Assembly: GCF_000331735.1 (NCBI RefSeq)
Contig: NC_020126.1
Location: 1,488,001-1,552,000, forward strand
Source: Myxococcus stipitatus DSM 14675
GTDB taxonomy: Bacteria > Myxococcota > Myxococcia > Myxococcales > Myxococcaceae
Reading direction: 5' to 3'
Length of the DNA stretch: 64,000 bases
In this document: piece after piece, positions 1 through 64,000 of the stretch
Numbering within the stretch: the first letter of the stretch is position 1
Layout: every line of letters starts with the position of its first letter
Notes under the pieces: model-generated
Database searches by the model: none
Told to the model about the DNA's origin: nothing
The model's input: only the letters and a program-made list of their open reading frames with translations
Translations under genes and position numbers: made by a program

Positions 1-1344
1 GTCAGCAACCGGGCCATCGCCAGCTCCTACGTGGCGATGAACAGCCTGCACGCGTACATGTCCGCGGCCAGCATCACCGGCCAGATGATGCGGGCGTCGT
101 CGAAGAACTTCCAGATGATCGCCATCCAGGAGATGGCGCTGTGCATCGCCTGCTATTTCATGTGCGACCACTGCGAGCACGCCGCGGAGGCGTTCAAGAT
201 CAGCCAGGACTTCAACAAGTCCGGCAAGGACTACGACGACAAGGTCCAGGGCTTCGAGTCGAACTTCAACTCGGCCATGGAGGGCCTGGACCTGATGGTG
301 GACAACATCCACACGGCCCAGAAGGAGGTCCACGAGAAGACCCTCCAGGCCGTGAAGGATGGCCGCAGCCACGGCCTGGCCCAGCTGAAGGCATACACCG
401 CGCCCAACGCCAGCGAGCTCGTGGCCGCCGTGGGCTCCATCAACGCCAACGAGTTCAACTGCGCGGTGGACGGGATGGAGTGCCAGGGGAGCGTGGGCAA
501 CAGCTCTCCGGAGGCGCGCGCGAAGGTGATGACGGAGGTCGCCAACGCGACGCGCGCCAAGTGGGCGGCCAACCGGGAGACCGGCGGCATGGGCTCCCCC
601 ACGAACCTCCCCAAGTACCTCAACTCCCAGTTCTTCCAGGAGCTGGATGACATCCCGGGCAACGAGGGCCAGCGCCTGGTCAGCGGCGTCCGCGGCACGG
701 CCAAGACGGTGAAGGACGAAGGGTCCGTCTCCGGAGGCCAGTCGTCCGACAACACGGGCGCCAAGGTGGCGGCGCAGGACGAGGGGCGCATCTTCCACCA
801 GTGGAAGGACGGCGCGTGGCTGTCCTCGTTCAAGTCCCGGGTGTGGAGCGACGACGGCGGCGGCGGGCACGAGGGGGACGGCGCGCACTCCGGCCAGCAC
901 CGCTTCGAGGGCGTCAACGTGCGGGCGCTCACCGGCTGCGCGGGCTCCGGCAACTGCTTCATGAAGTTCCGCGCCAACCCGGACCCGAAGCGGGACTGGG
1001 GACAGCCGCGCGTCTACAGCTACCTGTCGATGACCTTCCGCGTGGGCGACACGAAGCGGGCGCCCTGGGAGCTCAACTCGTCGGCGCAGGTGCGCTTCAC
1101 CCACGGCCAGCAGGGCGAGGGCAATCTCACCGTCGCGGCGACGGAAGGCGCGGCCATGTCCAAGTCGCTCGTCTACTACCATCGCTTCGGCAACCTCGGC
1201 TGGAAGGAGGCCCCCAACCTCTTCGCGCCGTACTGGCGCGCGAAGCTGCATCCCTTCACGAAGGGAGATGCCCAGGAGGTGTTGGATGCCGCGGGCAACT
1301 CCGAAGGCTCCCAGATGTCCCAGGTGGATGGGGTGGCGCTGTGA
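1..1344 (+). CDS. TadG-like pilus assembly protein, copy 1 (5' end cut by the window)
   Basis: The frame is open from base 1 (VSNRAIASSYVAMNS...), so the start lies upstream; about 60 N-terminal residues are missing by comparison with the full-length paralogue at 4854-6374. The two proteins match along their whole length, for example in the RANPDP-RDWGQPRVYSY block and the VYYHRFG-GWKE-PNLFAP-WRAKLHPF C-terminal block. The full copy has one N-terminal membrane helix of the Tad/TadG type. The extracytoplasmic part has several conserved cysteines (CIACYFMCDHC, FNCAVDGMEC, TGCAGSGNCF), which suggests disulfide bonds outside the cytoplasm. Its stop overlaps the next start (GTGA). It is likely a structural or anchoring part of a Tad-like machine. 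Exact role unknown. Confidence 0.75.
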   Translation, partial: VSNRAIASSYVAMNSLHAYMSAASITGQMMRASSKNFQMIAIQEMALCIACYFMCDHCEHAAEAFKISQDFNKSGKDYDDKVQGFESNFNSAMEGLDLMVDNIHTAQKEVHEKTLQAVKDGRSHGLAQLKAYTAPNASELVAAVGSINANEFNCAVDGMECQGSVGNSSPEARAKVMTEVANATRAKWAANRETGGMGSPTNLPKYLNSQFFQELDDIPGNEGQRLVSGVRGTAKTVKDEGSVSGGQSSDNTGAKVAAQDEGRIFHQWKDGAWLSSFKSRVWSDDGGGGHEGDGAHSGQHRFEGVNVRALTGCAGSGNCFMKFRANPDPKRDWGQPRVYSYLSMTFRVGDTKRAPWELNSSAQVRFTHGQQGEGNLTVAATEGAAMSKSLVYYHRFGNLGWKEAPNLFAPYWRAKLHPFTKGDAQEVLDAAGNSEGSQMSQVDGVAL

Positions 1345-2450
1345 AGACTTCCAGACAACGCGCTCAGCGCGGCGCCGCGGCGGTGGAGACGGCGCTGTGC
1401 ATGTTGGTCATCATCCCCGTCTTCATGTACGCGCTCTTCCTGGATGACCTCCTCCGGCATGCCTTGGATGGTCAGGAGACGGCGCTCTCCACCGCGTGGG
1501 ACTTCGCCGTCCAGGACTACGCCAAGAAGGCGAGCGGCCAGTCCTTCAGCGGCTTCAGCGAGGCCCAGCACTACGCCCGCCTCATGTACTGCGACCACGA
1601 GTCGGGACTGGACAGCTTCGGCCCTGGCAACGGGCCCGAGTGTGAGAACGACGAAGGCCACCACCAGGAGCTGTCCGCGCACGCGTGCTGGCTCAACCCA
1701 GGCGCGCAGCAGGTGCAGTGCACGCTGAACCAGGGCGACCCCAACGCGGGCGGCGGCGGTGGCCCCGTCGGCGCCTACAACGTGACGCTGCACCAGTCGT
1801 ACATGGACCAGTTCAGCAAGGGCGGCATCATCCGCTGCTCGGCGCGGCTGGGGGTGCAGAACTACTTGCTGCCCAAGAGCTTCCTCCAGGACTTCAGCCA
1901 GGTGGGGCTCGCGCGGCAGACGATGCGCCGCGCGGATGGCGTCCACAACAACGCGCAGGGCAGCGGAGACTTGCAGGACGACCCGCGCGGCCTCGAGGGC
2001 AATGTCTACCTGCTGCCCTGGGAGCGCATCGCCATCGTCACCGACACGTGGGCGCTGACCAAGGAGCAGAAGGTGGAGCGCGGCACGAAGGACGGCGACG
2101 AGGAGGGCCTCTACGTGCGCGTGGCCCAGGTCTACAAGAACCAGGACAACCCGGGGTACTCCCAGATGAGCTCGCCCGCCGAGGCCTTCGTCAACGAGGC
2201 GACCCAGGAAGTGCTCAGCCCCGACGTCGCGCTGGACCAGATGGACCCGGGTGACGACCCGCGCGAGCCCAGCCTCTCCATCGTCCCGTTCCCGGAGAGC
2301 GGCGGGCCGCAGCAGGAGGTGGAGCAGTACGGCAGCAGCGCCAGCTACTTCAACAGCGAGTGGCGCGACTGGGATGCCGACAACAACGAGGCCACCCACA
2401 ACGCCCGGGGGAACAACTACCTGGGCTGCTCCTCTCCGGAGAGCTGCTGA
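1341..2450 (+). CDS. Large TadE-like pseudopilin, cysteine-rich, copy 1
   Basis: This encodes 369 residues from a GTG start that overlaps the previous stop. The N-terminus has a Tad prepilin signature: a basic stretch, then RG/AAAVETAL, so cleavage after Gly would leave Glu at +5, followed by a hydrophobic helix (LCMLVIIPVFMYALFL). The rest is a large hydrophilic domain with regularly placed cysteines (YCDHESG, ECEND, HACWLNPGAQQVQC, IRCSAR, GCSSPESC). TadE/F minor pilins usually have a shorter globular part. It shares the whole architecture with the 6371-7435 protein. The next gene starts on its stop codon (TGATG). Likely exported and processed by a TadV-like prepilin peptidase, which is not in this window. 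Confidence 0.75.
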   Translation: MKTSRQRAQRGAAAVETALCMLVIIPVFMYALFLDDLLRHALDGQETALSTAWDFAVQDYAKKASGQSFSGFSEAQHYARLMYCDHESGLDSFGPGNGPECENDEGHHQELSAHACWLNPGAQQVQCTLNQGDPNAGGGGGPVGAYNVTLHQSYMDQFSKGGIIRCSARLGVQNYLLPKSFLQDFSQVGLARQTMRRADGVHNNAQGSGDLQDDPRGLEGNVYLLPWERIAIVTDTWALTKEQKVERGTKDGDEEGLYVRVAQVYKNQDNPGYSQMSSPAEAFVNEATQEVLSPDVALDQMDPGDDPREPSLSIVPFPESGGPQQEVEQYGSSASYFNSEWRDWDADNNEATHNARGNNYLGCSSPESC

Positions 2451-3298
2451 TGCCTTCCTCCTCGAGCCTGGTCATTCGGGTCCCCGCGCTGCTGTTCTCC
2501 GTCGCGGTGGTGGGCGCGTTGATTGGCTTCACCTGGGAGGGGGCTGTCTATGGCAATCGCACGGTCTCCGAGGAGTGGTCTCCGCCGCCGTCGCTGGATG
2601 ATGCGCCCGCGGCGAAGGGCTCGCGCACTCCCGAGGAGGACGCGGCGCTGAAGCGGGCGCTGGTGCACTTCCCCGCGTATCCCCGCGCCAGCCGCGCGGA
2701 GCTGCTCGCGGTGGACTACCTGGGGCCGGACGTGCCCATCGCCGTGGCGTGGTTCAGCACGCAGGACACGCCCGAGCAGGTGCTGTCGCACTACGAGAAG
2801 GTGCTCCTGGACAAGGGGCTGCCGGTGCTCGGCGAGCGCCACGGCGTCAACGGCGGCTGGGTGGGCTACTGGAGCCCGGCGTCGGAGGAGATGCGGCTCA
2901 TCTCCGTGCTGGCGCAGGGCGGGGAGACGCTGGGCTTCGTGTCCGCGGGCCAGGTGGGGCCGCTGTTGAAGCGCGCGTCGAGCGTGCCCCCGTGGATGCC
3001 GCTGCCGCCGGAGCTGAGTGAGCCGGTGACGCTCTCCTTCAACATGGAGGGGGCCTCGCACCACGTGGTCGCCGGCAAGCTGCCGGAGGGGACCCCCACG
3101 GAGGTCGGCGCGCGCTACCGCGAGCTGCTCACCCAGAAGGGCTGGGAGGTGGGCGCGGTGGAGCCGGTGGACGTGGGAGGTATCGCGTTCGAGGTGATTC
3201 GAGGCACCACGCTGGGCCGGGCCACGGTGCGTCCGCGCCTGCCCGAGCCGGGCGTCGAGGTCCAACTCTCACTGCTCCAGAGAGGAGCCACGCCGTGA
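2450..3298 (+). CDS. Membrane-anchored protein of unknown function with a repeated domain; present only in cassette copy 1
   Basis: This encodes 282 residues; the ATG overlaps the upstream stop (TGATG). Residues about 9-28 form one hydrophobic helix (IRVPALLFSVAVVGALIGF), followed by a periplasmic part. That part seems to hold two copies of one small alpha/beta domain: one around HYEKVLLDKGLPVL and one around RYRELLTQKGWEV, each with a helix ending in KG and followed by strands. No catalytic motif was recognised. It lies between the TadE-like gene and the small pilin in copy 1 and has no counterpart in copy 2, where those two genes overlap directly. It was either inserted in copy 1 or lost from copy 2. 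Confidence 0.7.
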   Translation: MPSSSSLVIRVPALLFSVAVVGALIGFTWEGAVYGNRTVSEEWSPPPSLDDAPAAKGSRTPEEDAALKRALVHFPAYPRASRAELLAVDYLGPDVPIAVAWFSTQDTPEQVLSHYEKVLLDKGLPVLGERHGVNGGWVGYWSPASEEMRLISVLAQGGETLGFVSAGQVGPLLKRASSVPPWMPLPPELSEPVTLSFNMEGASHHVVAGKLPEGTPTEVGARYRELLTQKGWEVGAVEPVDVGGIAFEVIRGTTLGRATVRPRLPEPGVEVQLSLLQRGATP

Positions 3299-3507
3299 GA
3301 GACATGAAGGGTCAGGTCATGGCGAAGACTTCCAGCAACCTCCGAGGCAGCCGCGCGCGGGGACAGTCGATGGTGGAGTACGCCATCATCACCTCCGCGC
3401 TGCTGGGCTTCACCGTGATGGGCTGGCCGTTCCTGGTGCAGTTGCTCAACGCACTCCAGAAGTACTTCGGCTCCATCTACTACGTGATTCAGTCTCCCAT
3501 TCCGTAG
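3295..3507 (+). CDS. Flp-like small pilin, copy 1
   Basis: This encodes up to 70 residues. The GTG at 3295 overlaps the upstream stop (GTGA); the in-frame ATGs at 3304 and 3319 would give shorter leaders. The motif RARG/QSMVEYA is a Flp-type prepilin cleavage site, with Glu and Tyr at +5 and +6 after the predicted cut. A hydrophobic stretch (LLGFTVMGWPFLVQLLNALQ) and a short tail ending in IQSPIP follow. The mature peptide of about 50 residues fits Flp pilins. It differs from the 7432-7611 pilin at only four positions across that stretch. Likely the main small pilin subunit of the cassette. Confidence 0.8.
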   Translation: MRDMKGQVMAKTSSNLRGSRARGQSMVEYAIITSALLGFTVMGWPFLVQLLNALQKYFGSIYYVIQSPIP

Positions 3508-4047
3508 GACTGAGTCAGTCAGCCCGGTTGCGCTTCAGGGCTGGAGTTGCCGCGGCTGTCGGAAGACAGCCTCCTCCTCATCCCATCCCGCGACGAGCCG
3601 CATCCGCTTCGGCTCGTCGTCGAGCGGTAACCTGCTCCGGTCGGTGCGTGGCACCCAGTCGCACCGGGTGGAAGCCGTGCGTCGCGACGCCGCGCAGGTG
3701 CGCAAGCGCTGCGAGTGGTTTGCGCACCCGCGGCGTTCGCCTCGCGTGGACCGCTCCCGAGGCTGAGCGTCACGACCGCGTGGCCACCTCCGGGGCCGCG
3801 AGTGGTCTTACGTATTTCCCGTCAGACATTGTTTCAGTGCGACGCGTCTCGCGGGTTCCCACGAGGCCGTGACTGTATTTCTTTCAGCGCGGCCATGAAG
3901 AATGTACAGAGCGGCCCGCTCCAATCCCTCACTCCGGGTGTGGAGTGATTGCCGCTTCTGTGTGGTGAAGGACAGTGCGGGCCTAGAGGGAAAGTAAGGG
4001 TGTTGTGGTTTTGCCGATCTTACTGTGCGTGTGGTAGTGATTGGCCC
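3508..4047 (+). other. 540-base stretch without a convincing gene
   Basis: No frame here has the third-position GC bias or homology expected of a gene, although short open frames exist. Its first part holds two hairpins listed separately. The last 250 bases are locally richer in A and T (around TATTTCTTTCAG) and probably hold the promoter for the TadE-like gene at 4048. No clear -35/-10 pair or sigma-54 element could be assigned. Confidence 0.5.
3554..3619 (+). terminator. Two successive hairpins after the copy 1 pilin gene
   Basis: GGCTGTC at 3554-3560 pairs with GACAGCC at 3565-3571 around a GGAA tetraloop. CGACGAGCCG at 3591-3600 pairs perfectly with CGGCTCGTCG at 3610-3619 around a 9-base loop. 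They lie 46 and 83 bases past the pilin stop. Neither has a clear U-tract, so they may end transcription weakly or protect the 3' end of the mRNA. Confidence 0.45.
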
Positions 4048-4848
4048 ATGCGACGTCGCCTCTGCTTTGGGTATGCAAGGGCACAGTCAGGACAAGCAGC
4101 GGTGGAGACCGCGGTTGTCCTGCCGCTCTTCGTGTTTCTCATCCTGGGTGTACTTCAGTTGGGGCTGATGCATCAGGCCCGGCTGCTGACGAAGTACGCC
4201 GCGTACAAAGCGGTCCGCACGGGCTCGCTTCGCAGCGCCAGTGTCTCGGAGATGGAGCATGCCGCGGTCGCGGTGATGCTGCCGATGCTCGGCAAGCGCT
4301 CATCCGGTGCGGGGAGCATCGAGTACGTCCGTTCGGTCGGCAGCGGGCAGGAGTTCGCGACGAAGTGGAACGAGCTGAAGAACAACCAGATGGCGGAGAC
4401 GGACCTGAAGAACGTCGAGGTCACCATCTGCGGACCGACGCAGGAAGACGTCGGGAGTGGTGGGGGGGAGCTCGACTTCGATGACCCGTCCGTTGCCACG
4501 TCGGGGGATTGGCGTCAGAGCATGCGCACGAAGCTGCGCGTCCAGGTGACGTTCAACTACCGGCTGGTCATCCCCTTCGCGGACTGGGTCATCTACCAGG
4601 CGGCGCGCGGCCGCGAGATTGGGATGCACCTGCGCATGGGGAAGGTGAAGGCGGCCGAGCAGGCCAAGGTGTCCAAGCGCAAGTTCGGAAGCAAGAACAA
4701 GGGGGAGAACCCCTACGAGAGCGCCGCGTCGAGGGGCATCTACATCGCGCCCATCCGCGCCACGTACACCATGCGAATGCAGTCGAACCTGGTCGCCGAC
4801 GACGACATTCCCGCGAGGAACGAATGCATCTTCCCGTTCGCCTACTGA
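4048..4848 (+). CDS. TadE-like pseudopilin (second type)
   Basis: This encodes 266 residues from the ATG at 4048. An upstream in-frame start at 3949 would add 33 Cys/Trp-rich residues that do not look like a leader. The N-terminus has a prepilin-type site, SG/QAAVETAV with Glu at +5, followed by a hydrophobic helix (LPLFVFLILGVLQLGL). The globular part of about 220 residues has few cysteines, unlike the large TadE proteins next to it. A second hydrophobic patch lies near YRLVIPFADWVIY. It ends 5 bases before the copy 2 TadG-like gene and probably starts the copy 2 operon. Likely a minor pilin of the same machine. Confidence 0.7.
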   Translation: MRRRLCFGYARAQSGQAAVETAVVLPLFVFLILGVLQLGLMHQARLLTKYAAYKAVRTGSLRSASVSEMEHAAVAVMLPMLGKRSSGAGSIEYVRSVGSGQEFATKWNELKNNQMAETDLKNVEVTICGPTQEDVGSGGGELDFDDPSVATSGDWRQSMRTKLRVQVTFNYRLVIPFADWVIYQAARGREIGMHLRMGKVKAAEQAKVSKRKFGSKNKGENPYESAASRGIYIAPIRATYTMRMQSNLVADDDIPARNECIFPFAY

Positions 4849-4853
4849 GCCGG

Positions 4854-6374
4854 ATGCGCCGCCGCACCCAACGTGGGCAGGCCATCGTCCTGGGTTCGCT
4901 GTCCTTCCTGGTGCTCGCGTTGATGGTGACGCTGAGCTTCAACCTGAGCCACGCGCTGCGCCAGAAGATGTCGCTCCAGCAGCACAGCGACGCCATGGCG
5001 TACTCCATGGCGGTGCTGGAGGCGCGCGCACTCAACTACTACGCGGTCAGCAACCGGGCCATCGCCGGCTCCTACGTGGCGATGAACAGCCTGCACGCAT
5101 ACATGGCGGCCGCGAGCGTCACGGGAGAAATGCTGAGGGCGGGGGAGGACAACTTCAAGAAGATTGCCATTGCCGAGGGCATCAAATGCGCCGCCTGCAG
5201 GTGCAAGTGCTGCAAGCACGCAATCGATGCCAAGAAGGTGGCCAACAAGTTCGGCAAGAAGGCCCGGGAGTATGACCGCGACGCGAGAGCGCTCGAGGCG
5301 GACTTCAGGACCGCCATGGAGGGACTCGACCTCATGGTGGACAACCTCCACAAGTCTCAAGCGGAGGTCCATGCGAAGACCGCCCAGGCCGTGAAGGACG
5401 GTTCGAGCCATGGTCTGGCGCAGCTCAAGGACGACACCGCTCCCAGGTCGAGTGAGTTGAACTCAGCCGTGGGGGGGCTCAATCGCAACGAGTTCAACTG
5501 CGCGGTGGATGGGATGGAATGCACGGGCAGCGTGGAGAGCGGGTCCGAAGAGGCTCGTGCACGGGTCATGACGGAGATTGGCAACGCGAGCCGCTCGGCA
5601 TGGCCCGCGAACCGGAAGGGAAGCGGACTTCCCCCTGAGCACCTCCACCCGGATTTCCTCAAGGAGCTCGAGAAGATTCCGGGAGAAGGCCAGTACCAAA
5701 TCCTGACGCACAAGGGGTCGGCCAAGACGGTGACCGACGAAGACGACATCTACTCCGCCGGCAAATCAGGCGGCAACGAGGGCACCACCGTGGCCGCCAG
5801 CGAAGAGGGCTCCGTGATGCACTCCCTCTGGAAGGACGCGCTCCCAGCCACGTCGGACTATGAATCCGCCATCTCGAGCGACTCCGGAGGCGGCGACCAC
5901 GACGGCGATGGGGACCAACACCGCGGCTCCCACTCGTTCGAGGGAATCAACGCGCGGGCGCTCACGGCCTGCGCTGGTGAGGGCAATTGCTTCATGAAGT
6001 ACCGCGCCAACCCGGACCCCGAGCGGGACTGGGGGCAGCCGCGCGTCTACAGCTACTACACGATGCAGCTGAGCGTGGGGAACGCCCAGCAGGCGCCGTG
6101 GGAGCTCAACAACTCCAGGAGCGTGGAGTTCCAGCAAGGCGCGCAGGGCACCGGGAAGCTGACCGTGGCCGCGGGGGAAGGCATGAGCCTCTCCAAGGCT
6201 CTCGTCTACTATCACCGCTTCGGGGCGGGCGGCTGGAAGGAGCCACCCAACCTCTTCGCTCCTTTCTGGCGCGCGAAGCTGCATCCCTTCAAGCCGGGCG
6301 AGGCCGCCAGGGTGCTCCAGGAAGCGGGCAGCTCCGACGCAGTCCCCATCGCCGAGACGGAGGTGCCGCTGTGA
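4854..6374 (+). CDS. TadG-like pilus assembly protein, copy 2
   Basis: This encodes 506 residues from the ATG at 4854. The N-terminus (RRRTQRGQAIVLGSLSFLVL) is a Tad-type anchor. Position +5 after the Gly is Leu, not Glu, so it is probably a TadG-like membrane protein and not a processed pilin. A helical region follows (about 50-190) with a dense cysteine cluster (CAACRCKCCKH near residue 110), then FNCAVDGMEC and TACAGEGNCFMK. The C-terminal half matches copy 1 closely. It overlaps the next gene by GTGA. No von Willebrand domain, often found in TadG, was recognised. Confidence 0.75.
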   Translation: MRRRTQRGQAIVLGSLSFLVLALMVTLSFNLSHALRQKMSLQQHSDAMAYSMAVLEARALNYYAVSNRAIAGSYVAMNSLHAYMAAASVTGEMLRAGEDNFKKIAIAEGIKCAACRCKCCKHAIDAKKVANKFGKKAREYDRDARALEADFRTAMEGLDLMVDNLHKSQAEVHAKTAQAVKDGSSHGLAQLKDDTAPRSSELNSAVGGLNRNEFNCAVDGMECTGSVESGSEEARARVMTEIGNASRSAWPANRKGSGLPPEHLHPDFLKELEKIPGEGQYQILTHKGSAKTVTDEDDIYSAGKSGGNEGTTVAASEEGSVMHSLWKDALPATSDYESAISSDSGGGDHDGDGDQHRGSHSFEGINARALTACAGEGNCFMKYRANPDPERDWGQPRVYSYYTMQLSVGNAQQAPWELNNSRSVEFQQGAQGTGKLTVAAGEGMSLSKALVYYHRFGAGGWKEPPNLFAPFWRAKLHPFKPGEAARVLQEAGSSDAVPIAETEVPL

Positions 6375-7435
6375 GCCCCACTCCTCGCAGACGTGGCGCA
6401 CGTGCTGCCCGAGGTGCCGCCGCCGTGGAGACGGCGCTGTGCATGCTCGTCATCATCCCCGTCTTCATGTACGCCATCTTCCTGGACGACCTCTTGAGGC
6501 ACTCGCTGGATGCCCAGGAGACGGCGGTCTCCACCATCTGGGACTACACCACCGCGGACTACGCGGCGAAGCCCGATGGCGAGTCCTTCGCGGGCTTCGG
6601 CCAGATTCAGGGCCTCGCCCGGCAGACGTACTGCGACCACGAGTCAGGTCTGGACAGCTTCCAGTCGGAGCCCCCCGAGTGTGACAACGACCAGAGCCAC
6701 CACCAGGAACTGGTGGCTCACGCCTGCTGGCTGCACCCAGGGGCGCAACAGGTCCAGTGCACCTTGAATCAGCAGGCCGTGGGCAGCTACGGCGTCACGT
6801 TGCACGCCGCGTACATGAGCCGGTTCAACCGGGGCGGGCTCATCCGCTGCTCGGCGCGCAATGGTGTGCAGAACTATCTGCTGCCCAAGACGCTCTTCTC
6901 CGAGTTCAGCCAGGTCGACCTGGCGAAGGACACGAAGTCGGGCAGCATCCACCACAACGCCACGGCGAACCGCGACGTGGAGAAGGACACCTACCTGCTT
7001 CCCTGGGAGCGCATCGCCCTGGTGACGGACACGTGGGCGCTGACCCGCGAGCAGAGCTTCGAGCCGGGTCAGTCGAACAATGACGAGGAGCGCGTCTATG
7101 TGCGCGTGTCCCAGCTCTACACGAACAACGACAACGGGGGGTACTCGCGCATGAAGGAGGCCGCCGAGGCGCTTGTCTCGGCTGCCATCGGCGACAAGCT
7201 GCTCAGCGACGACATGGAGCTGGACAAGCAGGGACCCGGAGACGACCCGCGCAAGCTCAGCATGTCCATCAAGCCCCAGAACGGCGAGCCCACCCAAGAC
7301 ATCAAGCAGGGGGACGGCAACTCCTCCTACTTCAACAACGAATGGCAGGACTGGGACCAGGACAACAACAAGGCGACCTATGACGCGCGCGCCGAGCACT
7401 ACATGGGCTGCTCGAGACCCGGGTGCAAGAAATGA
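6371..7435 (+). CDS. Large TadE-like pseudopilin, cysteine-rich, copy 2
   Basis: This encodes 354 residues from a GTG that overlaps the upstream stop. It has the same layout as 1341-2450: basic leader, RG/AAAVETAL prepilin site with Glu at +5, the identical helix core LCMLVIIPVFMYA, then a large domain with matching cysteine motifs (YCDHESG, ECDND, HACWLHPGAQQVQC, IRCSARNGVQNYLLPK, GCSRPGC). It is 15 residues shorter than copy 1, mainly because it lacks a glycine-rich insertion (NAGGGGGPVG). The small pilin start overlaps its stop (ATGA). Confidence 0.75.
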   Translation: MSPTPRRRGARAARGAAAVETALCMLVIIPVFMYAIFLDDLLRHSLDAQETAVSTIWDYTTADYAAKPDGESFAGFGQIQGLARQTYCDHESGLDSFQSEPPECDNDQSHHQELVAHACWLHPGAQQVQCTLNQQAVGSYGVTLHAAYMSRFNRGGLIRCSARNGVQNYLLPKTLFSEFSQVDLAKDTKSGSIHHNATANRDVEKDTYLLPWERIALVTDTWALTREQSFEPGQSNNDEERVYVRVSQLYTNNDNGGYSRMKEAAEALVSAAIGDKLLSDDMELDKQGPGDDPRKLSMSIKPQNGEPTQDIKQGDGNSSYFNNEWQDWDQDNNKATYDARAEHYMGCSRPGCKK

Positions 7436-7611
7436 CCAGGCACCTTCTCCGCCCCCGTGCGCGCGGCCAGTCGATGGTGGAGTACGCCACCGTCACCGCC
7501 GCGCTGCTGGGCTTCACCGTGATGGGCTGGCCGTTCCTGGTGGAGCTGCTCAACGCGCTCCAGAAGTACTTCGGCTCCATCTACTACGTCATCCAGTCCC
7601 CCATCCCCTGA
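7432..7611 (+). CDS. Flp-like small pilin, copy 2
   Basis: This encodes 59 residues from the ATG at 7432, which overlaps the upstream stop; a GTG at 7423 is possible but would lie inside the previous gene. The RARG/QSMVEYA cleavage site and the LLGFTVMGWPFLVELLNALQ hydrophobic stretch mark a Flp family prepilin. After the site the protein differs from copy 1 by only I/T, I/V, S/A and Q/E, far less than the divergence of the neighbouring paralogues. That points to strong constraint or gene conversion. It converges with the ABC binding-protein gene 27 bases away. Confidence 0.8.
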   Translation: MTRHLLRPRARGQSMVEYATVTAALLGFTVMGWPFLVELLNALQKYFGSIYYVIQSPIP

Positions 7612-7638
7612 GGGACGAGGGACCGGACCGCCACCGGG

Positions 7639-8883
7639 CTACGGCTGCACGGTGGTGACGAACTCCGCCTTGCCTCCCGCGACCTTGACGATGACGGCCT
7701 CCTTCACCGCGTCCCGATTCGCATCCAACGTGATGCGCCCGGCCACACCCGGGAAGTCCTTGGTCGCCGCGATGGCGTCGCGCAGCGCCGGGCCGCTGGA
7801 GTTCGGGGCGCGCTTGAGCGCCTCCACCAGCACGCGCCCCGCGTCGTACGCCAGCGCCGCCACGCTGTCCGGCACGCCTCCGTAGCTCTGCTTGTACTTC
7901 GCGAGGAACGACTGGAGCACCGGGTCTGGGTTCCCCGGTGAGTAGTGGTTGGAGTAGTAGCTGCCCTCCAGCGCGGAGCCGCCCAGCTCGAACAGCTTGT
8001 CGGAGTCCCAGCCGTCACCGCCGAGCAGCGGCACCTTCAAGCCCACCTCACGCGCCTGTCGCGCGATGATGCCCACGTCCGTGTAGTAGCCCGGGACGAA
8101 CATCGCCTCCGGCTTCACCTGCTTGATGGCCGTGAGCTGCGCGCGGAAGTCCGTGTCGCCCTTGGCGTAGCTCTCCGTCCTCAGGACCTCGCCACCGAAC
8201 TCCTTGAACTTCGCGGTGAACACATCCGCCAGGCCCATGGAGAAGGCGCTTTTGTTGTCCGTGAGCACGGCGACGCGCGACAGCTTCAGGTTCTCCCGCG
8301 CGAACTTCGCCATCACCAGGCCCTGGAACTCGTCGATGAAGCACACGCGGAAGATGTAGTCGCCCTTCTTCGTCACCTCGGCGCTCGTGGAGGTGGGCGT
8401 AATCATGGGCACCTTGCCCGCCTGCGCCTTCTCGGCCATCGCCATGGACACCGACGAGGCCGCCTCGCCCAGGATGGCCACCACCTTGTCCTGGCTGATG
8501 AGCCGGGTCGCCGCCTGGGCTCCTTCCTCGGGACGGCCCTGGCTGTCGTAGACGCGCAGCGCCAGCTTCTTGCCCCGCACGCCCCCGGCGGCGTTGGCCT
8601 CGTTGATCGCCATCTCGATGCCGTTGCGCGCGGAGACGCCGAACGTGGCCTCGCTGCCCGTGAGGCTGCCCACCTCGCCGATGAGAATCGTGTCCGAGTC
8701 CGTGGGGGCCACGGCGCCTGGCTGGGTGCCCTGGGGCGACGGGTCCGCCGTGCCCTCCTTGTTGCCTGGAGCCTGGGCGGCCTGCCCCGCGGGGGCCGGC
8801 TCGGTGGGGTTGGGCGCGGCGGACTTCTTCTCGCAGCCCGCCAGGGCCAGGGCCAGCGTGGCGAGGAGCATCAATGGACGCAT
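7639..8883 (-). CDS. Branched-chain amino acid type ABC transporter substrate-binding lipoprotein
   Basis: This encodes 414 residues. The start at 8883 is set by the lipoprotein signal MRPLMLLATLALALAGC (lipid Cys17) and by GGAGGG just upstream. An Ala/Pro-rich linker leads into a periplasmic binding fold of the LivK/leucine-isoleucine-valine family: ILIGEVGSLTGSEATFG, GIEMAINEANAAGGVRGKKL, VAILGEAASSVSMAMAEKA, and AYDAGRVLVEALKRA. It should capture a small solute, perhaps an amino acid or amide, for an ABC importer. No permease or ATPase gene is adjacent, so it either serves a distant transporter or acts as a sensor. It is transcribed away from the suf operon. Confidence 0.85.
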   Translation of the reverse strand: MRPLMLLATLALALAGCEKKSAAPNPTEPAPAGQAAQAPGNKEGTADPSPQGTQPGAVAPTDSDTILIGEVGSLTGSEATFGVSARNGIEMAINEANAAGGVRGKKLALRVYDSQGRPEEGAQAATRLISQDKVVAILGEAASSVSMAMAEKAQAGKVPMITPTSTSAEVTKKGDYIFRVCFIDEFQGLVMAKFARENLKLSRVAVLTDNKSAFSMGLADVFTAKFKEFGGEVLRTESYAKGDTDFRAQLTAIKQVKPEAMFVPGYYTDVGIIARQAREVGLKVPLLGGDGWDSDKLFELGGSALEGSYYSNHYSPGNPDPVLQSFLAKYKQSYGGVPDSVAALAYDAGRVLVEALKRAPNSSGPALRDAIAATKDFPGVAGRITLDANRDAVKEAVIVKVAGGKAEFVTTVQP

Positions 8884-8979
8884 CGTCGGGTTCCCTCCGG
8901 AAGACGAGGAATCCCACCCTAGTCGCCTCCTCCTTGCCCTCCAACCAGGGGTCTTCCGGACGCCCCCTGAAATGCAATG

Positions 8980-9009
8980 TGGACTGAAACGGTCCAGATT
9001 ACATATGAC
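8980..9009 (+). promoter_or_regulatory. Candidate suf promoter with an overlapping inverted repeat operator
   Basis: TGGAC at 8980-8984 and GTCCA at 8992-8996 form a perfect inverted repeat with a 7-base spacer. TGGACT can also serve as a -35 element, 18 bases from TATGAC (9004-9009). The site lies 72 bases upstream of the Rrf2 gene, between divergent genes. This position fits autoregulation by the encoded iron-sulfur sensor, with protein binding blocking polymerase. The assignment is inferred from position and symmetry. Confidence 0.45.
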
Positions 9010-9067
9010 GCCGCCCGAGGCTTGGAGGCCCCGAGGGAATGGACCCAGGAAGGAGAGAGCGTCCCGC

Positions 9068-9579
9068 ATGCTTCGGATGAGCAAGATGACCGACTACGGC
9101 ATCGTGCTGATGACCGAGCTGGCTCGCGCGGAGGGCGGCACCCGCACCACTCGCGAGCTGGCGGCGCGCACACGCGTGCCCTTGCCCTCGGCCAGCAAGG
9201 TCCTCAAGGGGCTCCTGCAGGCGGGGCTCGTGGTGTCCCACCGGGGCGCCAATGGCGGCTATGGGCTGGCGCGTCCGCCCGCGTCGCTGTCCCTGGCGGA
9301 GCTGGTGGCCTCGCTGGAGGGCCCTGTGTCGCTCACCGAATGTGGTGAGCACACCTCCGGGGGCGCGCCTTGTGAGCTGGAGTCCGTGTGCCAGGTGCGC
9401 GGCCACTGGCGGCTCATCAACCAGGCCATTCAAGAAGCGCTGGGGCGCCTGACGTTGGCGGACCTCATCGCGCCGGTGCCTCGCATGCCGGAGCGGCTGG
9501 TGGGACTGGGTGTTCCAACACGTTCCCCTGTAAGCACCGCCACCCCTTCGGCGTCTTCATCGTCATCAGGAGTTCGCTC

Positions 9580-9583
<4 letters not shown>
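9068..9583 (+). CDS. Rrf2-family iron-sulfur-sensing repressor of the suf operon
   Basis: This encodes 171 residues from the ATG at 9068, with a GGAGAG stretch upstream. The N-terminal winged helix ([17 protein letters not shown], then [22 protein letters not shown] and [11 protein letters not shown]) is typical of Rrf2. Three cysteines at 92, 102 and 108 ([15 protein letters not shown]) match the cluster-binding cysteines of IscR-like proteins, though the first spacing is C-x9-C instead of C-x5-C. It most resembles the SUF-type regulators that precede sufB in many proteobacteria. The C-terminal 20 residues are a low-complexity Ser/Thr tail. Its stop overlaps the sufB start (ATGA), so it is the first gene of the operon. 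Confidence 0.88.
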
Positions 9584-11016
<1,433 letters not shown>

Positions 11017-11018
11017 GT

Positions 11019-11780
11019 ATGGCTTTGCTGTCCGTTCGGAATCTGCACGCCCGCGTGGGCGACAAGGACATCCTCAAGGGCATCAACCTGGAGGTGGGCG
11101 CCGGAGAGGTGCACGCCATCATGGGGCCCAATGGCTCGGGGAAGAGCACGCTGGCGAGCGTGCTCGCGGGCCGTGACTCGTACACGGTGACGCAGGGCGA
11201 GGTGCTGCTCGACGGCAAGCCGCTCCTGGAGCTGGCACCGGAGGCGCGCGCGGCCGAGGGTGTGTTCCTGGCCTTCCAGTACCCGGTGGAGATTCCGGGC
11301 GTGGGCAACCTGCACTTCCTGCGCACGGCGCTCAACGCGCAGCGCCGGGTGAAGGGCTTGGAGGAGCTGGACGCGATGGACTTCCTCCAGCTCGCCAAGG
11401 AGAAGTCGAAGCTGGTGCAGCTGGACCAGGCCTTCATGAACCGCTCCGTCAACGAGGGCTTCTCCGGTGGCGAGAAGAAGCGCAACGAGGTGTTCCAGAT
11501 GGCGGTGCTGGAGCCGCGCCTGGCCATCCTCGACGAGACGGACTCCGGTCTGGACATCGACGCGCTGCGCACGGTGGCGGGCGGCGTGAATGCGCTGCGC
11601 GCGCCCCAGCGCGCCATGGTGGTGATCACGCACTACCAGCGGCTCCTGGACTACATCGTGCCGGACCACGTGCACGTGATGGCGGCGGGGCGCATCGTCC
11701 GCTCGGGTGGACGGGAGCTGGCGCTGGAGCTGGAGGAGAAGGGCTACGGCTGGCTGGGGCTGGACGGAGCGGGGCGATGA
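11019..11780 (+). CDS. sufC: SufC, ATPase of the SUF complex
   Basis: This encodes 253 residues of ABC ATPase type without membrane segments. It shows Walker A (GPNGSGKST), the Q-loop region VFLAFQYPVEIPG typical of SufC, the signature FSGGEKKRNEVFQM, Walker B with a SufC-type catalytic patch (LAILDETDSGLDIDAL), and the switch His in VVITHYQRLLDYI. ATP hydrolysis drives rearrangement of SufB and SufD during cluster assembly. It overlaps sufD by ATGA. Confidence 0.97.
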   Translation: MALLSVRNLHARVGDKDILKGINLEVGAGEVHAIMGPNGSGKSTLASVLAGRDSYTVTQGEVLLDGKPLLELAPEARAAEGVFLAFQYPVEIPGVGNLHFLRTALNAQRRVKGLEELDAMDFLQLAKEKSKLVQLDQAFMNRSVNEGFSGGEKKRNEVFQMAVLEPRLAILDETDSGLDIDALRTVAGGVNALRAPQRAMVVITHYQRLLDYIVPDHVHVMAAGRIVRSGGRELALELEEKGYGWLGLDGAGR

Positions 11781-13105
11781 CGTCGGGCCTGACGCGCTAC
11801 GTGGACGTGGCCACGCGCTTCCAGGCACGGGAGGCGGCGGTGCCCGCGTGGCTGGCCCGCCTGCGACAGGAGGGCCTGGCGCACTTCGAGCGGCTGGGGC
11901 TTCCCACGACGCGGGACGAGGCGTGGAAGTACACGAACGTCGCGCCCATCGCGGACGGGGCCTTCGCGCCCGTGTCCTCGGTGCGGGATGCGGCGGAGCT
12001 GAAGGCGGCGGTGGCTCGGCTGGCGCTGCCGGGGCCTCGGCTGGTGTTCGTGGACGGGCGGCTTGCTCCGGAGCTGTCGTCGGTGGAGGGGCTTGCTCGC
12101 GGCGTGTCGCTGAAGCCGCTGCGGGACGTGTGGGCGGAGGACGGGGCGTGGCTCGCGGAGGAGCTGGGGCAGCGGGCGCTCGCGGCGGAGCATGCGTTCA
12201 CCGCGCTCAACGCCGCGCTGCTGGAGGACGGGGCGGTGCTGCGGCTCGCGCCACGTGCGCTGAGCGAGACGCCGGTGCAGCTGCTGTTCCTCACGCGGGG
12301 CGACGCGCCGGTGTTGGCCAGTCCTCGGGTCCTCGTCGTCGCGGGCGAGGGCAGCGAGGCGACGCTGGTGGAGACGTATGCCAGCGTGACGGGAGGCTCG
12401 GGGCCCACCTTCACCAACGCGGTGACGGAGGTGACGCTGGGCGACAACGCGAGCCTCAAGCACTACCGGGTCCAGTCGGAGGGTGACTCGGCGCTGCACG
12501 TGGGCGGGCTGCATGTGCGGCAGGGACGGGACAGCCGCTTCGCCTCGCACGCGTTCGCGCTGGGCGGAGCGCTGGCTCGCACCGAGGTCCATGTCGCGCT
12601 GATGGGCGAGGGCGCGGATGCCACGCTCAATGGCCTGTACGTGGGACGCGGGACGCAGCACCTGGACCAGCGGACGGCGCTGGACCACGCGGTGCCCAAC
12701 TGCACGAGCCGCGAGCTGTACAAGGGGGTGCTCGATGACCGGGCGCGCGGCACGTTCCACGGGCTCGTGCGAGTGCGGCAGGACGCGCAGCACACGGACG
12801 CGCGGCAGCAGAACCGGAACCTCCTGCTGTCGGAGCACGCGCAGGCGGACACGCGGCCGCAGCTCGAAATCTTCGCGGACGACGTGAAGTGCGCGCACGG
12901 CGCGGCGGTGGGGCGGCTGGATGCGCAGGCGCTGTTCTACCTGCGCTCGCGCGGCATTCCCCGGGCGGAGGCGGAGCGGCTGCTCACGTATGCCTTCGCG
13001 AGGGAGCTGGTGGAGGCCGTGCCGGAGGGGCCCGTGCGCGCGAGCGTGGAGGGACTGTTGGCCCCGAGGCTCCCGGGCGCGGCCCGGACGGAGGTGACGG
13101 CATGA
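11777..13105 (+). CDS. sufD: SufD, partner subunit of SufB
   Basis: This encodes 442 residues. The start overlaps the sufC stop. It has the SufD N-terminal pattern (LPTTRDEAWKYTNVAPI) and the beta-helix core with the family end blocks (LYKGVLDDRARGTFHGLVRV, QNRNLLLSEHAQADTRPQLEI, DDVKCAHGAAVGRLD, LFYLRSRGIPRAEAERLL). The His in KCAHGA corresponds to the conserved histidine at the SufB-SufD interface. It is Ala/Arg-rich compared with enterobacterial SufD, in line with the genome composition. ATGA overlap with sufS. Confidence 0.96.
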   Translation: MTSGLTRYVDVATRFQAREAAVPAWLARLRQEGLAHFERLGLPTTRDEAWKYTNVAPIADGAFAPVSSVRDAAELKAAVARLALPGPRLVFVDGRLAPELSSVEGLARGVSLKPLRDVWAEDGAWLAEELGQRALAAEHAFTALNAALLEDGAVLRLAPRALSETPVQLLFLTRGDAPVLASPRVLVVAGEGSEATLVETYASVTGGSGPTFTNAVTEVTLGDNASLKHYRVQSEGDSALHVGGLHVRQGRDSRFASHAFALGGALARTEVHVALMGEGADATLNGLYVGRGTQHLDQRTALDHAVPNCTSRELYKGVLDDRARGTFHGLVRVRQDAQHTDARQQNRNLLLSEHAQADTRPQLEIFADDVKCAHGAAVGRLDAQALFYLRSRGIPRAEAERLLTYAFARELVEAVPEGPVRASVEGLLAPRLPGAARTEVTA

Positions 13106-14325
13106 GTGCGTTCGACGTTCAGCGCGTCCGTGAGGACTTCCCGATTCTGCGGCAGGAGGTCCGCGGCCGGCCGCTGGTGTATCTGGACAGCGCGGCCACG
13201 GCGCAGAAGCCGCAGGCCGTCATCGACGCCATCGTCCGCTTCTACCAGCACGACAACGCCAACGTGCACCGGGGTGTCCACGTCCTCTCCGAGCGCGCGA
13301 CGGAGGCGTACGAGGGCGCTCGCGAGACGGTGCGGGAGTTCATCAACGCGCGGGATGCCCGCGAGATTGTCTTCGTTCGCGGCACCACCGAGGCCATCAA
13401 CCTGGTGGCGCAGACCTACGGCCGCAAGAACGTGGGCCCTGGCGACGAGGTGCTCATCACGCACATGGAGCACCACGCCAACATCGTCCCCTGGCGGATG
13501 TTGTGCGAGCAGACGGGCGCCACGCTGCGGGTGATTCCGGTCGATGACCGGGGCGAGCTGGTGCTCGACGCGGTGGACGCGCTGCTCACGGAGAAGACGC
13601 GCCTCCTCGCGGTGACACACGTGTCCAACGCGCTGGGCACGGTGAACCCGGTGAAGGAGCTGACGCGCAAGGCGCACGCGAAGGGCATCCCCGTGCTGGT
13701 GGACGGGGCGCAGTCGGTGACGCACTTCCCGGTGGATGTGCGGGAGCTGGGCTGCGACTTCTACGCGTTCAGCGGGCACAAGATGTTCGGCCCCACGGGC
13801 ATCGGCGTGCTGTACGGGCGCCTGGAGCGACTGGAGTCGATGCCTCCGTATCAGGGCGGCGGCGACATGATTCTCTCCGTGACGATGGAGAAGATTACGT
13901 ACAACCGCGTGCCGCACCGGTTCGAGGCGGGGACGCCCAACCTGGAGGGCGCGGTGGGCCTGGCCGCGGCCATCCGCTACCTGCGGAGCCTGGGGATGGA
14001 CGCCATCGCCGAGCATGACCGGGCGCTCATGGCCTACGGCACGCAGGCGCTGGAGTCGGTGCCGGGGCTGCGGCTGGTGGGCACGGCTCGGGAGAAGGTG
14101 GGCGTGCTGTCGTTCGTGCTGGAGGACATCCACCCGCACGACGTGGGGACCATCCTGGACCGCGAGGGCATCTGTATCCGCACGGGCCACCACTGCGCGC
14201 AGCCGGTGATGCAGCACTTCAAGGTGCCTGCCACGGCGCGGGCGTCCCTGGCGCTCTACAACACGCGCGAGGACGTGGACGCGCTCGTGCGGGGGCTGCA
14301 CAAGGTGAGGGAGGTGTTCGGATGA
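13102..14325 (+). CDS. sufS: SufS, cysteine desulfurase
   Basis: This encodes 407 residues, a group II cysteine desulfurase. The PLP-binding Lys227 is in SGHKMFGPTG, and the persulfide-forming Cys365 is in RTGHHCAQP. Other family marks are YLDSAATAQKP, NVHRGVHVLSERAT, and ITHMEHHANIVPW. It takes sulfur from L-cysteine and passes it, via SufU here, to the SufBCD scaffold. It lies between sufD and sufU with ATGA overlaps on both sides. Confidence 0.97.
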   Translation: MSAFDVQRVREDFPILRQEVRGRPLVYLDSAATAQKPQAVIDAIVRFYQHDNANVHRGVHVLSERATEAYEGARETVREFINARDAREIVFVRGTTEAINLVAQTYGRKNVGPGDEVLITHMEHHANIVPWRMLCEQTGATLRVIPVDDRGELVLDAVDALLTEKTRLLAVTHVSNALGTVNPVKELTRKAHAKGIPVLVDGAQSVTHFPVDVRELGCDFYAFSGHKMFGPTGIGVLYGRLERLESMPPYQGGGDMILSVTMEKITYNRVPHRFEAGTPNLEGAVGLAAAIRYLRSLGMDAIAEHDRALMAYGTQALESVPGLRLVGTAREKVGVLSFVLEDIHPHDVGTILDREGICIRTGHHCAQPVMQHFKVPATARASLALYNTREDVDALVRGLHKVREVFG

Positions 14326-14783
14326 GCTCGGGCTCGGATGACTTGAAGGACCTCTATCAGGAGGTCGTGCTGGAGCACTCCAAGCGGCCGCGCAACTTCC
14401 GCGTGGTGGAGGGCGCCAACCGCGAGGCGGCGGGACACAACCCGCTGTGCGGAGACCAGCTCTCCGTGACGCTGAAGATGGAGGGCGACATCATCCGCGA
14501 CATCGGCTTCCAGGGGCAGGGCTGCGCGATCTCGCGTGCGTCCGCGTCGCTGATGACGGGGGCGGTGAAGGACAAGTCGAAGGCGGAGGCGGAGGCGCTC
14601 TTCGAGCTGGTGCACAAGCTGGTGACGGAAGGCCCGGAGTCGGTGGACGTGGAGGCGCTGGGCAAGATGGCGGTGCTGTCGGGGGTGAGTGAGTTCCCCG
14701 CGCGCGTGAAGTGCGCGAGCCTCGCGTGGCACACGATGCGCGCGGCGCTCGAGGGTCGGGATGAAGCGGTCTCCACGGAATAG
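14322..14783 (+). CDS. sufU: SufU, zinc-dependent sulfur transfer protein
   Basis: This encodes 153 residues. The zinc ligands of the SufU type are present: Cys43 and Asp45 (HNPLCGDQ), Cys68 (GQGCAISRAS) and Cys131 (RVKCASLAWHT), with the spacing known from Bacillus SufU. The insertion between the second and third cysteine, absent from IscU, is also seen. It accepts sulfur from SufS, replacing SufE, which is not found here. The stop is followed after 18 bases by sufT. Confidence 0.93.
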   Translation: MSSGSDDLKDLYQEVVLEHSKRPRNFRVVEGANREAAGHNPLCGDQLSVTLKMEGDIIRDIGFQGQGCAISRASASLMTGAVKDKSKAEAEALFELVHKLVTEGPESVDVEALGKMAVLSGVSEFPARVKCASLAWHTMRAALEGRDEAVSTE

Positions 14784-14801
14784 GGACGGAGGGAGCGGAC
14801 C

Positions 14802-15344
14802 ATGCGAGGCGTGACGGCGATGTTGGAGCGGGAGGTCCCCGCGACCATCATTCCCAGCGGAGACAAGGTGATGCTGCCGGAGGGCTCGGAGCTGCGCGTG
14901 ATGCAGACCCTGGGCGGCAACATCACGGTGCAGGACCCCTACGGGCAGCTCTTCCGCATCGACGAGAAGGACGGCGCGGCGCTGGGCGAGGAGTACGCGC
15001 CCAAGGAGAAGGCCGCGAGCGACCCGAGCGAGTTCCACGAGGAGCAGGTCTGGGAGCAGCTGCGCACGGTGTATGACCCGGAGATTCCGGTGAACATCGT
15101 GGAGCTGGGCCTGGTGTACGCGTGCAAGGCGGAGCCGTTGCCGGAGGGCGGACACAAGGTCGAAATCCAGATGACGCTCACGGCGCCGGGCTGCGGCATG
15201 GGGCCGGTGCTCGTCGAGGACGTGAAGACGAAGGTGGGCTCGGTGCCGGGCGTGAAGGAAGCCGCGGTGGAGTTGGTGTGGGAGCCGGCGTGGGACCAGA
15301 GCCGGATGACGGACGTCGCGAAGCTTCAGCTCGGCTGGATGTGA
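14802..15344 (+). CDS. sufT: SufT-like iron-sulfur assembly protein (MIP18/DUF59 family)
   Basis: This encodes 180 residues from an ATG with a strong GGAGGGAG site. The N-terminal part (GDKVMLPEGSELRVMQTLGGNITV) is the SufT-specific extension. The DUF59 domain begins near residue 82 (QVWEQLRTVYDPEIPVNIVELGLVYA) and contains the key motif LTAPGCGMGPVL. SufT proteins help maturation of iron-sulfur proteins, possibly at the transfer step. It is the last gene of the operon. Confidence 0.9.
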   Translation: MRGVTAMLEREVPATIIPSGDKVMLPEGSELRVMQTLGGNITVQDPYGQLFRIDEKDGAALGEEYAPKEKAASDPSEFHEEQVWEQLRTVYDPEIPVNIVELGLVYACKAEPLPEGGHKVEIQMTLTAPGCGMGPVLVEDVKTKVGSVPGVKEAAVELVWEPAWDQSRMTDVAKLQLGWM

Positions 15345-15404
15345 CGCCGTGATTCCGCCTGCCCGGAGCATCCTGGCTCCGGGCGGGGGCGGGCGCGGGG
15401 GCCT

Positions 15405-16109
15405 TCAGCGCGTCGACAACCGGTGGACCATTCCGAGCCCCAGTGCCGCCGTGGCCAGGCCACCCGCGAGCACCTTGGGCCACTGCCGTGGGGACTCCTC
15501 GGGCGGGTGGTAGTGCGTGGGCGTGGGGTAGGACTCGACCTGACGGATGCGCTCGCGCACCTCCGGGAGCTTCTCCGCGAAGAGCTCCACCAGGGCCTTC
15601 TCGAAGTGGGGGAGGTCGTGCGGGCTCCGGCTGGAGACCCAGTTGTCGTCGTGCACCAGGGGCTCGTCGCGCCAGTTCGCGCCCGCGTTCTTCACGTCGT
15701 CGCGGATGCCCGGCCACGAGGTGAGGGTGCGCCCCTCCGCGAGCCCCGCGGAGATGAGCAGCCACGGGGCATGGCAGATGATGGCCATGGGCAGGTTGAG
15801 GGAGTCCGCGTCGTGCACGAAGTCCCGCGCGAGCGCGCTCTGCCGCAGCGTGTCCGGGTTGATGAGCCCTCCGGGGAGGAGCACGGCGTCGAAGTCCGCG
15901 GCCTTCACGTCCTTCAGCGTCGCGTCCACGCGGACCCTCTTGCCGGGCACCATGTGCTTCATGGCGCGGATGTAACCGGGCTGGAGCGAGACAATCTTCA
16001 CGTCGGCTCCGTGCCGCTCCAGCGTCCTGACTGGCCGCGTCAGCTCGACTTGTTCAAAGCCATCCGCCGCCAGCACCGCCACTCGCAAGCCTCTGAGTTT
16101 CCTTCCCAT
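15405..16109 (-). CDS. DJ-1/PfpI family protein with a C-terminal membrane segment
   Basis: This encodes 234 residues. The start at 16109 has AGGGAG upstream; an ATG at 16151 is possible. The class I glutamine amidotransferase-like fold is clear: VAVLAADGFEQVELTRP, AVLLPGG, and the nucleophile elbow AIICHAPWLLISAGL with Cys112. The N-terminal Glu of FEQVEL fits the usual acidic residue beside the cysteine. Relatives are proteases, glyoxalase-like or deglycase enzymes. An unusual C-terminal extension (about 195-234) ends in a hydrophobic stretch (VLAGGLATAALGLGMV) that could anchor it to the membrane. Substrate unknown. Confidence 0.85.
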   Translation of the reverse strand: MGRKLRGLRVAVLAADGFEQVELTRPVRTLERHGADVKIVSLQPGYIRAMKHMVPGKRVRVDATLKDVKAADFDAVLLPGGLINPDTLRQSALARDFVHDADSLNLPMAIICHAPWLLISAGLAEGRTLTSWPGIRDDVKNAGANWRDEPLVHDDNWVSSRSPHDLPHFEKALVELFAEKLPEVRERIRQVESYPTPTHYHPPEESPRQWPKVLAGGLATAALGLGMVHRLSTR

Positions 16110-16298
16110 TGCGCCGCTCCCTTGCCGTTGGTCGCTCCCGACACTGTGCATGGTGGGGAGCGCGGGCACGGCCCAGACGCCGGGCGGACAACCTTCTGTT
16201 CGCGGGTCGCCGCGGAGGTCTCCGAGCAGCCGGGCTGGCGGCGTTGTGCCCCCCCAGCGGGCGTGCTACCGACCCGGCACACCCCCGGAGGTCACCGC

Positions 16299-17423
16299 AT
16301 GTTCGCCTCGCGTCCGTCGTTTCCCCGGAGCCTCGTCGCGGGCACCGCGCTGCTCCTGAGTCCCGTGGGCTGCACGAGCACCCAGTCCTCCACGCGCGCC
16401 GATGACTCGCGGCTCACCCAGGAGGGCACACCGGCCCGGAAGCCGAAGTGGGGCCTGGTCATCCACGGAGGCGCGGGCGTCATCTCCCGGGAGAACCTCT
16501 CCGCCGAGCGGGAGGCCGAGGTCCGCGCCGCGCTCCAACAGGCGCTCCAAGCGGGCCACGCCGTGCTGGCCCAGGGAGGCAGCAGCCTGGACGCGGTGAC
16601 GGCGGCCGTGCGCATCCTGGAGGACTCGCCGCACTTCAACGCGGGCAAGGGCGCGGTCTTCAACCATGACGGCATCAACGAACTGGATGCCGCCATCATG
16701 GACGGGGCCACGCGCTCCGCGGGCGCGGTGGCGGGGCTTCGGCGCGTGAAGAACCCCATCGAGCTGGCGCGTCGGGTGATGGAGAAGTCGCCGCACGTGA
16801 TGATGATGGGCGAGGGCGCGGAGCAGTTCGCGAAGGCGCAGGGCGTGGAGCTGGTGGACCCGAAGTACTTCTTCACCGAGGACCGGTGGCAGAGCCTCCA
16901 GCGTGCGCTCGAGAAGGAGCGTGCCGTGCCCTCGCAGTCGCCTTCTTCGCTGTTGCCGGGAGTCGACCCGGTGACGGGGGACCACAAGTTCGGCACGGTG
17001 GGCGCGGTGGCGCTGGACCAGGCGGGGAACCTGGCCGCGGGCACGTCCACGGGGGGCATGACGAACAAGCGCTTCGGCCGCGTGGGCGACTCACCCATCA
17101 TCGGCGCGGGGACCTATGCGGACCCTCGCTGCGCCGTGTCCGCCACGGGGCATGGGGAGTTCTTCATCCGGTACACGGTGGCTCGCGACATCTGCGCGCG
17201 CGTCGAGTACCAGTCCCTGCCGCTGCCCGAGGCCGCCAACATCGTCGTCAATGATGTGCTGGTGAAGGCGGGAGGGGAGGGTGGTGTCATCGCCATGGAC
17301 CGTGATGGGAATGTGGCCATGCCCTTCAACTCCACCGGCATGTACCGGGGCTATGTGGGGGAGGACGGTCAGCCCCACGTGGCCATCTTCAAGGAGTCGG
17401 AGGAGTCGGCTTCCAGCCCGTAG
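16299..17423 (+). CDS. Isoaspartyl peptidase / plant-type L-asparaginase, exported lipoprotein
   Basis: This encodes 374 residues with a GGAG site before the ATG. The lipoprotein-like signal MFASRPSF...LLLSPVGC precedes an N-terminal nucleophile hydrolase domain: WGLVIHGGAGVI, SSLDAVTAAVRILEDSPHFNAGKGAV, and the autoprocessing site HKFGTVGAVALD with Thr233 as nucleophile, followed by GTSTGGMTNKRFGRVGDSPIIGAGTYAD. It should self-cleave before Thr233 and hydrolyse isoaspartyl dipeptides or asparagine in the periplasm or outer membrane. It is divergent from the PfpI gene. Confidence 0.93.
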   Translation: MFASRPSFPRSLVAGTALLLSPVGCTSTQSSTRADDSRLTQEGTPARKPKWGLVIHGGAGVISRENLSAEREAEVRAALQQALQAGHAVLAQGGSSLDAVTAAVRILEDSPHFNAGKGAVFNHDGINELDAAIMDGATRSAGAVAGLRRVKNPIELARRVMEKSPHVMMMGEGAEQFAKAQGVELVDPKYFFTEDRWQSLQRALEKERAVPSQSPSSLLPGVDPVTGDHKFGTVGAVALDQAGNLAAGTSTGGMTNKRFGRVGDSPIIGAGTYADPRCAVSATGHGEFFIRYTVARDICARVEYQSLPLPEAANIVVNDVLVKAGGEGGVIAMDRDGNVAMPFNSTGMYRGYVGEDGQPHVAIFKESEESASSP

Positions 17424-17439
17424 CGATGGGGTGGGTTTG

Positions 17440-17458
17440 GATGCAATGGCGCTGCATC
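17440..17458 (+). promoter_or_regulatory. Inverted repeat upstream of the Cys-rich protein gene
   Basis: GATGCA and TGCATC are separated by 7 bases, 17 bases after the peptidase stop and 58 bases before the next start. It could be an operator for the downstream gene or a weak transcript end. It has no U-tract. Confidence 0.3.
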
Positions 17459-17515
17459 TGTAAGCTGGGTGACGCCCGTGTTCGCGGGTGTGCCTGACGT
17501 GAAAAGGAGCAGCCC

Positions 17516-17905
17516 ATGAGGTTCCTGCCGTCGACTCTGTCGTGGAGCGCCGTTTCCTGTCTCATCCTCTCGGCGGTGATGCTGGCCGCCAGTCCCGCTC
17601 GCGCCGAGTCGAGCGAAGAGGCTGTCTGTGGTGGTGAGTCGCGGAGCTCCGAGCGAGTCCAGGGGCTCTACTGTTACGAGTCGGACTGCCTCTGGGACAG
17701 CGATTGCTGGAACGCGTGTCCCTCCGCGCGCAACACGTACTGCGACAGCAGCAACGTCTGCGTGCATGAGCTCGGAGGTGGAGGTGGTGGGGGCGGTGGG
17801 GGCGGCGGCCCGACCTGCGAGATGCGCGACTGCTATGACGACAGCCAGTGCGAGTGCAATGGCCGTCCGGGCTCCTGCGGGAGCGACGGCACCTGCTCCT
17901 ACTGA
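17516..17905 (+). CDS. Small secreted cysteine-rich protein with a glycine run
   Basis: This encodes 129 residues. AGGAG lies just before the ATG. A classical signal peptide (residues 1-30, ending ASPARA) is followed by two Cys-rich segments of six and five or more cysteines (CYESDCLWDSDCWNAC, CEMRDCYDDSQCECNGRPGSCGSDGTC), joined by a run of 12 glycines. The paired CxxDxDC pattern resembles small disulfide or calcium-loop modules in myxobacterial surface proteins. No enzyme motif was seen. It overlaps the end of the convergent gene by a few bases. Confidence 0.75.
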   Translation: MRFLPSTLSWSAVSCLILSAVMLAASPARAESSEEAVCGGESRSSERVQGLYCYESDCLWDSDCWNACPSARNTYCDSSNVCVHELGGGGGGGGGGGGPTCEMRDCYDDSQCECNGRPGSCGSDGTCSY

Positions 17906-18750
17906 GGTGTGGCGGCGGCGCGCGCCATGGCGCCGACGACCAGGTGATGGAAGGGCCGGATGACGTTGAAGTACACCGGCCCCGCCCAGTTCCGGTAGTG
18001 CACCAGGGTGACGACGTGGAAGCGGCGAGGCCGCTCGGGCGCTGACTCCATCGTGACGGCGAGAATCGCATCCAGGTGCGAGTCCGCCGCCCCCGCCACC
18101 CAGGTGCGCTCCTCCTCCGCGTGGCGCACCGTGAAGAAGGACGCCTTGGCTCCGGGCGTCATGGGGACTGTCTCCGCGCGCAGCGGGGCCAGCCGAGGCA
18201 GCCGCTCCTGGCGCAGCCCGAGGAACCGGACGAAGACGGCGCGGACGACGAACAGCGCGGTGAGCCACACGGGCTGGTACGACATCAGTCCGGCGACGAA
18301 CTCGCGCAGGGACGCTTCGGATTCCACGGTCTTCACGTCGATGTGGTCGGCGCCTTCGACGAAGACGCGCGGTATGCCGAGTGGCGCCTGTTCCGGCGCC
18401 GGACGTCCCCGGTAGAGGGCGAGGGCTCCCAAGGGGAAGAAGACCCAGGCCCCTGTTTCGGGCATGGGCACCACGCAGAAGACGCCGAGCGCCACGAGTG
18501 CCCAGCCGAAGCCCGAGGGAAGGGGTCGGCCCGTTGCTCGCTCCGCCCAGCGCGCGAGGCCTCCCAGCAACATCAGCCCCCAGCCCACCACCAGGAACCA
18601 GAAGGCCGAGGCCCGGGGACTCATGTCGTCCACGGTGCCGAGGACACCGGCTCGGAGAATCTCCAGCAGCGGCTCCCGGTAGAGCATCAGACCCACGGCC
18701 TGGTGCAGTCCTCCGGTGAGCATCAACAGCGTCCCTGTCGTCGTGCGCAT
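17899..18750 (-). CDS. Fusion of a DUF6463-like membrane domain and a DUF2867-like domain
   Basis: This encodes 283 residues from the ATG at 18750. Residues 1-115 have about four hydrophobic helices (GTLLMLTGGLHQAVGLMLY, FWFLVVGWGLMLLGGLA, FGWALVALGVFCVVP), resembling DUF6463. Residues 125-283 resemble DUF2867: ADHIDVKTVESEASLREFVAGLM, FTVRHAEEERTWVAGAADSHLDAILAV, and VHYRNWAGPVYFNVIRPFHHLVV. Both families usually occur as separate short proteins. The function of each is unknown. It is divergent from a TetR regulator with operator-like repeats between, so it is probably that regulator's target. Confidence 0.75.
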   Translation of the reverse strand: MRTTTGTLLMLTGGLHQAVGLMLYREPLLEILRAGVLGTVDDMSPRASAFWFLVVGWGLMLLGGLARWAERATGRPLPSGFGWALVALGVFCVVPMPETGAWVFFPLGALALYRGRPAPEQAPLGIPRVFVEGADHIDVKTVESEASLREFVAGLMSYQPVWLTALFVVRAVFVRFLGLRQERLPRLAPLRAETVPMTPGAKASFFTVRHAEEERTWVAGAADSHLDAILAVTMESAPERPRRFHVVTLVHYRNWAGPVYFNVIRPFHHLVVGAMARAAATPQ

Positions 18751-18771
18751 GAGCGGCCCCTTCCGCGTCAG

Positions 18772-18803
18772 TACGGTACCGCATGTCCATACGGTAGCGT
18801 ATG
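18772..18803 (+). promoter_or_regulatory. Paired TetR operator-like repeats
   Basis: The 14-base pattern TACGGTAsCGyATG occurs at 18772-18785 and again at 18790-18803, 18 bases apart. The second copy sits in a near-perfect palindrome, CATACG-GTAG-CGTATG (18788-18803). Both lie between the DUF6463-DUF2867 gene and the TetR gene, where a shared operator is expected. Binding by the encoded TetR protein is inferred. Confidence 0.6.
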
Positions 18804-18867
18804 GAGCGGATGTAACGTGCCGCGCCGCTGGACGCCAGCAACCGGCTCCTCCAGACTTCGCGGGACG

Positions 18868-19494
18868 ATGAGCCGCGCTTCTTCCCGCCCCCGAAGCCCC
18901 GCAACCCTCCGTCCTTTCGAGGAGATACGTGACCGCCGTCGGGGGCCGGGGCTCACGGCCGAGGACTGGGCGGATGCCGCGCTGTGGAGCTTGGAGGAGG
19001 GGGTCGACGCGCTGTCGGTGGAGCGGTTGGCCCGCAAGCTCGGCGTGACGAAGGGGAGCTTCTACTGGCACTACGAGGGGCGGCCCGCCTTGCTTCAGGC
19101 CGCGCTGGCGCGCTGGGAGCATCTGGCCACGGAGGAGGTCATCGCCCGGCTGGAGGAGTTGCCGACGCCGCAGGAGCGACTGCAGCGGCTCCTCGCCGTG
19201 ACGTTCGACCCCGCGCCGGCGGGGAGGCTCGAAGTGGCCATCGCCGCGGCGGCCGCGAACCCGCTCATCCAGCCCGTGGTCGCGCGGGTGTCGCGGCGAC
19301 GCATCGACTACCTGGTGTCGCTGTACCGGGCGCTGGGGGTGTCAGCGAGGGAGGCCCGCGCGTGGGCACTCCAGGCGTACTCGACCTACGTGGGGCTGTT
19401 GCACCTGACCATCACCAGTCCGGAGACGCTGCGCTCCCCTCGCGAGCGCGCGGACTACGTGAAGCACCTTGCGAAGGTGTTGATGCCCGAGTGA
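18868..19494 (+). CDS. TetR-family transcriptional regulator
   Basis: This encodes 208 residues from the ATG at 18868; an in-frame GTG at 18817 would add 17 residues. The helix-turn-helix spans residues about 30-65 (WADAALWSLEEGVDALSVERLARKLGVTKGSFYWHYEGRP split over helices 1-3), a typical TetR DNA-binding head. The C-terminal ligand domain is Ala/Leu-rich and unremarkable. It probably represses itself and the divergent membrane fusion gene through the repeats at 18772-18803. Its inducer cannot be predicted. Confidence 0.88.
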   Translation: MSRASSRPRSPATLRPFEEIRDRRRGPGLTAEDWADAALWSLEEGVDALSVERLARKLGVTKGSFYWHYEGRPALLQAALARWEHLATEEVIARLEELPTPQERLQRLLAVTFDPAPAGRLEVAIAAAAANPLIQPVVARVSRRRIDYLVSLYRALGVSAREARAWALQAYSTYVGLLHLTITSPETLRSPRERADYVKHLAKVLMPE

Positions 19495-19569
19495 GGGCCC
19501 GCATCGGGCGCGGTCGTTGATGCCCGTGTGAGAGGCGCTGGGGCTCTGCTCCATCCATCAGTTGCGCAA

Positions 19570-19610
19570 GGAGGGCGCCCGTGTCCGGCACGTCGCCGGT
19601 GGCGCCCTCC
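19570..19610 (+). terminator. Hairpin between convergent genes
   Basis: GGAGGGCGCC at 19570-19579 pairs perfectly with GGCGCCCTCC at 19601-19610 around a 21-base loop that can fold further. It lies between the convergent TetR and PQQ-dehydrogenase genes and could stop transcription from both sides. There is no strong U-tract on either strand. Confidence 0.5.
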
Positions 19611-19656
19611 CTTGCTGCCCGCAGGAGGGCCTTGGCTCTCGTGAGGTGCTGTCGGC

Positions 19657-21873
19657 CTACTCTTGATGCGAGACCGTATCCAGCATGCCTTCGGCGGAGG
19701 GCGCCAGCGCGCTGCTGTACGAGGCCGTGAGGCTGGAGTTGGCGCCGGGCGTCAGGTAGCCGTGGGCCCTGGCGCCTCCGTCGGACCAGGAGGCCCAGTT
19801 CCACGTCGCGCCGCTGCTGACCTGTGGAGAAGGCGCGGTGACGTTGAGCGTGTAGCGCTCCCACGACTTGACGTTGACGGGCGTGACGAAGCTGGTGCCG
19901 TTGACCTCAATCGTCAGTCCCGGCGGCTCCGTATGGATGGTCACGTCGACGATGTGCGGCAGGAGGTAGCGCGACACCGTCGTGCTGCGCCCCTTCGAGT
20001 CCGTGGCCGTGAGCAGCACCTCCACGTAGTTGGTCATCACCGCGGGCAGGTCCTCGGGCTGGGGCGCGGTGAGCGGGATGTTGTTGCCCGTCGTGGGAGG
20101 CAGGAGCGGGTGGTTGTGCTCGTTGTGATGCAAGAGCGCGCGCCACGAGAGCGAGCTCGCGGGGAGCGTGCCGTCCTCCGCGTCCGTGGCGGTGCCCGTC
20201 AAGACCAGCGGCTGGCCCGCGTAGAAGCGCAGGCTCTCCAGCGGCCCCGTGATGACGGGCACGGGCGCCGTGTTCCCCGAGTCGATGCGTCGCGTGGCCG
20301 CCTGGACGGATGAGGTCCCTCGAGCATCGCGCACCGTGAGCGATGCGGTGAAGGTCCCCGCCGCCGTGTACACATGGCTCGTGGTGGGCGTGGTCGTCTC
20401 CACCGTCGCGCTGCCATCTCCGAACGTCCAGACGTACCGCAGCGCATCGCCATCCGGGTCGCTGCTTCCACTCGCATCGAACTGCACATTCAGCGGCGTG
20501 GCGCCCTCGGTGGGCGTCGCCGTGAAGGCCGCGACGGGCGGGCGATTCATCGCGCCCGTGAAGTTGATGCGCCGCACCTCTCCGCCTCCCGCGTACGTCG
20601 TGTAGTAGAGCGCCGTCCCATTGGCCGAGGGACCAAACCGCAGCATCACCGCGGAGCTGTTGCCCAGTCCCGTCGCGAACGCGCTCACGGACACCGTGCC
20701 TCCCGCTCCACGCGTCAGCTTGAACACCTTCCCGCAGACGTAGTCGCTGAAGAAGTACGCATTGTCATCGGAGGCCGCCCACGCTCCCGGAGGCGCGAAG
20801 GCTCCACCCGTGATGGAGTTGCAACCCTGGAACGGCGAGGGCGACGGGTTGGTCCCGTGCTTGTAATCGAAGATGGGATTCGTCATCCCCGCGGGCGGCG
20901 CTCCACAGTTGGTGGTGGAGTTGTTCGCGCAGTGCCCCTCGCGCGTATTCCATCCGTAGTCCGCGCCCTTGATGCCTTCGTCAATCTCCTCCCACACGCC
21001 CTGGCCCACGTCGTTGATGAAGAACGTGCTCGTGCCCGGCTGGAAGGCGAAGCGGAACGGATTGCGCAGCCCCGTCGCGTAGTTCTCCTGGCACGGCCCC
21101 GTGCCCGACGGCACGCCCGCGGGATTGCCACACCGACGGCTGCCGGCCGATGCGAACCACGGGTTGTCCGTGGGGATGGTGCCGTCCTTGCGGATGCGCA
21201 GCATCTTCCCCAGCATCACGTCCAACCTGCGCGCGGTGGTGTTCTGTCCCGCGCAGCGCGTGGGGTCGCCGAGCTGGCAGCCCCCGTCACCCACGCTGAT
21301 GTAGAGCAGCCCATCCGGGCCGAAGTGCAGGTCCCCGCCGTTGTGATTGCCCGCCGTCGAGGGGATGTTGTCCAGCAGCACCACCTCGCTGGCCGGGTTG
21401 ATGATGTTGTTGCTCGACAACAGGAACCGCGACACGCGATTCACCGCCACGTTGGTGATGTTCGTCGAGCACGTGTTGAACTTGTTGAACGTGTAATAGA
21501 GATAGACGTGCGTGTTGCTGATGAAGTTCGGGTCCACCGCCACGCCCAACAAGCCCCGCTCCGAGTTGGTGCAGAGCTTGGACGACAGGTTCAGCGCCGG
21601 CGTCGTCAGCAGCACCCCTCCGGAGTACACACGCACCTGTCCGCCTTGCGTGGTGATGAGCAGCCGCCCATCCGGCGTGAAGGCCAGCGCGGTGGGCTGG
21701 GCCACCGCCGTCACCTGCGTGTCCGAATACGACGGCGGCAACGTGGCGGCTGTCTGGATGGAGTCCGTTCCCTCCGGGCTCGCGGCCCCTTCTGTCGAAG
21801 GGTCCGGTGCACACGCCAGGGCCAGCAGGAACAACGGCAACAGCCGCGCGAAACGACAAGTCCAAGGTGTCAT
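19657..21873 (-). CDS. PQQ-dependent sugar dehydrogenase-like lipoprotein with a PKD domain
   Basis: This encodes 738 residues. The ATG at 21873 is preceded by GGAGAG and gives a lipoprotein signal (LLPLFLLALAC, Cys21). Residues about 50-410 match the glucose/sorbosone dehydrogenase beta-propeller: QPTALAFTPDGRLLITTQGGQVRV, RGLLGVAVDPNF, GNHNGGDLHFGPDGLLYISVGDGG, TGLRNPFRFAF, DVGQGVWEEID. A PKD domain follows (NVQFDASGSSDPDGD, WTFGDGS), then one or two beta-sandwich modules and a final repeat ending TPGANSSLTASYSS. Soluble-type enzymes oxidise sugars in the periplasm using PQQ and Ca; the real substrate is unknown. The C-terminal modules suggest surface or polysaccharide binding. Confidence 0.85.
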   Translation of the reverse strand: MTPWTCRFARLLPLFLLALACAPDPSTEGAASPEGTDSIQTAATLPPSYSDTQVTAVAQPTALAFTPDGRLLITTQGGQVRVYSGGVLLTTPALNLSSKLCTNSERGLLGVAVDPNFISNTHVYLYYTFNKFNTCSTNITNVAVNRVSRFLLSSNNIINPASEVVLLDNIPSTAGNHNGGDLHFGPDGLLYISVGDGGCQLGDPTRCAGQNTTARRLDVMLGKMLRIRKDGTIPTDNPWFASAGSRRCGNPAGVPSGTGPCQENYATGLRNPFRFAFQPGTSTFFINDVGQGVWEEIDEGIKGADYGWNTREGHCANNSTTNCGAPPAGMTNPIFDYKHGTNPSPSPFQGCNSITGGAFAPPGAWAASDDNAYFFSDYVCGKVFKLTRGAGGTVSVSAFATGLGNSSAVMLRFGPSANGTALYYTTYAGGGEVRRINFTGAMNRPPVAAFTATPTEGATPLNVQFDASGSSDPDGDALRYVWTFGDGSATVETTTPTTSHVYTAAGTFTASLTVRDARGTSSVQAATRRIDSGNTAPVPVITGPLESLRFYAGQPLVLTGTATDAEDGTLPASSLSWRALLHHNEHNHPLLPPTTGNNIPLTAPQPEDLPAVMTNYVEVLLTATDSKGRSTTVSRYLLPHIVDVTIHTEPPGLTIEVNGTSFVTPVNVKSWERYTLNVTAPSPQVSSGATWNWASWSDGGARAHGYLTPGANSSLTASYSSALAPSAEGMLDTVSHQE

Positions 21874-22009
21874 GGAGCTCTCCGGGGGGAGGGTCATGAA
21901 GCACCTTGGATTTGCTTGTTAATCTCGATTTGCGCGAGTCTGAATCAGGCGCCTGTCGACGGGTGGACAACAGGCACCCCGGCGGTTCGTCACGACTGTC
22001 CGCCAGTGC

Positions 22010-23104
22010 TCAGTGGTGGCGGTCGCCGCGGCCCCGCCCGCCTCGGCCGTGGCCGTGGTTCCCGACGGGCGTGGCGCCGTGGGTGCCGCCGGAGCGGTGG
22101 CCCGGGGCACGCCAGCGCTCATGCCGCTCCGAGGGACGGCTGCGCCAGCCACCGCCGTTGTCGCGATTGCGCCAGCCGCCGTTGTCGCGGTTGCGCCAGC
22201 GGTCATCGCGGTGGTTGCCGTACCCGGGCGAGGCGTCGTGGCGGCGGTAGTAGTCGTGGTACCTGGGCGAGCGCCAGACGCGGTCATGCCGGTAGTAGTG
22301 GCCGTGGGTCCGCCAGGGGCGGTGGTAGTAGTAGCGGACGGCCGGAGCGCGGTACCACGTGTGCGCGAAGTAGTTGGGATGGCCCCAGCCCACCGAGACG
22401 TGCGCGTGGCGGAAGACGGGGATGGTGATGTTCACCGAGCCGCGAGGCGCCCATCCCCCACCGACGAAGTGCCAGCTCAGCCCGCGCTGCACCCAGCGAG
22501 GCGAGACGTAGGCCAGGTCCGCGCGCGGCGGAGCGGCCCACGTACCATCCACCCAGTCCCACTCGCGGCCGGACCAGTACCAGTAGCCGGGCTCCCAGAC
22601 GAGGTTGGCGGAGGGCGCCGCGGGGCGCATCTCCTGACGGGGCGCGGGAGGCGCCTGCTGCGTGGAGAGCGCCTCGGCGGAGACGGCGATGGGAATCTCC
22701 ACCTCCGTCGTGCCCAGCCGGGCCCAGCCGCCGGAGACCCAGTACCAGGAGCCTCGGTCCTCCTCCCAGTAGCCGTTGACGAACTGGTAGCCCTCCATGG
22801 GGGCCAGCCACGTGCCCGCGTTGAAGCGCCACTCCCCGCCATCCCAGTACCAGTGGCCGGAGGCCCACACCGCGCCACCAAACGGGCGGCGGGTCGGCCG
22901 CTCGGTGGGCAGCGCGGGAGGCGGCTGAGGGGCCGACGGGGTCATCTCCTCGTCGGAGTCCTCCTCGTCGCCATACCGCTCGTTGGAGTCCCGGTCATCG
23001 TCGTCGGAGTACTCCGAGTCGTCCGCGGGCACCGGGGTTGTCTGCGCCTGGACCATCGGGGCGGACAGCAGGGCCACCATCCAGAGCCAGTTTCGAGGAC
23101 TCAT
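22010..23104 (-). CDS. YXWGXW-type secreted Trp/Tyr-rich repeat protein
   Basis: This encodes 364 residues. The start at 23104 has GGAGA upstream, and a signal peptide ends at VQAQ. An acidic segment follows (SEYSDDDDRDSNERYGDEEDSD split), then Pro-rich, then repeated aromatic motifs of the YXWGXW type (GHWYWDGGEWRFNAGTWLAP, YQFVNGYWEEDRGSWYWVSG, PGYWYWSGREWDWVDGTWA, WVQRGLSWHFVGGGWAPRG). The C-terminal 130 residues are His/Arg/Tyr/Gly-rich with a local duplication (RWRNRDNGGWRNRDNGG). The family has no known function. The charge swing from a very acidic N-terminus to a very basic C-terminus is notable and suggests binding to surface polymer or metal. Confidence 0.8.
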   Translation of the reverse strand: MSPRNWLWMVALLSAPMVQAQTTPVPADDSEYSDDDDRDSNERYGDEEDSDEEMTPSAPQPPPALPTERPTRRPFGGAVWASGHWYWDGGEWRFNAGTWLAPMEGYQFVNGYWEEDRGSWYWVSGGWARLGTTEVEIPIAVSAEALSTQQAPPAPRQEMRPAAPSANLVWEPGYWYWSGREWDWVDGTWAAPPRADLAYVSPRWVQRGLSWHFVGGGWAPRGSVNITIPVFRHAHVSVGWGHPNYFAHTWYRAPAVRYYYHRPWRTHGHYYRHDRVWRSPRYHDYYRRHDASPGYGNHRDDRWRNRDNGGWRNRDNGGGWRSRPSERHERWRAPGHRSGGTHGATPVGNHGHGRGGRGRGDRHH

Positions 23105-23170
23105 CACATCGTCTCCGTGCAGTGCAGCGCCCCCGACGAGGGGGCAGTCGGTAAACCCATGGACGCGAAA

Positions 23171-23199
23171 GGGGCCCCCGTATTCAACCCGGGAGCCCC
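23171..23199 (-). terminator. Intrinsic terminator after the TPR/DUF3857 gene
   Basis: On the minus strand GGGGCTCCCG pairs with CGGGGGCCCC (one G-U pair) around a 9-base loop, followed by TTTC. It lies about 40 bases past the stop at 23237 and ends transcription from the DUF3857 protein gene before the YXWGXW gene. Confidence 0.7.
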
Positions 23200-23236
23200 T
23201 TCGAGGATGCCTTGCCTGTCGCTCGATTCCGAGCGG

Positions 23237-26200
23237 CTACGGCTTCACCAGAAACATCTCCCGTGTCTGGATGAGGTCCACGTCGCCGGTGAAGCCGGAG
23301 AACTGCTCGTACTGGCGCGGGGTGATGCGCGCGCGCGGCACGCGCAGGGACTCGGTGATGACGAGGCTGCCCCCCTCCTGTTTCTCCGTGCGGGTGAACT
23401 GGCCGAAGCGGTTCTTCACGTCCAGCGCCGGCTGCGGGTCCGGCAGGCGCCAGCCCGCGGGCAGCGTCAGCGTCACGTGCGTGTCACTCGCCTCCGTGCT
23501 GCCGATGTACAGCGGCGTGCGGCGGGAGCTGATCTGCACGTAGCGCCGTCCCAGCTGCGCGGGGAAGGTGAGGGGCCCCAGGGCCATGCGGCCTTCGCCA
23601 TCCAGCCGGCCGAAGCGCGGCACGGTGAACTCGTAGCGCAGCACGAAGGGCGCGCCGACGGCCTCCTCGTGCTCCAGCTTCACGCTCGACAGCGCGGCCC
23701 CGCCGAAGTACCGGGCCACCGCGCCCTGGAGCGCCTGGTTGCGGCTCTCCGCGGAGAGCTGGTTGAAGGCCTCGGCGAGCTGCGCGGCCTCGAAGCCCAG
23801 GTAGGTCTCCTCGCCCTTGCCGCTGAGCTTTCCTTCCGCGTCCAGCGACAGCGTCAGCCGCACCTGCTTGCCGGGGGACTCCTTCTGCGCGGGCGTCTTC
23901 ACCTTCTCCAGCGGCAGGCCCGGCTCGGGCAGCAGGTACGCCTCGCGCTCGCCCATGGCGAACTCGGGCAGCTCACCGAAGGGGCCGTGGCGCGCCGACG
24001 TGTCCACCCACACCGGCTCGCCGCCCGGCACCTCCACGCGCAGCGCGGCGTAGGGCAGCAGGCTGTCGTTGGGGAACAGGTACTGCGTGGGGTCCACGTT
24101 GAAGGTGCGAATCGCCGCCACGCGGGAGGGGATGCCCAGCTCCTTCATGCCCGCCTTCATCACCGCCAGCCGGCTGCCCCGGTCCTGCGCCACGGTGGAC
24201 GCCGCGGACTGGCTCAGCCCGTTGTCGCGGCCGGAGAAGCGCTGCATCACCGCCGCGTGCAGCGCCTTCACCGCGTCCAGGCCCTCCTTGCCCTGCGTCG
24301 CCTTGCGCGTGAAGTCCACCACCTCCGAGGTCAGCAGCCAGCGGTCCTGGAAGACGTCGCCGTAGACGCGCGCCAGGCCGTCATTGCCCGTGGCGCCCGC
24401 GCCCACCATGACGAAGGGCAGGTACTCGTTGCCGGAGGGCGGCGCGTCCGGCTCCGGGATGAACGGCGGCACGCCGTGGGCCTCGTAGTGGAAGACCTCT
24501 TCGTCGCCACTCACCGTGGGCTCGGGCGCCTTCATCCCGTGCGCGTCCACCTTCATGCCCACGCCCTTGGGCGCCACCACCGTGTACGTGGTCCACGCGT
24601 TGGGCTGGTTGGCAATCTGGAAGTAGAACGCGGAGGCGGTGAAGCCCGGCTGCGCGGGCCCCCGAGGCGACTCCGCCAGCAGGTACTCCACCTCCACGCT
24701 GTCGCCCACCTGGACGCCGGGCAGGCTCACGGTGTCCTTGCCCTCGATGTTCTCGGGCTCCAGCACGCGCCCATCCGCCTTGAGCGTGCGCAGCGACAGC
24801 ACCTGCGCGCCGCGCGGCACGTTCACCTCGGCGATGTCCTGCACGCCCGACTGCTCCAGCGCCTTCTGGATGGTGTGGATGCGGTTGATGACGCTGCCAT
24901 CCGGGTACACCCGCACCGCCGCCGCATCCAACACGAACACCGCCGAGCCGCCCGACATGGGCTGCTCGTTGAAGCGGCGCATGGCCTCGCGCCCGTCGAT
25001 GGCGTGCTCCTGGAGCAGCTCCTTGCCCGTCTTCGCCCGCTCCACCGCGCGGCGCAGCGTCAGGTCCTCACCCTCCAGGGCCAGCGCCTTCTCCCGGAGC
25101 GCGAGCGCCTCCTTGCCCTGTCCCGCGTACTCGCGCACGTCCGCCATGCGCTTGAGCAGCTCCGCGTTGCGCGGCCACGTCACCGCCAGGCCCTGGAGCA
25201 CCGCCAGCGCGTCGTCGTGGCGGCGAAGCCCCACGTAGAGGTTGGCCAGCGACGTGCCCACGCTCACGCTGGTGGGGTCCTTGGCGAGCAGCTGCGCGTA
25301 CTCGCGAGCGGCCGCCTCCTGGTCCCCGCGCGTGCGCGCGTGGTCGGCCCGGCGCGCCTCGACGCCCGGGCAGTCGGTCTGCGCCTCCACCAGCGTGTTG
25401 GCCCGCTCCACCGCGTCGCGGCGGCGCGCCAGGTTGTACTGGAGCCCCAGCGCCTCACACAGCCGAGGCTGGATTTGCAGCGCCGCCTCCAAGGACTCCT
25501 CCGCCAGCGCGTCCACGTCCAGCGTCAGCGCCGCGCGGGCGCGCGCGAGGAACAGCGGGTAGCCCGGGGGCTGCACGGCCTCGCTCGCCGTCTTCAGCGT
25601 CTCCAGCGCGGAGGCGGGCTGGCCGTCGTCCATGAAGAGGTCCGCGCGCAGCAGCAGCGCGGCCACGTTGCCAGGGTCCTTGGGCAGCAGCGCCTCCAGG
25701 TCTCGCGTGGCCCGGCCGCGCGTCACCTTCGTCGGCACCGTGCGGTCCGCGGCCGCCAGGTCCGCGCGCAGCGAGAGGAGCGCGGGCGTCGAGGCCTCCA
25801 CCTCCGCCACCAGCCGCCGCGCGCCGTCACCGTCGCGCGCCAGTCCATCCCGCGCCGCCAGCACGACGGCGAGGAGCTCTCCGGCCTCCTGGGCCAGGGT
25901 GTCCTTCATGCTCCGCGTGGTGGAGTACATGCCGCTCGACTCCGTCAGCGTGGGCGCGCTGCCCCACGACGCGGGCGCCGCGCCCGTGGCGGCGGTGTAG
26001 CGCACGTTGGCGGGCCGTCCGTCCTCGCGCAGCAGCGAGAAGGACAGCACGCCCGTCGTCGCGCCCTTGAGCTGACGGACGATGATGCGGTGCTTGCCGG
26101 GGGCCAGCTCCACGGCCTGGTGGGTGACGGTGGAGGTGGCGCGCTCCCAGCCTCGGCGCGTCAGCACGGGCGTGCCGTCCACCACCACCTGGTGCGAGCC

Positions 26201-27013
26201 CGCGCTCACGGTGCGCGCCACGTAGGTGGCTCCCTCCGGCACCTCCGCGTCGAAGGCCATGAGGTAGATGTCGCCCTCGCCCGCCTCACCGGCCAGGTCC
26301 AGCCGCCCATCGGGCGCGAGCAGCTTGCGAGGCGTCAGGGGGCCGAAGGCGCCGCTGAAGGGCCCCGCCAGGGAGCCGTCCTGCTTCATGGGGGACGGCT
26401 CGTCCCACGACAGGACGTGGAAGGCGGAGAAGGGGCCCACGAGCGTCGCCTCGGGCACGCCGCCCATCGCGAGCAGGGCCGCGTCGCGGGCCCGGGTATC
26501 GCCGCGAGACACCGCGACGGAGAGCTGCGCGCCGCGCAGCAGGTACGCCGTCTCCGCGGTGGCGCCCGCCTGGAGCGCCTCGTTCGACGCCTTCAGGATG
26601 GCTTCATCGAGCGGCGGCGCGATGCCCGCCGAGTCCAGCGCGTAGCGCGCGGCGAGGAGCGCCAGCGGGTGCCGGGGCGCGCGCTTCACCACCTCCAGCG
26701 CGGCCGTCAGGGCCCGGTCCGGCCGGCCCGCGCGCCGCGCGAGCAGGTGCTGGCCCATGAGCGCGTACGGCTCCGCGGGGTCCTTCGCGATGGCCGCGTC
26801 GAAGCGCTGCTGCGCCAGCGTCGCGTCTCCGCCCATCAGGTACGCGTGGAACCCCGCGAAGGCCAGCGTGCGCGCCTCACTCGAGCCGGCTTGGACTTTC
26901 TCCGCGGCGGACTCCAGCACGCGCGGCGCGACGCTGGTGGTGGAGGTGTGAGAGCAGCCCGAGAGGCCGGCGACGAGTGCGAACGCGGTCAGGCCGCGGC
27001 GGAAGGTGCGCAT
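23237..27013 (-). CDS. Large lipoprotein with TPR repeats, DUF3857 and a degenerate transglutaminase-like domain
   Basis: This encodes 1258 residues with a lipoprotein signal (LVAGLSGCSH). TPR-like helical repeats cover about 35-110 and 440-640 (YALMGQHLLARRAGRPDRAL, NLYVGLRRHDDALAVLQGLA). Residues about 690-850 match DUF3857 (VRVYPDGSVINRIHTIQKA, LPGVQVGDSVEVEYLL). The next 150 residues match the transglutaminase-like domain that follows DUF3857, but the motif expected to hold the catalytic Cys reads DRGSRLAVMKAG with Ser947 in its place. This argues against normal cysteine chemistry. The C-terminal 200 residues form a beta-rich domain. Probably an envelope scaffold or peptide-binding protein. 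A membrane Ser/Thr kinase gene lies upstream on the same strand, 75 bases away. Confidence 0.8.
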   Translation of the reverse strand: MRTFRRGLTAFALVAGLSGCSHTSTTSVAPRVLESAAEKVQAGSSEARTLAFAGFHAYLMGGDATLAQQRFDAAIAKDPAEPYALMGQHLLARRAGRPDRALTAALEVVKRAPRHPLALLAARYALDSAGIAPPLDEAILKASNEALQAGATAETAYLLRGAQLSVAVSRGDTRARDAALLAMGGVPEATLVGPFSAFHVLSWDEPSPMKQDGSLAGPFSGAFGPLTPRKLLAPDGRLDLAGEAGEGDIYLMAFDAEVPEGATYVARTVSAGSHQVVVDGTPVLTRRGWERATSTVTHQAVELAPGKHRIIVRQLKGATTGVLSFSLLREDGRPANVRYTAATGAAPASWGSAPTLTESSGMYSTTRSMKDTLAQEAGELLAVVLAARDGLARDGDGARRLVAEVEASTPALLSLRADLAAADRTVPTKVTRGRATRDLEALLPKDPGNVAALLLRADLFMDDGQPASALETLKTASEAVQPPGYPLFLARARAALTLDVDALAEESLEAALQIQPRLCEALGLQYNLARRRDAVERANTLVEAQTDCPGVEARRADHARTRGDQEAAAREYAQLLAKDPTSVSVGTSLANLYVGLRRHDDALAVLQGLAVTWPRNAELLKRMADVREYAGQGKEALALREKALALEGEDLTLRRAVERAKTGKELLQEHAIDGREAMRRFNEQPMSGGSAVFVLDAAAVRVYPDGSVINRIHTIQKALEQSGVQDIAEVNVPRGAQVLSLRTLKADGRVLEPENIEGKDTVSLPGVQVGDSVEVEYLLAESPRGPAQPGFTASAFYFQIANQPNAWTTYTVVAPKGVGMKVDAHGMKAPEPTVSGDEEVFHYEAHGVPPFIPEPDAPPSGNEYLPFVMVGAGATGNDGLARVYGDVFQDRWLLTSEVVDFTRKATQGKEGLDAVKALHAAVMQRFSGRDNGLSQSAASTVAQDRGSRLAVMKAGMKELGIPSRVAAIRTFNVDPTQYLFPNDSLLPYAALRVEVPGGEPVWVDTSARHGPFGELPEFAMGEREAYLLPEPGLPLEKVKTPAQKESPGKQVRLTLSLDAEGKLSGKGEETYLGFEAAQLAEAFNQLSAESRNQALQGAVARYFGGAALSSVKLEHEEAVGAPFVLRYEFTVPRFGRLDGEGRMALGPLTFPAQLGRRYVQISSRRTPLYIGSTEASDTHVTLTLPAGWRLPDPQPALDVKNRFGQFTRTEKQEGGSLVITESLRVPRARITPRQYEQFSGFTGDVDLIQTREMFLVKP

Positions 27014-27088
27014 AGGAGTACCGAGGGATAGTGCAATCCCCCGTCACTGGCCATATTCCCCTGCGCTTCTCTGGTTTCGCGGGCCGGA

Positions 27089-28948
27089 CTACCGACGCTT
27101 GCCGTTCTTGGGCGCCGGCTTGGGCGGCTGCTTCTTGGGCGGCGGAGGGGGCGGCGCCTTCTTGGGCACCACGGCCTTCGCGGGCACCGCGGCGGTCGCC
27201 ACCGCCTTCACCACCGGCGGCGGCGGGGTGGGCACGGGCGCCGTCGTTCCTCCCGGCGGGGACTGCCTGAGCTCGTAGGTGATGCCGGAGACGCGGCAGG
27301 TGGCCTCGATGCAGCCATAGGCGGGGAAGGGCGCGTCGCCGAACTGCTCCACCCAGCCCGTGCCCAGCACCAGGGGCTCGAAGAGGGCGCGGCGGTCCTT
27401 GCCCGCGCCGAGGAACGCCTCCAGCCGGCCCTCGGCGTCCACCGCCAACTCCAGCGCCACATCCCCTGTCCGGGGCGACTCCATGCCCAGCATCGCGCCC
27501 CGGCGCTCGCCCAGCGCCCACTCCAGCCGCAGGGGCTCGCCCACGCCGTTGTGGACCAGCGCCACGTAGCGGCCCGTGGTGCCCAGCAGCATCATCGCCA
27601 CGGTGGGCGGCGCGGAGGGCTGGTACAGGTTGAACATGTCGCGCAGGCGGCGCTCCCATGTCGGCGGCGGACCCGCCACGGAGAACCGGCTGATGAGGCT
27701 GAGGATGTCGCCATCCCGGCGCGTGACGTCCACGCGCACGCGCCCCACGCTCTGCGTGTCCTCCTGCCAGGGGAAGACGAGCGTCTTCTCCTCCAGGTTC
27801 ACCGGACGGCCGGAGACGACGAGGCTCTGCTCGGCCAGGCCCTCGCCCAGCGTCACCCGGCGGCGCTCGGCGTTGGCCTCCTCGCGGCCCGGCACGGGCT
27901 GCGTCCTGGGCTCGCCCAGGTAGCCCATGAGGGCGGCGCCCGGGGCGATGGGCGCGCGGCGCTCTCCGCTCAGGTAGTAGGCCGTGCCCAGCACGCCGCT
28001 CGCCGCCAGCACCATGAGGCCCGCGGCCACCCGCAGCGTGACGCGCACCACCTGGCGCACGCCCGCCTTGAAGCGCTGCATGCGCGTCTGCTTCACGGGC
28101 AGCAGCGACGGGAGGCTGCCGGGGACCAGCAGCTCCAGGTCCGCGATGAGCGCCGCCACCGACGGGTAGCGGTCCTCGGGGTCCGGCTTGAGGCACTTGG
28201 TGACGATGCCGTCCAGCCGCGCGTCCAGCCCGGGCTTGCGCTGGGACGGCGGGTCGAACGTGCCCAGCGGCACCTCGCCGGTGAGCCACTCGTAGAGGAT
28301 GACGCCCAGCGAGAAGATGTCCGCGCGCGCGTCCGCGTTCTTCGCGTCCACCCGCTGCTCGGGCGCCATGTACGACAGCGTGCCCATGGACACGTGCGTG
28401 GACGTCAGCGCGTAGCGCGAGGACGGGCTGGCATCATCCAGGAACGACGCGAGCCCGAAGTCGGACACCTTCGCGATGCCGCCGGCCTGCTGGTCCAGCA
28501 GGATGTTCTCCGGCTTCAAGTCCCGGTGGATGACGCCGCGGCCGTGCGCGTACTCGATGGCCCGGCAGATTTCGAGCATCCGCCGGAGCGCCCCGAGCAT
28601 GTCGAGCTGCGGTGAGCGGATCAGCTCTCGCAGCGACGGGCCGTCCACGAACTCCATCACCAGGTAGTAGGTGTTGTCTGTCTTGCCCTTGTCGACGATG
28701 GAGACGACGTGGGGATGGCTCAGCGCGGCGAGCGCCGCGGCCTCCTTCTGGAAGCGGGCGATGAAGGAGGGGTCCTTGGCCAGCTCCGCGTTGAGCAGCT
28801 TCACCGCGACGGTGCGGCCCAGGGAGAGCTGGGTGGCCTTGTGGACCTCTCCCATGCCTCCGGTGCCAACGAGCTTTTCAAGGCGATAGCCGCTGATGAG
28901 GTCCGGTGAGCGGTGCCGGCTGATCGCGGTCGGGTCGATGGAGGACAT
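27089..28948 (-). CDS. Membrane-anchored Ser/Thr protein kinase
   Basis: This encodes 619 residues. The Hanks-type kinase domain spans about 21-275 with a glycine loop (LVGTGGMGEV), Lys50 (VAVKLL), catalytic HRDLKPEN with Asp143, DFG at 163-165, and APE in YMAPEQ. A single membrane helix at about 304-326 (VAAGLMVLAASGVLGTAYYL) separates it from an extracytoplasmic domain of about 240 residues with a C4-like pair of cysteines (YGCIEATCRVSG). It ends in a Pro/Lys/Ala-rich tail (KKAPPPPPPKKQPPKPAPK). The layout is that of PknB-like receptors, but no PASTA repeats are seen. Likely senses an envelope signal; the neighbouring DUF3857 lipoprotein is a possible partner. Confidence 0.92.
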   Translation of the reverse strand: MSSIDPTAISRHRSPDLISGYRLEKLVGTGGMGEVHKATQLSLGRTVAVKLLNAELAKDPSFIARFQKEAAALAALSHPHVVSIVDKGKTDNTYYLVMEFVDGPSLRELIRSPQLDMLGALRRMLEICRAIEYAHGRGVIHRDLKPENILLDQQAGGIAKVSDFGLASFLDDASPSSRYALTSTHVSMGTLSYMAPEQRVDAKNADARADIFSLGVILYEWLTGEVPLGTFDPPSQRKPGLDARLDGIVTKCLKPDPEDRYPSVAALIADLELLVPGSLPSLLPVKQTRMQRFKAGVRQVVRVTLRVAAGLMVLAASGVLGTAYYLSGERRAPIAPGAALMGYLGEPRTQPVPGREEANAERRRVTLGEGLAEQSLVVSGRPVNLEEKTLVFPWQEDTQSVGRVRVDVTRRDGDILSLISRFSVAGPPPTWERRLRDMFNLYQPSAPPTVAMMLLGTTGRYVALVHNGVGEPLRLEWALGERRGAMLGMESPRTGDVALELAVDAEGRLEAFLGAGKDRRALFEPLVLGTGWVEQFGDAPFPAYGCIEATCRVSGITYELRQSPPGGTTAPVPTPPPPVVKAVATAAVPAKAVVPKKAPPPPPPKKQPPKPAPKNGKRR

Positions 28949-29064
28949 GGCGGTGACTGGGGGCCGCCAGGGTAGCAGAAACGCCTGCTACAGGTGGCTC
29001 GTGCGAGCCTTGGGTCGCCAGGACCCTCCCTTTCCTGCCAGGAAGGCCCGGGGAAACCGCTGGT

Positions 29065-29655
29065 TCAGCGTCCGGAAGCCGGGGTGCGGTTCACCGCGGC
29101 CCGCAGGCTGGTGCGGACCTGATCCAACGACGAGCGCATCTGCCCGTGACGGACCGACGCCGCCACCGCGCGCGCCAGCGACTTCAGCAGGGAGACCTCC
29201 TCCGGACGCCACGCCCTGGGACGGTGGCAGTCCTCGAAGACCGTCACCCCCCACCACTGCTGCCGCGAGGGATTCACCGGGCACAGGAGGATGGACTGCG
29301 TCCCCTGGCGCTCCAGCAGGTCGCGCATCATCGGCGGCGCGTCACGGGTGGGGCACGCCACCACCATCCCCGCCTCCAGCATGTCCACCCAGCCCGGCGC
29401 GAAGTCCCGGAAGGAGAACGCGCGCAGCACGGGGTTGGCCAGCGGCGACGCCGTCGGCGGCTCTGCCCACGCGTAGCGCAGGTCCGTCACGAACCGGCCA
29501 TAGGTCTGCTGCGTCCGGTTCTCGAAGATGTACGCCCGGTCCACGCCCATCGCGTGGCCCACCATGCTCAGGCACTCCACAGCGGTGCTCGCGCCGAGGC
29601 CCTTCTCCAGCAACAGCTTCGAGGCTTCCGACACCTTCGAGAAGGCTTCGACCAT
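29065..29655 (-). CDS. GAF-domain protein
   Basis: This encodes 196 residues; GGAG lies 7 bases before the ATG. Most of the protein is one GAF-type fold: ASTAVECLSMVGHAMGVDRAYIFENR, a variable middle, then ILLCPVNPSRQQWWGVTVFEDCH and RPEEVSLLKSLARAVAASVR. It carries no output domain, so it may be a stand-alone small-molecule or redox sensor that acts on a partner protein. Three cysteines lie in the core. A well-formed sigma-70 promoter sits about 70 bases upstream. Confidence 0.8.
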   Translation of the reverse strand: MVEAFSKVSEASKLLLEKGLGASTAVECLSMVGHAMGVDRAYIFENRTQQTYGRFVTDLRYAWAEPPTASPLANPVLRAFSFRDFAPGWVDMLEAGMVVACPTRDAPPMMRDLLERQGTQSILLCPVNPSRQQWWGVTVFEDCHRPRAWRPEEVSLLKSLARAVAASVRHGQMRSSLDQVRTSLRAAVNRTPASGR

Positions 29656-29730
29656 GGGCGGCTCCAGAAAGGGCGATTTCGCGATGAGTTCCGTGTGTAT
29701 CTGGAACGAACTGTCATCCTCTGAAGTCGC

Positions 29731-29759
29731 ATTAAGCGCGTTTACTGTGTTTCTGTCAA
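29731..29759 (-). promoter_or_regulatory. Sigma-70 promoter of the GAF gene
   Basis: On the minus strand a perfect TTGACA (-35, 29754-29759) is followed after 17 bases by CTTAAT (-10, 29731-29736). The local sequence is A/T-rich for this genome. Transcription would start near 29724, about 70 bases before the GAF start codon. Confidence 0.65.
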
Positions 29760-29896
29760 ATCCCAGCTTTGCTGAAAGTCAAGACTTGCTCCCAGAGACA
29801 ATGACCCATGCGGGGCATGGATGACACAGGGAAGGAGTCGTGGATTCACAGGGCGTTGCGGAAGTGTCAGGGGCTGAACAGACCCGCGAACGCAAC

Positions 29897-29925
29897 GAGG
29901 GCGCCCCCTTTCGGAGAGCGCCCTC
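29897..29925 (-). terminator. Terminator of the Ala/Lys/Glu-rich protein gene
   Basis: GAGGGCGC at 29897-29904 pairs with GCGCCCTC at 29918-29925 around a 13-base loop, 30 bases past the stop of the small gene at 29955. On the minus strand it is followed by a T-containing stretch (GTTGCGTT). Confidence 0.6.
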
Positions 29926-29954
29926 GCGGCATTTCCTGAACTAGGAAATCGAGA

Positions 29955-30215
29955 TTACTTGGTCTCGGTGGCCGTCTCGGCCTTGGGGGCCGCCTTCTTG
30001 CCAGCCTTCTTGCCCTTCGCGGCCGGCTTGGCCTCGGGAGCGGCGGTCTCCGCCTTCATCTCGGCGGCGGGCTTGGCCTCCTCGGCCTTGACCTCGGCGG
30101 CGGCGGCGGGCTTGGCCTCGGCGGCGGCCGGCTTGGTCTCCGCGGCGGCAGGAGCCGGGGTGTTGGCAAACGCGGTGGCGGCGGCGAGCAGGGCGGCGGC
30201 GAACACGGTCTTCAT
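29955..30215 (-). CDS. Small exported Ala/Lys/Glu-rich low-complexity protein
   Basis: This encodes 86 residues. The start at 30215 is set by a good signal peptide (MKTVFAAALLAAATAFA). The mature part is made of repeats of a loose E/A-KPAA unit (AETKPAAAEAKPAAAAEVK, EEAKPAAEMK), then turns basic (KGKKAGKKAAPK) and ends in ETATETK. It has no cysteines or aromatic residues after the signal and is probably disordered or a helical rod. The basic segment resembles histone H1-like tails, but the signal peptide argues for export, where it might bind polysaccharide, DNA or LPS. Function unknown. Confidence 0.7.
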   Translation of the reverse strand: MKTVFAAALLAAATAFANTPAPAAAETKPAAAEAKPAAAAEVKAEEAKPAAEMKAETAAPEAKPAAKGKKAGKKAAPKAETATETK

Positions 30216-30515
30216 GGAAAGCTCCGTTGAGGGGGAAACGGCGCTTGATTGCGCCGTACCAGCGGACCGGGACATGAGCAGCGCTCGTGCCAGCGCCTGC
30301 TTCCGAGGGGCCAGCAAGTGATGACGGGTGTGCGGTGGGGAGAAACTCCTCAGTTGAAGCCCCAACATTGGGGGCTTGCTCCCCAGACAGGCGCTTGTCG
30401 CTTTGACGACACGGAGCCACTTGAGCAAGCTGCACGCGCATCCTCGGCAGGAGGGCGCGAGCCCGTGGCACCCGTCGCGAATCCCTCGCGACCTCGGCGC
30501 GGGTAGAGACGGTGT
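30216..30515. other. 300-base gene-free stretch with two inverted repeats
   Basis: ACGGCGC (30238-30244) and GCGCCGT (30251-30257) form a hairpin with a 6-base loop in the presumed leader of the small exported protein gene, 22 bases before its start. CCCCAA and TTGGGG (30360-30373) are separated by 2 bases and form a compact palindrome that could be an operator for either divergent gene. No coding frame is convincing here. Confidence 0.45.
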
Positions 30516-30968
30516 ATGCGGTTCCTGGGGCTCGCGACGGCGTGGGTGGTGGTGGCGACGGGGTGCGCCGCGCGAATACCGCCGGAGGTCCTGGAGGCGC
30601 AGGTCCGCGAGACGTTGCATTGGCAACACGAGTACGAGCGCGAGCGCGAGCGTCTGGAGGGGGTGGCGGTGCGCCTGGCGGCGCTGGAGTCGGCCCTCGA
30701 GCGGCTCAAGCAGGAGCGCGCGGAGGCGGAGCAGGGGCGGGTGGCGCTGCTGGAGGAGCTGGTGCGCACGGAGGCGGACCGGCATGCCCTGGAGGAGCAC
30801 AACGCCCAGTTGTTGGCGCGTGAGCGCGAGCTGAACGAGCTCCGGGAGATGCACGAGCAGCTCTCCGACGTCTTCTATGAGTCAGCGCTGGAGCGGGCGC
30901 GGCGGCGGTTGCCCGCGGCGAGGCAGCCGGACGCTCCGGAAGCAGGCGGCAGGACGGCGACGCCTTGA
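30516..30968 (+). CDS. Coiled-coil lipoprotein
   Basis: This encodes 150 residues with a lipoprotein signal (MRFLGLATAWVVVATGC, Cys17). Residues about 25-120 are a continuous charged heptad-like helix (QHEYERERERLEGVAVRLAALES, then KQERAEAEQGRVALLEELVRT), which predicts a coiled coil. The tail is Arg/Ala/Pro-rich. It lies 51 bases before the histidine kinase gene on the same strand and may be cotranscribed. A structural or envelope-spacer role is possible; no enzyme motif is present. Confidence 0.75.
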   Translation: MRFLGLATAWVVVATGCAARIPPEVLEAQVRETLHWQHEYERERERLEGVAVRLAALESALERLKQERAEAEQGRVALLEELVRTEADRHALEEHNAQLLARERELNELREMHEQLSDVFYESALERARRRLPAARQPDAPEAGGRTATP

Positions 30969-31019
30969 CGGAAGGCCGGGTCCTCCCGGCGCCCTCACCG
31001 TGGTAGAGGACGGACCCTG

Positions 31020-32450
31020 GTGAGCTCCCGCACGTCCATCCGCGCCTACCGCGCCGGCTTCTTCTTCGTGGTGGTCCTGTTGTCGGCCGTCACGGCCTTC
31101 ACGCTGTGGACCGAGGTGCGCACGGGCGCACGCGTGGAAGCGCTGGTGAACGAGGCGCTGGTGCGCGCGCGCTTGATTGGCCGCATCCGCGTGGACGTGC
31201 TGTCGCTGGAGTCCGCCATCGAAGCGCACATCCGCGCGACGGATGACGCCGAGCGCGACGCGGCGGACGTGGTGATGGCGGAGATTCTCTCCGACATCCG
31301 CCTGGCCTCGGAGGAGTACACGCGCAACCTGCCTCCGGGTGACAAGGCGGTGTGGGAGCGCTTCAACGCCGCGTGCCAGGGGCTGGCGGACCAGGTGCGC
31401 GCGGCGGCGGTGTTCTCCCAGCGGCGCGAGGCGGACCGGGCGCGGCGACACCTGGCGGAGCGCATCCGTCCGCTGGCCGCGCAGCTCGACGCCTTGGGCG
31501 AGTCGCTGTCGGAGGAGAACTCCAACGAGGCGCGCCGCGTGGGTGGACGGCTGGCGGACATGCGCGTGCGCAACACGGCCCTGGGCGCGGGGACGACGCT
31601 GCTGGCCATGTTGTTGTCCGTGCTGGTGGGGTGGCAGGTGACGTCGCTGCTCAAGCGCCAGGACGCGACCATTCAGGGGCAGCTCGAGGAGCTGGGTCGT
31701 CACAACCAGGAGCTGGACTCGTTCACCCGCCGCGTGGCGCACGACCTCATCAGTCCGCTGGCGCCGCTCAAGGGCTACCTGACGCTCATCCGCCGCACGG
31801 GCGCGGTGAAGGACGCGGGCGCGCTGGAGATGCTGGCGCAGTGCGAGTCCAGCGCGGTGCGCATGGGCGAGTTGATCGAAGCGCTGCTGCGCTTCTGCCG
31901 CGCGGGCACGCGAGGCGAGCGCACCGTGGGCGAGCTGGACACGGCCGTGACGACGGTGCTGCTGGAGGTGTCGCAGACGGCGGCGGCGCAGGGCGTGGCG
32001 GTGGACCGGGCGCTGCAGCCCGGTGTGGCGGTGGACTGTCCCGGGCAGCTGTTGCAGGTGACGGCGCGCAACCTGCTGACGAACGCGGTGAAGTACTCGG
32101 CGGGGCGGCCCGACGCGCGGGTGACGGTGAATGTCTTCACCGAGGGCTCGGACGCGGTGCTGGAGGTGGCGGACAACGGCATGGGCATGGGGCCCGGAGT
32201 GCTGGCGCTGTTGTTCCAGCCGTTCTTCCGGGCGCCGGAGGCGCGCTCGCTGCCGGGGCATGGATTGGGATTGGCCACCACGAAGCGCGTGGTGGAGGCG
32301 CATGGGGGGACGTTGACGGTGCGCTCGGAAGAAGGGAAGGGCACGCACGTGGTGGTGCGCTTCGCGCATGTGGTGCGGCTGGCGGAGGGAAGCACCGCCG
32401 AGTCCGCGCAGTCGTCCCCTGCTTCCTCGATTCGCAAGGTGGCCTCGTGA
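31020..32450 (+). CDS. Membrane sensor histidine kinase
   Basis: This encodes 476 residues from a GTG. Two membrane helices, about 12-34 (AGFFFVVVLLSAVTAFTLW) and 185-208 (GAGTTLLAMLLSVLVGW), enclose a helical periplasmic sensor of about 150 residues. The HisKA box is RRVAHDLISPLAPLKGY with phospho-accepting His241. The ATPase part has the N box (LLTNAVKYSAG), G1 (EVADNGMGMG) and G2 (GHGLGLATTKRVVEAHGG). It phosphorylates the regulator encoded next to it, whose GTG overlaps its stop. The C-terminal 25 residues are a Ser/Ala-rich tail. Confidence 0.94.
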   Translation: MSSRTSIRAYRAGFFFVVVLLSAVTAFTLWTEVRTGARVEALVNEALVRARLIGRIRVDVLSLESAIEAHIRATDDAERDAADVVMAEILSDIRLASEEYTRNLPPGDKAVWERFNAACQGLADQVRAAAVFSQRREADRARRHLAERIRPLAAQLDALGESLSEENSNEARRVGGRLADMRVRNTALGAGTTLLAMLLSVLVGWQVTSLLKRQDATIQGQLEELGRHNQELDSFTRRVAHDLISPLAPLKGYLTLIRRTGAVKDAGALEMLAQCESSAVRMGELIEALLRFCRAGTRGERTVGELDTAVTTVLLEVSQTAAAQGVAVDRALQPGVAVDCPGQLLQVTARNLLTNAVKYSAGRPDARVTVNVFTEGSDAVLEVADNGMGMGPGVLALLFQPFFRAPEARSLPGHGLGLATTKRVVEAHGGTLTVRSEEGKGTHVVVRFAHVVRLAEGSTAESAQSSPASSIRKVAS

Positions 32451-33790
32451 GCGCAGCTCGCATCCTCGTCGTGGACGATGACCCGCAGGCGAGGGACTTG
32501 CTCCAGCGGTTGCTGGGGCCCCTGGGCGCGGTGTCGCAAGCGTCGAACCCGAAGGCGGCGCAGGAGCGGCTGGCGGAGGGCGCGTACGACCTGGTGCTGA
32601 CGGACATGGCCATGCCCGAGCCGGGCGACGGGCTGAAGGTGTTGCAGGAGGTGAAGGCGCACCTGCCGGACACGCCGGTCATCGTGGTGACGGCCTTCGG
32701 CAACATCGAGGGCGCGCTCGACAGCATCCAGCTGGGGGCGTTCGACTACCTGGCGAAGCCCTTCGACGTGGACGCGATTCTGCGCGTGGCGCGGCGGGCG
32801 CTGGAACAGAAGCGACTGGTGGAGGAGAACCGCTCGCTGCGCCAGCAGGTGGACCGCAGCGCGCTGGTGGGACGCAGCCCCGCGTTGCTGGAGGTGTACA
32901 AGCAGGTGGCGCGCGCGGCGGCGAGCAACGTGCCGGTGTTGATTACGGGCGAGACGGGGACGGGCAAGGAGATGGTGGCGCGGGCGCTGCACAAGCGCTC
33001 GCCGCGCACGTCGGGGCCGTTCATCCCGGTGGACTGCGGCGCCATCACCGAGTCGCTGATGGAGAGCGAGCTGTTCGGCCATGCGAAGGGCAGCTTCACG
33101 GGCGCCTCGGGGGCTCGCCGAGGGGTCTTCGAGGAGGCGAACGGCGGGACGCTCTTCCTGGATGAGATTGGCGACGTGGGGATGAAGGTGCAGTCGCAGC
33201 TCCTGCGCGTGCTGCAGGAGGGCGAGATTCGCCGCGTGGGCGAGAGCGTGCCGGTGAAGGTGGACGCGCGCGTGGTGGCGGCGACGAACAAGGACTTGAA
33301 GGAGCGGGTGGCGGAGGGCGTGTTCCGCGAGGACCTGCTGTACCGGCTGGACGTGGTGCACCTGCACCTGCCGCCGTTGCGCGAGCGGCGCGAGGACATC
33401 CCCGCGCTGGTGCAGCACTTCGCGGGACGGCATGCGCGGGGTGGGGTGAGTCCGGTGGTGACTTCGGAGGCGATGTCGCGGCTGACGGCGTATGACTGGC
33501 CGGGCAACGTGCGGCAGCTGGAGAACGTGGTGGCGCGCGCGCTGGCGCTCAACGTGACGGGCGTGCTGGGGCCGCAGGACTTCCCGGAGCCCATCGGTGA
33601 TGCGCCCAAGCGGCTGACGGGGCTCGCGGGGGACTTGCCGAGCCTGGCGGAGCTGTCGCGTCGGTATGCCGCGCACGTGCTCCAGGCGGTGGGGGGCAAC
33701 AAGAGCGAGGCGGCGCGGCTGCTCGATGTGGACCGCAAGACGCTCTACAAGCTGCTCGAGGCGACGGGTGTGGAGCCGGAGGCGTCGTGA
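32447..33790 (+). CDS. NtrC-family sigma-54-dependent response regulator
   Basis: This encodes 447 residues from a GTG overlapping the kinase stop. The receiver domain (1-120) has VVDDDPQ, Asp53 in LVLTDMAMP, and Lys in YLAKPF. The AAA+ domain has Walker A (GETGTGKE), Walker B (GGTLFLDEIGD) and an arginine finger region. The sigma-54 contact loop reads GSFTGA instead of the usual GAFTGA. A Fis-type helix-turn-helix closes the protein (NKSEAARLLDVDRKTLYKLL). It should activate sigma-54 promoters when phosphorylated. Confidence 0.94.
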   Translation: MSAARILVVDDDPQARDLLQRLLGPLGAVSQASNPKAAQERLAEGAYDLVLTDMAMPEPGDGLKVLQEVKAHLPDTPVIVVTAFGNIEGALDSIQLGAFDYLAKPFDVDAILRVARRALEQKRLVEENRSLRQQVDRSALVGRSPALLEVYKQVARAAASNVPVLITGETGTGKEMVARALHKRSPRTSGPFIPVDCGAITESLMESELFGHAKGSFTGASGARRGVFEEANGGTLFLDEIGDVGMKVQSQLLRVLQEGEIRRVGESVPVKVDARVVAATNKDLKERVAEGVFREDLLYRLDVVHLHLPPLRERREDIPALVQHFAGRHARGGVSPVVTSEAMSRLTAYDWPGNVRQLENVVARALALNVTGVLGPQDFPEPIGDAPKRLTGLAGDLPSLAELSRRYAAHVLQAVGGNKSEAARLLDVDRKTLYKLLEATGVEPEAS

Positions 33791-33911
33791 GCCTTCGGTT
33801 CCGCTGTGCCCGCCAACGGACATCGTGGGTGCATGGGCACGGGCCGAGTGGCTCCGGGGTTGATGCGATGCAACTTGTGCGAGGCGGGGAAGGGCTCGCA
33901 GACTTCGGGCC

Positions 33912-35168
33912 GTGAAAGCCCGCTCCCTGACGATGCTCACGCTGCTCCTGGCTCAAACGCAGACGGCCTGTGTCTCGCAGCAGAAAGGCCTCGAGGACTC
34001 GCCGGTGGAGGAGCCGGGTCCTCCGGCGCGGCTGTGGCGTCGCAGCGCGAGTGAGCGCGACTTCGACCGCTTCACGCGGGAGGGCACCGCGCTGACGACG
34101 GATGGGGCCCTGGTGTTGGACGCCACGGCCCGGACGGAGAGCACGCCGGTTCCCGCGGGGCGCAAGGAGGATGGGAGCACGCGCTACCACGAAGCGGCGT
34201 ATCGCCTGGGGCACGCGGTCTCCGAGGTGCAGCTCGTGCCGGGTGGGTTCACCAGCGTGGTGCCCTCGTTCGACGTGCTCACGCCGCCGGGGACGTGGGT
34301 GAAGGTGACGCTCGCGGCTCGCATCGACGGGGTGTGGACGAAGGACTACGAGCTGGGGGTGTGGGCCTTCGACAAGGAGCCCGTGGCCCGGCACAGCGTG
34401 GACGGGCAGGGTGACGCGGATGGGTATGTGTCCACGGACACGCTCAACCTGAAGCGGCGCGCGGAGGCGCTGCGGATGGGGGTGTGGCTGCACTCGTCGC
34501 AGCCGGAGGTGTCGCCTCGGGTGCGGGCCTTGTCCGCGGCGGTGAGTGACAAGAAGGGTGTGGCGGCCGATGCGGTGTCGGACCGGGCGGCGTGGGGGAC
34601 GGTGCTGGAGGTGCCGGGGTACTCGCAGATGCTGTACCCGGATGGGGGCCCGGTGTGGTGCTCGCCCACGTCGACTTCGATGTTGCTGGGGTACTGGGGG
34701 CGCAAGCTCGCGCAGCCGGCGCTGGAGCCCACCGTGCCGTTCTCGGCGGACCGGACGTATGACTGGGTCTACAAGGGCACGGGCAACTGGGCCTTCAATA
34801 CGGCGTATGCCTCCGCCATCGGTGAGGGGGTGCTGCATGGCGCGGTGATGCGGCTGGATGGCTTCGCGCAGGTGGAGCGGCTCATCGGCGCGGGCATCCC
34901 GGTCAGCATCAGCATCGCCTACGCGGAGGGGGAGCTCACGGGCTCGCCCGTGCGCAGCTCGGATGGGCACCTCATCGTGCTCAAGGGCTTCACGTCGGAA
35001 GGCGACGTCGTGTGCAATGACCCCGCGTTCAAGACGAACGAGGCGGTGGCGGTGACGTACAAGCGCGATGAGCTGTGGCGCGCGTGGCAGCACTCGCGCG
35101 GCATGGCGTATGTGCTGTGGCCCGTGGGGACGGTGCTCCCGGCGGAGCTCATCGGGTTGCTGCGCTAG
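33912..35168 (+). CDS. C39-like cysteine peptidase, exported
   Basis: This encodes 418 residues from a GTG (an ATG at 33933 is possible). The signal region (LTMLTLLLAQTQTACV) resembles a lipoprotein signal. Residues about 60-220 form a beta-rich domain. The C-terminal part fits the peptidase C39-like fold: Cys250 in PVWCSPTSTSMLLGYWG, His353 in SDGHLIVLKGF, and Asp370 in VVCNDPAFKTN, a complete catalytic triad. Relatives occur in secreted peptidases and bacteriocin-processing proteins. It may act on cell wall or prey peptides; the substrate is unknown. It is followed by a strong hairpin. Confidence 0.85.
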   Translation: MKARSLTMLTLLLAQTQTACVSQQKGLEDSPVEEPGPPARLWRRSASERDFDRFTREGTALTTDGALVLDATARTESTPVPAGRKEDGSTRYHEAAYRLGHAVSEVQLVPGGFTSVVPSFDVLTPPGTWVKVTLAARIDGVWTKDYELGVWAFDKEPVARHSVDGQGDADGYVSTDTLNLKRRAEALRMGVWLHSSQPEVSPRVRALSAAVSDKKGVAADAVSDRAAWGTVLEVPGYSQMLYPDGGPVWCSPTSTSMLLGYWGRKLAQPALEPTVPFSADRTYDWVYKGTGNWAFNTAYASAIGEGVLHGAVMRLDGFAQVERLIGAGIPVSISIAYAEGELTGSPVRSSDGHLIVLKGFTSEGDVVCNDPAFKTNEAVAVTYKRDELWRAWQHSRGMAYVLWPVGTVLPAELIGLLR

Positions 35169-35186
35169 CGACGTGTTGTCGGCCAT

Positions 35187-35215
35187 GAGACATGCCTCGG
35201 GGCGAGGCATGTCTC
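35187..35215 (+). terminator. Strong hairpin after the C39 peptidase gene
   Basis: GAGACATGCCTC pairs perfectly over 12 bases with GAGGCATGTCTC around the 5-base loop GGGGC, 18 bases past the stop codon. There is no U-tract, so it may act in 3' end protection as well as termination. Confidence 0.65.
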
Positions 35216-35375
35216 GTGTGGCGAATCGAGACGGTGGGTGCGGGCTTCATTCCGTTGCATGTGACATCGACCGTCGGGGCGGCACGGGTTGCGCACTCTC
35301 GCGGAGTCGGGCGCAGGGGGCCCCACCTCGGACGACGTTGAGCAAGCAGGCGAGCCCTCGTACCGTGTCGGCCAC

Positions 35376-37709
35376 ATGCGACGTTGGCTTCAGCTCGCCC
35401 TTCTTCTGCCCGGAATCGCCTGTACGCCGTCATCGAAGTCGGAGGACTCCCGCCCGGATGGCGAGGTGAAGAACCCTTCCACGCGCGCGGGAGGACGCTC
35501 CGTCGCCGATGCGGCGACAGGGGCTTCCGCGACAGGACGACCCTCTGCGCCCGAGAACGACGCTCCGCCAGGAGTTGCGCGGGGCGTAGAGGCCGCGCCT
35601 GGAACGGGCTCGCCGGATGCGCGCGGCGAAAGTGCGAACGGGCAGCTGCCCGCGGCGAGTTCTCCCCTCGAGAGTCAGAACGGAGGAGGTGCCGCGCTTC
35701 CGCTGGATGCGTCAGGTGCGGCTCCGCAGGCGCCTGGAGGAGGCGAAGGGCTGTCGGCGCCGGCAGGCGAGCCGTCATCCATGGCTCGGAGCGATGTTGC
35801 TCCGCGGGCACCGGGAGGCGGCGAAGGGGTGTCGGCACCCATGGACGGGGCCGCGTCCCCCATGAGCCACATTGCTTCGCCGAATGCGCCAGGCGGAAGC
35901 GAGGGCACGACGTCGCCCACCAGGGCTCAGCCCTCTGTTCCCACCGGGCACGGCGACAGCTCCTCGCATCCAGGTGACAGCCTCGCGGCGCGAGACACGG
36001 ACGGAGGCACCACCGTCACCAGCGAAGCATCGAGCCCTTCCCCGTCCGCGGGCACGACACCGGGAGATCTCCACGCCGCCTGGACACGGACCGCGCTCAC
36101 TCCGGACGGTGGCCCTTCGCGTCCTGTCTCCCCATCGCGCCCCGAAACGCCGGAGGCCCCCACCGCCGACCACGAGCCCTCGCTCTCCATCGACCCCGCG
36201 CTCAGTGCCCTGCCCAAGCCGGAGCGTGACGACACTCCCTCCGCGGGCTCGGACACCAACACCGACGAGTCCTCGGACCTCCCTCCGCCTCCTCCCGCCG
36301 AGCAGCTCGTCGTCATCCCCGACAAGAAGAACCCGGACGAAGAGCTCGTGCTCGGCCCGGATGGCGAGCCCCTGGAGGACACGAGCTACGTGCTCGATGA
36401 CCCCGCCCTCGGACTCGATGACGACGCTCCCGGACCTTCCACGGCCAGCGGCGCGGACGCCGGCACGGAGCCCGTCGCCATCCCCTACCAACCCGACGCC
36501 GGCTCGCTGCGCGTGCTCCGCTCCATCGCGGTCCGCTCGGAGCCGCGTCAGGACGCACCACCCCTCGGCACCGTGGCGCAGGACATGCGCATCCTCTGGA
36601 AGAGCGAGACCGCCATGCGCGGCCCGGAGTGCGACGCCTGGGTCGAAATCCAACCGCGCGGCTGGGTCTGCGAGCGCTACCTCGAGCGCAACTTCCGAGA
36701 GCCCCGCGTCCGAGACCTCCCACGCCTCCGCGAAGGAGAGCTGACCCCTGGCACCTACGCACGCGTCGTCGGCAAGCGCGTGCGCGCCTACCCGAGCCTC
36801 GCGCTGGCCCGCACCCGCCGGAAGGGCATCCTGCTCAAGGGCTCCGTGACAGTGAAGCTGCGCGGACAGGTGCGAGTGGGCCGGCGCACCTTCTGGCGCA
36901 CCACCGACGGCCAATACCTGGAGGCCCGAGTCCTCCGCGAGTACCGTCCCTCCACCTTCGTCGGCGTGGACGCGGAGCAACTGTCGGAGCTGTCCGCGCC
37001 CTTCGCCTGGGCCCAGTCCCGAACGAAGCCCTCGGCTTCTGTTGAAGTGAAGACGGCCCCGGACGCGAAGGCCGCGCGAGAGACCGTCCTCCCACCGCGG
37101 ACCCTCGTGGCCGTGAAAGAGCTCTCCGCGGACGGCCGCTGGGTTCTCATCGCGGAGAACCACTGGGTCTCCCGAGACGACCTCCACGTCGCCTGGTTCT
37201 CCCACGCCCCGCCCGGCGTCGAGCCCGGCGCGCGTTGGGTGGACGTGGACCTGGATGCGCAGGTGCTCGTGGCCTACGAGGGAGAGCGCCCCGTGTACGC
37301 CACGCTCATCTCCTCCGGGAAGCCCGGCACGGACACACCCGAGGGCCTCTTCCGCGTGTGGATCAAGTTCGCCGAAGCGGACATGACGGGCAACGGCACC
37401 GCGGGCAATGACACCTACCGCGTGGCCACCGTGCCCTGGACCATGTTCTTCGAGCAGGACTACGCGCTGCACACCGCCTACTGGCACGACCGCTTCGGCG
37501 AGCCCACGAGCCACGGCTGCGTCAACCTGGCGCCTCGGGACGCCAAGGCCCTCTACGGCTGGGCCTCACCGGAGGTCCCCACGGGCTGGTCCATGGTGCA
37601 CGCCACGCAGGATGCCCCGGGCTCCTGGGTGCGCATCCGAGGCCAGGCGCGCATCCCCGTGAAGGAGCGCAAGGTTCGCGTCGCCACCAGCACCCGCACC
37701 TTGCGCTGA
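35376..37709 (+). CDS. L,D-transpeptidase lipoprotein with a long low-complexity linker and SH3-like domains
   Basis: This encodes 777 residues from the ATG at 35376, which gives a lipoprotein signal (LALLLPGIAC). Residues about 20-370 are a Pro/Ser/Gly/Ala linker with three degenerate copies of an APGGGEG-SAP unit. Three SH3-like segments follow (SLRVLRSIAVRSEP, VVGKRVRAYPSLALARTRR, VEVKTAPDAKAARETVLPPR). The YkuD catalytic domain at the end has TPEGLFRVW, HDRFGEPTSHGCVNLAP with Cys715, and an LHTAYW block. It should form 3-3 cross-links in peptidoglycan or attach proteins to it. The linker could span from the outer membrane to the wall. Confidence 0.92.
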   Translation: MRRWLQLALLLPGIACTPSSKSEDSRPDGEVKNPSTRAGGRSVADAATGASATGRPSAPENDAPPGVARGVEAAPGTGSPDARGESANGQLPAASSPLESQNGGGAALPLDASGAAPQAPGGGEGLSAPAGEPSSMARSDVAPRAPGGGEGVSAPMDGAASPMSHIASPNAPGGSEGTTSPTRAQPSVPTGHGDSSSHPGDSLAARDTDGGTTVTSEASSPSPSAGTTPGDLHAAWTRTALTPDGGPSRPVSPSRPETPEAPTADHEPSLSIDPALSALPKPERDDTPSAGSDTNTDESSDLPPPPPAEQLVVIPDKKNPDEELVLGPDGEPLEDTSYVLDDPALGLDDDAPGPSTASGADAGTEPVAIPYQPDAGSLRVLRSIAVRSEPRQDAPPLGTVAQDMRILWKSETAMRGPECDAWVEIQPRGWVCERYLERNFREPRVRDLPRLREGELTPGTYARVVGKRVRAYPSLALARTRRKGILLKGSVTVKLRGQVRVGRRTFWRTTDGQYLEARVLREYRPSTFVGVDAEQLSELSAPFAWAQSRTKPSASVEVKTAPDAKAARETVLPPRTLVAVKELSADGRWVLIAENHWVSRDDLHVAWFSHAPPGVEPGARWVDVDLDAQVLVAYEGERPVYATLISSGKPGTDTPEGLFRVWIKFAEADMTGNGTAGNDTYRVATVPWTMFFEQDYALHTAYWHDRFGEPTSHGCVNLAPRDAKALYGWASPEVPTGWSMVHATQDAPGSWVRIRGQARIPVKERKVRVATSTRTLR

Positions 37710-37712
37710 CGC

Positions 37713-38126
37713 TCAGCTCACCACCGACACGGTGACGCGCCGCCGATGGGCGGACGTGCGGTGCTCCCAGACGTAGACGCCCTGCCACGTGCCCAGGTCC
37801 GCCGCCCCGTTCTTCACGGGGATGTTGAGCGCGGTCTGCGTCAGCACCGTGCGCACGTGCGCGGGCATGTCATCCGGCCCCTCCGCGTCGTGAACGAAGA
37901 GGGGGTCTCCATCCTTCACCAGCCTCGCGAAGAAGGACTCCAGGTCACGGCGCACATCGGGGTCCGCGTTCTCGCACAACAACAGGGACGCGCTCGTGTG
38001 GTGGATGAACACGGTGCACAGGCCCTGCCGCGCACCGCTCTCCGCCACGGCCCGCTGCACGTCCGCGGTGATGTCCGTGAAGCCGCGCCCCCGGGTGGGC
38101 ACCGTGAGCTCCTTCGCGTGGTACAT
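37713..38126 (-). CDS. YjbQ family protein
   Basis: This encodes 137 residues, the usual YjbQ length. Family blocks are FTDITADVQRAV, GLCTVFIHHTSASLLLCENAD, GDPLFVHDAEGPDDMPAHVRT, and LGTWQGVYVWEHRT. The conserved His and Asp/Glu residues of the metal site are present. YjbQ proteins have weak thiamine phosphate synthase activity, but their main role is unclear. It is the last gene of a three-gene run with the hydrolase (4-base gap) and the cyclophilin. Confidence 0.92.
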   Translation of the reverse strand: MYHAKELTVPTRGRGFTDITADVQRAVAESGARQGLCTVFIHHTSASLLLCENADPDVRRDLESFFARLVKDGDPLFVHDAEGPDDMPAHVRTVLTQTALNIPVKNGAADLGTWQGVYVWEHRTSAHRRRVTVSVVS

Positions 38127-38130
38127 GCCG

Positions 38131-38877
38131 TCAGCTCCCCAACCGGGCCTTCAGGAACGCGGCCATGCGCTCCTGCTCCTCCTCATCGATGGTGTGCTGC
38201 CCATCGAAGGGGAAGAAGTCCACGGTCAGCCCTTCCTGCACCAGCGTGTCGCGCAGGTGCTCGGCTGTCGCGAAGGGCAGCAGCGGGTCGTAGCGGCCAT
38301 GGCCCTGGAACACGGGCAGGCCCTGCCGGGCCTTGGCCTTCTGCCGCCACTCCGGCTCCGCGATGAGCGTGCCCGAGAGGATGCACAGCCCCGCGGGACA
38401 CTCCTCCAGCCGCAGCGCGACGTCCGTCGTCACCATGCCGCCCTGACTGAATCCCCCCAGGACGATTCTCGAATAGGGGAGCTTCATCGTGGTGGACACG
38501 GCGGACACCACGGACATGAGGGCCCGGCGCGCGGCGGGCAACCCCGCGGGCACCCCCTGGGCGAACGCGGGCCAGTCGCGCATCTGCCCGCGCAGGATGG
38601 CCTCGGGGATGGGGAACCAGGACCGTCCGGTGGGCATGCCCATGTCCTCCAGCGAGAGCGGTGCTCCCGGGAGGATGAAGCGCACGCGCTGGGCCAGGGG
38701 CGGGTGCATGGCCAGCATCTGCGCGGCCATCGGCACCAGGTCCCCCGCCGGAGCGCCGAAGCCATGGCAGAGCACCACCGCCAATTCGGGCGACTTGCCC
38801 TCGGGGAGCCCCTCCACGACCTGGCAGTCCAGCTCGCCCAGGCGCGTGGACACTCGCCGCAGCTTCGGCGCGTCCAT
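38131..38877 (-). CDS. Alpha/beta hydrolase of the carboxylesterase/phospholipase type
   Basis: This encodes 248 residues from the ATG at 38877, which overlaps the cyclophilin stop; a GTG at 38880 is also possible. The fold and triad are clear: LCHGFGAPAGDLVPMA near the oxyanion hole, nucleophile Ser in GGFSQGGM, acid Asp in GRYDPLLPF, and His in DGQHTID. No signal peptide is seen, so it acts in the cytoplasm. It resembles short acyl-protein thioesterases or carboxylesterases. Substrate unknown. Confidence 0.9.
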   Translation of the reverse strand: MDAPKLRRVSTRLGELDCQVVEGLPEGKSPELAVVLCHGFGAPAGDLVPMAAQMLAMHPPLAQRVRFILPGAPLSLEDMGMPTGRSWFPIPEAILRGQMRDWPAFAQGVPAGLPAARRALMSVVSAVSTTMKLPYSRIVLGGFSQGGMVTTDVALRLEECPAGLCILSGTLIAEPEWRQKAKARQGLPVFQGHGRYDPLLPFATAEHLRDTLVQEGLTVDFFPFDGQHTIDEEEQERMAAFLKARLGS

Positions 38878-39584
38878 CACTTCCCGCCCGCGGCGGGCGC
38901 GTCCGCCAGGGTGATCTTCTGGATGACGACGGGCTCCACCGGCCGGTCGCCCGGGCCCGTCGCGACGTTGGAGATCTTCTCCACCACGTCATAGCCCTTC
39001 ACCACCTCACCGAAGATGGTGTGCTTGCCGTTGAGGTAGCTCGGCGTGGACGTGGTGATGAAGAACTGGCTGCCGTTGGTGTTGGGGCCCGCGTTGGCCA
39101 TGGCCAGCAGTCCCGTCTTGTCGAACGTGCGGCCGCTCTGGAACTCGTCTCCGAAGCGGTAGCCCGGGTCGCCGCGGCCGGTCCCCGTCGGGTCGCCACC
39201 CTGAATCATGAAGCCCGGAATCACGCGGTGGAAGATGACGCCCTCGTACAGGGACTTGCCCGTCATGCGGTCGCCCGTGCGCGGGTCGGACCACTGCTTC
39301 TCGCCCGTGGCCAGACCCACGAAGTTGGCCACCGTCATCGGCGCGTCCTTCGAGAACAGGCGGATGACGATGGTGCCCTGGTTGGTCTCCATCGTGGCCT
39401 GGAGGTCCTGTCCGGCCTGGGCCTTCTTCGTCCACTCCCCCGTGGGCTCCGCGGGCTTCGGCGCCGGGGTGGGCGTCGCCGCGGGGGGCGTGGCATTGGA
39501 AGGCGTCTCCTTCTTCTCGGAGGACTCCTTGCAGGCGGAGACAGTGAGGCACAGGAGGAGGGCGGTCAGGATTCGGATGTGCAT
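38877..39584 (-). CDS. Cyclophilin-type peptidyl-prolyl isomerase, lipoprotein
   Basis: This encodes 235 residues with a lipoprotein signal (LLLCLTVSAC, Cys18) and a Pro/Thr/Ala linker. The cyclophilin domain shows GVIFHRVIPGFMIQGGDPTGTGRG, GLLAMANAGPNTNGSQFFITT and LNGKHTIFGEVVKGYDVV, including the catalytic Arg in FHRV. It should assist protein folding in the periplasm or at the outer membrane. It heads the operon with the esterase and YjbQ. Confidence 0.95.
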   Translation of the reverse strand: MHIRILTALLLCLTVSACKESSEKKETPSNATPPAATPTPAPKPAEPTGEWTKKAQAGQDLQATMETNQGTIVIRLFSKDAPMTVANFVGLATGEKQWSDPRTGDRMTGKSLYEGVIFHRVIPGFMIQGGDPTGTGRGDPGYRFGDEFQSGRTFDKTGLLAMANAGPNTNGSQFFITTSTPSYLNGKHTIFGEVVKGYDVVEKISNVATGPGDRPVEPVVIQKITLADAPAAGGK

Positions 39585-39760
39585 GGCGGGCGGAGACTAC
39601 CCCCACTCCGGCCGGATTCCAGGGGGTTACAGCACCCGGGCCTCGCTTGCGTTTCGCGGACGGCAATTCGCCGCGCACAAAGCCCGCTTTCACCCCAATG
39701 AGGGGGCGGGATGAGGGATGCTCTCGGACGCATCCGCCGCATTGCCGCTTGGAGTCCCAG

Positions 39761-40654
39761 TTGGCGCCCATCGAGCCTCGTCCCAGCCCTTCGTCCCCCT
39801 CCACCGCTGGCGCCAAGCAGACCTCCGCCGCCCCGACTCCGCGCCCCGGAGCGGACAGCTTCTCGTCGACACCCACGGGGCGGCAGGACCGCTGGATGCA
39901 GGGCACGGCGGATGCGGCGAAGAGCCCCCACGCGGTGAACCCGTCCACCCACGCGCCGGGCGCCGCACAGGTGCCTCCTCGCTCCACGGGCCCCATCCTG
40001 TTCGGCCCCGTCGAGACGAGCGCCCTCGTCGCGAGCGCGAGCACCCGCGGCCCCCGCTGGGCCCATGCGGCCGCCACGGTGGTGCAGGTCGCGCGGCTCC
40101 CGGGCACGGCCTATCTGACGTTCCGCGACGTGCGCGAGACGTTCCGCGACAAGGCGCGGGCCATGGCCCCCGTCGTGGCCGGCGTGAGCTCCTTCCGCGC
40201 GGCCGCGAACCTCGCGCGCACCGCCCTCGCGGAGACGACGCCGCGGGCCGCGGTCTCGGCGACCCCAGTCCCCGCCTCGCAGGTCGTGAAGGGCGCCTCC
40301 GAGCAGCCTCCTCGCGTGGCGAGCACCCTGGCCGCGCAAGTCCTGAAGACGGCCTCACGTTCGGTGCCGACGGAGGGAGAGGCCCCCGCGACGCGCCTGG
40401 GAGTGGACGCGGCGCGTGTCGCCGTGAGCAAGGGCGCGGGCCGCTTCGCCCCGGGATTCGATGTCACCCTCGCGCTGCCGTGCGCCACGGCGGCGGCGAG
40501 CACGCTCGGTGAGCCGGGTGTCGCGATGAGCAAGAAGGTCACCGCGGGCGTCTCCTCCGTGGGCGCCATCGCCGCGGCCACGCACATCCCCGTGGTGAGC
40601 CAGGCGGGCGCCGTCGTGTCGATGGCGTCCGGGTTCGTCGGCACGTTCCTCTAA
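39761..40654 (+). CDS. Protein of unknown function, Ala-rich with a hydrophobic C-terminus
   Basis: This encodes 297 residues from a TTG preceded by GGAG at 6 bases; the open frame extends upstream without a better start. Residues 1-80 are Pro/Ser/Thr-rich. The middle is Ala/Arg-rich and helical. The C-terminal 65 residues (VTLALPCATAAASTLG..., VTAGVSSVGAIAAATHIP, SMASGFVGTFL) are Ala/Gly/Val-rich and could insert in a membrane. There is no signal peptide. The pattern of a disordered N-terminus and a hydrophobic C-terminus next to a folding-factor-like gene is reminiscent of secreted effector and chaperone pairs; this is speculation. Start uncertain. Confidence 0.6.
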   Translation: MAPIEPRPSPSSPSTAGAKQTSAAPTPRPGADSFSSTPTGRQDRWMQGTADAAKSPHAVNPSTHAPGAAQVPPRSTGPILFGPVETSALVASASTRGPRWAHAAATVVQVARLPGTAYLTFRDVRETFRDKARAMAPVVAGVSSFRAAANLARTALAETTPRAAVSATPVPASQVVKGASEQPPRVASTLAAQVLKTASRSVPTEGEAPATRLGVDAARVAVSKGAGRFAPGFDVTLALPCATAAASTLGEPGVAMSKKVTAGVSSVGAIAAATHIPVVSQAGAVVSMASGFVGTFL

Positions 40655-40692
40655 CCCCCCATGCGGCGCCTGTTCGTGTCGCCCAAGCCGTC

Positions 40693-41784
40693 ATGACGTC
40701 CCAGAACGAAGGTCCCAAGCCCGGCGTCGCGCGCTCGCTGGCGGAGCTGCACGCGCTCGGCATCATGAAGCGCATGCCCGCGGCGCTGTCGCTCAGCAGC
40801 ACCGAGCCCATCGCGCTCCCCGCCATCCAGGCCCCTTCTCTCGAGGGCCTCTCCCTCGCGCGGACCGCGCCCGCGCCCATCTCCGAGCACGACCTGGTGC
40901 GGCGCTTCGATGTGCTGCGCCGCAAGCACGCCGACCGCCGTGAGCGCCTCGCGGGGGAGGACGTGGGCCCCGACGATGAGGTGCTGCTGGACGTGCTCGG
41001 CTTCGCCCACGGCCGGCTGATTCCCTTCTCCGCGCGAGAGGGCTGGCGCGCGGAGGTGGTGCCGGAGCCGCTGCTCCCGGGCTTCTTCGAGGCGCTCGTG
41101 GGCGCCAAGGTGGGCTCTTCGCTGGGCATCGAGCTGAAGCTGCCGGACACCTACGTGGTGGAGTCCCTGCGCGGCGCGACGGCGCGCTTCCTCCTCGAGA
41201 TTCGCGGTGCGTCCGAGCTGAAGCTCTTGGCGGATGACTCGCCGGAGCTGCTCGTGCGCCTGGGCGCGGGCACGCTCATCGACGTGATGCGCCAGCTGAA
41301 CGACGCCTTGACGCACGAGCGCGCCGTGGAGGCCGAGCAGCTCACCCAGGAGCGCGTGCTGGACGAGGTGGTCGCGCGCACGCAGGTGACGCTGTCCGCC
41401 GCCCTGGTGGACGAGGAGCTCCGCCACCGCTGGGTGGAGACCGAGCGTCCCATCCTGGTGCGCAAGGCCCTCCAGCCCGACGAGCTGCAAGAGGCGCTGG
41501 AAGGCTGGCTGAGAGACCCGCTCCTGCGCGCGGACGCGGAGCGCCGGCTGGTGCTGGCCCTGGCCCTGCGAGCCATCGCCGCGCGTGACGGCGTGAAGCT
41601 CACGAAGCCGGCCGTGGACGCGCTGGTGGATGACCTGGCCTCGCTGTCCGGTGTCCCCCGCGAGGACGTGGTCCGCGCGCTGAAGGAGGACGCCGCGCTG
41701 GCCAAGCGGCTGGAGGACCTGGCGCTGCACCTGGCCACGGTCGACAGCCTCCTGCGGCGCGTGTCGCTGACGCCGCCTGTCTGA
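40693..41784 (+). CDS. Trigger-factor-like protein without the ribosome-binding domain
   Basis: This encodes 363 residues. After a Ser/Ala/Pro-rich N-terminus, residues about 94-175 resemble the trigger factor isomerase domain: DDEVLLDVLGFAHGRLIPFS, PLLPGFFEALVGAKVGSSLGIELKLP, YVVESLRGATARFLLEI. The rest is helical like the trigger factor C-terminal arms (ALTHERAVEAEQLTQERVLDEVV, RRLVLALALRAIAARDGVKLT). The N-terminal ribosome-binding signature of trigger factor (GFRxGKxP) is missing, and the length is about 70 residues short of normal. It probably acts as a dedicated chaperone. The gene upstream on the same strand, 38 bases away, is a likely partner. Confidence 0.75.
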   Translation: MTSQNEGPKPGVARSLAELHALGIMKRMPAALSLSSTEPIALPAIQAPSLEGLSLARTAPAPISEHDLVRRFDVLRRKHADRRERLAGEDVGPDDEVLLDVLGFAHGRLIPFSAREGWRAEVVPEPLLPGFFEALVGAKVGSSLGIELKLPDTYVVESLRGATARFLLEIRGASELKLLADDSPELLVRLGAGTLIDVMRQLNDALTHERAVEAEQLTQERVLDEVVARTQVTLSAALVDEELRHRWVETERPILVRKALQPDELQEALEGWLRDPLLRADAERRLVLALALRAIAARDGVKLTKPAVDALVDDLASLSGVPREDVVRALKEDAALAKRLEDLALHLATVDSLLRRVSLTPPV

Positions 41785-41789
41785 CGGGC

Positions 41790-42797
41790 TCAGCGCTCCT
41801 CGAGCGCCAGGGCCACCATCGCCTCGGTGACGTCGCCGGGGTGGTAGCGGCCCAGGCCGGGGAGGGCTCGCAGCGCGGCCTCCGAGTGGTCCATGTCGTC
41901 CAGCCGCACCACGCCCGAGCCCGGTATCTCCGCGTCCAGCGGCATCACCAGCCCATCCGAGGCCTGGCCATAGCGCTCCTGGAAGTAGCGCTGGAGCGGA
42001 TAGAGCGTGGACAGTCGCGACAGGCGCGAGGTGGCGAGCGCCACCGTGGGGATATCCGTGGGGTAGGGGTGCTGGCGGATGAAGGCCATGCGCTGCGGAT
42101 AGGCCAGCTCCTCCACCGAGCGCGACACGCCGTGGAACAAGAGCGGGAAGGCGAAGTCGATGAGCCGCCGCATCTCCGGCGTGGTGGCCAGGTCATGGGC
42201 GAGCGCGGCGCCGGCATAGGGCGCCTGGAGCGCCACCACCGCGCGCACCACCGAGCGCAGCTCCGGGTACATCGCCAGCACCGCCGTGCACTCCACGCCC
42301 CCCTTGCTGTGCCCCACCAGCACCACCGAGCGGCCGAAGTGCCTCGCGTCCAGCAGCACCTCGCGCAGCACCGCGACGTTGCTCAGGAGCAGCCCCTCGG
42401 TGTCCACGTCCGCCTCGCGCACGCTGAGCCCCCGGCCCTCCAGCCGCTGCACGTTGTCGAGCAGGTAGCCGGGCATCTCGTCGCCGAGCATCCCTCGCAC
42501 CACGACGTACTGGTGGTTCCGGGCCTCGGGGGGCAGGACGGGCTCGCCCTCCCGCACGCGGTGGAGCAGGGCGCGGAAGCGGGGCGTGCGGTCCACGGTG
42601 GGCGGGGTCATCCCACCGGGCCCCTGATGGAGCCAGCCCGCCAGTCCTCCGGAGCCGGGCCCCCACCAGCGCGGCGCCGCGGGCAGCCCCCTCAGCCCTC
42701 GCGTCAGCCGTGCAATGGCCGTGGGCTCTCGCGCCGGGGCGGGGGTGGGGAGGGAGGCCAGGGGGAGCAGGTCGTCGATGTCGGGCCGCCGCGTCAT
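41790..42797 (-). CDS. Lipase-like alpha/beta hydrolase
   Basis: This encodes 335 residues from the ATG at 42797. The nucleophile elbow is VVLVGHSKGGVECTAVLA (Ser in GHSKG), which follows a Rossmann-like entry (YVVVRGMLGDEMPGYL). A candidate catalytic His is in DDMDHSEAALRAL near the end, and an Asp is in GLVMPLDAEIP. No signal peptide is visible, although the N-terminus is Pro/Arg-rich. It resembles PGAP1-like or triacylglycerol lipase-like proteins. It converges with the trigger-factor-like gene 5 bases away. Confidence 0.78.
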   Translation of the reverse strand: MTRRPDIDDLLPLASLPTPAPAREPTAIARLTRGLRGLPAAPRWWGPGSGGLAGWLHQGPGGMTPPTVDRTPRFRALLHRVREGEPVLPPEARNHQYVVVRGMLGDEMPGYLLDNVQRLEGRGLSVREADVDTEGLLLSNVAVLREVLLDARHFGRSVVLVGHSKGGVECTAVLAMYPELRSVVRAVVALQAPYAGAALAHDLATTPEMRRLIDFAFPLLFHGVSRSVEELAYPQRMAFIRQHPYPTDIPTVALATSRLSRLSTLYPLQRYFQERYGQASDGLVMPLDAEIPGSGVVRLDDMDHSEAALRALPGLGRYHPGDVTEAMVALALEER

Positions 42798-42908
42798 TTC
42801 ACCGGAAGCGTAGCGGTAACGGGATACCAGGAGCCAACCCGGCTTTCGGGATGCGGGAACGCGCCTTAGGGAGAAGCCCGTGCTATTACGGCCGGAGGCA
42901 GGAGGACT

Positions 42909-43265
42909 TTGAAGCTGACCACCGGACAGGAATGGCTGGTTGACGCGAGCGGCTGCTCGCCCGGATTGCTCAAGGACGCGGCGGTGTTGGCGGCGCTCTT
43001 CGAGGAGCTCATTGTCCTGTTGGACCTGAAGGTCGTGGGCCAACCGCAGTGGCACGTGTTCCCGGAGCCCGGTGGCATCACCGGCCTGACGCTCCTGGCC
43101 GAGAGCCACCTGGCCATCCACACGTTTCCCGAGCATGGCTTCGCCGCGCTCAACGTCTATTGCTGCCGCCCCCGCGAACGTCCCGACTTCGAGTCGTTGC
43201 TCGCGCGCCATCTGGGGGCTGCGTCGTGTCAGGCGCGTGAGTTGAAGCGGGGGGTGACGGCGTGA
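42909..43265 (+). CDS. speD: S-adenosylmethionine decarboxylase proenzyme
   Basis: This encodes 118 residues from a TTG start behind AGGAGG. It is the short prokaryotic class: the self-cleavage site is LLAESHLAIHTFPEHG with Ser66 as future pyruvoyl group, His71 for processing, and Cys85/Cys86 in NVYCCRP at the catalytic position. The typical CG after Tyr is CC here. It makes decarboxylated AdoMet, the aminopropyl donor for spermidine. It begins a six-gene run; the DUF4178 gene overlaps its stop (GTGA) and the spermidine synthase gene is further downstream. Confidence 0.95.
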   Translation: MKLTTGQEWLVDASGCSPGLLKDAAVLAALFEELIVLLDLKVVGQPQWHVFPEPGGITGLTLLAESHLAIHTFPEHGFAALNVYCCRPRERPDFESLLARHLGAASCQARELKRGVTA

Positions 43266-45157
43266 CCCAGGGGAGGTGTCCGTCGTGCGGCGCGGACGTG
43301 GAGTTCACCGCGGGCTCGGCGCAGGTGGTGGTGTGCAGCCACTGTCAGACGGTGGTGGCGCGCAAGGACGCGGACTTCGAGGCGCTCGGGAAGATTGGCC
43401 GGGTGGTCGTCACCGACTCGCCGCTCCAGGTGGGCGCGGAGGGCCGCTATGACGGCTCCGCCTTCCAGGTCGTGGGCCACCTCCAGAAGGACCATGGCGC
43501 GGGTCCGTGGGACGAGTGGTACGTGGAGTTCGCCGACGGCCGCACCGGCTGGGTGAGCGAGTCCGAGGGCACCGTCCACCTGCTCTTCTCCGGCGGCGTG
43601 GAGGAGGGCCTCTCGCTGTCGGACCTCCACCCCGGCGAGAAGCTGCGCCTGCGCAACCGCCACTGGGTGGTGGAGGAGCGCGGCCACGGGAAGGTCATCG
43701 CCGCCGAGGGGCAGCTGCCCAGCGACGTCGACCCTCGAGCGGACTCCTGGTACGTCGACGCCACGTCGTCCAAGGGCGCCATCATCACGCTCGACTTCGG
43801 CGTCCACGCCAGCGACCCGGAGGTCTTCATCGGCGCGCGGCTGAAGCTGGAGCAGCTGGGGATTCCCCCGGACCAGCTCCGCCCCCGCGTGCGCCGCAAG
43901 GTGGACCTCAAGCAGGCGCGCTGCACGGAGTGCAACGGCCCCTTGGAGCTGCGGGCGCCGGACAAGTCGCTGCGCGTGGGCTGCCCCTTCTGCGGCGCGC
44001 TGCTCGATGTCTCCAAGGGGAAGCTGTCCTTCCTCCGCCTCCTGGAGAAGCCCGAGCACGCACCCCTCATCCCGCTGGGCGCCAAGGGCACGCTGCGCGA
44101 CACGGAGTGGATGTGCCTGGGCTTCCTCGTGCGCTCCTGCACGGTGGAGGGCATCCGCTACCCGTGGGAGGAGTACCTCCTCTTCAACCGCTCGAAGGGC
44201 TTCGTCTGGCTGATGAACTCCCAGGGCCACTGGGTGTTCCTGGAGCCCCTGGCCGCGGGCGACGTGCAGCTGGTGCCGCATGTCTCCGCCTTCTTCGACG
44301 GGCGCCGCTACAAGGCCTATCAGAACGTCCACGCCGTCACGGAGAACGTGCAGGGTGAGTTCTACTGGGAGGTGACGGCGGGCGAGTACGCCGAGGCCAC
44401 CGAGTACGTCGCCCCGCCGTACTCCATCAACGTGGACAGCACCGAGAACGAGGTGTCGTACACGTTTGGCGAGTACCTGGCGCCCGAGGTCGTGAAGGAG
44501 GCCTTCAAGCTGGAGGCGGTGCCTTCGCCGGAGGGAATCGTCCCCAGCCAGCCCAACCCCCACAAGGCCAAGATGCTGTCCACGGTCCTGTGGTCCATCG
44601 GCTGGCTGATGCTGCTGCTCCTGGTGGCGGGCCTGTTCTCCGCGACGTCGCTGAACAAGGTCGTGCTGGACCAGCAGGTGACGGTGCCCGCGGAGGCCAC
44701 GCCCGGCACGCCCTCCGCGATGAAGTTCAGCGAGCCCTTCGACCTGGAGCGCCGCGGCAACATGAAGGTGTACGTCGCCGCGGGGCTGATGAACGACTGG
44801 ATGGGCATCCAGGGCGACCTGGTGAACCAGGAGACGGGCGAGGTGGTGGGCTTCTACGAGGAGGTCAGCCTCTACCAGGGCAGCGACAGCGACGGCTCCT
44901 GGTCCGAGGGCAGCGCGAACGGCAGCCTGCACCTGTCCGCGCTCCCCGCGGGCAAGTACGTGCTGCGCACCACGGCGTCGTACGACCCGACCCCCGCTCG
45001 CGTGCGCAACTACACCGTGCGGCTGACGCACGACTCGCCCAACGGGGGCTGGCTGTGCGTGGCCTTCGTGCTGCTGCTGCTGGGGCCGGTGTTCGCGTTC
45101 TTCCGCTCGCACAACTTCGAGACCCGCCGCTGGGCGGACAGCAACCTGTCGGAATAG
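43262..45157 (+). CDS. DUF4178 zinc-ribbon membrane protein
   Basis: This encodes 631 residues from a GTG overlapping speD. The N-terminus is a zinc ribbon (CPSCGADVEF, VVCSHCQTVV). A second CxxC pair set lies near residue 220 (RCTECNGPLEL, GCPFCGALLD). Two DUF4178 domains follow each: one at about 55-200 (VGAEGRYDGSAFQVVGHLQ, WYVEFADGRTGWVSE) and one at 270-400 (LIPLGAKGTLRDTEWMCLGFLV, EYLLFNRSKGFVWL). Two membrane helices (about 440-460 and 595-615) enclose an extracytoplasmic beta domain. DUF4178 has no proven activity but occurs with spermidine synthase and DUF350 genes, as here. Confidence 0.85.
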   Translation: MTQGRCPSCGADVEFTAGSAQVVVCSHCQTVVARKDADFEALGKIGRVVVTDSPLQVGAEGRYDGSAFQVVGHLQKDHGAGPWDEWYVEFADGRTGWVSESEGTVHLLFSGGVEEGLSLSDLHPGEKLRLRNRHWVVEERGHGKVIAAEGQLPSDVDPRADSWYVDATSSKGAIITLDFGVHASDPEVFIGARLKLEQLGIPPDQLRPRVRRKVDLKQARCTECNGPLELRAPDKSLRVGCPFCGALLDVSKGKLSFLRLLEKPEHAPLIPLGAKGTLRDTEWMCLGFLVRSCTVEGIRYPWEEYLLFNRSKGFVWLMNSQGHWVFLEPLAAGDVQLVPHVSAFFDGRRYKAYQNVHAVTENVQGEFYWEVTAGEYAEATEYVAPPYSINVDSTENEVSYTFGEYLAPEVVKEAFKLEAVPSPEGIVPSQPNPHKAKMLSTVLWSIGWLMLLLLVAGLFSATSLNKVVLDQQVTVPAEATPGTPSAMKFSEPFDLERRGNMKVYVAAGLMNDWMGIQGDLVNQETGEVVGFYEEVSLYQGSDSDGSWSEGSANGSLHLSALPAGKYVLRTTASYDPTPARVRNYTVRLTHDSPNGGWLCVAFVLLLLGPVFAFFRSHNFETRRWADSNLSE

Positions 45158-45187
45158 GCCTGGGGGCCACAGCCACGGAGGCGCGGC

Positions 45188-45349
45188 ATGAAGTGGTTTG
45201 GAGGATTGGTGGTGCTGTTCTACAGCGCCGTGGTGTGGTCCGGATGGTCGCCCTTCACGCGCGAGGAGCGAGACCGCGTGCCGGGCAACGTGCGGCGAAG
45301 CCCTGGCGGCGTCTTGTTGTGGACCGGTGGTTACATGGGAGGGAAGTGA
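45188..45349 (+). CDS. 53-residue membrane protein
   Basis: This short gene has an ATG at 45188, 30 bases after the DUF4178 stop, with GGAGGCG upstream. The protein MKWFGGLVVLFYSAVVWSG... has one hydrophobic helix and a basic tail (REERDRVPGNVRRSPGG). Its TGA overlaps the next ATG (TGATG), the coupling seen across this operon, which supports it as a real gene. Its size and position suggest an accessory subunit of the membrane complex formed by its neighbours. Confidence 0.7.
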   Translation: MKWFGGLVVLFYSAVVWSGWSPFTREERDRVPGNVRRSPGGVLLWTGGYMGGK

Positions 45350-45576
45350 TGCTGTTACTAGGCGTCGTTGTGAACCTCGACGGTGTGCTGGCGAGCATCG
45401 TCTATTCGATCATCGGTCTGGCCGTGTTCGTCGCGGGGTTCTATGCCATCCGCAAGATCATGCCGTTCGACGTGCACAAGGAGCTGGAGGTCGACCAGAA
45501 CACGGCCCTGGGCATCGTCATCGGCTCGTTCATCATCGGCCTGGCCATCATCGTGGCCGCGGCCATCGGCGGTTGA
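45349..45576 (+). CDS. DUF350 membrane protein
   Basis: This encodes 75 residues with two membrane helices (ASIVYSIIGLAVFVAGFYAI and ALGIVIGSFIIGLAIIVAAAI) joined by a short loop, IMPFDVHKELEVDQN. The loop motif is typical of DUF350, in which the acidic Asp/Glu-Asp-Asn region is conserved. Many DUF350 proteins have a duplicated unit of about 130 residues; this is one unit. In E. coli the family member YjfL is encoded beside a glutathionylspermidine synthase-like protein, so a link to polyamine chemistry is already known from gene neighbourhoods. Confidence 0.88.
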   Translation: MLLLGVVVNLDGVLASIVYSIIGLAVFVAGFYAIRKIMPFDVHKELEVDQNTALGIVIGSFIIGLAIIVAAAIGG

Positions 45577-45590
45577 AGTGAAGTGACGAC

Positions 45591-47087
45591 GTGAACAAGA
45601 CGCTGCTGTACATCACCGTCATCGTCATCGCGACGTGTGGGCTCGTCTACGAGCTCGTCGTCGGCGCGTTGGCCAGCTACCTGCTCGGTGATTCCATCAC
45701 CCAGTTCTCCACCGTCATCGGTGGCTACCTCTTCGCGATGGGCATCGGCAGCTACCTGTCGCGCTACATCGACAAGGGGGTGGCGCAGCGCTTCGTGGAG
45801 GTGGAGCTGGCGGTGGCGCTGTTGGGCGGCATCTGCGCGCCGCTCCTGTTCCTCACCTTCACGCTGACGGACCTGTTCCAGGTGGCGCTGTACGGCAGCG
45901 TCATCGTCATCGGCACGCTGGTGGGGCTGGAGATTCCCCTCCTGCTGCGCATCCTCAAGGACCAGCTGAAGTTCAAGGACCTGGTCAGCCAGGTGCTGTC
46001 GCTGGACTACCTGGGCGCGCTGGCGGCCAGCGTGGCGTTCCCGCTGCTGCTGGTGCCCAAGCTGGGGCTGGTGCGCACCTCGCTGTTGTTCGGCATCCTG
46101 AACGCGGCGGTGGGCCTGTGGAGCACGTGGCTGCTGGCGCCGCTGCTCGGCAATCCCCTGCGCCTGCGCATCAAGGCGGTGCTGCTGACGGTGTTCCTCA
46201 TCGTCGGCTTCGCGCTGGGCGACCGGCTCACCACGTTCTACGAGGACCAGCTCTACGCGGACGACGTGGTGCACGCGTCCAGCTCCCCCTACCAGCGCAT
46301 CGTCCTGACGCGCGGCAAGCGGGGCTTCTCGCTGTTCCTCAACGGCAACCTCCAGTTCGCCAGCATCGACGAGTACCGCTACCACGAGTCGCTGGTGCAC
46401 CCGGCCATGGTGCGCGCGGGCAAGATCGACCACGTCCTCATCCTGGGCGGCGGAGATGGGCTGGCCGCGCGCGAGGTGCTGCGCTACCCCGAGGTGCGCT
46501 CCGTCACGCTGGTGGACCTGGACCCCTCCATCACGAAGCTGGCGATGGGCTACGACGAGCTGTCCCGCCTCAACGAGAACTCCATGAAGGATGCCCGCAT
46601 GCGCGTGGTCAACGCGGATGCCATGCAGTTCCTCATGGAGGGGGACCAGCACTACGACGTGGTGATCGTCGACTTCCCGGACCCTAACAACTTCGCGCTG
46701 GGCAAGCTGTACACCACGGGCTTCTACAAGCTGCTCAAGAAGCGCGTGGCTCCGGATGGCGTGGCCGTGGTGCAGAGCACCAGCCCGCTGTTCGCCCGGC
46801 GCTCCTTCTGGTGCGTGGAGACGACGCTGAAGGCCGCGGGCTACTGGACGCAGCCGTACCACGCGCTGGTGCCGTCCTTCGGCGAGTGGGGCTACGTGCT
46901 CGTGGCCCACGAATCCCCCGGACACCACCGGCCGCTGCCGCAGGGCCTGCGCTTCCTGGACATGGACACGCTGGAGACGCTCACGCACTTCCCTCCGGAC
47001 ATGGGCCCGCTGCCCGCGGAGGTGAACCGGCTGAACAACCAGGTGCTGGTCCACTACTACGAGGCGGAGTGGCGGAAGTGGAACTGA
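45591..47087 (+). CDS. speE: Membrane-anchored spermidine synthase
   Basis: This encodes 498 residues from a GTG. Residues 1-210 form about seven membrane helices (YITVIVIATCGLVYELVVGALAS, STVIGGYLFAMGIGSYLSRYID, and others). The cytoplasmic aminopropyltransferase domain starts near 225: YQRIVLTRG, FLNGNLQFASIDEYRYHESLVHP, HVLILGGGDGLAAREVLRY, VDLDPSI, NADAMQFL, and VDFPDPNNFALGKLYT with the catalytic Asp. It transfers the aminopropyl group from decarboxylated AdoMet, made by SpeD, to putrescine or another amine. Membrane anchoring is the longer variant of this enzyme and places the reaction at the membrane. Confidence 0.93.
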   Translation: MNKTLLYITVIVIATCGLVYELVVGALASYLLGDSITQFSTVIGGYLFAMGIGSYLSRYIDKGVAQRFVEVELAVALLGGICAPLLFLTFTLTDLFQVALYGSVIVIGTLVGLEIPLLLRILKDQLKFKDLVSQVLSLDYLGALAASVAFPLLLVPKLGLVRTSLLFGILNAAVGLWSTWLLAPLLGNPLRLRIKAVLLTVFLIVGFALGDRLTTFYEDQLYADDVVHASSSPYQRIVLTRGKRGFSLFLNGNLQFASIDEYRYHESLVHPAMVRAGKIDHVLILGGGDGLAAREVLRYPEVRSVTLVDLDPSITKLAMGYDELSRLNENSMKDARMRVVNADAMQFLMEGDQHYDVVIVDFPDPNNFALGKLYTTGFYKLLKKRVAPDGVAVVQSTSPLFARRSFWCVETTLKAAGYWTQPYHALVPSFGEWGYVLVAHESPGHHRPLPQGLRFLDMDTLETLTHFPPDMGPLPAEVNRLNNQVLVHYYEAEWRKWN

Positions 47088-48709
47088 CGCGGCGGGAGCT
47101 CATCGCCGCGTTCCTCGGCTCGGCGGTGGCCAGCGCGTGCAAGCGCGAGCCCGCCCGAGCGCCCATCCCCGGCGCGGTGGTGGACCGCGCGGTGGAGGTG
47201 GGCCACAAGCTCCGAGGCGGCCCGCTGCCGCGCGCGCAGACGGTGGAGCCCGTGGACGTGCTGGTGGTGGGCGCGGGCGTGGCGGGCCTGTCCGCCGCGT
47301 GGCGGCTGATGGGCGCGGGCGTGAAGGACGTGCGCATGGTGGAGCTGGAGGCGGAGGCCGGAGGCACGTCCCGCTCCGGGCGCAACGCCGTCTCCGCCTT
47401 CCCGTGGGGCGCGCACTACCTCCCCGCGCCGCTGGAGGACAAGGGGCCGGTGGTCCGGCTGCTGCGCGAGATGGGCGCGGTGACGGGCGTGGACGCGGAG
47501 GGGCGGCCGACCTTCGAGGAGACGCTGCTCATCCAGGAGCCCGAGGAGCGCCACTACTATCGGGGCCACTGGTACGAGGGGCTCTACCTGCGCGTGGGCG
47601 CGACGCCCGAGGACCTGGCGGAGCTGGAGCGCTTCGACACGCGGATGAACGCCTTCGCCGCCGCGAAGGACGCCAAGGGCCGCAAGGCCTTCGCGGTGCC
47701 CACCGCGCACTCCAGCGACGACGCCGAGTGGACGGCGCTGGATGCGCTGAGCATGGCGGACTGGCTCACGCGCGAGGGCTTCCGCTCCTCGCGCTTGAAG
47801 TGGCTGGTGGACTACGCGTGCCGCGACGACTACGGCGCCACGTCCGAGCACATCTCCGCGTGGGCGGGCATCTGGTACTTCGCCGCGCGCCAGGACGGGC
47901 ACGGTGAGCGCAGCGAGGGCTTCCTGAGCTGGCCGGAGGGCAACGGCCGGCTGGTGCACCAGCTCCGCTCCGCGCTGCCGCCCCGCGTGCTGGAGCGCGA
48001 CGTGCTGGTGCACACCGTGGAGCCCGGGGAGCACGGCTGCCGGGTGGATGCGCTGGATGCGCGCACGGGGCAGCCTCGCTCGTTCCAGGCGCGGCAGGTG
48101 GTGCTGGCGTGTCCGCGCTTCCTCGCCGCGCACGTGGTGGCGCCGTGGCGGACCGCGCGACCCGGGTGGATGGAGGCGTTCAGCTACGCGCCGTGGGTGG
48201 TGGCGAACCTGACGCTGTCGACGCCGCCGGAGTCGCGAGGCTTCCCGCTGGCGTGGGACAACGTGTTCCAGGAGAGCAAGAGCCTGGGCTACGTGGTGGC
48301 CACGCACCAGCAGCTTCGCCAGTACGAGCGCGGCCCCACGGTGCTCACGTGGTACCTGCCCATGTCGGGCGGCGACGTGAAGGCCGAGCGGCAGAAGTCG
48401 CTCTCCGCCACGTACGAGGACTGGGAGGCGCTCGTCATGGCGGACATGCGCCCCGCGCACCCGGGCATCACCCAGCAGGTGCAGCGGCTGGAGGTCATGC
48501 GCTGGGGCCATGCGATGGTGCGGCCCACGCCGGGCTTCATGTGGGGCGCCGCGCGCAAGGCCGCGCAGGAGAGCCTGGGCAGGAGCCTGCACTTCGCGCA
48601 CACGGACCTGGGGGGCCTGGCGCTCTTCGAGGAGGCCAACTGGTTCGGCGTGAAGGCCGCGGAGCGGGTGCTGGCGGAATTGGGCCAGCCGTCCTCGAGC
48701 TGGCTGTAG
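47078..48709 (+). CDS. FAD-dependent amine-oxidase-like protein with a Tat-like signal
   Basis: This encodes 543 residues; the GTG at 47078 lies inside the end of speE (a GTG at 47069 is possible). The N-terminus TRRELIAAFLGSAVASAC combines a twin-arginine pattern with a lipobox. The Rossmann motif VLVVGAGVAGLSAAWRLMGAG and the EAEAGGTSRSGRNA block are typical of the flavin monoamine oxidase superfamily. The C-terminal HTDLGGLALFEEANWFGVKAAERVL is the FAD-closing motif. Given the operon, a polyamine or modified amine is a reasonable substrate. Export as a folded FAD protein would place oxidation outside the cytoplasm. Confidence 0.85.
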   Translation: MELTRRELIAAFLGSAVASACKREPARAPIPGAVVDRAVEVGHKLRGGPLPRAQTVEPVDVLVVGAGVAGLSAAWRLMGAGVKDVRMVELEAEAGGTSRSGRNAVSAFPWGAHYLPAPLEDKGPVVRLLREMGAVTGVDAEGRPTFEETLLIQEPEERHYYRGHWYEGLYLRVGATPEDLAELERFDTRMNAFAAAKDAKGRKAFAVPTAHSSDDAEWTALDALSMADWLTREGFRSSRLKWLVDYACRDDYGATSEHISAWAGIWYFAARQDGHGERSEGFLSWPEGNGRLVHQLRSALPPRVLERDVLVHTVEPGEHGCRVDALDARTGQPRSFQARQVVLACPRFLAAHVVAPWRTARPGWMEAFSYAPWVVANLTLSTPPESRGFPLAWDNVFQESKSLGYVVATHQQLRQYERGPTVLTWYLPMSGGDVKAERQKSLSATYEDWEALVMADMRPAHPGITQQVQRLEVMRWGHAMVRPTPGFMWGAARKAAQESLGRSLHFAHTDLGGLALFEEANWFGVKAAERVLAELGQPSSSWL

Positions 48710-48850
48710 CCCGCGCGCCGTCCAGCGGCGGGCGTGCCGGGCCTTGCCCGCTCGGGTCGTCCCGAAGGGCAGCGGTGGCTGTTCAGTCGCGTGCTCATTC
48801 CTGACCTTCGGGGCCGGTGAGGTGTTCCGCCGGCTCGGGGAGGCCTCGAC

Positions 48851-51208
48851 ATGTCGCTCAAGGAATACAAGCCGGGCAGCACCTTTCCGGGGACCATCGG
48901 CCGCACCTGGGAGCAGTCCTCGCCCGCGTGGCCCCAGCCGCTGCGCGCGAAGCCAGGCGCGCCCAACGTCCTCTTCATCGTCCTGGACGACACGGGCTTC
49001 GGGCACCTGGGCTGCTACGGCTCGCCCATCCACACGCCCCACCTGGACAGGCTGGCGAAGGGCGGCCTGCTCTACAACAACATGCACACCACCGCGCTGT
49101 GCTCACCCACGCGCTCGTGCATCCTCACCGGCCGCAACCACCACTCCAACGGCATGGCCACCATCACCGAGGTCTCCCTCGGCTACCCCGGCTACAACGG
49201 CACCATCCCGTTCGAGAACGGCTTCATCTCGGAGATGCTGCAGGAGCAGGGTTACAACACCTATGCGATAGGCAAGTGGCACCTGACGCCCGCGGAGCAG
49301 ACGAGCGCGGCGGGCCCCTACAACCGCTGGCCGCTGGGCCGCGGCTTCGAGCGCTACTACGGGTTCCTGGGCGGTGACACGCACCAGTACTACCCGGACC
49401 TCGCTCACGACAACCACCCGGTGCTGCCACCCAAGACACCGGAGGAGGGCTATCACCTCACCGAGGACCTGGTGGACCGGGCGGTGGACTTCATCGCGGA
49501 CGCCAAGCAGGTCGCTCCCGACAAGCCCTTCTTCATGTACTTCTGCACGGGCGCGATGCACGCCCCGCATCACGTCCCGAAGGAATGGGCGGACAAGTAC
49601 AAGGGCCAGTTCGACGACGGCTGGGATGCCTACCGGCGGAAGGTCTTCCAGCGGCAGCTCAAGCTGGGCGTGATTCCTCCGGGCACCCAACTGTCCCGGC
49701 ATGACCCGGACGTGGCGGACTGGGACAGCCTGCCTCCCGACGAGAAGCGCCTCTATGCCCGCATGATGGAGGTGTTCGCGGGCTACCTGGAGCACACGGA
49801 CCACCACATCGGCCGGCTGCTGAAGTTCCTGGAGGAGACGGGGGAGCTCGACAACACGCTCATCATGGTCATCTCCGACAACGGCGCGAGCGCGGAGGGC
49901 GGGCCCCATGGCTCCGTCAACGAGCTGAAGTTCTTCAACAACACCCCCGAGTCGCTGGAGCAGAACCTGGCGGCACTGGATGACCTGGGCGGGCCGAAGT
50001 ACTTCAACCACTACTCGTGGGGCTGGGCCTGGGCCGGGGACACGCCGTTCCGCCGGTGGAAGCGTGAGGTCTACCGCGGCGGCACCACGGACCCGTTCAT
50101 CGTGCACTGGCCCAAGGGCATCAAGGCCCGGGGGGAGATTCGCCCGCAGTACTGCCACGCCATCGACATGGTACCCACGGTGCTGGACTGTCTGGGCGTG
50201 GAGCCACCCGTCGCGCTGCGCGGTGTCACGCAGTCGCCCATCGAAGGCGTCAGCTTCCGCCACACTTTCGACGACGCGCGCGCGGAGAGCCGGCACCACA
50301 CGCAGTACTTCGAGATGTTCGCCCAACGCGCCATCTACCATGACGGTTGGAGGGCGGTGTGCCCCTTCCCGGGCCCGTCCTTCACCGAGGCGGGCGAGGG
50401 CTTCGGCGAGTCGAGGCTCACCGAGGAGCGGCTGCGCAAGCTCGACGCGGAGGGGTGGGAGCTGTACCACGTCGCGGAGGACTGCTCGGAGACGCGGAAC
50501 CTGGCGGAGGAGGAGCGCGGCAAGCTCCTGGAGATGATTGCCCTCTGGTACGTGGAGGCGGGTCGCTACAAGGTCATGCCGATGGCGTCGCCGGACAAGG
50601 CGCTCTTCTCGCTGGAGCGCCCGCAGCTCAGCCCGGACCGCAAGCGCTACGTCTACCGTCCACACACGTCGCCCGCGCCGGAGAACGTGGCCGTGCATGT
50701 GCTCAACCGTCCGCACTCCATCACCGCGAAGGTGGACGTGGAGGGCGATGTCGAGGGCGTGTTGTTGAGCCACGGCGGGCTCACCGGCGGCTACACCTTC
50801 TTCATCCAGGACCGCAGGCTGCACTACGTCTACAACTTCGTGGGCGAGCGGGAGTTCCACATCGAGTCGGGAGTGGAGGTGCCCGACGGACGCACGGAGC
50901 TGCGCTTCGAGTTCGAGCCCACCGACAAGCCGGACCTGGAGGCGGGCAAGGGCGCTCCGGGGCGCGGCAAGCTCTTCATCGACGGGGAGTTGGTCGCGCA
51001 GAGCGACATCGCCGCCACCATGCCGCTGGTCATCAGCCTGGGCGAGGGCCTGACGTGCGGACGCGATGACAACTCCGCGGTGAGCACGCTCTACCGGACG
51101 CCGTTCGCGTTCCGCGGAGGCACGCTGCGCGAGGTGGTGGTGGACGTGTCCGGTGAGCACCTCCACGACGAGAAGGCGGAGAAGAAGACCGCGATGGCTC
51201 GGCAGTAA
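48851..51208 (+). CDS. Arylsulfatase with a C-terminal extension
   Basis: This encodes 785 residues. The sulfatase signature ALCSPTRSCILTGRN places formylglycine-forming Cys84. Metal ligands include Asp-Asp in IVLDDTGFGHLGCYG and Asp-Asn in VISDNGASAEGG; GKWHLTP and HAPHHVPKEW are other active-site blocks. The catalytic core is about 1-560. The last 200 residues resemble the beta domain of large Pseudomonas-type arylsulfatases (SHGGLTGGYTFFIQDRRLHYVYN, FIDGELVAQSDIA). No signal peptide is present, which fits the cytoplasmic group of large sulfatases. A formylglycine-generating enzyme is needed but is not in this window. Confidence 0.94.
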   Translation: MSLKEYKPGSTFPGTIGRTWEQSSPAWPQPLRAKPGAPNVLFIVLDDTGFGHLGCYGSPIHTPHLDRLAKGGLLYNNMHTTALCSPTRSCILTGRNHHSNGMATITEVSLGYPGYNGTIPFENGFISEMLQEQGYNTYAIGKWHLTPAEQTSAAGPYNRWPLGRGFERYYGFLGGDTHQYYPDLAHDNHPVLPPKTPEEGYHLTEDLVDRAVDFIADAKQVAPDKPFFMYFCTGAMHAPHHVPKEWADKYKGQFDDGWDAYRRKVFQRQLKLGVIPPGTQLSRHDPDVADWDSLPPDEKRLYARMMEVFAGYLEHTDHHIGRLLKFLEETGELDNTLIMVISDNGASAEGGPHGSVNELKFFNNTPESLEQNLAALDDLGGPKYFNHYSWGWAWAGDTPFRRWKREVYRGGTTDPFIVHWPKGIKARGEIRPQYCHAIDMVPTVLDCLGVEPPVALRGVTQSPIEGVSFRHTFDDARAESRHHTQYFEMFAQRAIYHDGWRAVCPFPGPSFTEAGEGFGESRLTEERLRKLDAEGWELYHVAEDCSETRNLAEEERGKLLEMIALWYVEAGRYKVMPMASPDKALFSLERPQLSPDRKRYVYRPHTSPAPENVAVHVLNRPHSITAKVDVEGDVEGVLLSHGGLTGGYTFFIQDRRLHYVYNFVGEREFHIESGVEVPDGRTELRFEFEPTDKPDLEAGKGAPGRGKLFIDGELVAQSDIAATMPLVISLGEGLTCGRDDNSAVSTLYRTPFAFRGGTLREVVVDVSGEHLHDEKAEKKTAMARQ

Positions 51209-51236
51209 CGAGGATGGCGGCGCGTCGCCGCCCACG

Positions 51237-51276
51237 GGGCCCGGCCTCCTCCCTGCGCTTCTGGGAGGCCGGGCCC
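51237..51276 (+). terminator. Strong bidirectional terminator
   Basis: GGGCCCGGCCTCC (51237-51249) pairs perfectly over 13 bases with GGAGGCCGGGCCC (51264-51276) around a 14-base loop. It lies between the convergent sulfatase (stop 51208) and acyl-CoA dehydrogenase (stop 51285) genes. The plus strand continues with a partly T-rich stretch (TCGCTTCTTC). Confidence 0.75.
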
Positions 51277-51284
51277 TCGCTTCT

Positions 51285-52442
51285 TCAGAGGTTCGGCAAG
51301 GGCGGGTCGAAGCCCAGCAGGACGCCTCCGGTGATTTCCAGCGTGGGGCGCGCCACCATGGCGTGCTGGGTCAGCGTGTGGATGTCCCGGAGGCAGCGCT
51401 GGAGCGCGTGGGTGTGGAACACGGCGGGCCCTCCCGCGGCTTCGTACACGCGGTCCACCGCGCGCGCGGCGGCGCGGGTGCCGTGAGTCATCGCCAGACG
51501 CAGGTCCGCGCGGGCGCGCATCGAGACCGGACCCTTCGTGGACGCGTCGAAGGTGGCGTGAATCACCTCCAGCAGGAAGGCGCGGGCGGCGCGCACCTCC
51601 GCGTCCGCTTCGGCGACCGTCTCCTGGACGGCGGGCCGCGCGGCCAGGAGCCTGCGCTCGACGAGCACCGTCTTCTGCCGGGCCAGGGTGAGGAGCTCGT
51701 CGATGGCTCGGCGCGCGATGCCCAGCGCCACCGCGGGAATCGCGTGGCCGAGCAGGCCGAAGGGAAAGCCATACAGCGGCCGGGAGACTCGCGGCGGCGC
51801 GAGCAGCGTGAAGGCGTGGTCCTCGCGGACGAAGAGGTCCCTCACCTCCATGTCCCCGCTGCCCGTGCCGCACAGGCCCAGGGAGAACCACGTGTCGTGC
51901 AGCGTGACGGACTCGGCGGGGAAGTAGAGCAGGCGCGTCTCGGGGACGCCCTCGCGCACGAAGCGGGGGTTGCCGCCTTCCGTCACCACCGCGCCGCCCA
52001 CCAGCCAGTGACAGTGATGACCCGCGCTGGCCCAGGGCCAGCGGCCCGTGACGCGATAGCCTCCCTCGACGCGCTCGGCGCGGCCCAGCGGGGCGGCCAC
52101 GCCTCCGATGATGACCTCCGGCGAGGAGAAGACCGCGCGCGCCACGGACTCCGGCAGCCAGGCGGACGACAGGCCCGTGCTGGCGCCAATCATCGCGCAC
52201 CAGCCCGCGGCGCCATCCGCTTGCGAGAGGGCTTCGATGACCTGGAACGAGAGCGCGGGATGCAGCTCCAGTCCTCCGTATGCCTCGGGAATCAGCATCC
52301 GGAAGAAGCCCGCGCGGGCGAACTCCGCGATGACGTCTGGAGGGAGGCGCCGTGCGCTCTCGAACTCGGCGGAGCGCGCGGACAGGCGCGGCGCGAGCTC
52401 CACGGCGGTGGCCAACAAGGGGTGTGGAGGAAGGCTGGTCAT
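51285..52442 (-). CDS. Acyl-CoA dehydrogenase family flavoprotein
   Basis: This encodes 385 residues from the ATG at 52442. The fold is clear: RRLPPDVIAEFARAGFFRMLIPEAYGG, SQADGAAGWCAMIGAS, GYRVTGRWPWASAGHHCHWLVGGA, DTWFSLGLCGTGSGDMEVRDLFV. The end (AARAVDRVYEAAGGPAVFHTHALQRCLRDIHTL split over helices) matches the Acyl-CoA_dh_2 type found in HsaA-like flavin monooxygenases, such as those that hydroxylate phenolic rings. It may therefore be a two-component monooxygenase and not a true dehydrogenase. The catalytic Glu of classical enzymes is not evident. Confidence 0.85.
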   Translation of the reverse strand: MTSLPPHPLLATAVELAPRLSARSAEFESARRLPPDVIAEFARAGFFRMLIPEAYGGLELHPALSFQVIEALSQADGAAGWCAMIGASTGLSSAWLPESVARAVFSSPEVIIGGVAAPLGRAERVEGGYRVTGRWPWASAGHHCHWLVGGAVVTEGGNPRFVREGVPETRLLYFPAESVTLHDTWFSLGLCGTGSGDMEVRDLFVREDHAFTLLAPPRVSRPLYGFPFGLLGHAIPAVALGIARRAIDELLTLARQKTVLVERRLLAARPAVQETVAEADAEVRAARAFLLEVIHATFDASTKGPVSMRARADLRLAMTHGTRAAARAVDRVYEAAGGPAVFHTHALQRCLRDIHTLTQHAMVARPTLEITGGVLLGFDPPLPNL

Positions 52443-52512
52443 GACAGACAGCCTAGGAAGACCCGCCTCTCGCTCGCCAGGGGCCAACGAGGTGGAATGA
52501 CGTGAAGAGGGC

Positions 52513-52845
52513 CTAGCTTCCACCCAGGTGGGTGACGTAGCGCGTGCGCCCGTCGGGCAGACGCTCCGCGTGGGGCGAGGGCTCTGAGTCCACGGCGATG
52601 ATGACGATGTCGCTTCGCTCCCTCAGCGCGGCGAGCTCGCTGGGCCGCAGCTCCACGGGGCGGCCTCCTCCCGCGCCATGCGGGAGGAAGAGCGCGCGGT
52701 CCTTCTCCAGATACAGCACGGGGACGCGAGGCCCCGAGGTCTCGACGGCCTCGGGCACGAAGACATGGACCGTCTGGGCGAGTGACTCCAGTCGAGCGTC
52801 ACAAGCAGTCAGCAATGCGAAGAGCGGAATCATCCAACGACGCAT
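52513..52845 (-). CDS. Short lipoprotein resembling the start of an esterase domain
   Basis: This encodes 110 residues from the ATG at 52845 (GAGGA upstream; an ATG at 52857 is possible). It has a lipoprotein signal (MRRWMIPLFALLTAC). The rest resembles the first strands of a PF00756-type esterase (VHVFVPEA, VPVLYLEKDRALFLPHG, ERSDIVIIAVDSEPSPHAERLPDG), but the protein stops before the nucleophile Ser would appear. It could be a truncated relic or a real short protein with only the entry fold. Confidence 0.55.
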   Translation of the reverse strand: MRRWMIPLFALLTACDARLESLAQTVHVFVPEAVETSGPRVPVLYLEKDRALFLPHGAGGGRPVELRPSELAALRERSDIVIIAVDSEPSPHAERLPDGRTRYVTHLGGS

Positions 52846-52928
52846 GACAGTCCTCATGGCCTCGGCCGGAGGCCGGGCGCTTCGAGATTCGTGAGTGAGT
52901 GAGTGAGGCTCGCGACGGGCGCGAGCAC

Positions 52929-53537
52929 TCAGTTGGAAGGCGTCACTTCGCAGCGCCCGGAGGCGCGCTGGGAGAGGTCTTCCGCGATGGAGCGCAACAG
53001 GGGACCCGTCAAGGTGGAGAGGCTGGCGTCGGTCTCCCCTCCCTCCTTGCGGGTGAGCCACGCGGCCATCCGTCCCAGACTGGCCGCCGTCACCACGTTC
53101 AGCCGCACCTCCACCTGGATGACGAAGCGGTCCGTCTTCTCGGGAGGGTCCTCCAGCGTCCACGCCACGCGGTCCAGCTTCAGGGCCTGGGCCCCCTCCG
53201 GCAGCGTCCTTCCGTCCAGTGCGTAGCCTTCACGGGTGAAGGCAATCACCTGGGTGAGTCGCGCGCTGTCCACCCGGGTGTTGAACCAGAGGGCCCGGCG
53301 CTTCCACAGCGTCAGCTCCACTTCCAGCTTCCCCGCCATGCCCAGCCGGACCAGGCGGTCCAGCTCCTCCGAGAGGAAGGCGAACACCTCCGAGCGGGCC
53401 AGCACGCGCCGCCCGGACAGCGTGGCGGTGCAGGTGACTCGAGGTGCCTCGGCCATGGCGGTGGGCGCGAACAGTCCCGCCGTGGCCACCAGGGCCGCGC
53501 CGAGAGTACGTCGGGTCCATGTCCCCATCCGTGCCAT
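52929..53537 (-). CDS. Exported protein, DUF4390-like
   Basis: This encodes 202 residues from the ATG at 53537, with a Sec signal (LGAALVATAGLFAPTAMA). The mature part has the pattern VTCTATLSGRRVLARSEVFAFLSEELDRLVRLGMAGKLEVELTLWKRR, here split in several strands, and RALWFNTRVDSARLTQV, which recalls DUF4390 periplasmic proteins. It follows the Omp85 protein gene with a gap of 5 bases, so the two are almost certainly cotranscribed and may work together in the envelope. The family match is by eye and uncertain. Confidence 0.65.
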   Translation of the reverse strand: MARMGTWTRRTLGAALVATAGLFAPTAMAEAPRVTCTATLSGRRVLARSEVFAFLSEELDRLVRLGMAGKLEVELTLWKRRALWFNTRVDSARLTQVIAFTREGYALDGRTLPEGAQALKLDRVAWTLEDPPEKTDRFVIQVEVRLNVVTAASLGRMAAWLTRKEGGETDASLSTLTGPLLRSIAEDLSQRASGRCEVTPSN

Positions 53538-53542
53538 GGGCC

Positions 53543-56002
53543 TCAGAACGTCCGAACGAAGAACAGGCGGGCCTCGGGCGTGGACGTGGCCTTCTCGTCC
53601 GTGCGCCACGCGACGTCCACGCGCACCTCGTCGCTGAAGTGGAAGGTGCCACCCACGCCCAGCCGCGCGTCCCCCCACTTCTTCTCCGCGCGCACCGTGC
53701 CCAGGTCCGCGAAGACGCCGAACACGTGCCACCGGTACTCGGCCGTCGCGAGCACCGACACGTCGCCGCGGAACTCCTTGAAGCCGAAACCGCGCAGCGC
53801 GCTCCATCCTCCCAGCGCCTCGCGCTTCTGCTCGGGCAGGTCATCGCCGCCCGCGCCGCGCAGCCGCAGTCGCAGGCCCTCGTTCCAGCCGGTGGGCAGC
53901 ACCAGCGACACGTCGCTCACCAGCTTCCAGAAGCGCTGGTCGGGGCCAGTGACGGCGGGGCCCTCGCCGACCTCCAGCGTGGCGAAGCCGTGCAGGAACG
54001 GGCCGTCATTCCAGTCCACATCCGGGTCCGTCAGGGCCGTCTCCGGCGAGCGGAAGAGCGAGCCCACCTTCGTGTTGCGCGGCGTGCTGCTGGTGTACTC
54101 CACCCGCGCGATGACGGACTGGAAGCGGCCCTCGTCCACCGGCGCGTTGGGGAAGGGCGGCGAGTCGCGGCGGAACAACGTGAGTGGCGGGGTGAGGCTC
54201 TTCATCGACGTGTAGCGGTCGCTGCGGTACTCGACGCCCGCGAGCCAGTCCTCCGCGATGCGGAAGGTGGCGAACGCCGCCACGCCCTTGCGGCGGAAGT
54301 AGTCGCGGTCCGGTCGGTTGATGAGCACCGAGTAGAGGGACGAGTCGATGTCGCTCATCCGCCAGCGGTCCAGCGTGTCGGTGAAGTCATGCGCCTGGGC
54401 ACCCAGCTCCACCAGGCCCACCGAGGGAATCTCCACCTTCGCGCCGGCAAGCAGGTTGATGCGGCGCTGGCGCTTCGTCGCGTCCGGATCATCCGCGACG
54501 TGCTGGCCCTTCAGGCGCAGGGGCAGGATGAGGGCGGCATCCAGCGTGGTGTGGATGCGGTCCTTCACATCCCAGACGCGGAAGGTGCCCGAGAGCCCCG
54601 GCGCGAGTCCCGTCACCTGCGTGTGCAGGGGGATGAAGTCCACGTCGACGTCCGGGCTTCGCGGACGCACGTGCACCACCAGGCGACGTCCGTCCAGCGT
54701 GATGCCTCGGCCGTCCTCCTCGTTGTTCCACTCGGCGAAGAGCTCCCGCCAGCTCAGCTCGAACTCGTACTTCTCATGGCGCCGGCGCTCCTTGCGCTTG
54801 GGCTCCTGCGTCTGGAAGTGGCGGGTGCCGTCCTCCGCGCGCTCCGTGACGACGCGCGCCTCGCGGCCTCGGGAGATGTCATCCGGGTCCGCCGACACGC
54901 TCGCCGCCTCGAGGAACGGCAGGCGCGACTCCAGGCGCTCCATGGCGCGGCGCGCATCACTGCGCAGGAAGACCGTCCCGGGCTTGAGGTCCATCGCGTC
55001 GCGCACGCGGGCCGCGACGGAGCCATCCACGCCGACCACGTCCACGCTCTCCAGCTGGCCTTCATCGACGACCACGATGAGCTGTCCCTCGGGAGACAGC
55101 GTTCCGGAGAGCCTCGCGAGCAGGTAGCCGCTGGTCCGCAGGCCGTTGAGCGCGCGCTGCATCGCGCCCTCCACGCCGCCTTGGATGAGGCCGGGCACGA
55201 AGCCGCCCTTGTCCATGCGGGCCAGCCACTCCTTCGGGGGGCGCTGCGGAGGGCAGGGCGTGCTGACCGTGAGCACGCCACGCGCGCCGTTCATCCGCAC
55301 GGTGGCGACGAAGTCGTCGTCGTCGTCGTCCTCGTCCTCGTCGGTGATGCGGTGGGGGAGGCGGAAGAGCTCGTCGAGGATTTCGTCGTCCTCGATGTCG
55401 CGCAGGCCCTGGATCTCCACCGAGGTCACCACGGGGTTCTCCTCGAGGTGGACCTCCATCACGACGGGGCCCTGCTCGGGGACCCGCAGGCGGGGCTCCA
55501 CGCGGGCGAAGAGTCCGGTGAGCGCGAGCCGGCGCAGCATGGCCTGGAGCTGCTGCGGCTTCTGGGGCGTCCGCGGGTCGTCCAGCGGCGTGCCGATGAA
55601 CGTGTAGACCTGGGCCTGCGTCAGCCGCTGGAGGCCATGCAGCTCGACGACCTCGGGCGTGAGGGTGCGGCCGCCCAGGTTGAGCTGGAGGGGCGTGAGG
55701 ACGGAGGTCTCGTCCACGTCATCGTTGCGGAGGTCTTCTTCGCACGCGTCCAGGTTCTCGTGCTTCTTGGAGGGCTTGTCGCCGTCGTCGGATATCAGCG
55801 TGAGCGACCAGGACTTCTCCTGGTCGGCGTCGCGCTTCTTGTCCGCGTCGCGAGCCTGGGGCGGGGCGGCTTCGGGGCTGGGGGCCGGGGGCGCGGGCTC
55901 GGCCGGGGCGGGCGGAGCCGGGTTGGGAGCAGTCGTCTGCGGCGCGGGCTGTGCGCTGGCGACGAGGGAGACGATGCCGAAGAGGAGCGCGAAGCGGTTC
56001 AT
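53543..56002 (-). CDS. Omp85/BamA-like outer-membrane protein with POTRA domains
   Basis: This encodes 819 residues from the ATG at 56002 with a signal peptide (MNRFALLFGIVSLVASA). After a Pro/Ala linker and charged region (30-90), POTRA-like segments run from about 100 to 330 (PEVVELHGLQRLTQAQVYTFIGTPLDD, VVTSVEIQGLRDIEDDEILDELF, QLESVDVVGVDGSVAARVRDAMD). An acidic insert with ten Asp/Glu in a row region (DEDEDDDDDD) lies in one POTRA near residue 225. The C-terminal barrel has the L6 motif LRGFGFKEFRGD and ends in Phe (ARLFFVRTF), the usual C-terminal signal for barrel insertion. It is likely a TamA- or BamA-type assembly or transport pore. Confidence 0.85.
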   Translation of the reverse strand: MNRFALLFGIVSLVASAQPAPQTTAPNPAPPAPAEPAPPAPSPEAAPPQARDADKKRDADQEKSWSLTLISDDGDKPSKKHENLDACEEDLRNDDVDETSVLTPLQLNLGGRTLTPEVVELHGLQRLTQAQVYTFIGTPLDDPRTPQKPQQLQAMLRRLALTGLFARVEPRLRVPEQGPVVMEVHLEENPVVTSVEIQGLRDIEDDEILDELFRLPHRITDEDEDDDDDDFVATVRMNGARGVLTVSTPCPPQRPPKEWLARMDKGGFVPGLIQGGVEGAMQRALNGLRTSGYLLARLSGTLSPEGQLIVVVDEGQLESVDVVGVDGSVAARVRDAMDLKPGTVFLRSDARRAMERLESRLPFLEAASVSADPDDISRGREARVVTERAEDGTRHFQTQEPKRKERRRHEKYEFELSWRELFAEWNNEEDGRGITLDGRRLVVHVRPRSPDVDVDFIPLHTQVTGLAPGLSGTFRVWDVKDRIHTTLDAALILPLRLKGQHVADDPDATKRQRRINLLAGAKVEIPSVGLVELGAQAHDFTDTLDRWRMSDIDSSLYSVLINRPDRDYFRRKGVAAFATFRIAEDWLAGVEYRSDRYTSMKSLTPPLTLFRRDSPPFPNAPVDEGRFQSVIARVEYTSSTPRNTKVGSLFRSPETALTDPDVDWNDGPFLHGFATLEVGEGPAVTGPDQRFWKLVSDVSLVLPTGWNEGLRLRLRGAGGDDLPEQKREALGGWSALRGFGFKEFRGDVSVLATAEYRWHVFGVFADLGTVRAEKKWGDARLGVGGTFHFSDEVRVDVAWRTDEKATSTPEARLFFVRTF

Positions 56003-56083
56003 GCGTGGGGGACAGAGCACGCAGCGTTCCAGGCGGTCCGTCGCGGCAAGTGCTTGAAAGGACGAGTGCTGGCCCGCCGTACC

Positions 56084-56132
56084 GATGTCATGGACACATC
56101 CTGATGTGAAGCCTGGATGTGATACTGACATC
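56084..56132. promoter_or_regulatory. Two copies of GATGT-N7-ACATC upstream of the Omp85 gene
   Basis: GATGT at 56084 with ACATC at 56096 and GATGT at 56116 with ACATC at 56128 form identical inverted repeats, each with a 7-base spacer, 32 bases apart, about three helical turns. A fifth half-site, GATGT at 56103, lies between. The cluster is 82-130 bases upstream of the Omp85 start and 42 bases past the RidA stop. It looks like a cooperative regulator binding site; the regulator is unknown. Confidence 0.6.
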
Positions 56133-56174
56133 GAGGGCCTTGATTGCGTCGGGGTGTCGAGGCGCGCGAGGACG

Positions 56175-56564
56175 TCACAGGGGCGCGGCGGCGACGGCTT
56201 CGATTTCGAGCAGCCAGGCCTCGTCGTAGATGCCGGTGATGATGACCGTCAGCGCGGGCTCATGGGCGCCGAGGACCTCGCGGCGGATGGCGCTGTTCGA
56301 GTCACGGTGCTCGCGGCGGCTCAGGAAGGTGGTCACCTTCACCAGGTGGCGGAGCTCCAGTCCGGACGCGGCGAGCACGGCTTCGAGGTTGGCCCAGACC
56401 TGACGGCACTGCGCGTCGAAGGTATCGGGCACGGTGCCGTCGGCGCGGGTGGGAATCTGCCCGCTGATGTGGAGGAGCCGCGCGGGCGTCACCACCTCGT
56501 ACGCGTGGACGTAACCGCCTCCGGGGGCCTGGGCTCCCGGAATCATGCGCCCGTGCGTCGTCAT
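56175..56564 (-). CDS. RidA-family imine/enamine deaminase
   Basis: This encodes 129 residues; AGGGAG lies 7 bases before the ATG at 56564. The RidA fold is seen in RLLHISGQIPTRADGTVP, DTFDAQCRQVWANLEAVLAASGLELRHLVKVTTFL and ALTVIITGIYDEAWLLEIEAVAA. RidA proteins hydrolyse reactive enamines produced by PLP enzymes. The usual catalytic Arg near the C-terminus is not obvious in this sequence: the last strand reads ITGIYDEAWLLEIEAVA, where classical RidA has a conserved Arg before the V-x-x-L block. It may belong to a related Rid subgroup. Confidence 0.85.
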   Translation of the reverse strand: MTTHGRMIPGAQAPGGGYVHAYEVVTPARLLHISGQIPTRADGTVPDTFDAQCRQVWANLEAVLAASGLELRHLVKVTTFLSRREHRDSNSAIRREVLGAHEPALTVIITGIYDEAWLLEIEAVAAAPL

Positions 56565-56683
56565 GCGTGACTCCCTGGGGTGATGGGTGGCGGGGACGCT
56601 CGCAGAGGCGTTCGAGGGAGGCAACTGCGCCAGGGCTTTGTGGCAGGCTGCCCGGCCGTTTCTTCTGGAAAAGGAGCTTCAAC

Positions 56684-57190
56684 GTGATTCGCAGTCTTCC
56701 CACCCGGTTGGCCATGGCGTGCTCGCTTCTGCTCCTGCCCCTGGCCTGTGCTCACGTGGACCCTGTGCGGGACGAGAAGGACATCCGGCAGCTCGTGGAC
56801 GCGCAGACGGAGGCGTGGAATCGCCACGACGCGGTGGCGTGGTCCAAGGACTTCTCGGCCGACGCGGACTTCATCAACATCGCCGGGACGGTGTTCGAGG
56901 GGCAGCAGCAAATCGAGACGCGCCACGCGCAGGTCTTCGAGGCGCTCTTCAAGAACAGCCACAGCAAGGTCACGGTGCGGCGGGTGTCGTTCCCGGTCGC
57001 GGACATCGCCGTGGTCGACACGATTCACGAGGTGACGGGGCACAACGGCCTGCCGCCGGGAGTGCAGGACACGGAGCCTGGGCTCTTGCGCACGCAGATG
57101 CGCTACGTGATGAAGCGCGAGAATGGAGGCTGGCGCATCGTCGCGGGGCACAACACCGACGTGAAGCCGAAGCCTCCGCCGAAGCCGTAG
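56684..57190 (+). CDS. SnoaL-like lipoprotein (SgcJ/EcaC type)
   Basis: This encodes 168 residues from a GTG behind AGGAG. It has a lipoprotein signal (ACSLLLLPLAC). The NTF2-like fold shows DIRQLVDAQTEAWNRHDAVAWSKDFSADADFINIAGTV (as several segments) and MKRENGGWRIVAGHNTDVKP, typical of the SgcJ/EcaC group. This fold often binds a small ligand; some relatives are hydrolases or epoxidases. No clear catalytic residue is assigned. It is divergent from RidA with 119 bases between. Confidence 0.85.
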   Translation: MIRSLPTRLAMACSLLLLPLACAHVDPVRDEKDIRQLVDAQTEAWNRHDAVAWSKDFSADADFINIAGTVFEGQQQIETRHAQVFEALFKNSHSKVTVRRVSFPVADIAVVDTIHEVTGHNGLPPGVQDTEPGLLRTQMRYVMKRENGGWRIVAGHNTDVKPKPPPKP

Positions 57191-57336
57191 TTGCTGGAGT
57201 GCATCGGGGCGCTCACGTCACAGGACGTCCGAGCGCTTCGATGCCAGCGGCAGGGGCCCCGAGGGGAAGGTGCTCAGCGCGGCAGGATGCGAACGCATGG
57301 AGGTGCTGAGCGCGCGCGTTGTCTTGGCGACGGCGC

Positions 57337-58689
57337 TCAGGCCACCGGCATCCCGAGCGCCTTGATGCGACGGTAGAGGTTGCCCCGGTCCACTTGGAGC
57401 AGTCGTGCGGCGCCGGCGATGCTCTCGCCCTCCGCGAGGGCCGCGCGGATGAGCTCCCGCTCGAAGTCCTCGACGTGCTCGCGGTAGCTCTTGTCGCCCA
57501 GCTTGGGGCTCGTGGTCTGTGCGGGAGCGAGTGGACTGGAGACTGCCTCGGGACCCAGGGACATCGGGCCGCCCGCGCGCAGCAGGTTGAGCCGTTCGAT
57601 GACATTGCGCAGCTCCCGCACGTTGCCGGGCCACGAGTAGGCGCGCAGCGCGATGTCCGCGCCGGGAGCCAGGACGAGCGGGACTTCGGGCCCCGCGAAC
57701 TCCGCCGCGAAGGCGCGCGCCAGCGGGAGCAGGTCGTCCAGTCGCTCGCGCAGCGGAGGGATGTGCAGCGGCATTACGTTGAGGCGGAAGAAGAGGTCCT
57801 GACGGAAGCGTCCCTCTTTCACCGCACGAGCCAGCTCCTGATGCGTCGCCGCGAGGACACGCGCGTCGACCGGCACGGGAACGGAGCCGCCGAGCCGCTC
57901 CACCTCTCGCGTCTCCAGGACACGCAAGAGCTTGGCTTGGAGCTCCAGCGGCATGTCGCCAATCTCGTCGAGCAGCAACGTGCCGCCGTGGGCTTGCTCG
58001 ATGCGTCCCGCGCGTCGGCTCACCGCGCCGGAGAACGCGCCCTTCTCGTGGCCGAACAGCTCGCTCTCGAGGAGCGTGGACGGGATGGCCGCGCAGTTGA
58101 CCGCGACGAGCCGGCCCTTGCGTCCCGAGGCCAGATGCAGCGCACGGGCGACGCGCTCCTTGCCCGTGCCCGTCTCGCCGGTGATGAGCACCGCGGCGTC
58201 GCTGGGCCCCACGCGGGCGATGAGCTGCCGCAGCGTGTTCATCGACGGGCTCTCGCCCACGAGATGTCCGGGGCGGGCGAGTGCATCGAGCAGTCGCTCG
58301 CGCTCCTCTTGGAGCGAGCCCAGCGCCATCGCGTTGCGGAGCGCGGTGACGAGGCGCTCGGGGGAGGGGGGCTTTTCGACGAAGTCCGTCGCCCCGAGCT
58401 TCAGGGCCTGCGCGGCCTCGGAGGGAGAGGCTTCACCCGACAGCACCACCACGGGCACCGGAAGCGGGCGAGGCAGCCGCGCGAGGAACTCCAGTCCCGT
58501 CTCTGCTGGCATGCGCAGGTCGAGGAGCATCACGCTGGGAAGTCCCTCGGGCGCATCGAGGACGCGAGAGGCTTCGGCGGTGGAGCGGGCCTCGACGGGC
58601 GTGAAGCCCTCGTCGCTCAGCAACCCGCGCAGGGCCTTGAGGACACCAGGGTCGTCATCGACAACAAGGATTCGTGGGCCGGGCTTCAT
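57337..58689 (-). CDS. NtrC-family sigma-54-dependent response regulator (second pair)
   Basis: This encodes 450 residues. The receiver has VVDDDPGVL, Asp57 in MLLDLRMP, and Lys in FVEKPPS. The AAA+ domain has Walker A GETGTGKE and Walker [12 protein letters not shown]; the sigma-54 contact loop reads GAFSGA, not GAFTGA. The Fis-type helix-turn-helix is [27 protein letters not shown]. Its ATG overlaps the stop of a short frame built of repeated junction sequence, so translation may be coupled through that region to the kinase upstream at 59039-60253. Confidence 0.94.
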
Positions 58690-59060
58690 GAGGTCGTCAC
58701 AGGTGTCGAAGAGGGGCGAAGAGGCCGCGCCACTCGCACGAGCATACCGCCGCCAGTCGAGCGCTTCCGCGAGTGTGAGCCGTAGTGCTCGGAAAAGGGG
58801 CGTGGGCCTGTCTTCATGAGGTCGTCACAGGCGTCGAAGAGGGATGCGGCGGCAACTCCACTCGCGCGAGTGCACTGCTGCACGCGCGAGCCGTCATGCT
58901 CGACGAGGGTTCGTGGGCCTGTCTTCATGAGGTCGTCGTCACGGGCGTAGAAGAGGGATGCAGCGGCAACGCCACTCGCGCGAATGCACTGCTGCAAGCG
59001 CGAGCCGTCATGCTCGACGAGGATTCGCGAGCCCGTCTTCATGAGGTCGTCGTCACGGGC
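58684..59060 (-). repeat. Four tandem copies of a kinase/regulator gene junction
   Basis: The block CTTCATGAGGTCGTC recurs at 58684, 58812, 58923 and 59037, at steps of 128, 111 and 114 bases. On the minus strand each copy joins the last codons of the kinase ([18 protein letters not shown] and stop, or close variants) to the first codons of the regulator (MKTGPRILV, or close variants), with ATGA overlaps kept. The original overlap of the two genes seems to have been amplified, leaving three extra relic units between them. Confidence 0.85.
58686..59042 (-). CDS. 118-residue frame running through the repeated junction
   Basis: The ATG at 59042 overlaps the kinase stop (ATGA), and the TGA at 58686 overlaps the regulator start (ATGA), so the frame couples the two genes. 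The product has three repeats of a unit like [28 protein letters not shown] and no recognised fold. It may be a translated bridge that keeps ribosomes moving from kinase to regulator and not a functional protein. The copies carry few stops in this frame, hinting at selection or simply at recent origin. Confidence 0.5.
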
Positions 59061-60253
59061 GTAGAAGGGGGACGAAGCGGCAGCTCCACTCGCGCGAGCG
59101 TCCCCCCGCCGGGCGCGGGCTCGAGCCGGAGCGAACCCCCGTGCTCATGCGTGATCTTCTGCGAGATGGGCAGCCCGAGCCCGCTGCCCTCGGGCTTCGT
59201 GCTGAACAACCCTCGCGTCAGCGCCGCGCCCTCCAGCACCGAAGGGATGCCGTTCCCTCCATCCGCCACGGAGACGCGCACGCCCCCTCCCTCCACGGGC
59301 TCCGCCGAGACACGCACCGGAACCGAGCCCTCGGCGGAAGCCTCGGCCGCGTTCTTCACGAGGTTGCCGAACAATCTGCGCAGTCCATCCGGGTCCGCTT
59401 GCAGCGACACCTCGGGGCCGGGCAACAGCTCCACGGGCACTGGCGAGGTCTGTGCGTACAGCACACAAATCTCCGAGAGCAGCGGGCGCAGCGGGACGTC
59501 CTGGAACCTGGGCGCGGGCAGTCGGGCGAAGGTGGAGAAGCTCTGCGTCATGCGCATCAGCAACTCGACCTCCTCTTGCAACAGCGCCACGGACTCGCTG
59601 ACCCGCAGGGCATCCGCCGGAGACCCCGTGTCCGCGCGCTGGAGCCGCGCCAGCGAGAGCTTCATCGCGGTGAGCGGATTCTTCAGCTCATGGGCCAGCG
59701 CCCGAGCCACGTCCTGCCACGCGGCGATCTGCTCGGCGGACTTGAGCCGCTCACGCTGCGCGACCAGCTCCTGCCCCATCCGGTTGAACTGACCCAACAA
59801 GAACTCGAACTCGTCACGAGGCGGCTCAGAGACAGGCAGCCGCACGGTGAGGTCCCCTCGCGCATAGGCCCACATGCCCTCCGTGAGCACCGTGACGGGG
59901 CGCGTGAGCGTGCGGCCAAGCAGCATGGCGGCCACCGCCAACACTCCGCCCGAGACGAACACCAGCACCGCGATGAACATGGGCACCCGGCGCACCAGCG
60001 CCCTGCGCGTCAGCTCCGCCTGCGCCAGATGGAGCCGCACCTCATCCAGCGAATCTCGCGACAGCCCCCGCTTCTCCAGGTCCGAGGACACCTCGTCGAG
60101 CACCGCCTCCACGGGCGCCACCGAGACGGACAGCATCCGCTCCAGCGCGACGTGAGCCACCACCCCGAGCAGCACCAGCGGCAACAGTCCCGCCAGCAAC
60201 ATGACCGCCAGCAGCCGGTAGCGGAAGCGGGGAGGAGGGGGCGTGGTGGACAT
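59039..60253 (-). CDS. Membrane histidine kinase of the NtrY/NtrB type
   Basis: This encodes 404 residues from the ATG at 60253. Two membrane helices (about 13-37, LLAVMLLAGLLPLVLLGVVAHV, and 92-116, FIAVLVFVSGGVLAVAAMLL) enclose a short periplasmic loop. A HAMP linker (GRTLTRPVTVLTEGMWAYARGDLTVRL) leads to the HisKA box ALAHELKNPLTAMKLSLARL with His188. The ATPase domain has NLVKNAAEAS, VADGGNGIP and GSGLGLPISQKITHEHGG. It should phosphorylate the NtrC-type regulator downstream. The final 20 residues match the repeat units between the two genes. Confidence 0.93.
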   Translation of the reverse strand: MSTTPPPPRFRYRLLAVMLLAGLLPLVLLGVVAHVALERMLSVSVAPVEAVLDEVSSDLEKRGLSRDSLDEVRLHLAQAELTRRALVRRVPMFIAVLVFVSGGVLAVAAMLLGRTLTRPVTVLTEGMWAYARGDLTVRLPVSEPPRDEFEFLLGQFNRMGQELVAQRERLKSAEQIAAWQDVARALAHELKNPLTAMKLSLARLQRADTGSPADALRVSESVALLQEEVELLMRMTQSFSTFARLPAPRFQDVPLRPLLSEICVLYAQTSPVPVELLPGPEVSLQADPDGLRRLFGNLVKNAAEASAEGSVPVRVSAEPVEGGGVRVSVADGGNGIPSVLEGAALTRGLFSTKPEGSGLGLPISQKITHEHGGSLRLEPAPGGGTLARVELPLRPPSTPVTTTS

Positions 60254-60380
60254 GGTGGTGGTGGACGAAGAAGGGGCGACAGACGCACTACGCGGAAGCC
60301 GCGCCGCGCTTGCGTGGAGGTTGTACCGCCCCCGCAGCCCAACACCCAACCCCGTCGAGAGGCTGATAACTTGGGGATGG

Positions 60381-61529
60381 ATGCCTCGTCTCCTCGCGCC
60401 CTCCCAGAGTTGGTTGTTCAGCCCGAGGGTGGACCTCGCCATCTTCGCCGGCAGTGCGCTCGTGTCGGTGGCCCTGGTCCTCGGCGCACCGTGGCTGGGC
60501 GCCGTGGGGGACACCCCGCCGTGGGCCTGGTTGCTCCTCGTCGTCTGTGTCGACGTGGCCCACGTCTGGTCCACGCTGTTCCGCACCTATCTGGACCCCG
60601 TCGAGCTGAGGGAGCGTCCGGGCCTCTACCTCGGCGCGCCCCTGGCCGCATGGGCCGTGGGCGTGGTGGCGCACCAGATTTCGTCTGGGACGTTCTGGAC
60701 GCTGTTCGCGTACGTGGCCCTGTTCCACTTCGTCCGTCAGCAGTACGGCTGGGTGGCGCTGTACACACGCAAGGCCCGAGCCTCCGCCGTTGAGCGCCGC
60801 CTGGACGCCGCGGCCATCTACGCCGCCACCGTGGGCCCCGTGGTCTGGTGGCACGCGAACCTGCCGCGCGAGTTCTGGTGGTTCGTGGAGGGCGACTTCC
60901 TCCCAGGGTTGCCCGCATGGATGGGCACCGTGGCGCTGGTGCTCCACGCGGCGGTGCTCGCGGCCTGGGTCCTGTTCCAACTCGTCCGCGTGGTGCGCGG
61001 CGAGGGACTCCAGGCGGGCAAGGTGCTCCTCGTGGGCGCGACGTGGGTGGCCTGGTTCGGCGGCATCGTCCTGGCGCGCGACGACTTCACGTTCACGGTG
61101 ATGAACGTGGTGCTGCACGGCGTGCCGTACTTCGTGCTGCTCTTCCGTTACTCGCGCGGGCGCGGAGAGGAAGGCGGTTACGGCGCGGCGGGTGTCCTGC
61201 TGCGCGCGGGGCTGCCGGGCTTCCTCCTGTTCCTCGTGGCGCTCGCGTTCACCGAGGAGCTCTTGTGGGACCGCATCATCTGGCATGACCGACCCGGCAT
61301 TTTCGGGAGCCTGGATGTTCAGCTCGCACCGGACCTGCTCGCGTTGGTGGTGCCGCTGCTCGCGTTGCCGCAGGCCACGCACTACGTGCTCGATGCGTTC
61401 ATCTGGAAACCCGGCCGTCAGCCCGCGTTGCTTGCGCGACTGGGATGGGCTCCGCGCGTGACATCCGACGGTCCACCAATCGCCACCCCGAATGAATCAG
61501 CGATGGCGGTTCAAGGGAGGAGTGACTAA
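60381..61529 (+). CDS. Polytopic membrane protein of unknown function
   Basis: This encodes 382 residues from the ATG at 60381. About nine hydrophobic helices are visible (VDLAIFAGSALVSVALVLGAP, AWLLLVVCVDVAHVWSTLF, FWTLFAYVALFHFVRQQYGW, MGTVALVLHAAVLAAWVLF, LPGFLLFLVALAFTEELL, DLLALVVPLLALPQATHYVLDAF). Several His residues sit in or near helices (DVAHVWS, FHFVRQQ, NVVLHGVPYF, ATHYVLD), which could bind metal or haem. It lies just before the trehalose enzyme gene, 14 bases away, and is divergent from the kinase. Confidence 0.75.
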   Translation: MPRLLAPSQSWLFSPRVDLAIFAGSALVSVALVLGAPWLGAVGDTPPWAWLLLVVCVDVAHVWSTLFRTYLDPVELRERPGLYLGAPLAAWAVGVVAHQISSGTFWTLFAYVALFHFVRQQYGWVALYTRKARASAVERRLDAAAIYAATVGPVVWWHANLPREFWWFVEGDFLPGLPAWMGTVALVLHAAVLAAWVLFQLVRVVRGEGLQAGKVLLVGATWVAWFGGIVLARDDFTFTVMNVVLHGVPYFVLLFRYSRGRGEEGGYGAAGVLLRAGLPGFLLFLVALAFTEELLWDRIIWHDRPGIFGSLDVQLAPDLLALVVPLLALPQATHYVLDAFIWKPGRQPALLARLGWAPRVTSDGPPIATPNESAMAVQGRSD

Positions 61530-61543
61530 GGGTCTGGGGTTCT

Positions 61544-63721
61544 ATGTCTCGACTCCTGCTCGTCTCCAATCGTCTCCCAGTCACCGTCAAGGTGGAGAAG
61601 GACAGCGTCGCCGTGGCGCGCAGCGCCGGAGGGCTGGCCACGGGGTTGCGCCGGCCGCATGAACGCTCCGGAGGGCTGTGGATAGGTTGGCCCGGGGATG
61701 TCTCCCGATTGTCAGATGCTCAACGGACGCGCGTGGAAGCGCAGCTCGCCGAGCAGCGCTGCGTTCCGCTCCACCTCACCAGCAGCGAGGTGAACCGTTA
61801 CTACGAGGGCTACTCCAACCGCGTGCTGTGGCCGCTGTGCCACTACATGCTGGACCGCATCCCTCGGCAGGACCGCGACTGGGAGGTGTACCGCAAGGTC
61901 AACGAGCGCTTCGCGGACCTCGTCGCGAAGCAGTATCAACCGGGCGACATCATCTGGGTGCACGACTACCAGCTGATGCTGGTGCCGGGGATGTTGCGAC
62001 AGCGGCTGCCCGAGGCCCGCATCGGCTACTTCCACCACATCCCCTTCCCGTCGTCGGAGGTCTTCCGCACGCTGCCCCGGCGCGATGAGCTGCTGAAGGG
62101 GCTGCTCGGCGCGGACCTGGTGGGCTTCCACACGGTGAGCTACGTGCGGCACTTCTCGGGCTCGCTGTTGCGGCAGCTCGGGTTGGACACGGACGTGGAC
62201 TGCATCACGTGGGAAGGGCGCCAGGTGCGCGTCGGCGCGTTCCCCATGGGCATCGACGCGGATGCCTTCGACGCGCTCGCGCGGGAGGTGGGCGTCCTGG
62301 AGGATGTCGCCTCGGTGCGCCGGGGCGCGGAGGGTCAGCGGCTCCTGTTGGGCATCGACCGGCTCGACTACACGAAGGGCATTCCGCGCAGGCTCCTCGC
62401 GGTGCAGCGGCTCCTGGAGCGGGAGCCCTCCTGGCGCGGGCGGCTGCGCTTCGTCCAGGTGGCCGTGCCCAGCCGCACGCAGGTGGAGGCCTACGCCACG
62501 TACCGCGAGCAGGTGAACGAGCTGGTGGGCCGCATCAATGGCCAGTACGGCACCGTGCAGAACGTGCCCGTGCACTACCTCTTCCGCTCCTTCAACGAGA
62601 AGCAGCTCGCGGGGCTTTACCGCGCGGCGGACGTGATGCTCGTCACCCCCGTGCGCGACGGGATGAACCTGGTGGCGAAGGAGTTCTGCGCCGCCCGCCC
62701 GGATGACGATGGCGTGCTGGTGCTGAGCGAGTTCGCGGGCGCCGCGGACGAGATGCGCGGGGCGCTCGTCGTCAACACGTACGACATCGAGGCCACCGCG
62801 GATGCCATCGAACAGGCGCTCAAGATGTCGGAGACCGAGCGGCGCGAGCGCATGCGCGGGCTGCGCGCCCAGGTGAAGGCCCACGACGTCCACTGGTGGG
62901 TGTCCCACTTCCTGGGCCGCCTCCAGGGCCTGCCGACGGTGTCCGTGAACCGGGCGAAGGAAGGCGCGGAGGCGCTGGCGCGGATGAAGTCGGCAGAGCA
63001 CCTGGCGCTGATGCTCGACTACGACGGGACGCTGGTGGGCTTCGCGCCCCGGCCGGAGCTGGCCGCGCCGGACGACGCGCTCCAGGCGCTCCTGGCGAAG
63101 CTGGTGGCGCGGCCGAACACGACGGTGAGCGTGGTCAGCGGCAGACCTCGCGAGACGCTGCAGGCGTGGTTCGGCACCCTGCCCATGGGGCTCCACGCGG
63201 AGCACGGCCTGTGGTCTCGCCCGGCGCCGGGCCTGCCGTGGAAGATGCTGGAGGGCGTGACGCCGGAGTGGAAGGCCGCGGCCCGGCCGGTGCTCGACGA
63301 GTTCTCCGCGCGCATCCCCGGCTCGTTCGTGGAGGAGAAGTCCGCGTCGCTCGCGTGGCACTACCGGCAGGTGGACCCGGAGTTCGGCGCGATCCAGTCC
63401 CGCGAGCTGCGGCTGAAGCTGTTGGAGACCTTCGCGCGGCAGCCGGTGGACATCCTCCCAGGCGACAAGGTGGTGGAGGTGCGGCCCCACGGGGTGCACA
63501 AGGGGCGGGTGGTGGACTCGGTGACGCGCGCGCTGGCGCCGGGCACGCTGGTGGTGGCCATGGGCGATGACCGCACGGACGAGGACCTGTTCGCGGCCAT
63601 CCCCGAGGACGGGCTCACCGTTCACGCGGGCAACAAGCCCACGCGGGCCACGTACCGCGTCAGCGGCCCCCAGGAAGTGCGCGCGCTGCTGGCCGCGCTG
63701 GTGGAACCCTCGCCGGAATAA
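61544..63721 (+). CDS. otsAB: Bifunctional trehalose-6-phosphate synthase/phosphatase
   Basis: This encodes 725 residues. The OtsA part (1-470) has LLLVSNRLPVTV, GGLWIGWPG, VHDYQLMLVPGMLRQRLPEARIGYFHHIPFPSSEVF, LLGIDRLDYTKGIPRRL and VTPVRDGMNLVAKEF, all GT20 active-site blocks. The OtsB part (480-725) has the HAD nucleophile in MLDYDGTLVGF (Asp492), VVSGRPRETLQAWFG, and GDDRTDEDLF. It makes trehalose-6-phosphate from UDP-glucose and glucose-6-phosphate and then removes the phosphate. The fusion form is common in eukaryotes and some bacteria. Trehalose likely protects cells in development or stress. Confidence 0.97.
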   Translation: MSRLLLVSNRLPVTVKVEKDSVAVARSAGGLATGLRRPHERSGGLWIGWPGDVSRLSDAQRTRVEAQLAEQRCVPLHLTSSEVNRYYEGYSNRVLWPLCHYMLDRIPRQDRDWEVYRKVNERFADLVAKQYQPGDIIWVHDYQLMLVPGMLRQRLPEARIGYFHHIPFPSSEVFRTLPRRDELLKGLLGADLVGFHTVSYVRHFSGSLLRQLGLDTDVDCITWEGRQVRVGAFPMGIDADAFDALAREVGVLEDVASVRRGAEGQRLLLGIDRLDYTKGIPRRLLAVQRLLEREPSWRGRLRFVQVAVPSRTQVEAYATYREQVNELVGRINGQYGTVQNVPVHYLFRSFNEKQLAGLYRAADVMLVTPVRDGMNLVAKEFCAARPDDDGVLVLSEFAGAADEMRGALVVNTYDIEATADAIEQALKMSETERRERMRGLRAQVKAHDVHWWVSHFLGRLQGLPTVSVNRAKEGAEALARMKSAEHLALMLDYDGTLVGFAPRPELAAPDDALQALLAKLVARPNTTVSVVSGRPRETLQAWFGTLPMGLHAEHGLWSRPAPGLPWKMLEGVTPEWKAAARPVLDEFSARIPGSFVEEKSASLAWHYRQVDPEFGAIQSRELRLKLLETFARQPVDILPGDKVVEVRPHGVHKGRVVDSVTRALAPGTLVVAMGDDRTDEDLFAAIPEDGLTVHAGNKPTRATYRVSGPQEVRALLAALVEPSPE

Positions 63722-63800
63722 CGCGGGGGGCAGGTGACAGTCTCGCCCCCGACGGGTGTTGGGGTCTCAGGGCCGGATTCGCTGACGGAGATGAGACAAC

Positions 63801-64000
63801 ATGGATATCCCGCGTCGTGGGTTGCGGGTAGGGGCTGCGGTGCTGGTGGTGAGCTTCTCGGGGACGGGCTGCGGTCTCGGTGACGAGGCGGTCAACCACG
63901 ACCTGGAGTCCAGCGAATCGGCTTTGGAGCAGGGCCGGTCACCCCTGGCGCCGCTCGACCGGGAGGCCCTGCGACAGGCCCTCTCGGGACTGCCGGACTC
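63801..64000 (+). CDS. Lipoprotein, cut by the window end
   Basis: An ATG at 63801 opens a frame that runs past base 64000. The visible 66 residues start with MDIPRRGLRVGAAVLVVSFSGTGCGLG, a lipoprotein signal with lipid Cys24, followed by an acidic, Ser/Glu-rich stretch and the start of a helical domain (LDREALRQALSGLPDS). Function cannot be judged. The GGAG 10 bases before the ATG supports the start. Confidence 0.6.
   Translation, partial: MDIPRRGLRVGAAVLVVSFSGTGCGLGDEAVNHDLESSESALEQGRSPLAPLDREALRQALSGLPD

Follow-up and report, generated by a model that had tools for sequence, protein, structure and literature searches.

Two conserved GATGT-N7-ACATC dyads upstream of an Omp85 gene as the probable enhancer of a sigma-54 two-component circuit in Myxococcus stipitatus

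The window, by which we mean the whole 64-kb stretch of Myxococcus stipitatus DNA analysed here, contains genes for an Omp85-family outer-membrane protein, a DUF4390-like protein, an NtrC-type response regulator and a sensor histidine kinase (Table 1). Between the regulator and Omp85 genes lies a 49-bp block with two GATGT-N7-ACATC dyads. Read on the coding strand from 56132 down to 56002, the order is far dyad, central half-site, near dyad, a conserved block, a sigma-54-type promoter and the ATG of the Omp85 gene.

Table 1. Positions of the genes and sequence elements at the Omp85 locus, numbered within the window.
Feature	Positions	Strand	Basis or letters
DUF4390-like protein, next gene after Omp85	52929-53537	minus	Pfam match, weak and under the curated threshold
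Omp85-family outer-membrane protein, 819 aa, target gene of the proposed circuit	53543-56002	minus	POTRA matches, predicted fold
Sigma-54-type -24/-12 promoter, GG-N10-GC	56017-56031	minus	TGGAACGCTGCGTGC
Conserved block between enhancer and promoter	56045-56059	minus	TTTCAAGCACTTGCC; consensus TTyCrnGCACTTGCC
Near (proximal) GATGT-N7-ACATC dyad	56084-56100	minus	Exact match; letters GATGTCATGGACACATC, coding strand GATGTGTCCATGACATC
Central single half-site	56103-56107	minus	GATGT as numbered, ACATC on the coding strand; 2 bp from the near dyad
Far (distal) GATGT-N7-ACATC dyad	56116-56132	minus	Exact match; letters GATGTGATACTGACATC, coding strand GATGTCAGTATCACATC
NtrC-type response regulator, proposed dyad binder	57337-58689	minus	Pfam PF00072 receiver, PF00158 sigma-54 interaction, PF02954 Fis-type HTH
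Sensor histidine kinase, start codon uncertain, proposed partner of the regulator	59039-60586	minus	Pfam HAMP, HisKA, HATPase

We placed the Omp85 start at the ATG at 56002 (MNRF...), and not at the beginning of the longer open frame, which extends into the dyads, because this start is conserved in relatives and lies 13-14 nt after the -12 box. Pfam searches of the protein gave one POTRA match just above its cut-off and another just below; BamA N-terminal matches were obtained as well. A structure was predicted with moderate confidence (mean pLDDT 68.6, pTM 0.57) from an alignment of the window protein and 19 of the 20 orthologues; the remaining one, L070, was left out, an earlier ATG having been taken there. 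The best PDB matches of this model were BamA and TamA at a probability of 1.00, with TM-scores of only 0.2-0.35 of the query, and these low values in the model are perhaps due to a different placement of the domains. Like BamA and TamA, the protein appears to combine POTRA-like repeats with a strand-rich C-terminal region whose last residue is phenylalanine. It differs from them in lying far below the BamA equivalog cut-off (31.9 bits against 297.15) and in its patchy occurrence among 23 genomes: its C-terminal part found strong matches in G000, G062, G016, G001 and G103, and in the other 18 either nothing or a short weak match. Since it falls so far below the BamA cut-off and has no strong match in those 18 genomes, the protein is probably an accessory Omp85. 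In the available excerpt of PMC3222651, MXAN4728 of M. xanthus appears as an Omp85 protein. The DUF4390-like gene follows the Omp85 gene in 20 of 20 relatives' loci, all chosen by motif, and probably belongs to the same operon.

The regulator combines an AAA+ sigma-54 domain with a Fis-type HTH, as expected of a cognate activator of a sigma-54 promoter. No GAF domain match was found in it at E 0.001. It matched 71 NCBIfam models, and among the 25 of the 71 matches that were listed none reached its cut-off. In the window, RidA-like and DUF4440 genes (56175-57190) separate the regulator gene from the 49-bp block. Matches to the DUF4440 gene turned up in L070, L076 and L079 as well, and the RidA gene had none in the searched loci. 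A 114-bp tandem repeat (58801-59098; 2.6 copies, 89% matches) is situated between the kinase and regulator genes and, inspected by eye, repeats the end of one of them and the start of the other.

The original prediction described two identical inverted repeats 32 bp apart, with an extra half-site between them, in a 49-base block. Exact matching confirmed this arrangement, with the qualification that only the pentamer arms are identical; the N7 spacers differ. We then scanned the whole genome (10,350,586 bp) for exact GATGT-N7-ACATC and found it at two places, both in the 49-bp block, so that the scan proposed as a check yielded no further copies. The reversed control pattern occurred nowhere in the same 10,350,586 bp. 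For chance alone, a dinucleotide model derived from the window predicted about 3 isolated exact sites in a genome and about 3e-5 pairs with starts 27-57 bp apart. The window contains 111 GATGT or ACATC pentamers, and the block is the sole run of five within 49 bp. Matches with up to two mismatches were not enriched in the 64-kb window (9 found, 12.8 expected), indicating that the signal is the exact pair and not a scatter of weak sites. Plasmid partition iterons were rejected as an identity for the block: according to the available part of PMC3235114, the iterons of the Myxococcus plasmid pMF1 do include GATGT words, but these form short repeats, mostly direct, in another layout.

We assessed the conservation of the pair across genomes. 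With 10-40 bp allowed between the dyads, 50 of the 145 genomes scanned in the order had the pair; 49 of them belong to the family, which is represented by 96 genomes. The reversed-control pair was found in 0 of 145. Ten genomes beyond the exact-pair 49 keep a slightly decayed version: nine in genus g6 have one change in the far dyad, and G001 retains the far dyad and the central half-site with two changes in the near dyad. When up to three mismatches were allowed at a spacing of 32, 26 of 27 genus genomes had the pair at one place each and at no other. In G062 the regulator gene is on contig C304 and the Omp85 gene on contig C242, which begins within about 100 bases of the expected gene start as estimated from the match position. 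The stretch fetched from C242 showed no dyad site and no ATGAACCG start, and because the contig begins so near the expected gene start and that start was not seen, the site in this genome appears to fall in an assembly gap. These results demonstrate the strong conservation in close relatives that had been named as a check on the original prediction, and they place the site directly upstream of the Omp85 gene, as predicted, across much of the family.

A scan of a species collection (84,980 species) recovered at least 26 stretches with the pair, a lower bound since fewer family members were found than in the 145-genome scan. Among these, 23 carried the regulator and/or the Omp85 locus, two came from Vibrio and one from Streptomyces. 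Named carriers include Myxococcus, Pyxidicoccus, Corallococcus, Archangium, Hyalangium and Citreicoccus, and the 23 locus-bearing stretches also include a deltaproteobacterial MAG (L066) with more distant relatives of the proteins. One record, BNCN01 (L053), is labelled 'Comamonas sp. KCTC 72670' and carries a myxobacterial kinase-regulator-Omp85 locus; its label looks wrong. The pair in Streptomyces paradoxus (L062) was set aside as unrelated: one 17-mer is repeated there in direct orientation, and none of the sixteen window proteins searched against this stretch gave a match.

To describe the arrangement column by column, 61 loci were examined, of which 59 fitted a search form consisting of the near dyad followed within 40-62 bp by TGG(A/C)A-N7-TGC. 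G001 was read separately, G062 has the assembly break, and column counts refer to 58 family rows, with G103 left out. The conservation of the near dyad and of the -24/-12 elements is partly by construction, because the search form required them, and most of the 61 loci, like all 20 relatives' loci (about 20 kb each), were themselves picked by motif. Two features are free of the construction of the form: the central half-site, and the 52-bp distance to the promoter within the allowed range of 40-62. The central half-site, which stood outside every selection criterion, is present in 58 of 58 family loci at 2-3 bp from the near dyad and is absent in G103. The far dyad was found in the 58 family loci, 9 of which differ by one letter in its arms. 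Across the 59 loci the dyads are 32 bp apart in 48, 33 bp in 7 and 34 bp in 4. The original proposal that they lie on one face of the helix thus agrees with the roughly three helical turns seen in most loci, and the 11 loci with 33 or 34 bp mean that this phasing is not strict. The dyads are also asymmetric: over the 58 loci the outer halves are mostly GATGTCA/TGACATC and the inner halves GATGTG/CACATC. Because outer and inner halves differ in this way, the two dyads are best described as two copies of GATGTCA-N4-CACATC in opposite orientation.

Next to the conserved sites, the neighbouring genes were compared. The site or pair lies upstream of the Omp85-DUF4390 genes in 20 of 20 relatives' loci, and the regulator gene is found across the site from the Omp85 gene, in the same direction, in 19 of the 20. 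The kinase gene (at least 65% identity) is present in 17 of 20, within about 0.5 kb of the regulator gene in 14. Where the regulator gene is more than 1 kb from the site (L033, L035, L037, L049 and the window) or off the contig (L050), the site stays with the Omp85 gene. Presence and absence were then followed in 22 genomes (23 for the Omp85 protein), which were hand-picked, mostly for lacking the pair, and represented by the best match per genome. A close orthologue of the regulator (78-100% identity) occurs in G000, G062, G016 and G001, and the best match in the other 18 of 22 has 43-49% identity. Regulator and Omp85 are both present in 4 of the 22 genomes and both absent in 18; G103 has both. 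The 18 genomes without them have no dyad pair either. Since presence and absence coincide in the compared genomes, these findings indicate that regulator, target and pair come and go together.

The same operator word has been described elsewhere. In the available text of Rodionov et al. 2005 (PMC1274295), the NorR2 regulators of Vibrionales have predicted tandem palindromes, two copies of GATGT-(N7)-ACATC, before the sigma-54 promoters of hcp-hcr, and NorR sites are tandem palindromes with the core GT-(N7)-AC. According to the portion available of PMC2941729, the NorR oligomer has its scaffold in the three-site norVW enhancer. Our scan reached two Vibrio genomes. Of their exact sites, 4 of 6 in one and 4 of 5 in the other are clustered at a norR-like gene, in a single stretch about 1.7 kb long; the reversed control gave 2 and 3 sites per genome. 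These are two closely related species, and the NorR and hcp names given here go by resemblance and by the accessible part of PMC1274295, not by a family search. In V. injensis, one of the four clustered sites lies inside the norR-like coding sequence, and the dyad upstream of the hcp-like gene, GATGTCAATATCACATC, followed by TGGCATAAATTCTGC, has 16 of its 17 letters as in the far dyad of M. stipitatus. A further dyad of weaker form, GGTGTCTTTTTTACATC, begins 22 bp after that one at the V. injensis hcp-like promoter (L059, 2007-2045).

We compared the DNA-reading ends of the proteins. The tail of the V. injensis activator, MDRGNLYRMGKKLG, shares the recognition helix DRGNLYR with the regulator at this locus. 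For comparison within the M. stipitatus genome, 150 of 282 candidates were scored, and the rows covering the sigma-54 domain among 143 matches gave at least 54 activator-like loci, a few of whose open frames show no HTH at the end that was read. Among the 54 listed, the regulator is closest to the V. injensis tail (score 78, next 63) and is the only one with RGNLYR near its end. Of 44 loci that matched the regulator, 42 could be read as far as the helix, and all 42, including one Vibrio protein, have DRGNLYR or DRGNLHR. With the dyads as its predicted operator, the regulator resembles NorR2, as far as the available text of PMC1274295 describes it, in having the identical operator consensus before a sigma-54 promoter, and it has the same helix as the Vibrio protein.

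These comparisons bear on whether the dyads are read by some dimeric regulator other than the nearby one, acting at the same promoter. Binding of the dyads by the nearby regulator is a prediction, and the genome holds those 54 or more related activator-like loci from which another binder could come. Against this, the sites co-occur with the nearby regulator, a pattern examined for that regulator alone; operator and recognition helix match the Vibrio case, so far as PMC1274295 was available; and nothing in the data spoke positively for any other activator. NmpR and Nla28, whose sites have been measured in M. xanthus, were rejected as dyad binders, for the available texts give them other binding words: GCGCA-N5-TGCGC for NmpR (PMC11841059) and CT(C/G)CG(C/G)AG for Nla28 (PMC9765219). 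We consider a different binder very unlikely, and the NtrC-type regulator of the locus remains our candidate.

Downstream of the dyads, a GG-N10-GC element of the kind found in sigma-54 promoters was identified. Of the 58 family loci, 56 have 52 bp between the near dyad and the -24 box and the other two have 53 bp; in the distant G103 the gap is 61 bp. The element departs from the sigma-54 consensus at two places, with A for C in the -24 box and no first T in the -12 box. TGGAACG-N5-TGC has a single match in the 64-kb window, where 0.22 were expected and 21 of 100 shuffles had at least one; because the word alone is not rarer than chance there, the weight of the promoter assignment rests on conservation. 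The promoter word followed by ATGAANCG was found in 57 of 145 genomes, and in the M. stipitatus genome at this place only. A consensus scan for sigma-70 promoters found none. The TGC of the -12 box lies 13-14 nt from the Omp85 ATG in 56 of 59 loci. Sigma-54 transcription usually starts about 12 nt downstream of the -12 box, and an almost leaderless Omp85 message is therefore predicted. With the start placed according to this spacing, near 56005, the dyad centres lie about 87 and 119 bp before it, within the 80-150 bp or so expected of an enhancer. Seven columns (T, TT, C, G, TT) are invariant in 56 loci; all but the first, which lies immediately upstream, fall in the conserved block between enhancer and promoter. 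The block bears a weak and imperfect resemblance to the IHF consensus and is possibly a bend site; the match has one mismatch in the window and is poorer in other genera.

TGGAACG contains GGAAC, a common -35 word of ECF sigma factors, so the element could instead be an ECF-type promoter, with the dyads serving as operators for a repressor or a sigma-54-independent activator. The outlying loci G001 and G103, however, lose GGAAC and keep TGG-N9-TGC, a sigma-54 activator gene lies close by, and the sites stand at a typical enhancer distance, which is far for a simple operator. An ECF promoter at this place seems to us very unlikely, and we retain the sigma-54 assignment.

It was also considered that the block acts as RNA, the dyads folding into one long hairpin at which transcripts of the regulator operon would be terminated or attenuated. 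None of 200 shuffles folded as well as the minus-strand RNA (z -3.7), and within the spacer, pairing is seen at position 6 in 91%, at position 7 in 95% and at position 12 in 84% of 58 loci. That the dyad arms can pair as RNA follows from the opposite orientation of two copies of an asymmetric site. At the four middle positions, pairing occurs in only 17-38% of the 58 loci, as expected of two inverted protein sites. A terminator search found no terminator-like site, and there was no Rfam match at the gathering score. In addition, the block stays with the Omp85 gene when far from the regulator gene, it lies upstream of the predicted transcription start, and its central half-site is invariant although it would sit in the loop. 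Taken together, these observations make a hairpin function highly improbable. Sensing of nitric oxide by the circuit in the manner of NorR, which the match of operator and helix to the NorR2 case (PMC1274295, in the part available) might suggest, is hardly credible, because the regulator, unlike NorR, carries a phospho-receiver, has a kinase as its probable partner and gave no match to the GAF NO-sensor domain, and the target is an Omp85-DUF4390 pair of genes and not an NO-detoxification gene such as norVW, hmp or hcp.

The reading that we prefer is that the 49-bp block is the enhancer of a dedicated sigma-54 two-component circuit made up of the kinase, the regulator and the Omp85-DUF4390 genes. 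It is favoured because the pair is conserved, the central half-site is invariant in the family, the promoter stands at a fixed distance, and regulator, sites and target are inherited together. Judged from these comparisons of sequence, we estimate its probability at close to nine in ten. The original prediction, which saw in the dyads regulatory sites for the Omp85 gene, is thereby supported and sharpened by their conservation, by their enhancer distance to a conserved sigma-54-type promoter and by the NtrC-type regulator gene nearby. Many regulators of the NtrC-type family have several targets. Here the lack of any other exact copy in the genome suggests a single-target regulator, and the circuit appears dedicated to one target in the exact whole-genome scan and in the search of genus genomes with up to three mismatches at spacing 32.

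In the proposed mechanism, the kinase would phosphorylate the regulator on a signal that is probably related to the envelope. Regulator dimers would then occupy both dyads on roughly the same helix face, with the extra half-site helping, and the regulator would assemble into an AAA+ ring, which through DNA looping would remodel the sigma-54 RNA polymerase. Transcription would start a few bases before the Omp85 start codon, and the promoter would drive the accessory Omp85 gene and the DUF4390-like gene behind it. More tentatively, the enhancer may be a fixed five-half-site scaffold of a single-target outer-membrane circuit, in which two asymmetric, opposed dyads and a lone invariant half-site are combined with a NorR2-type DNA reader, a phospho-receiver and a nearly leaderless Omp85 message. 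We regard this fuller version as possible but doubtful; if it is true, the geometry of the enhancer may set a particular assembly of the activator ring, beyond providing two dimer sites.

The kind of switch is well known. In the NtrC/glnA enhancer, 17-bp dyads about 32 bp apart lie upstream of a -24/-12 promoter and are read by an AAA+ response regulator. The circuit proposed here shares that dyad size, the spacing of about 32 bp, the -24/-12 promoter and the AAA+ response regulator, and differs in its operator word, its single apparent target, the outer-membrane nature of that target and the extra invariant half-site. Compared with norVW, which has three sites in the available texts (PMC1274295, PMC2941729), it has two dyads and one half-site. 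NmpR and Nla28 are likewise myxobacterial sigma-54 activators with paired sites upstream of -24/-12 promoters, but differ from the present case, in the excerpts available of PMC11841059 and PMC9765219, by several targets each as well as by their binding words. Among the open-licence literature searched, no published description of the motif or the circuit in myxobacteria was found. What seems new is the instance, its apparent single target and an operator code common with NorR2.

An anonymous repeat has thus been turned into a complete and testable circuit, with a sensor kinase, an activator, an operator, a promoter and one target. In two distant lineages whose activators have different sensor domains, the operator GATGT-N7-ACATC is tied to the helix DRGNLYR, and this link helps to predict the targets of other activators in the class. 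For the myxobacteria themselves, dedicated two-component control of an accessory Omp85 protein would point to an envelope-sensing pathway.
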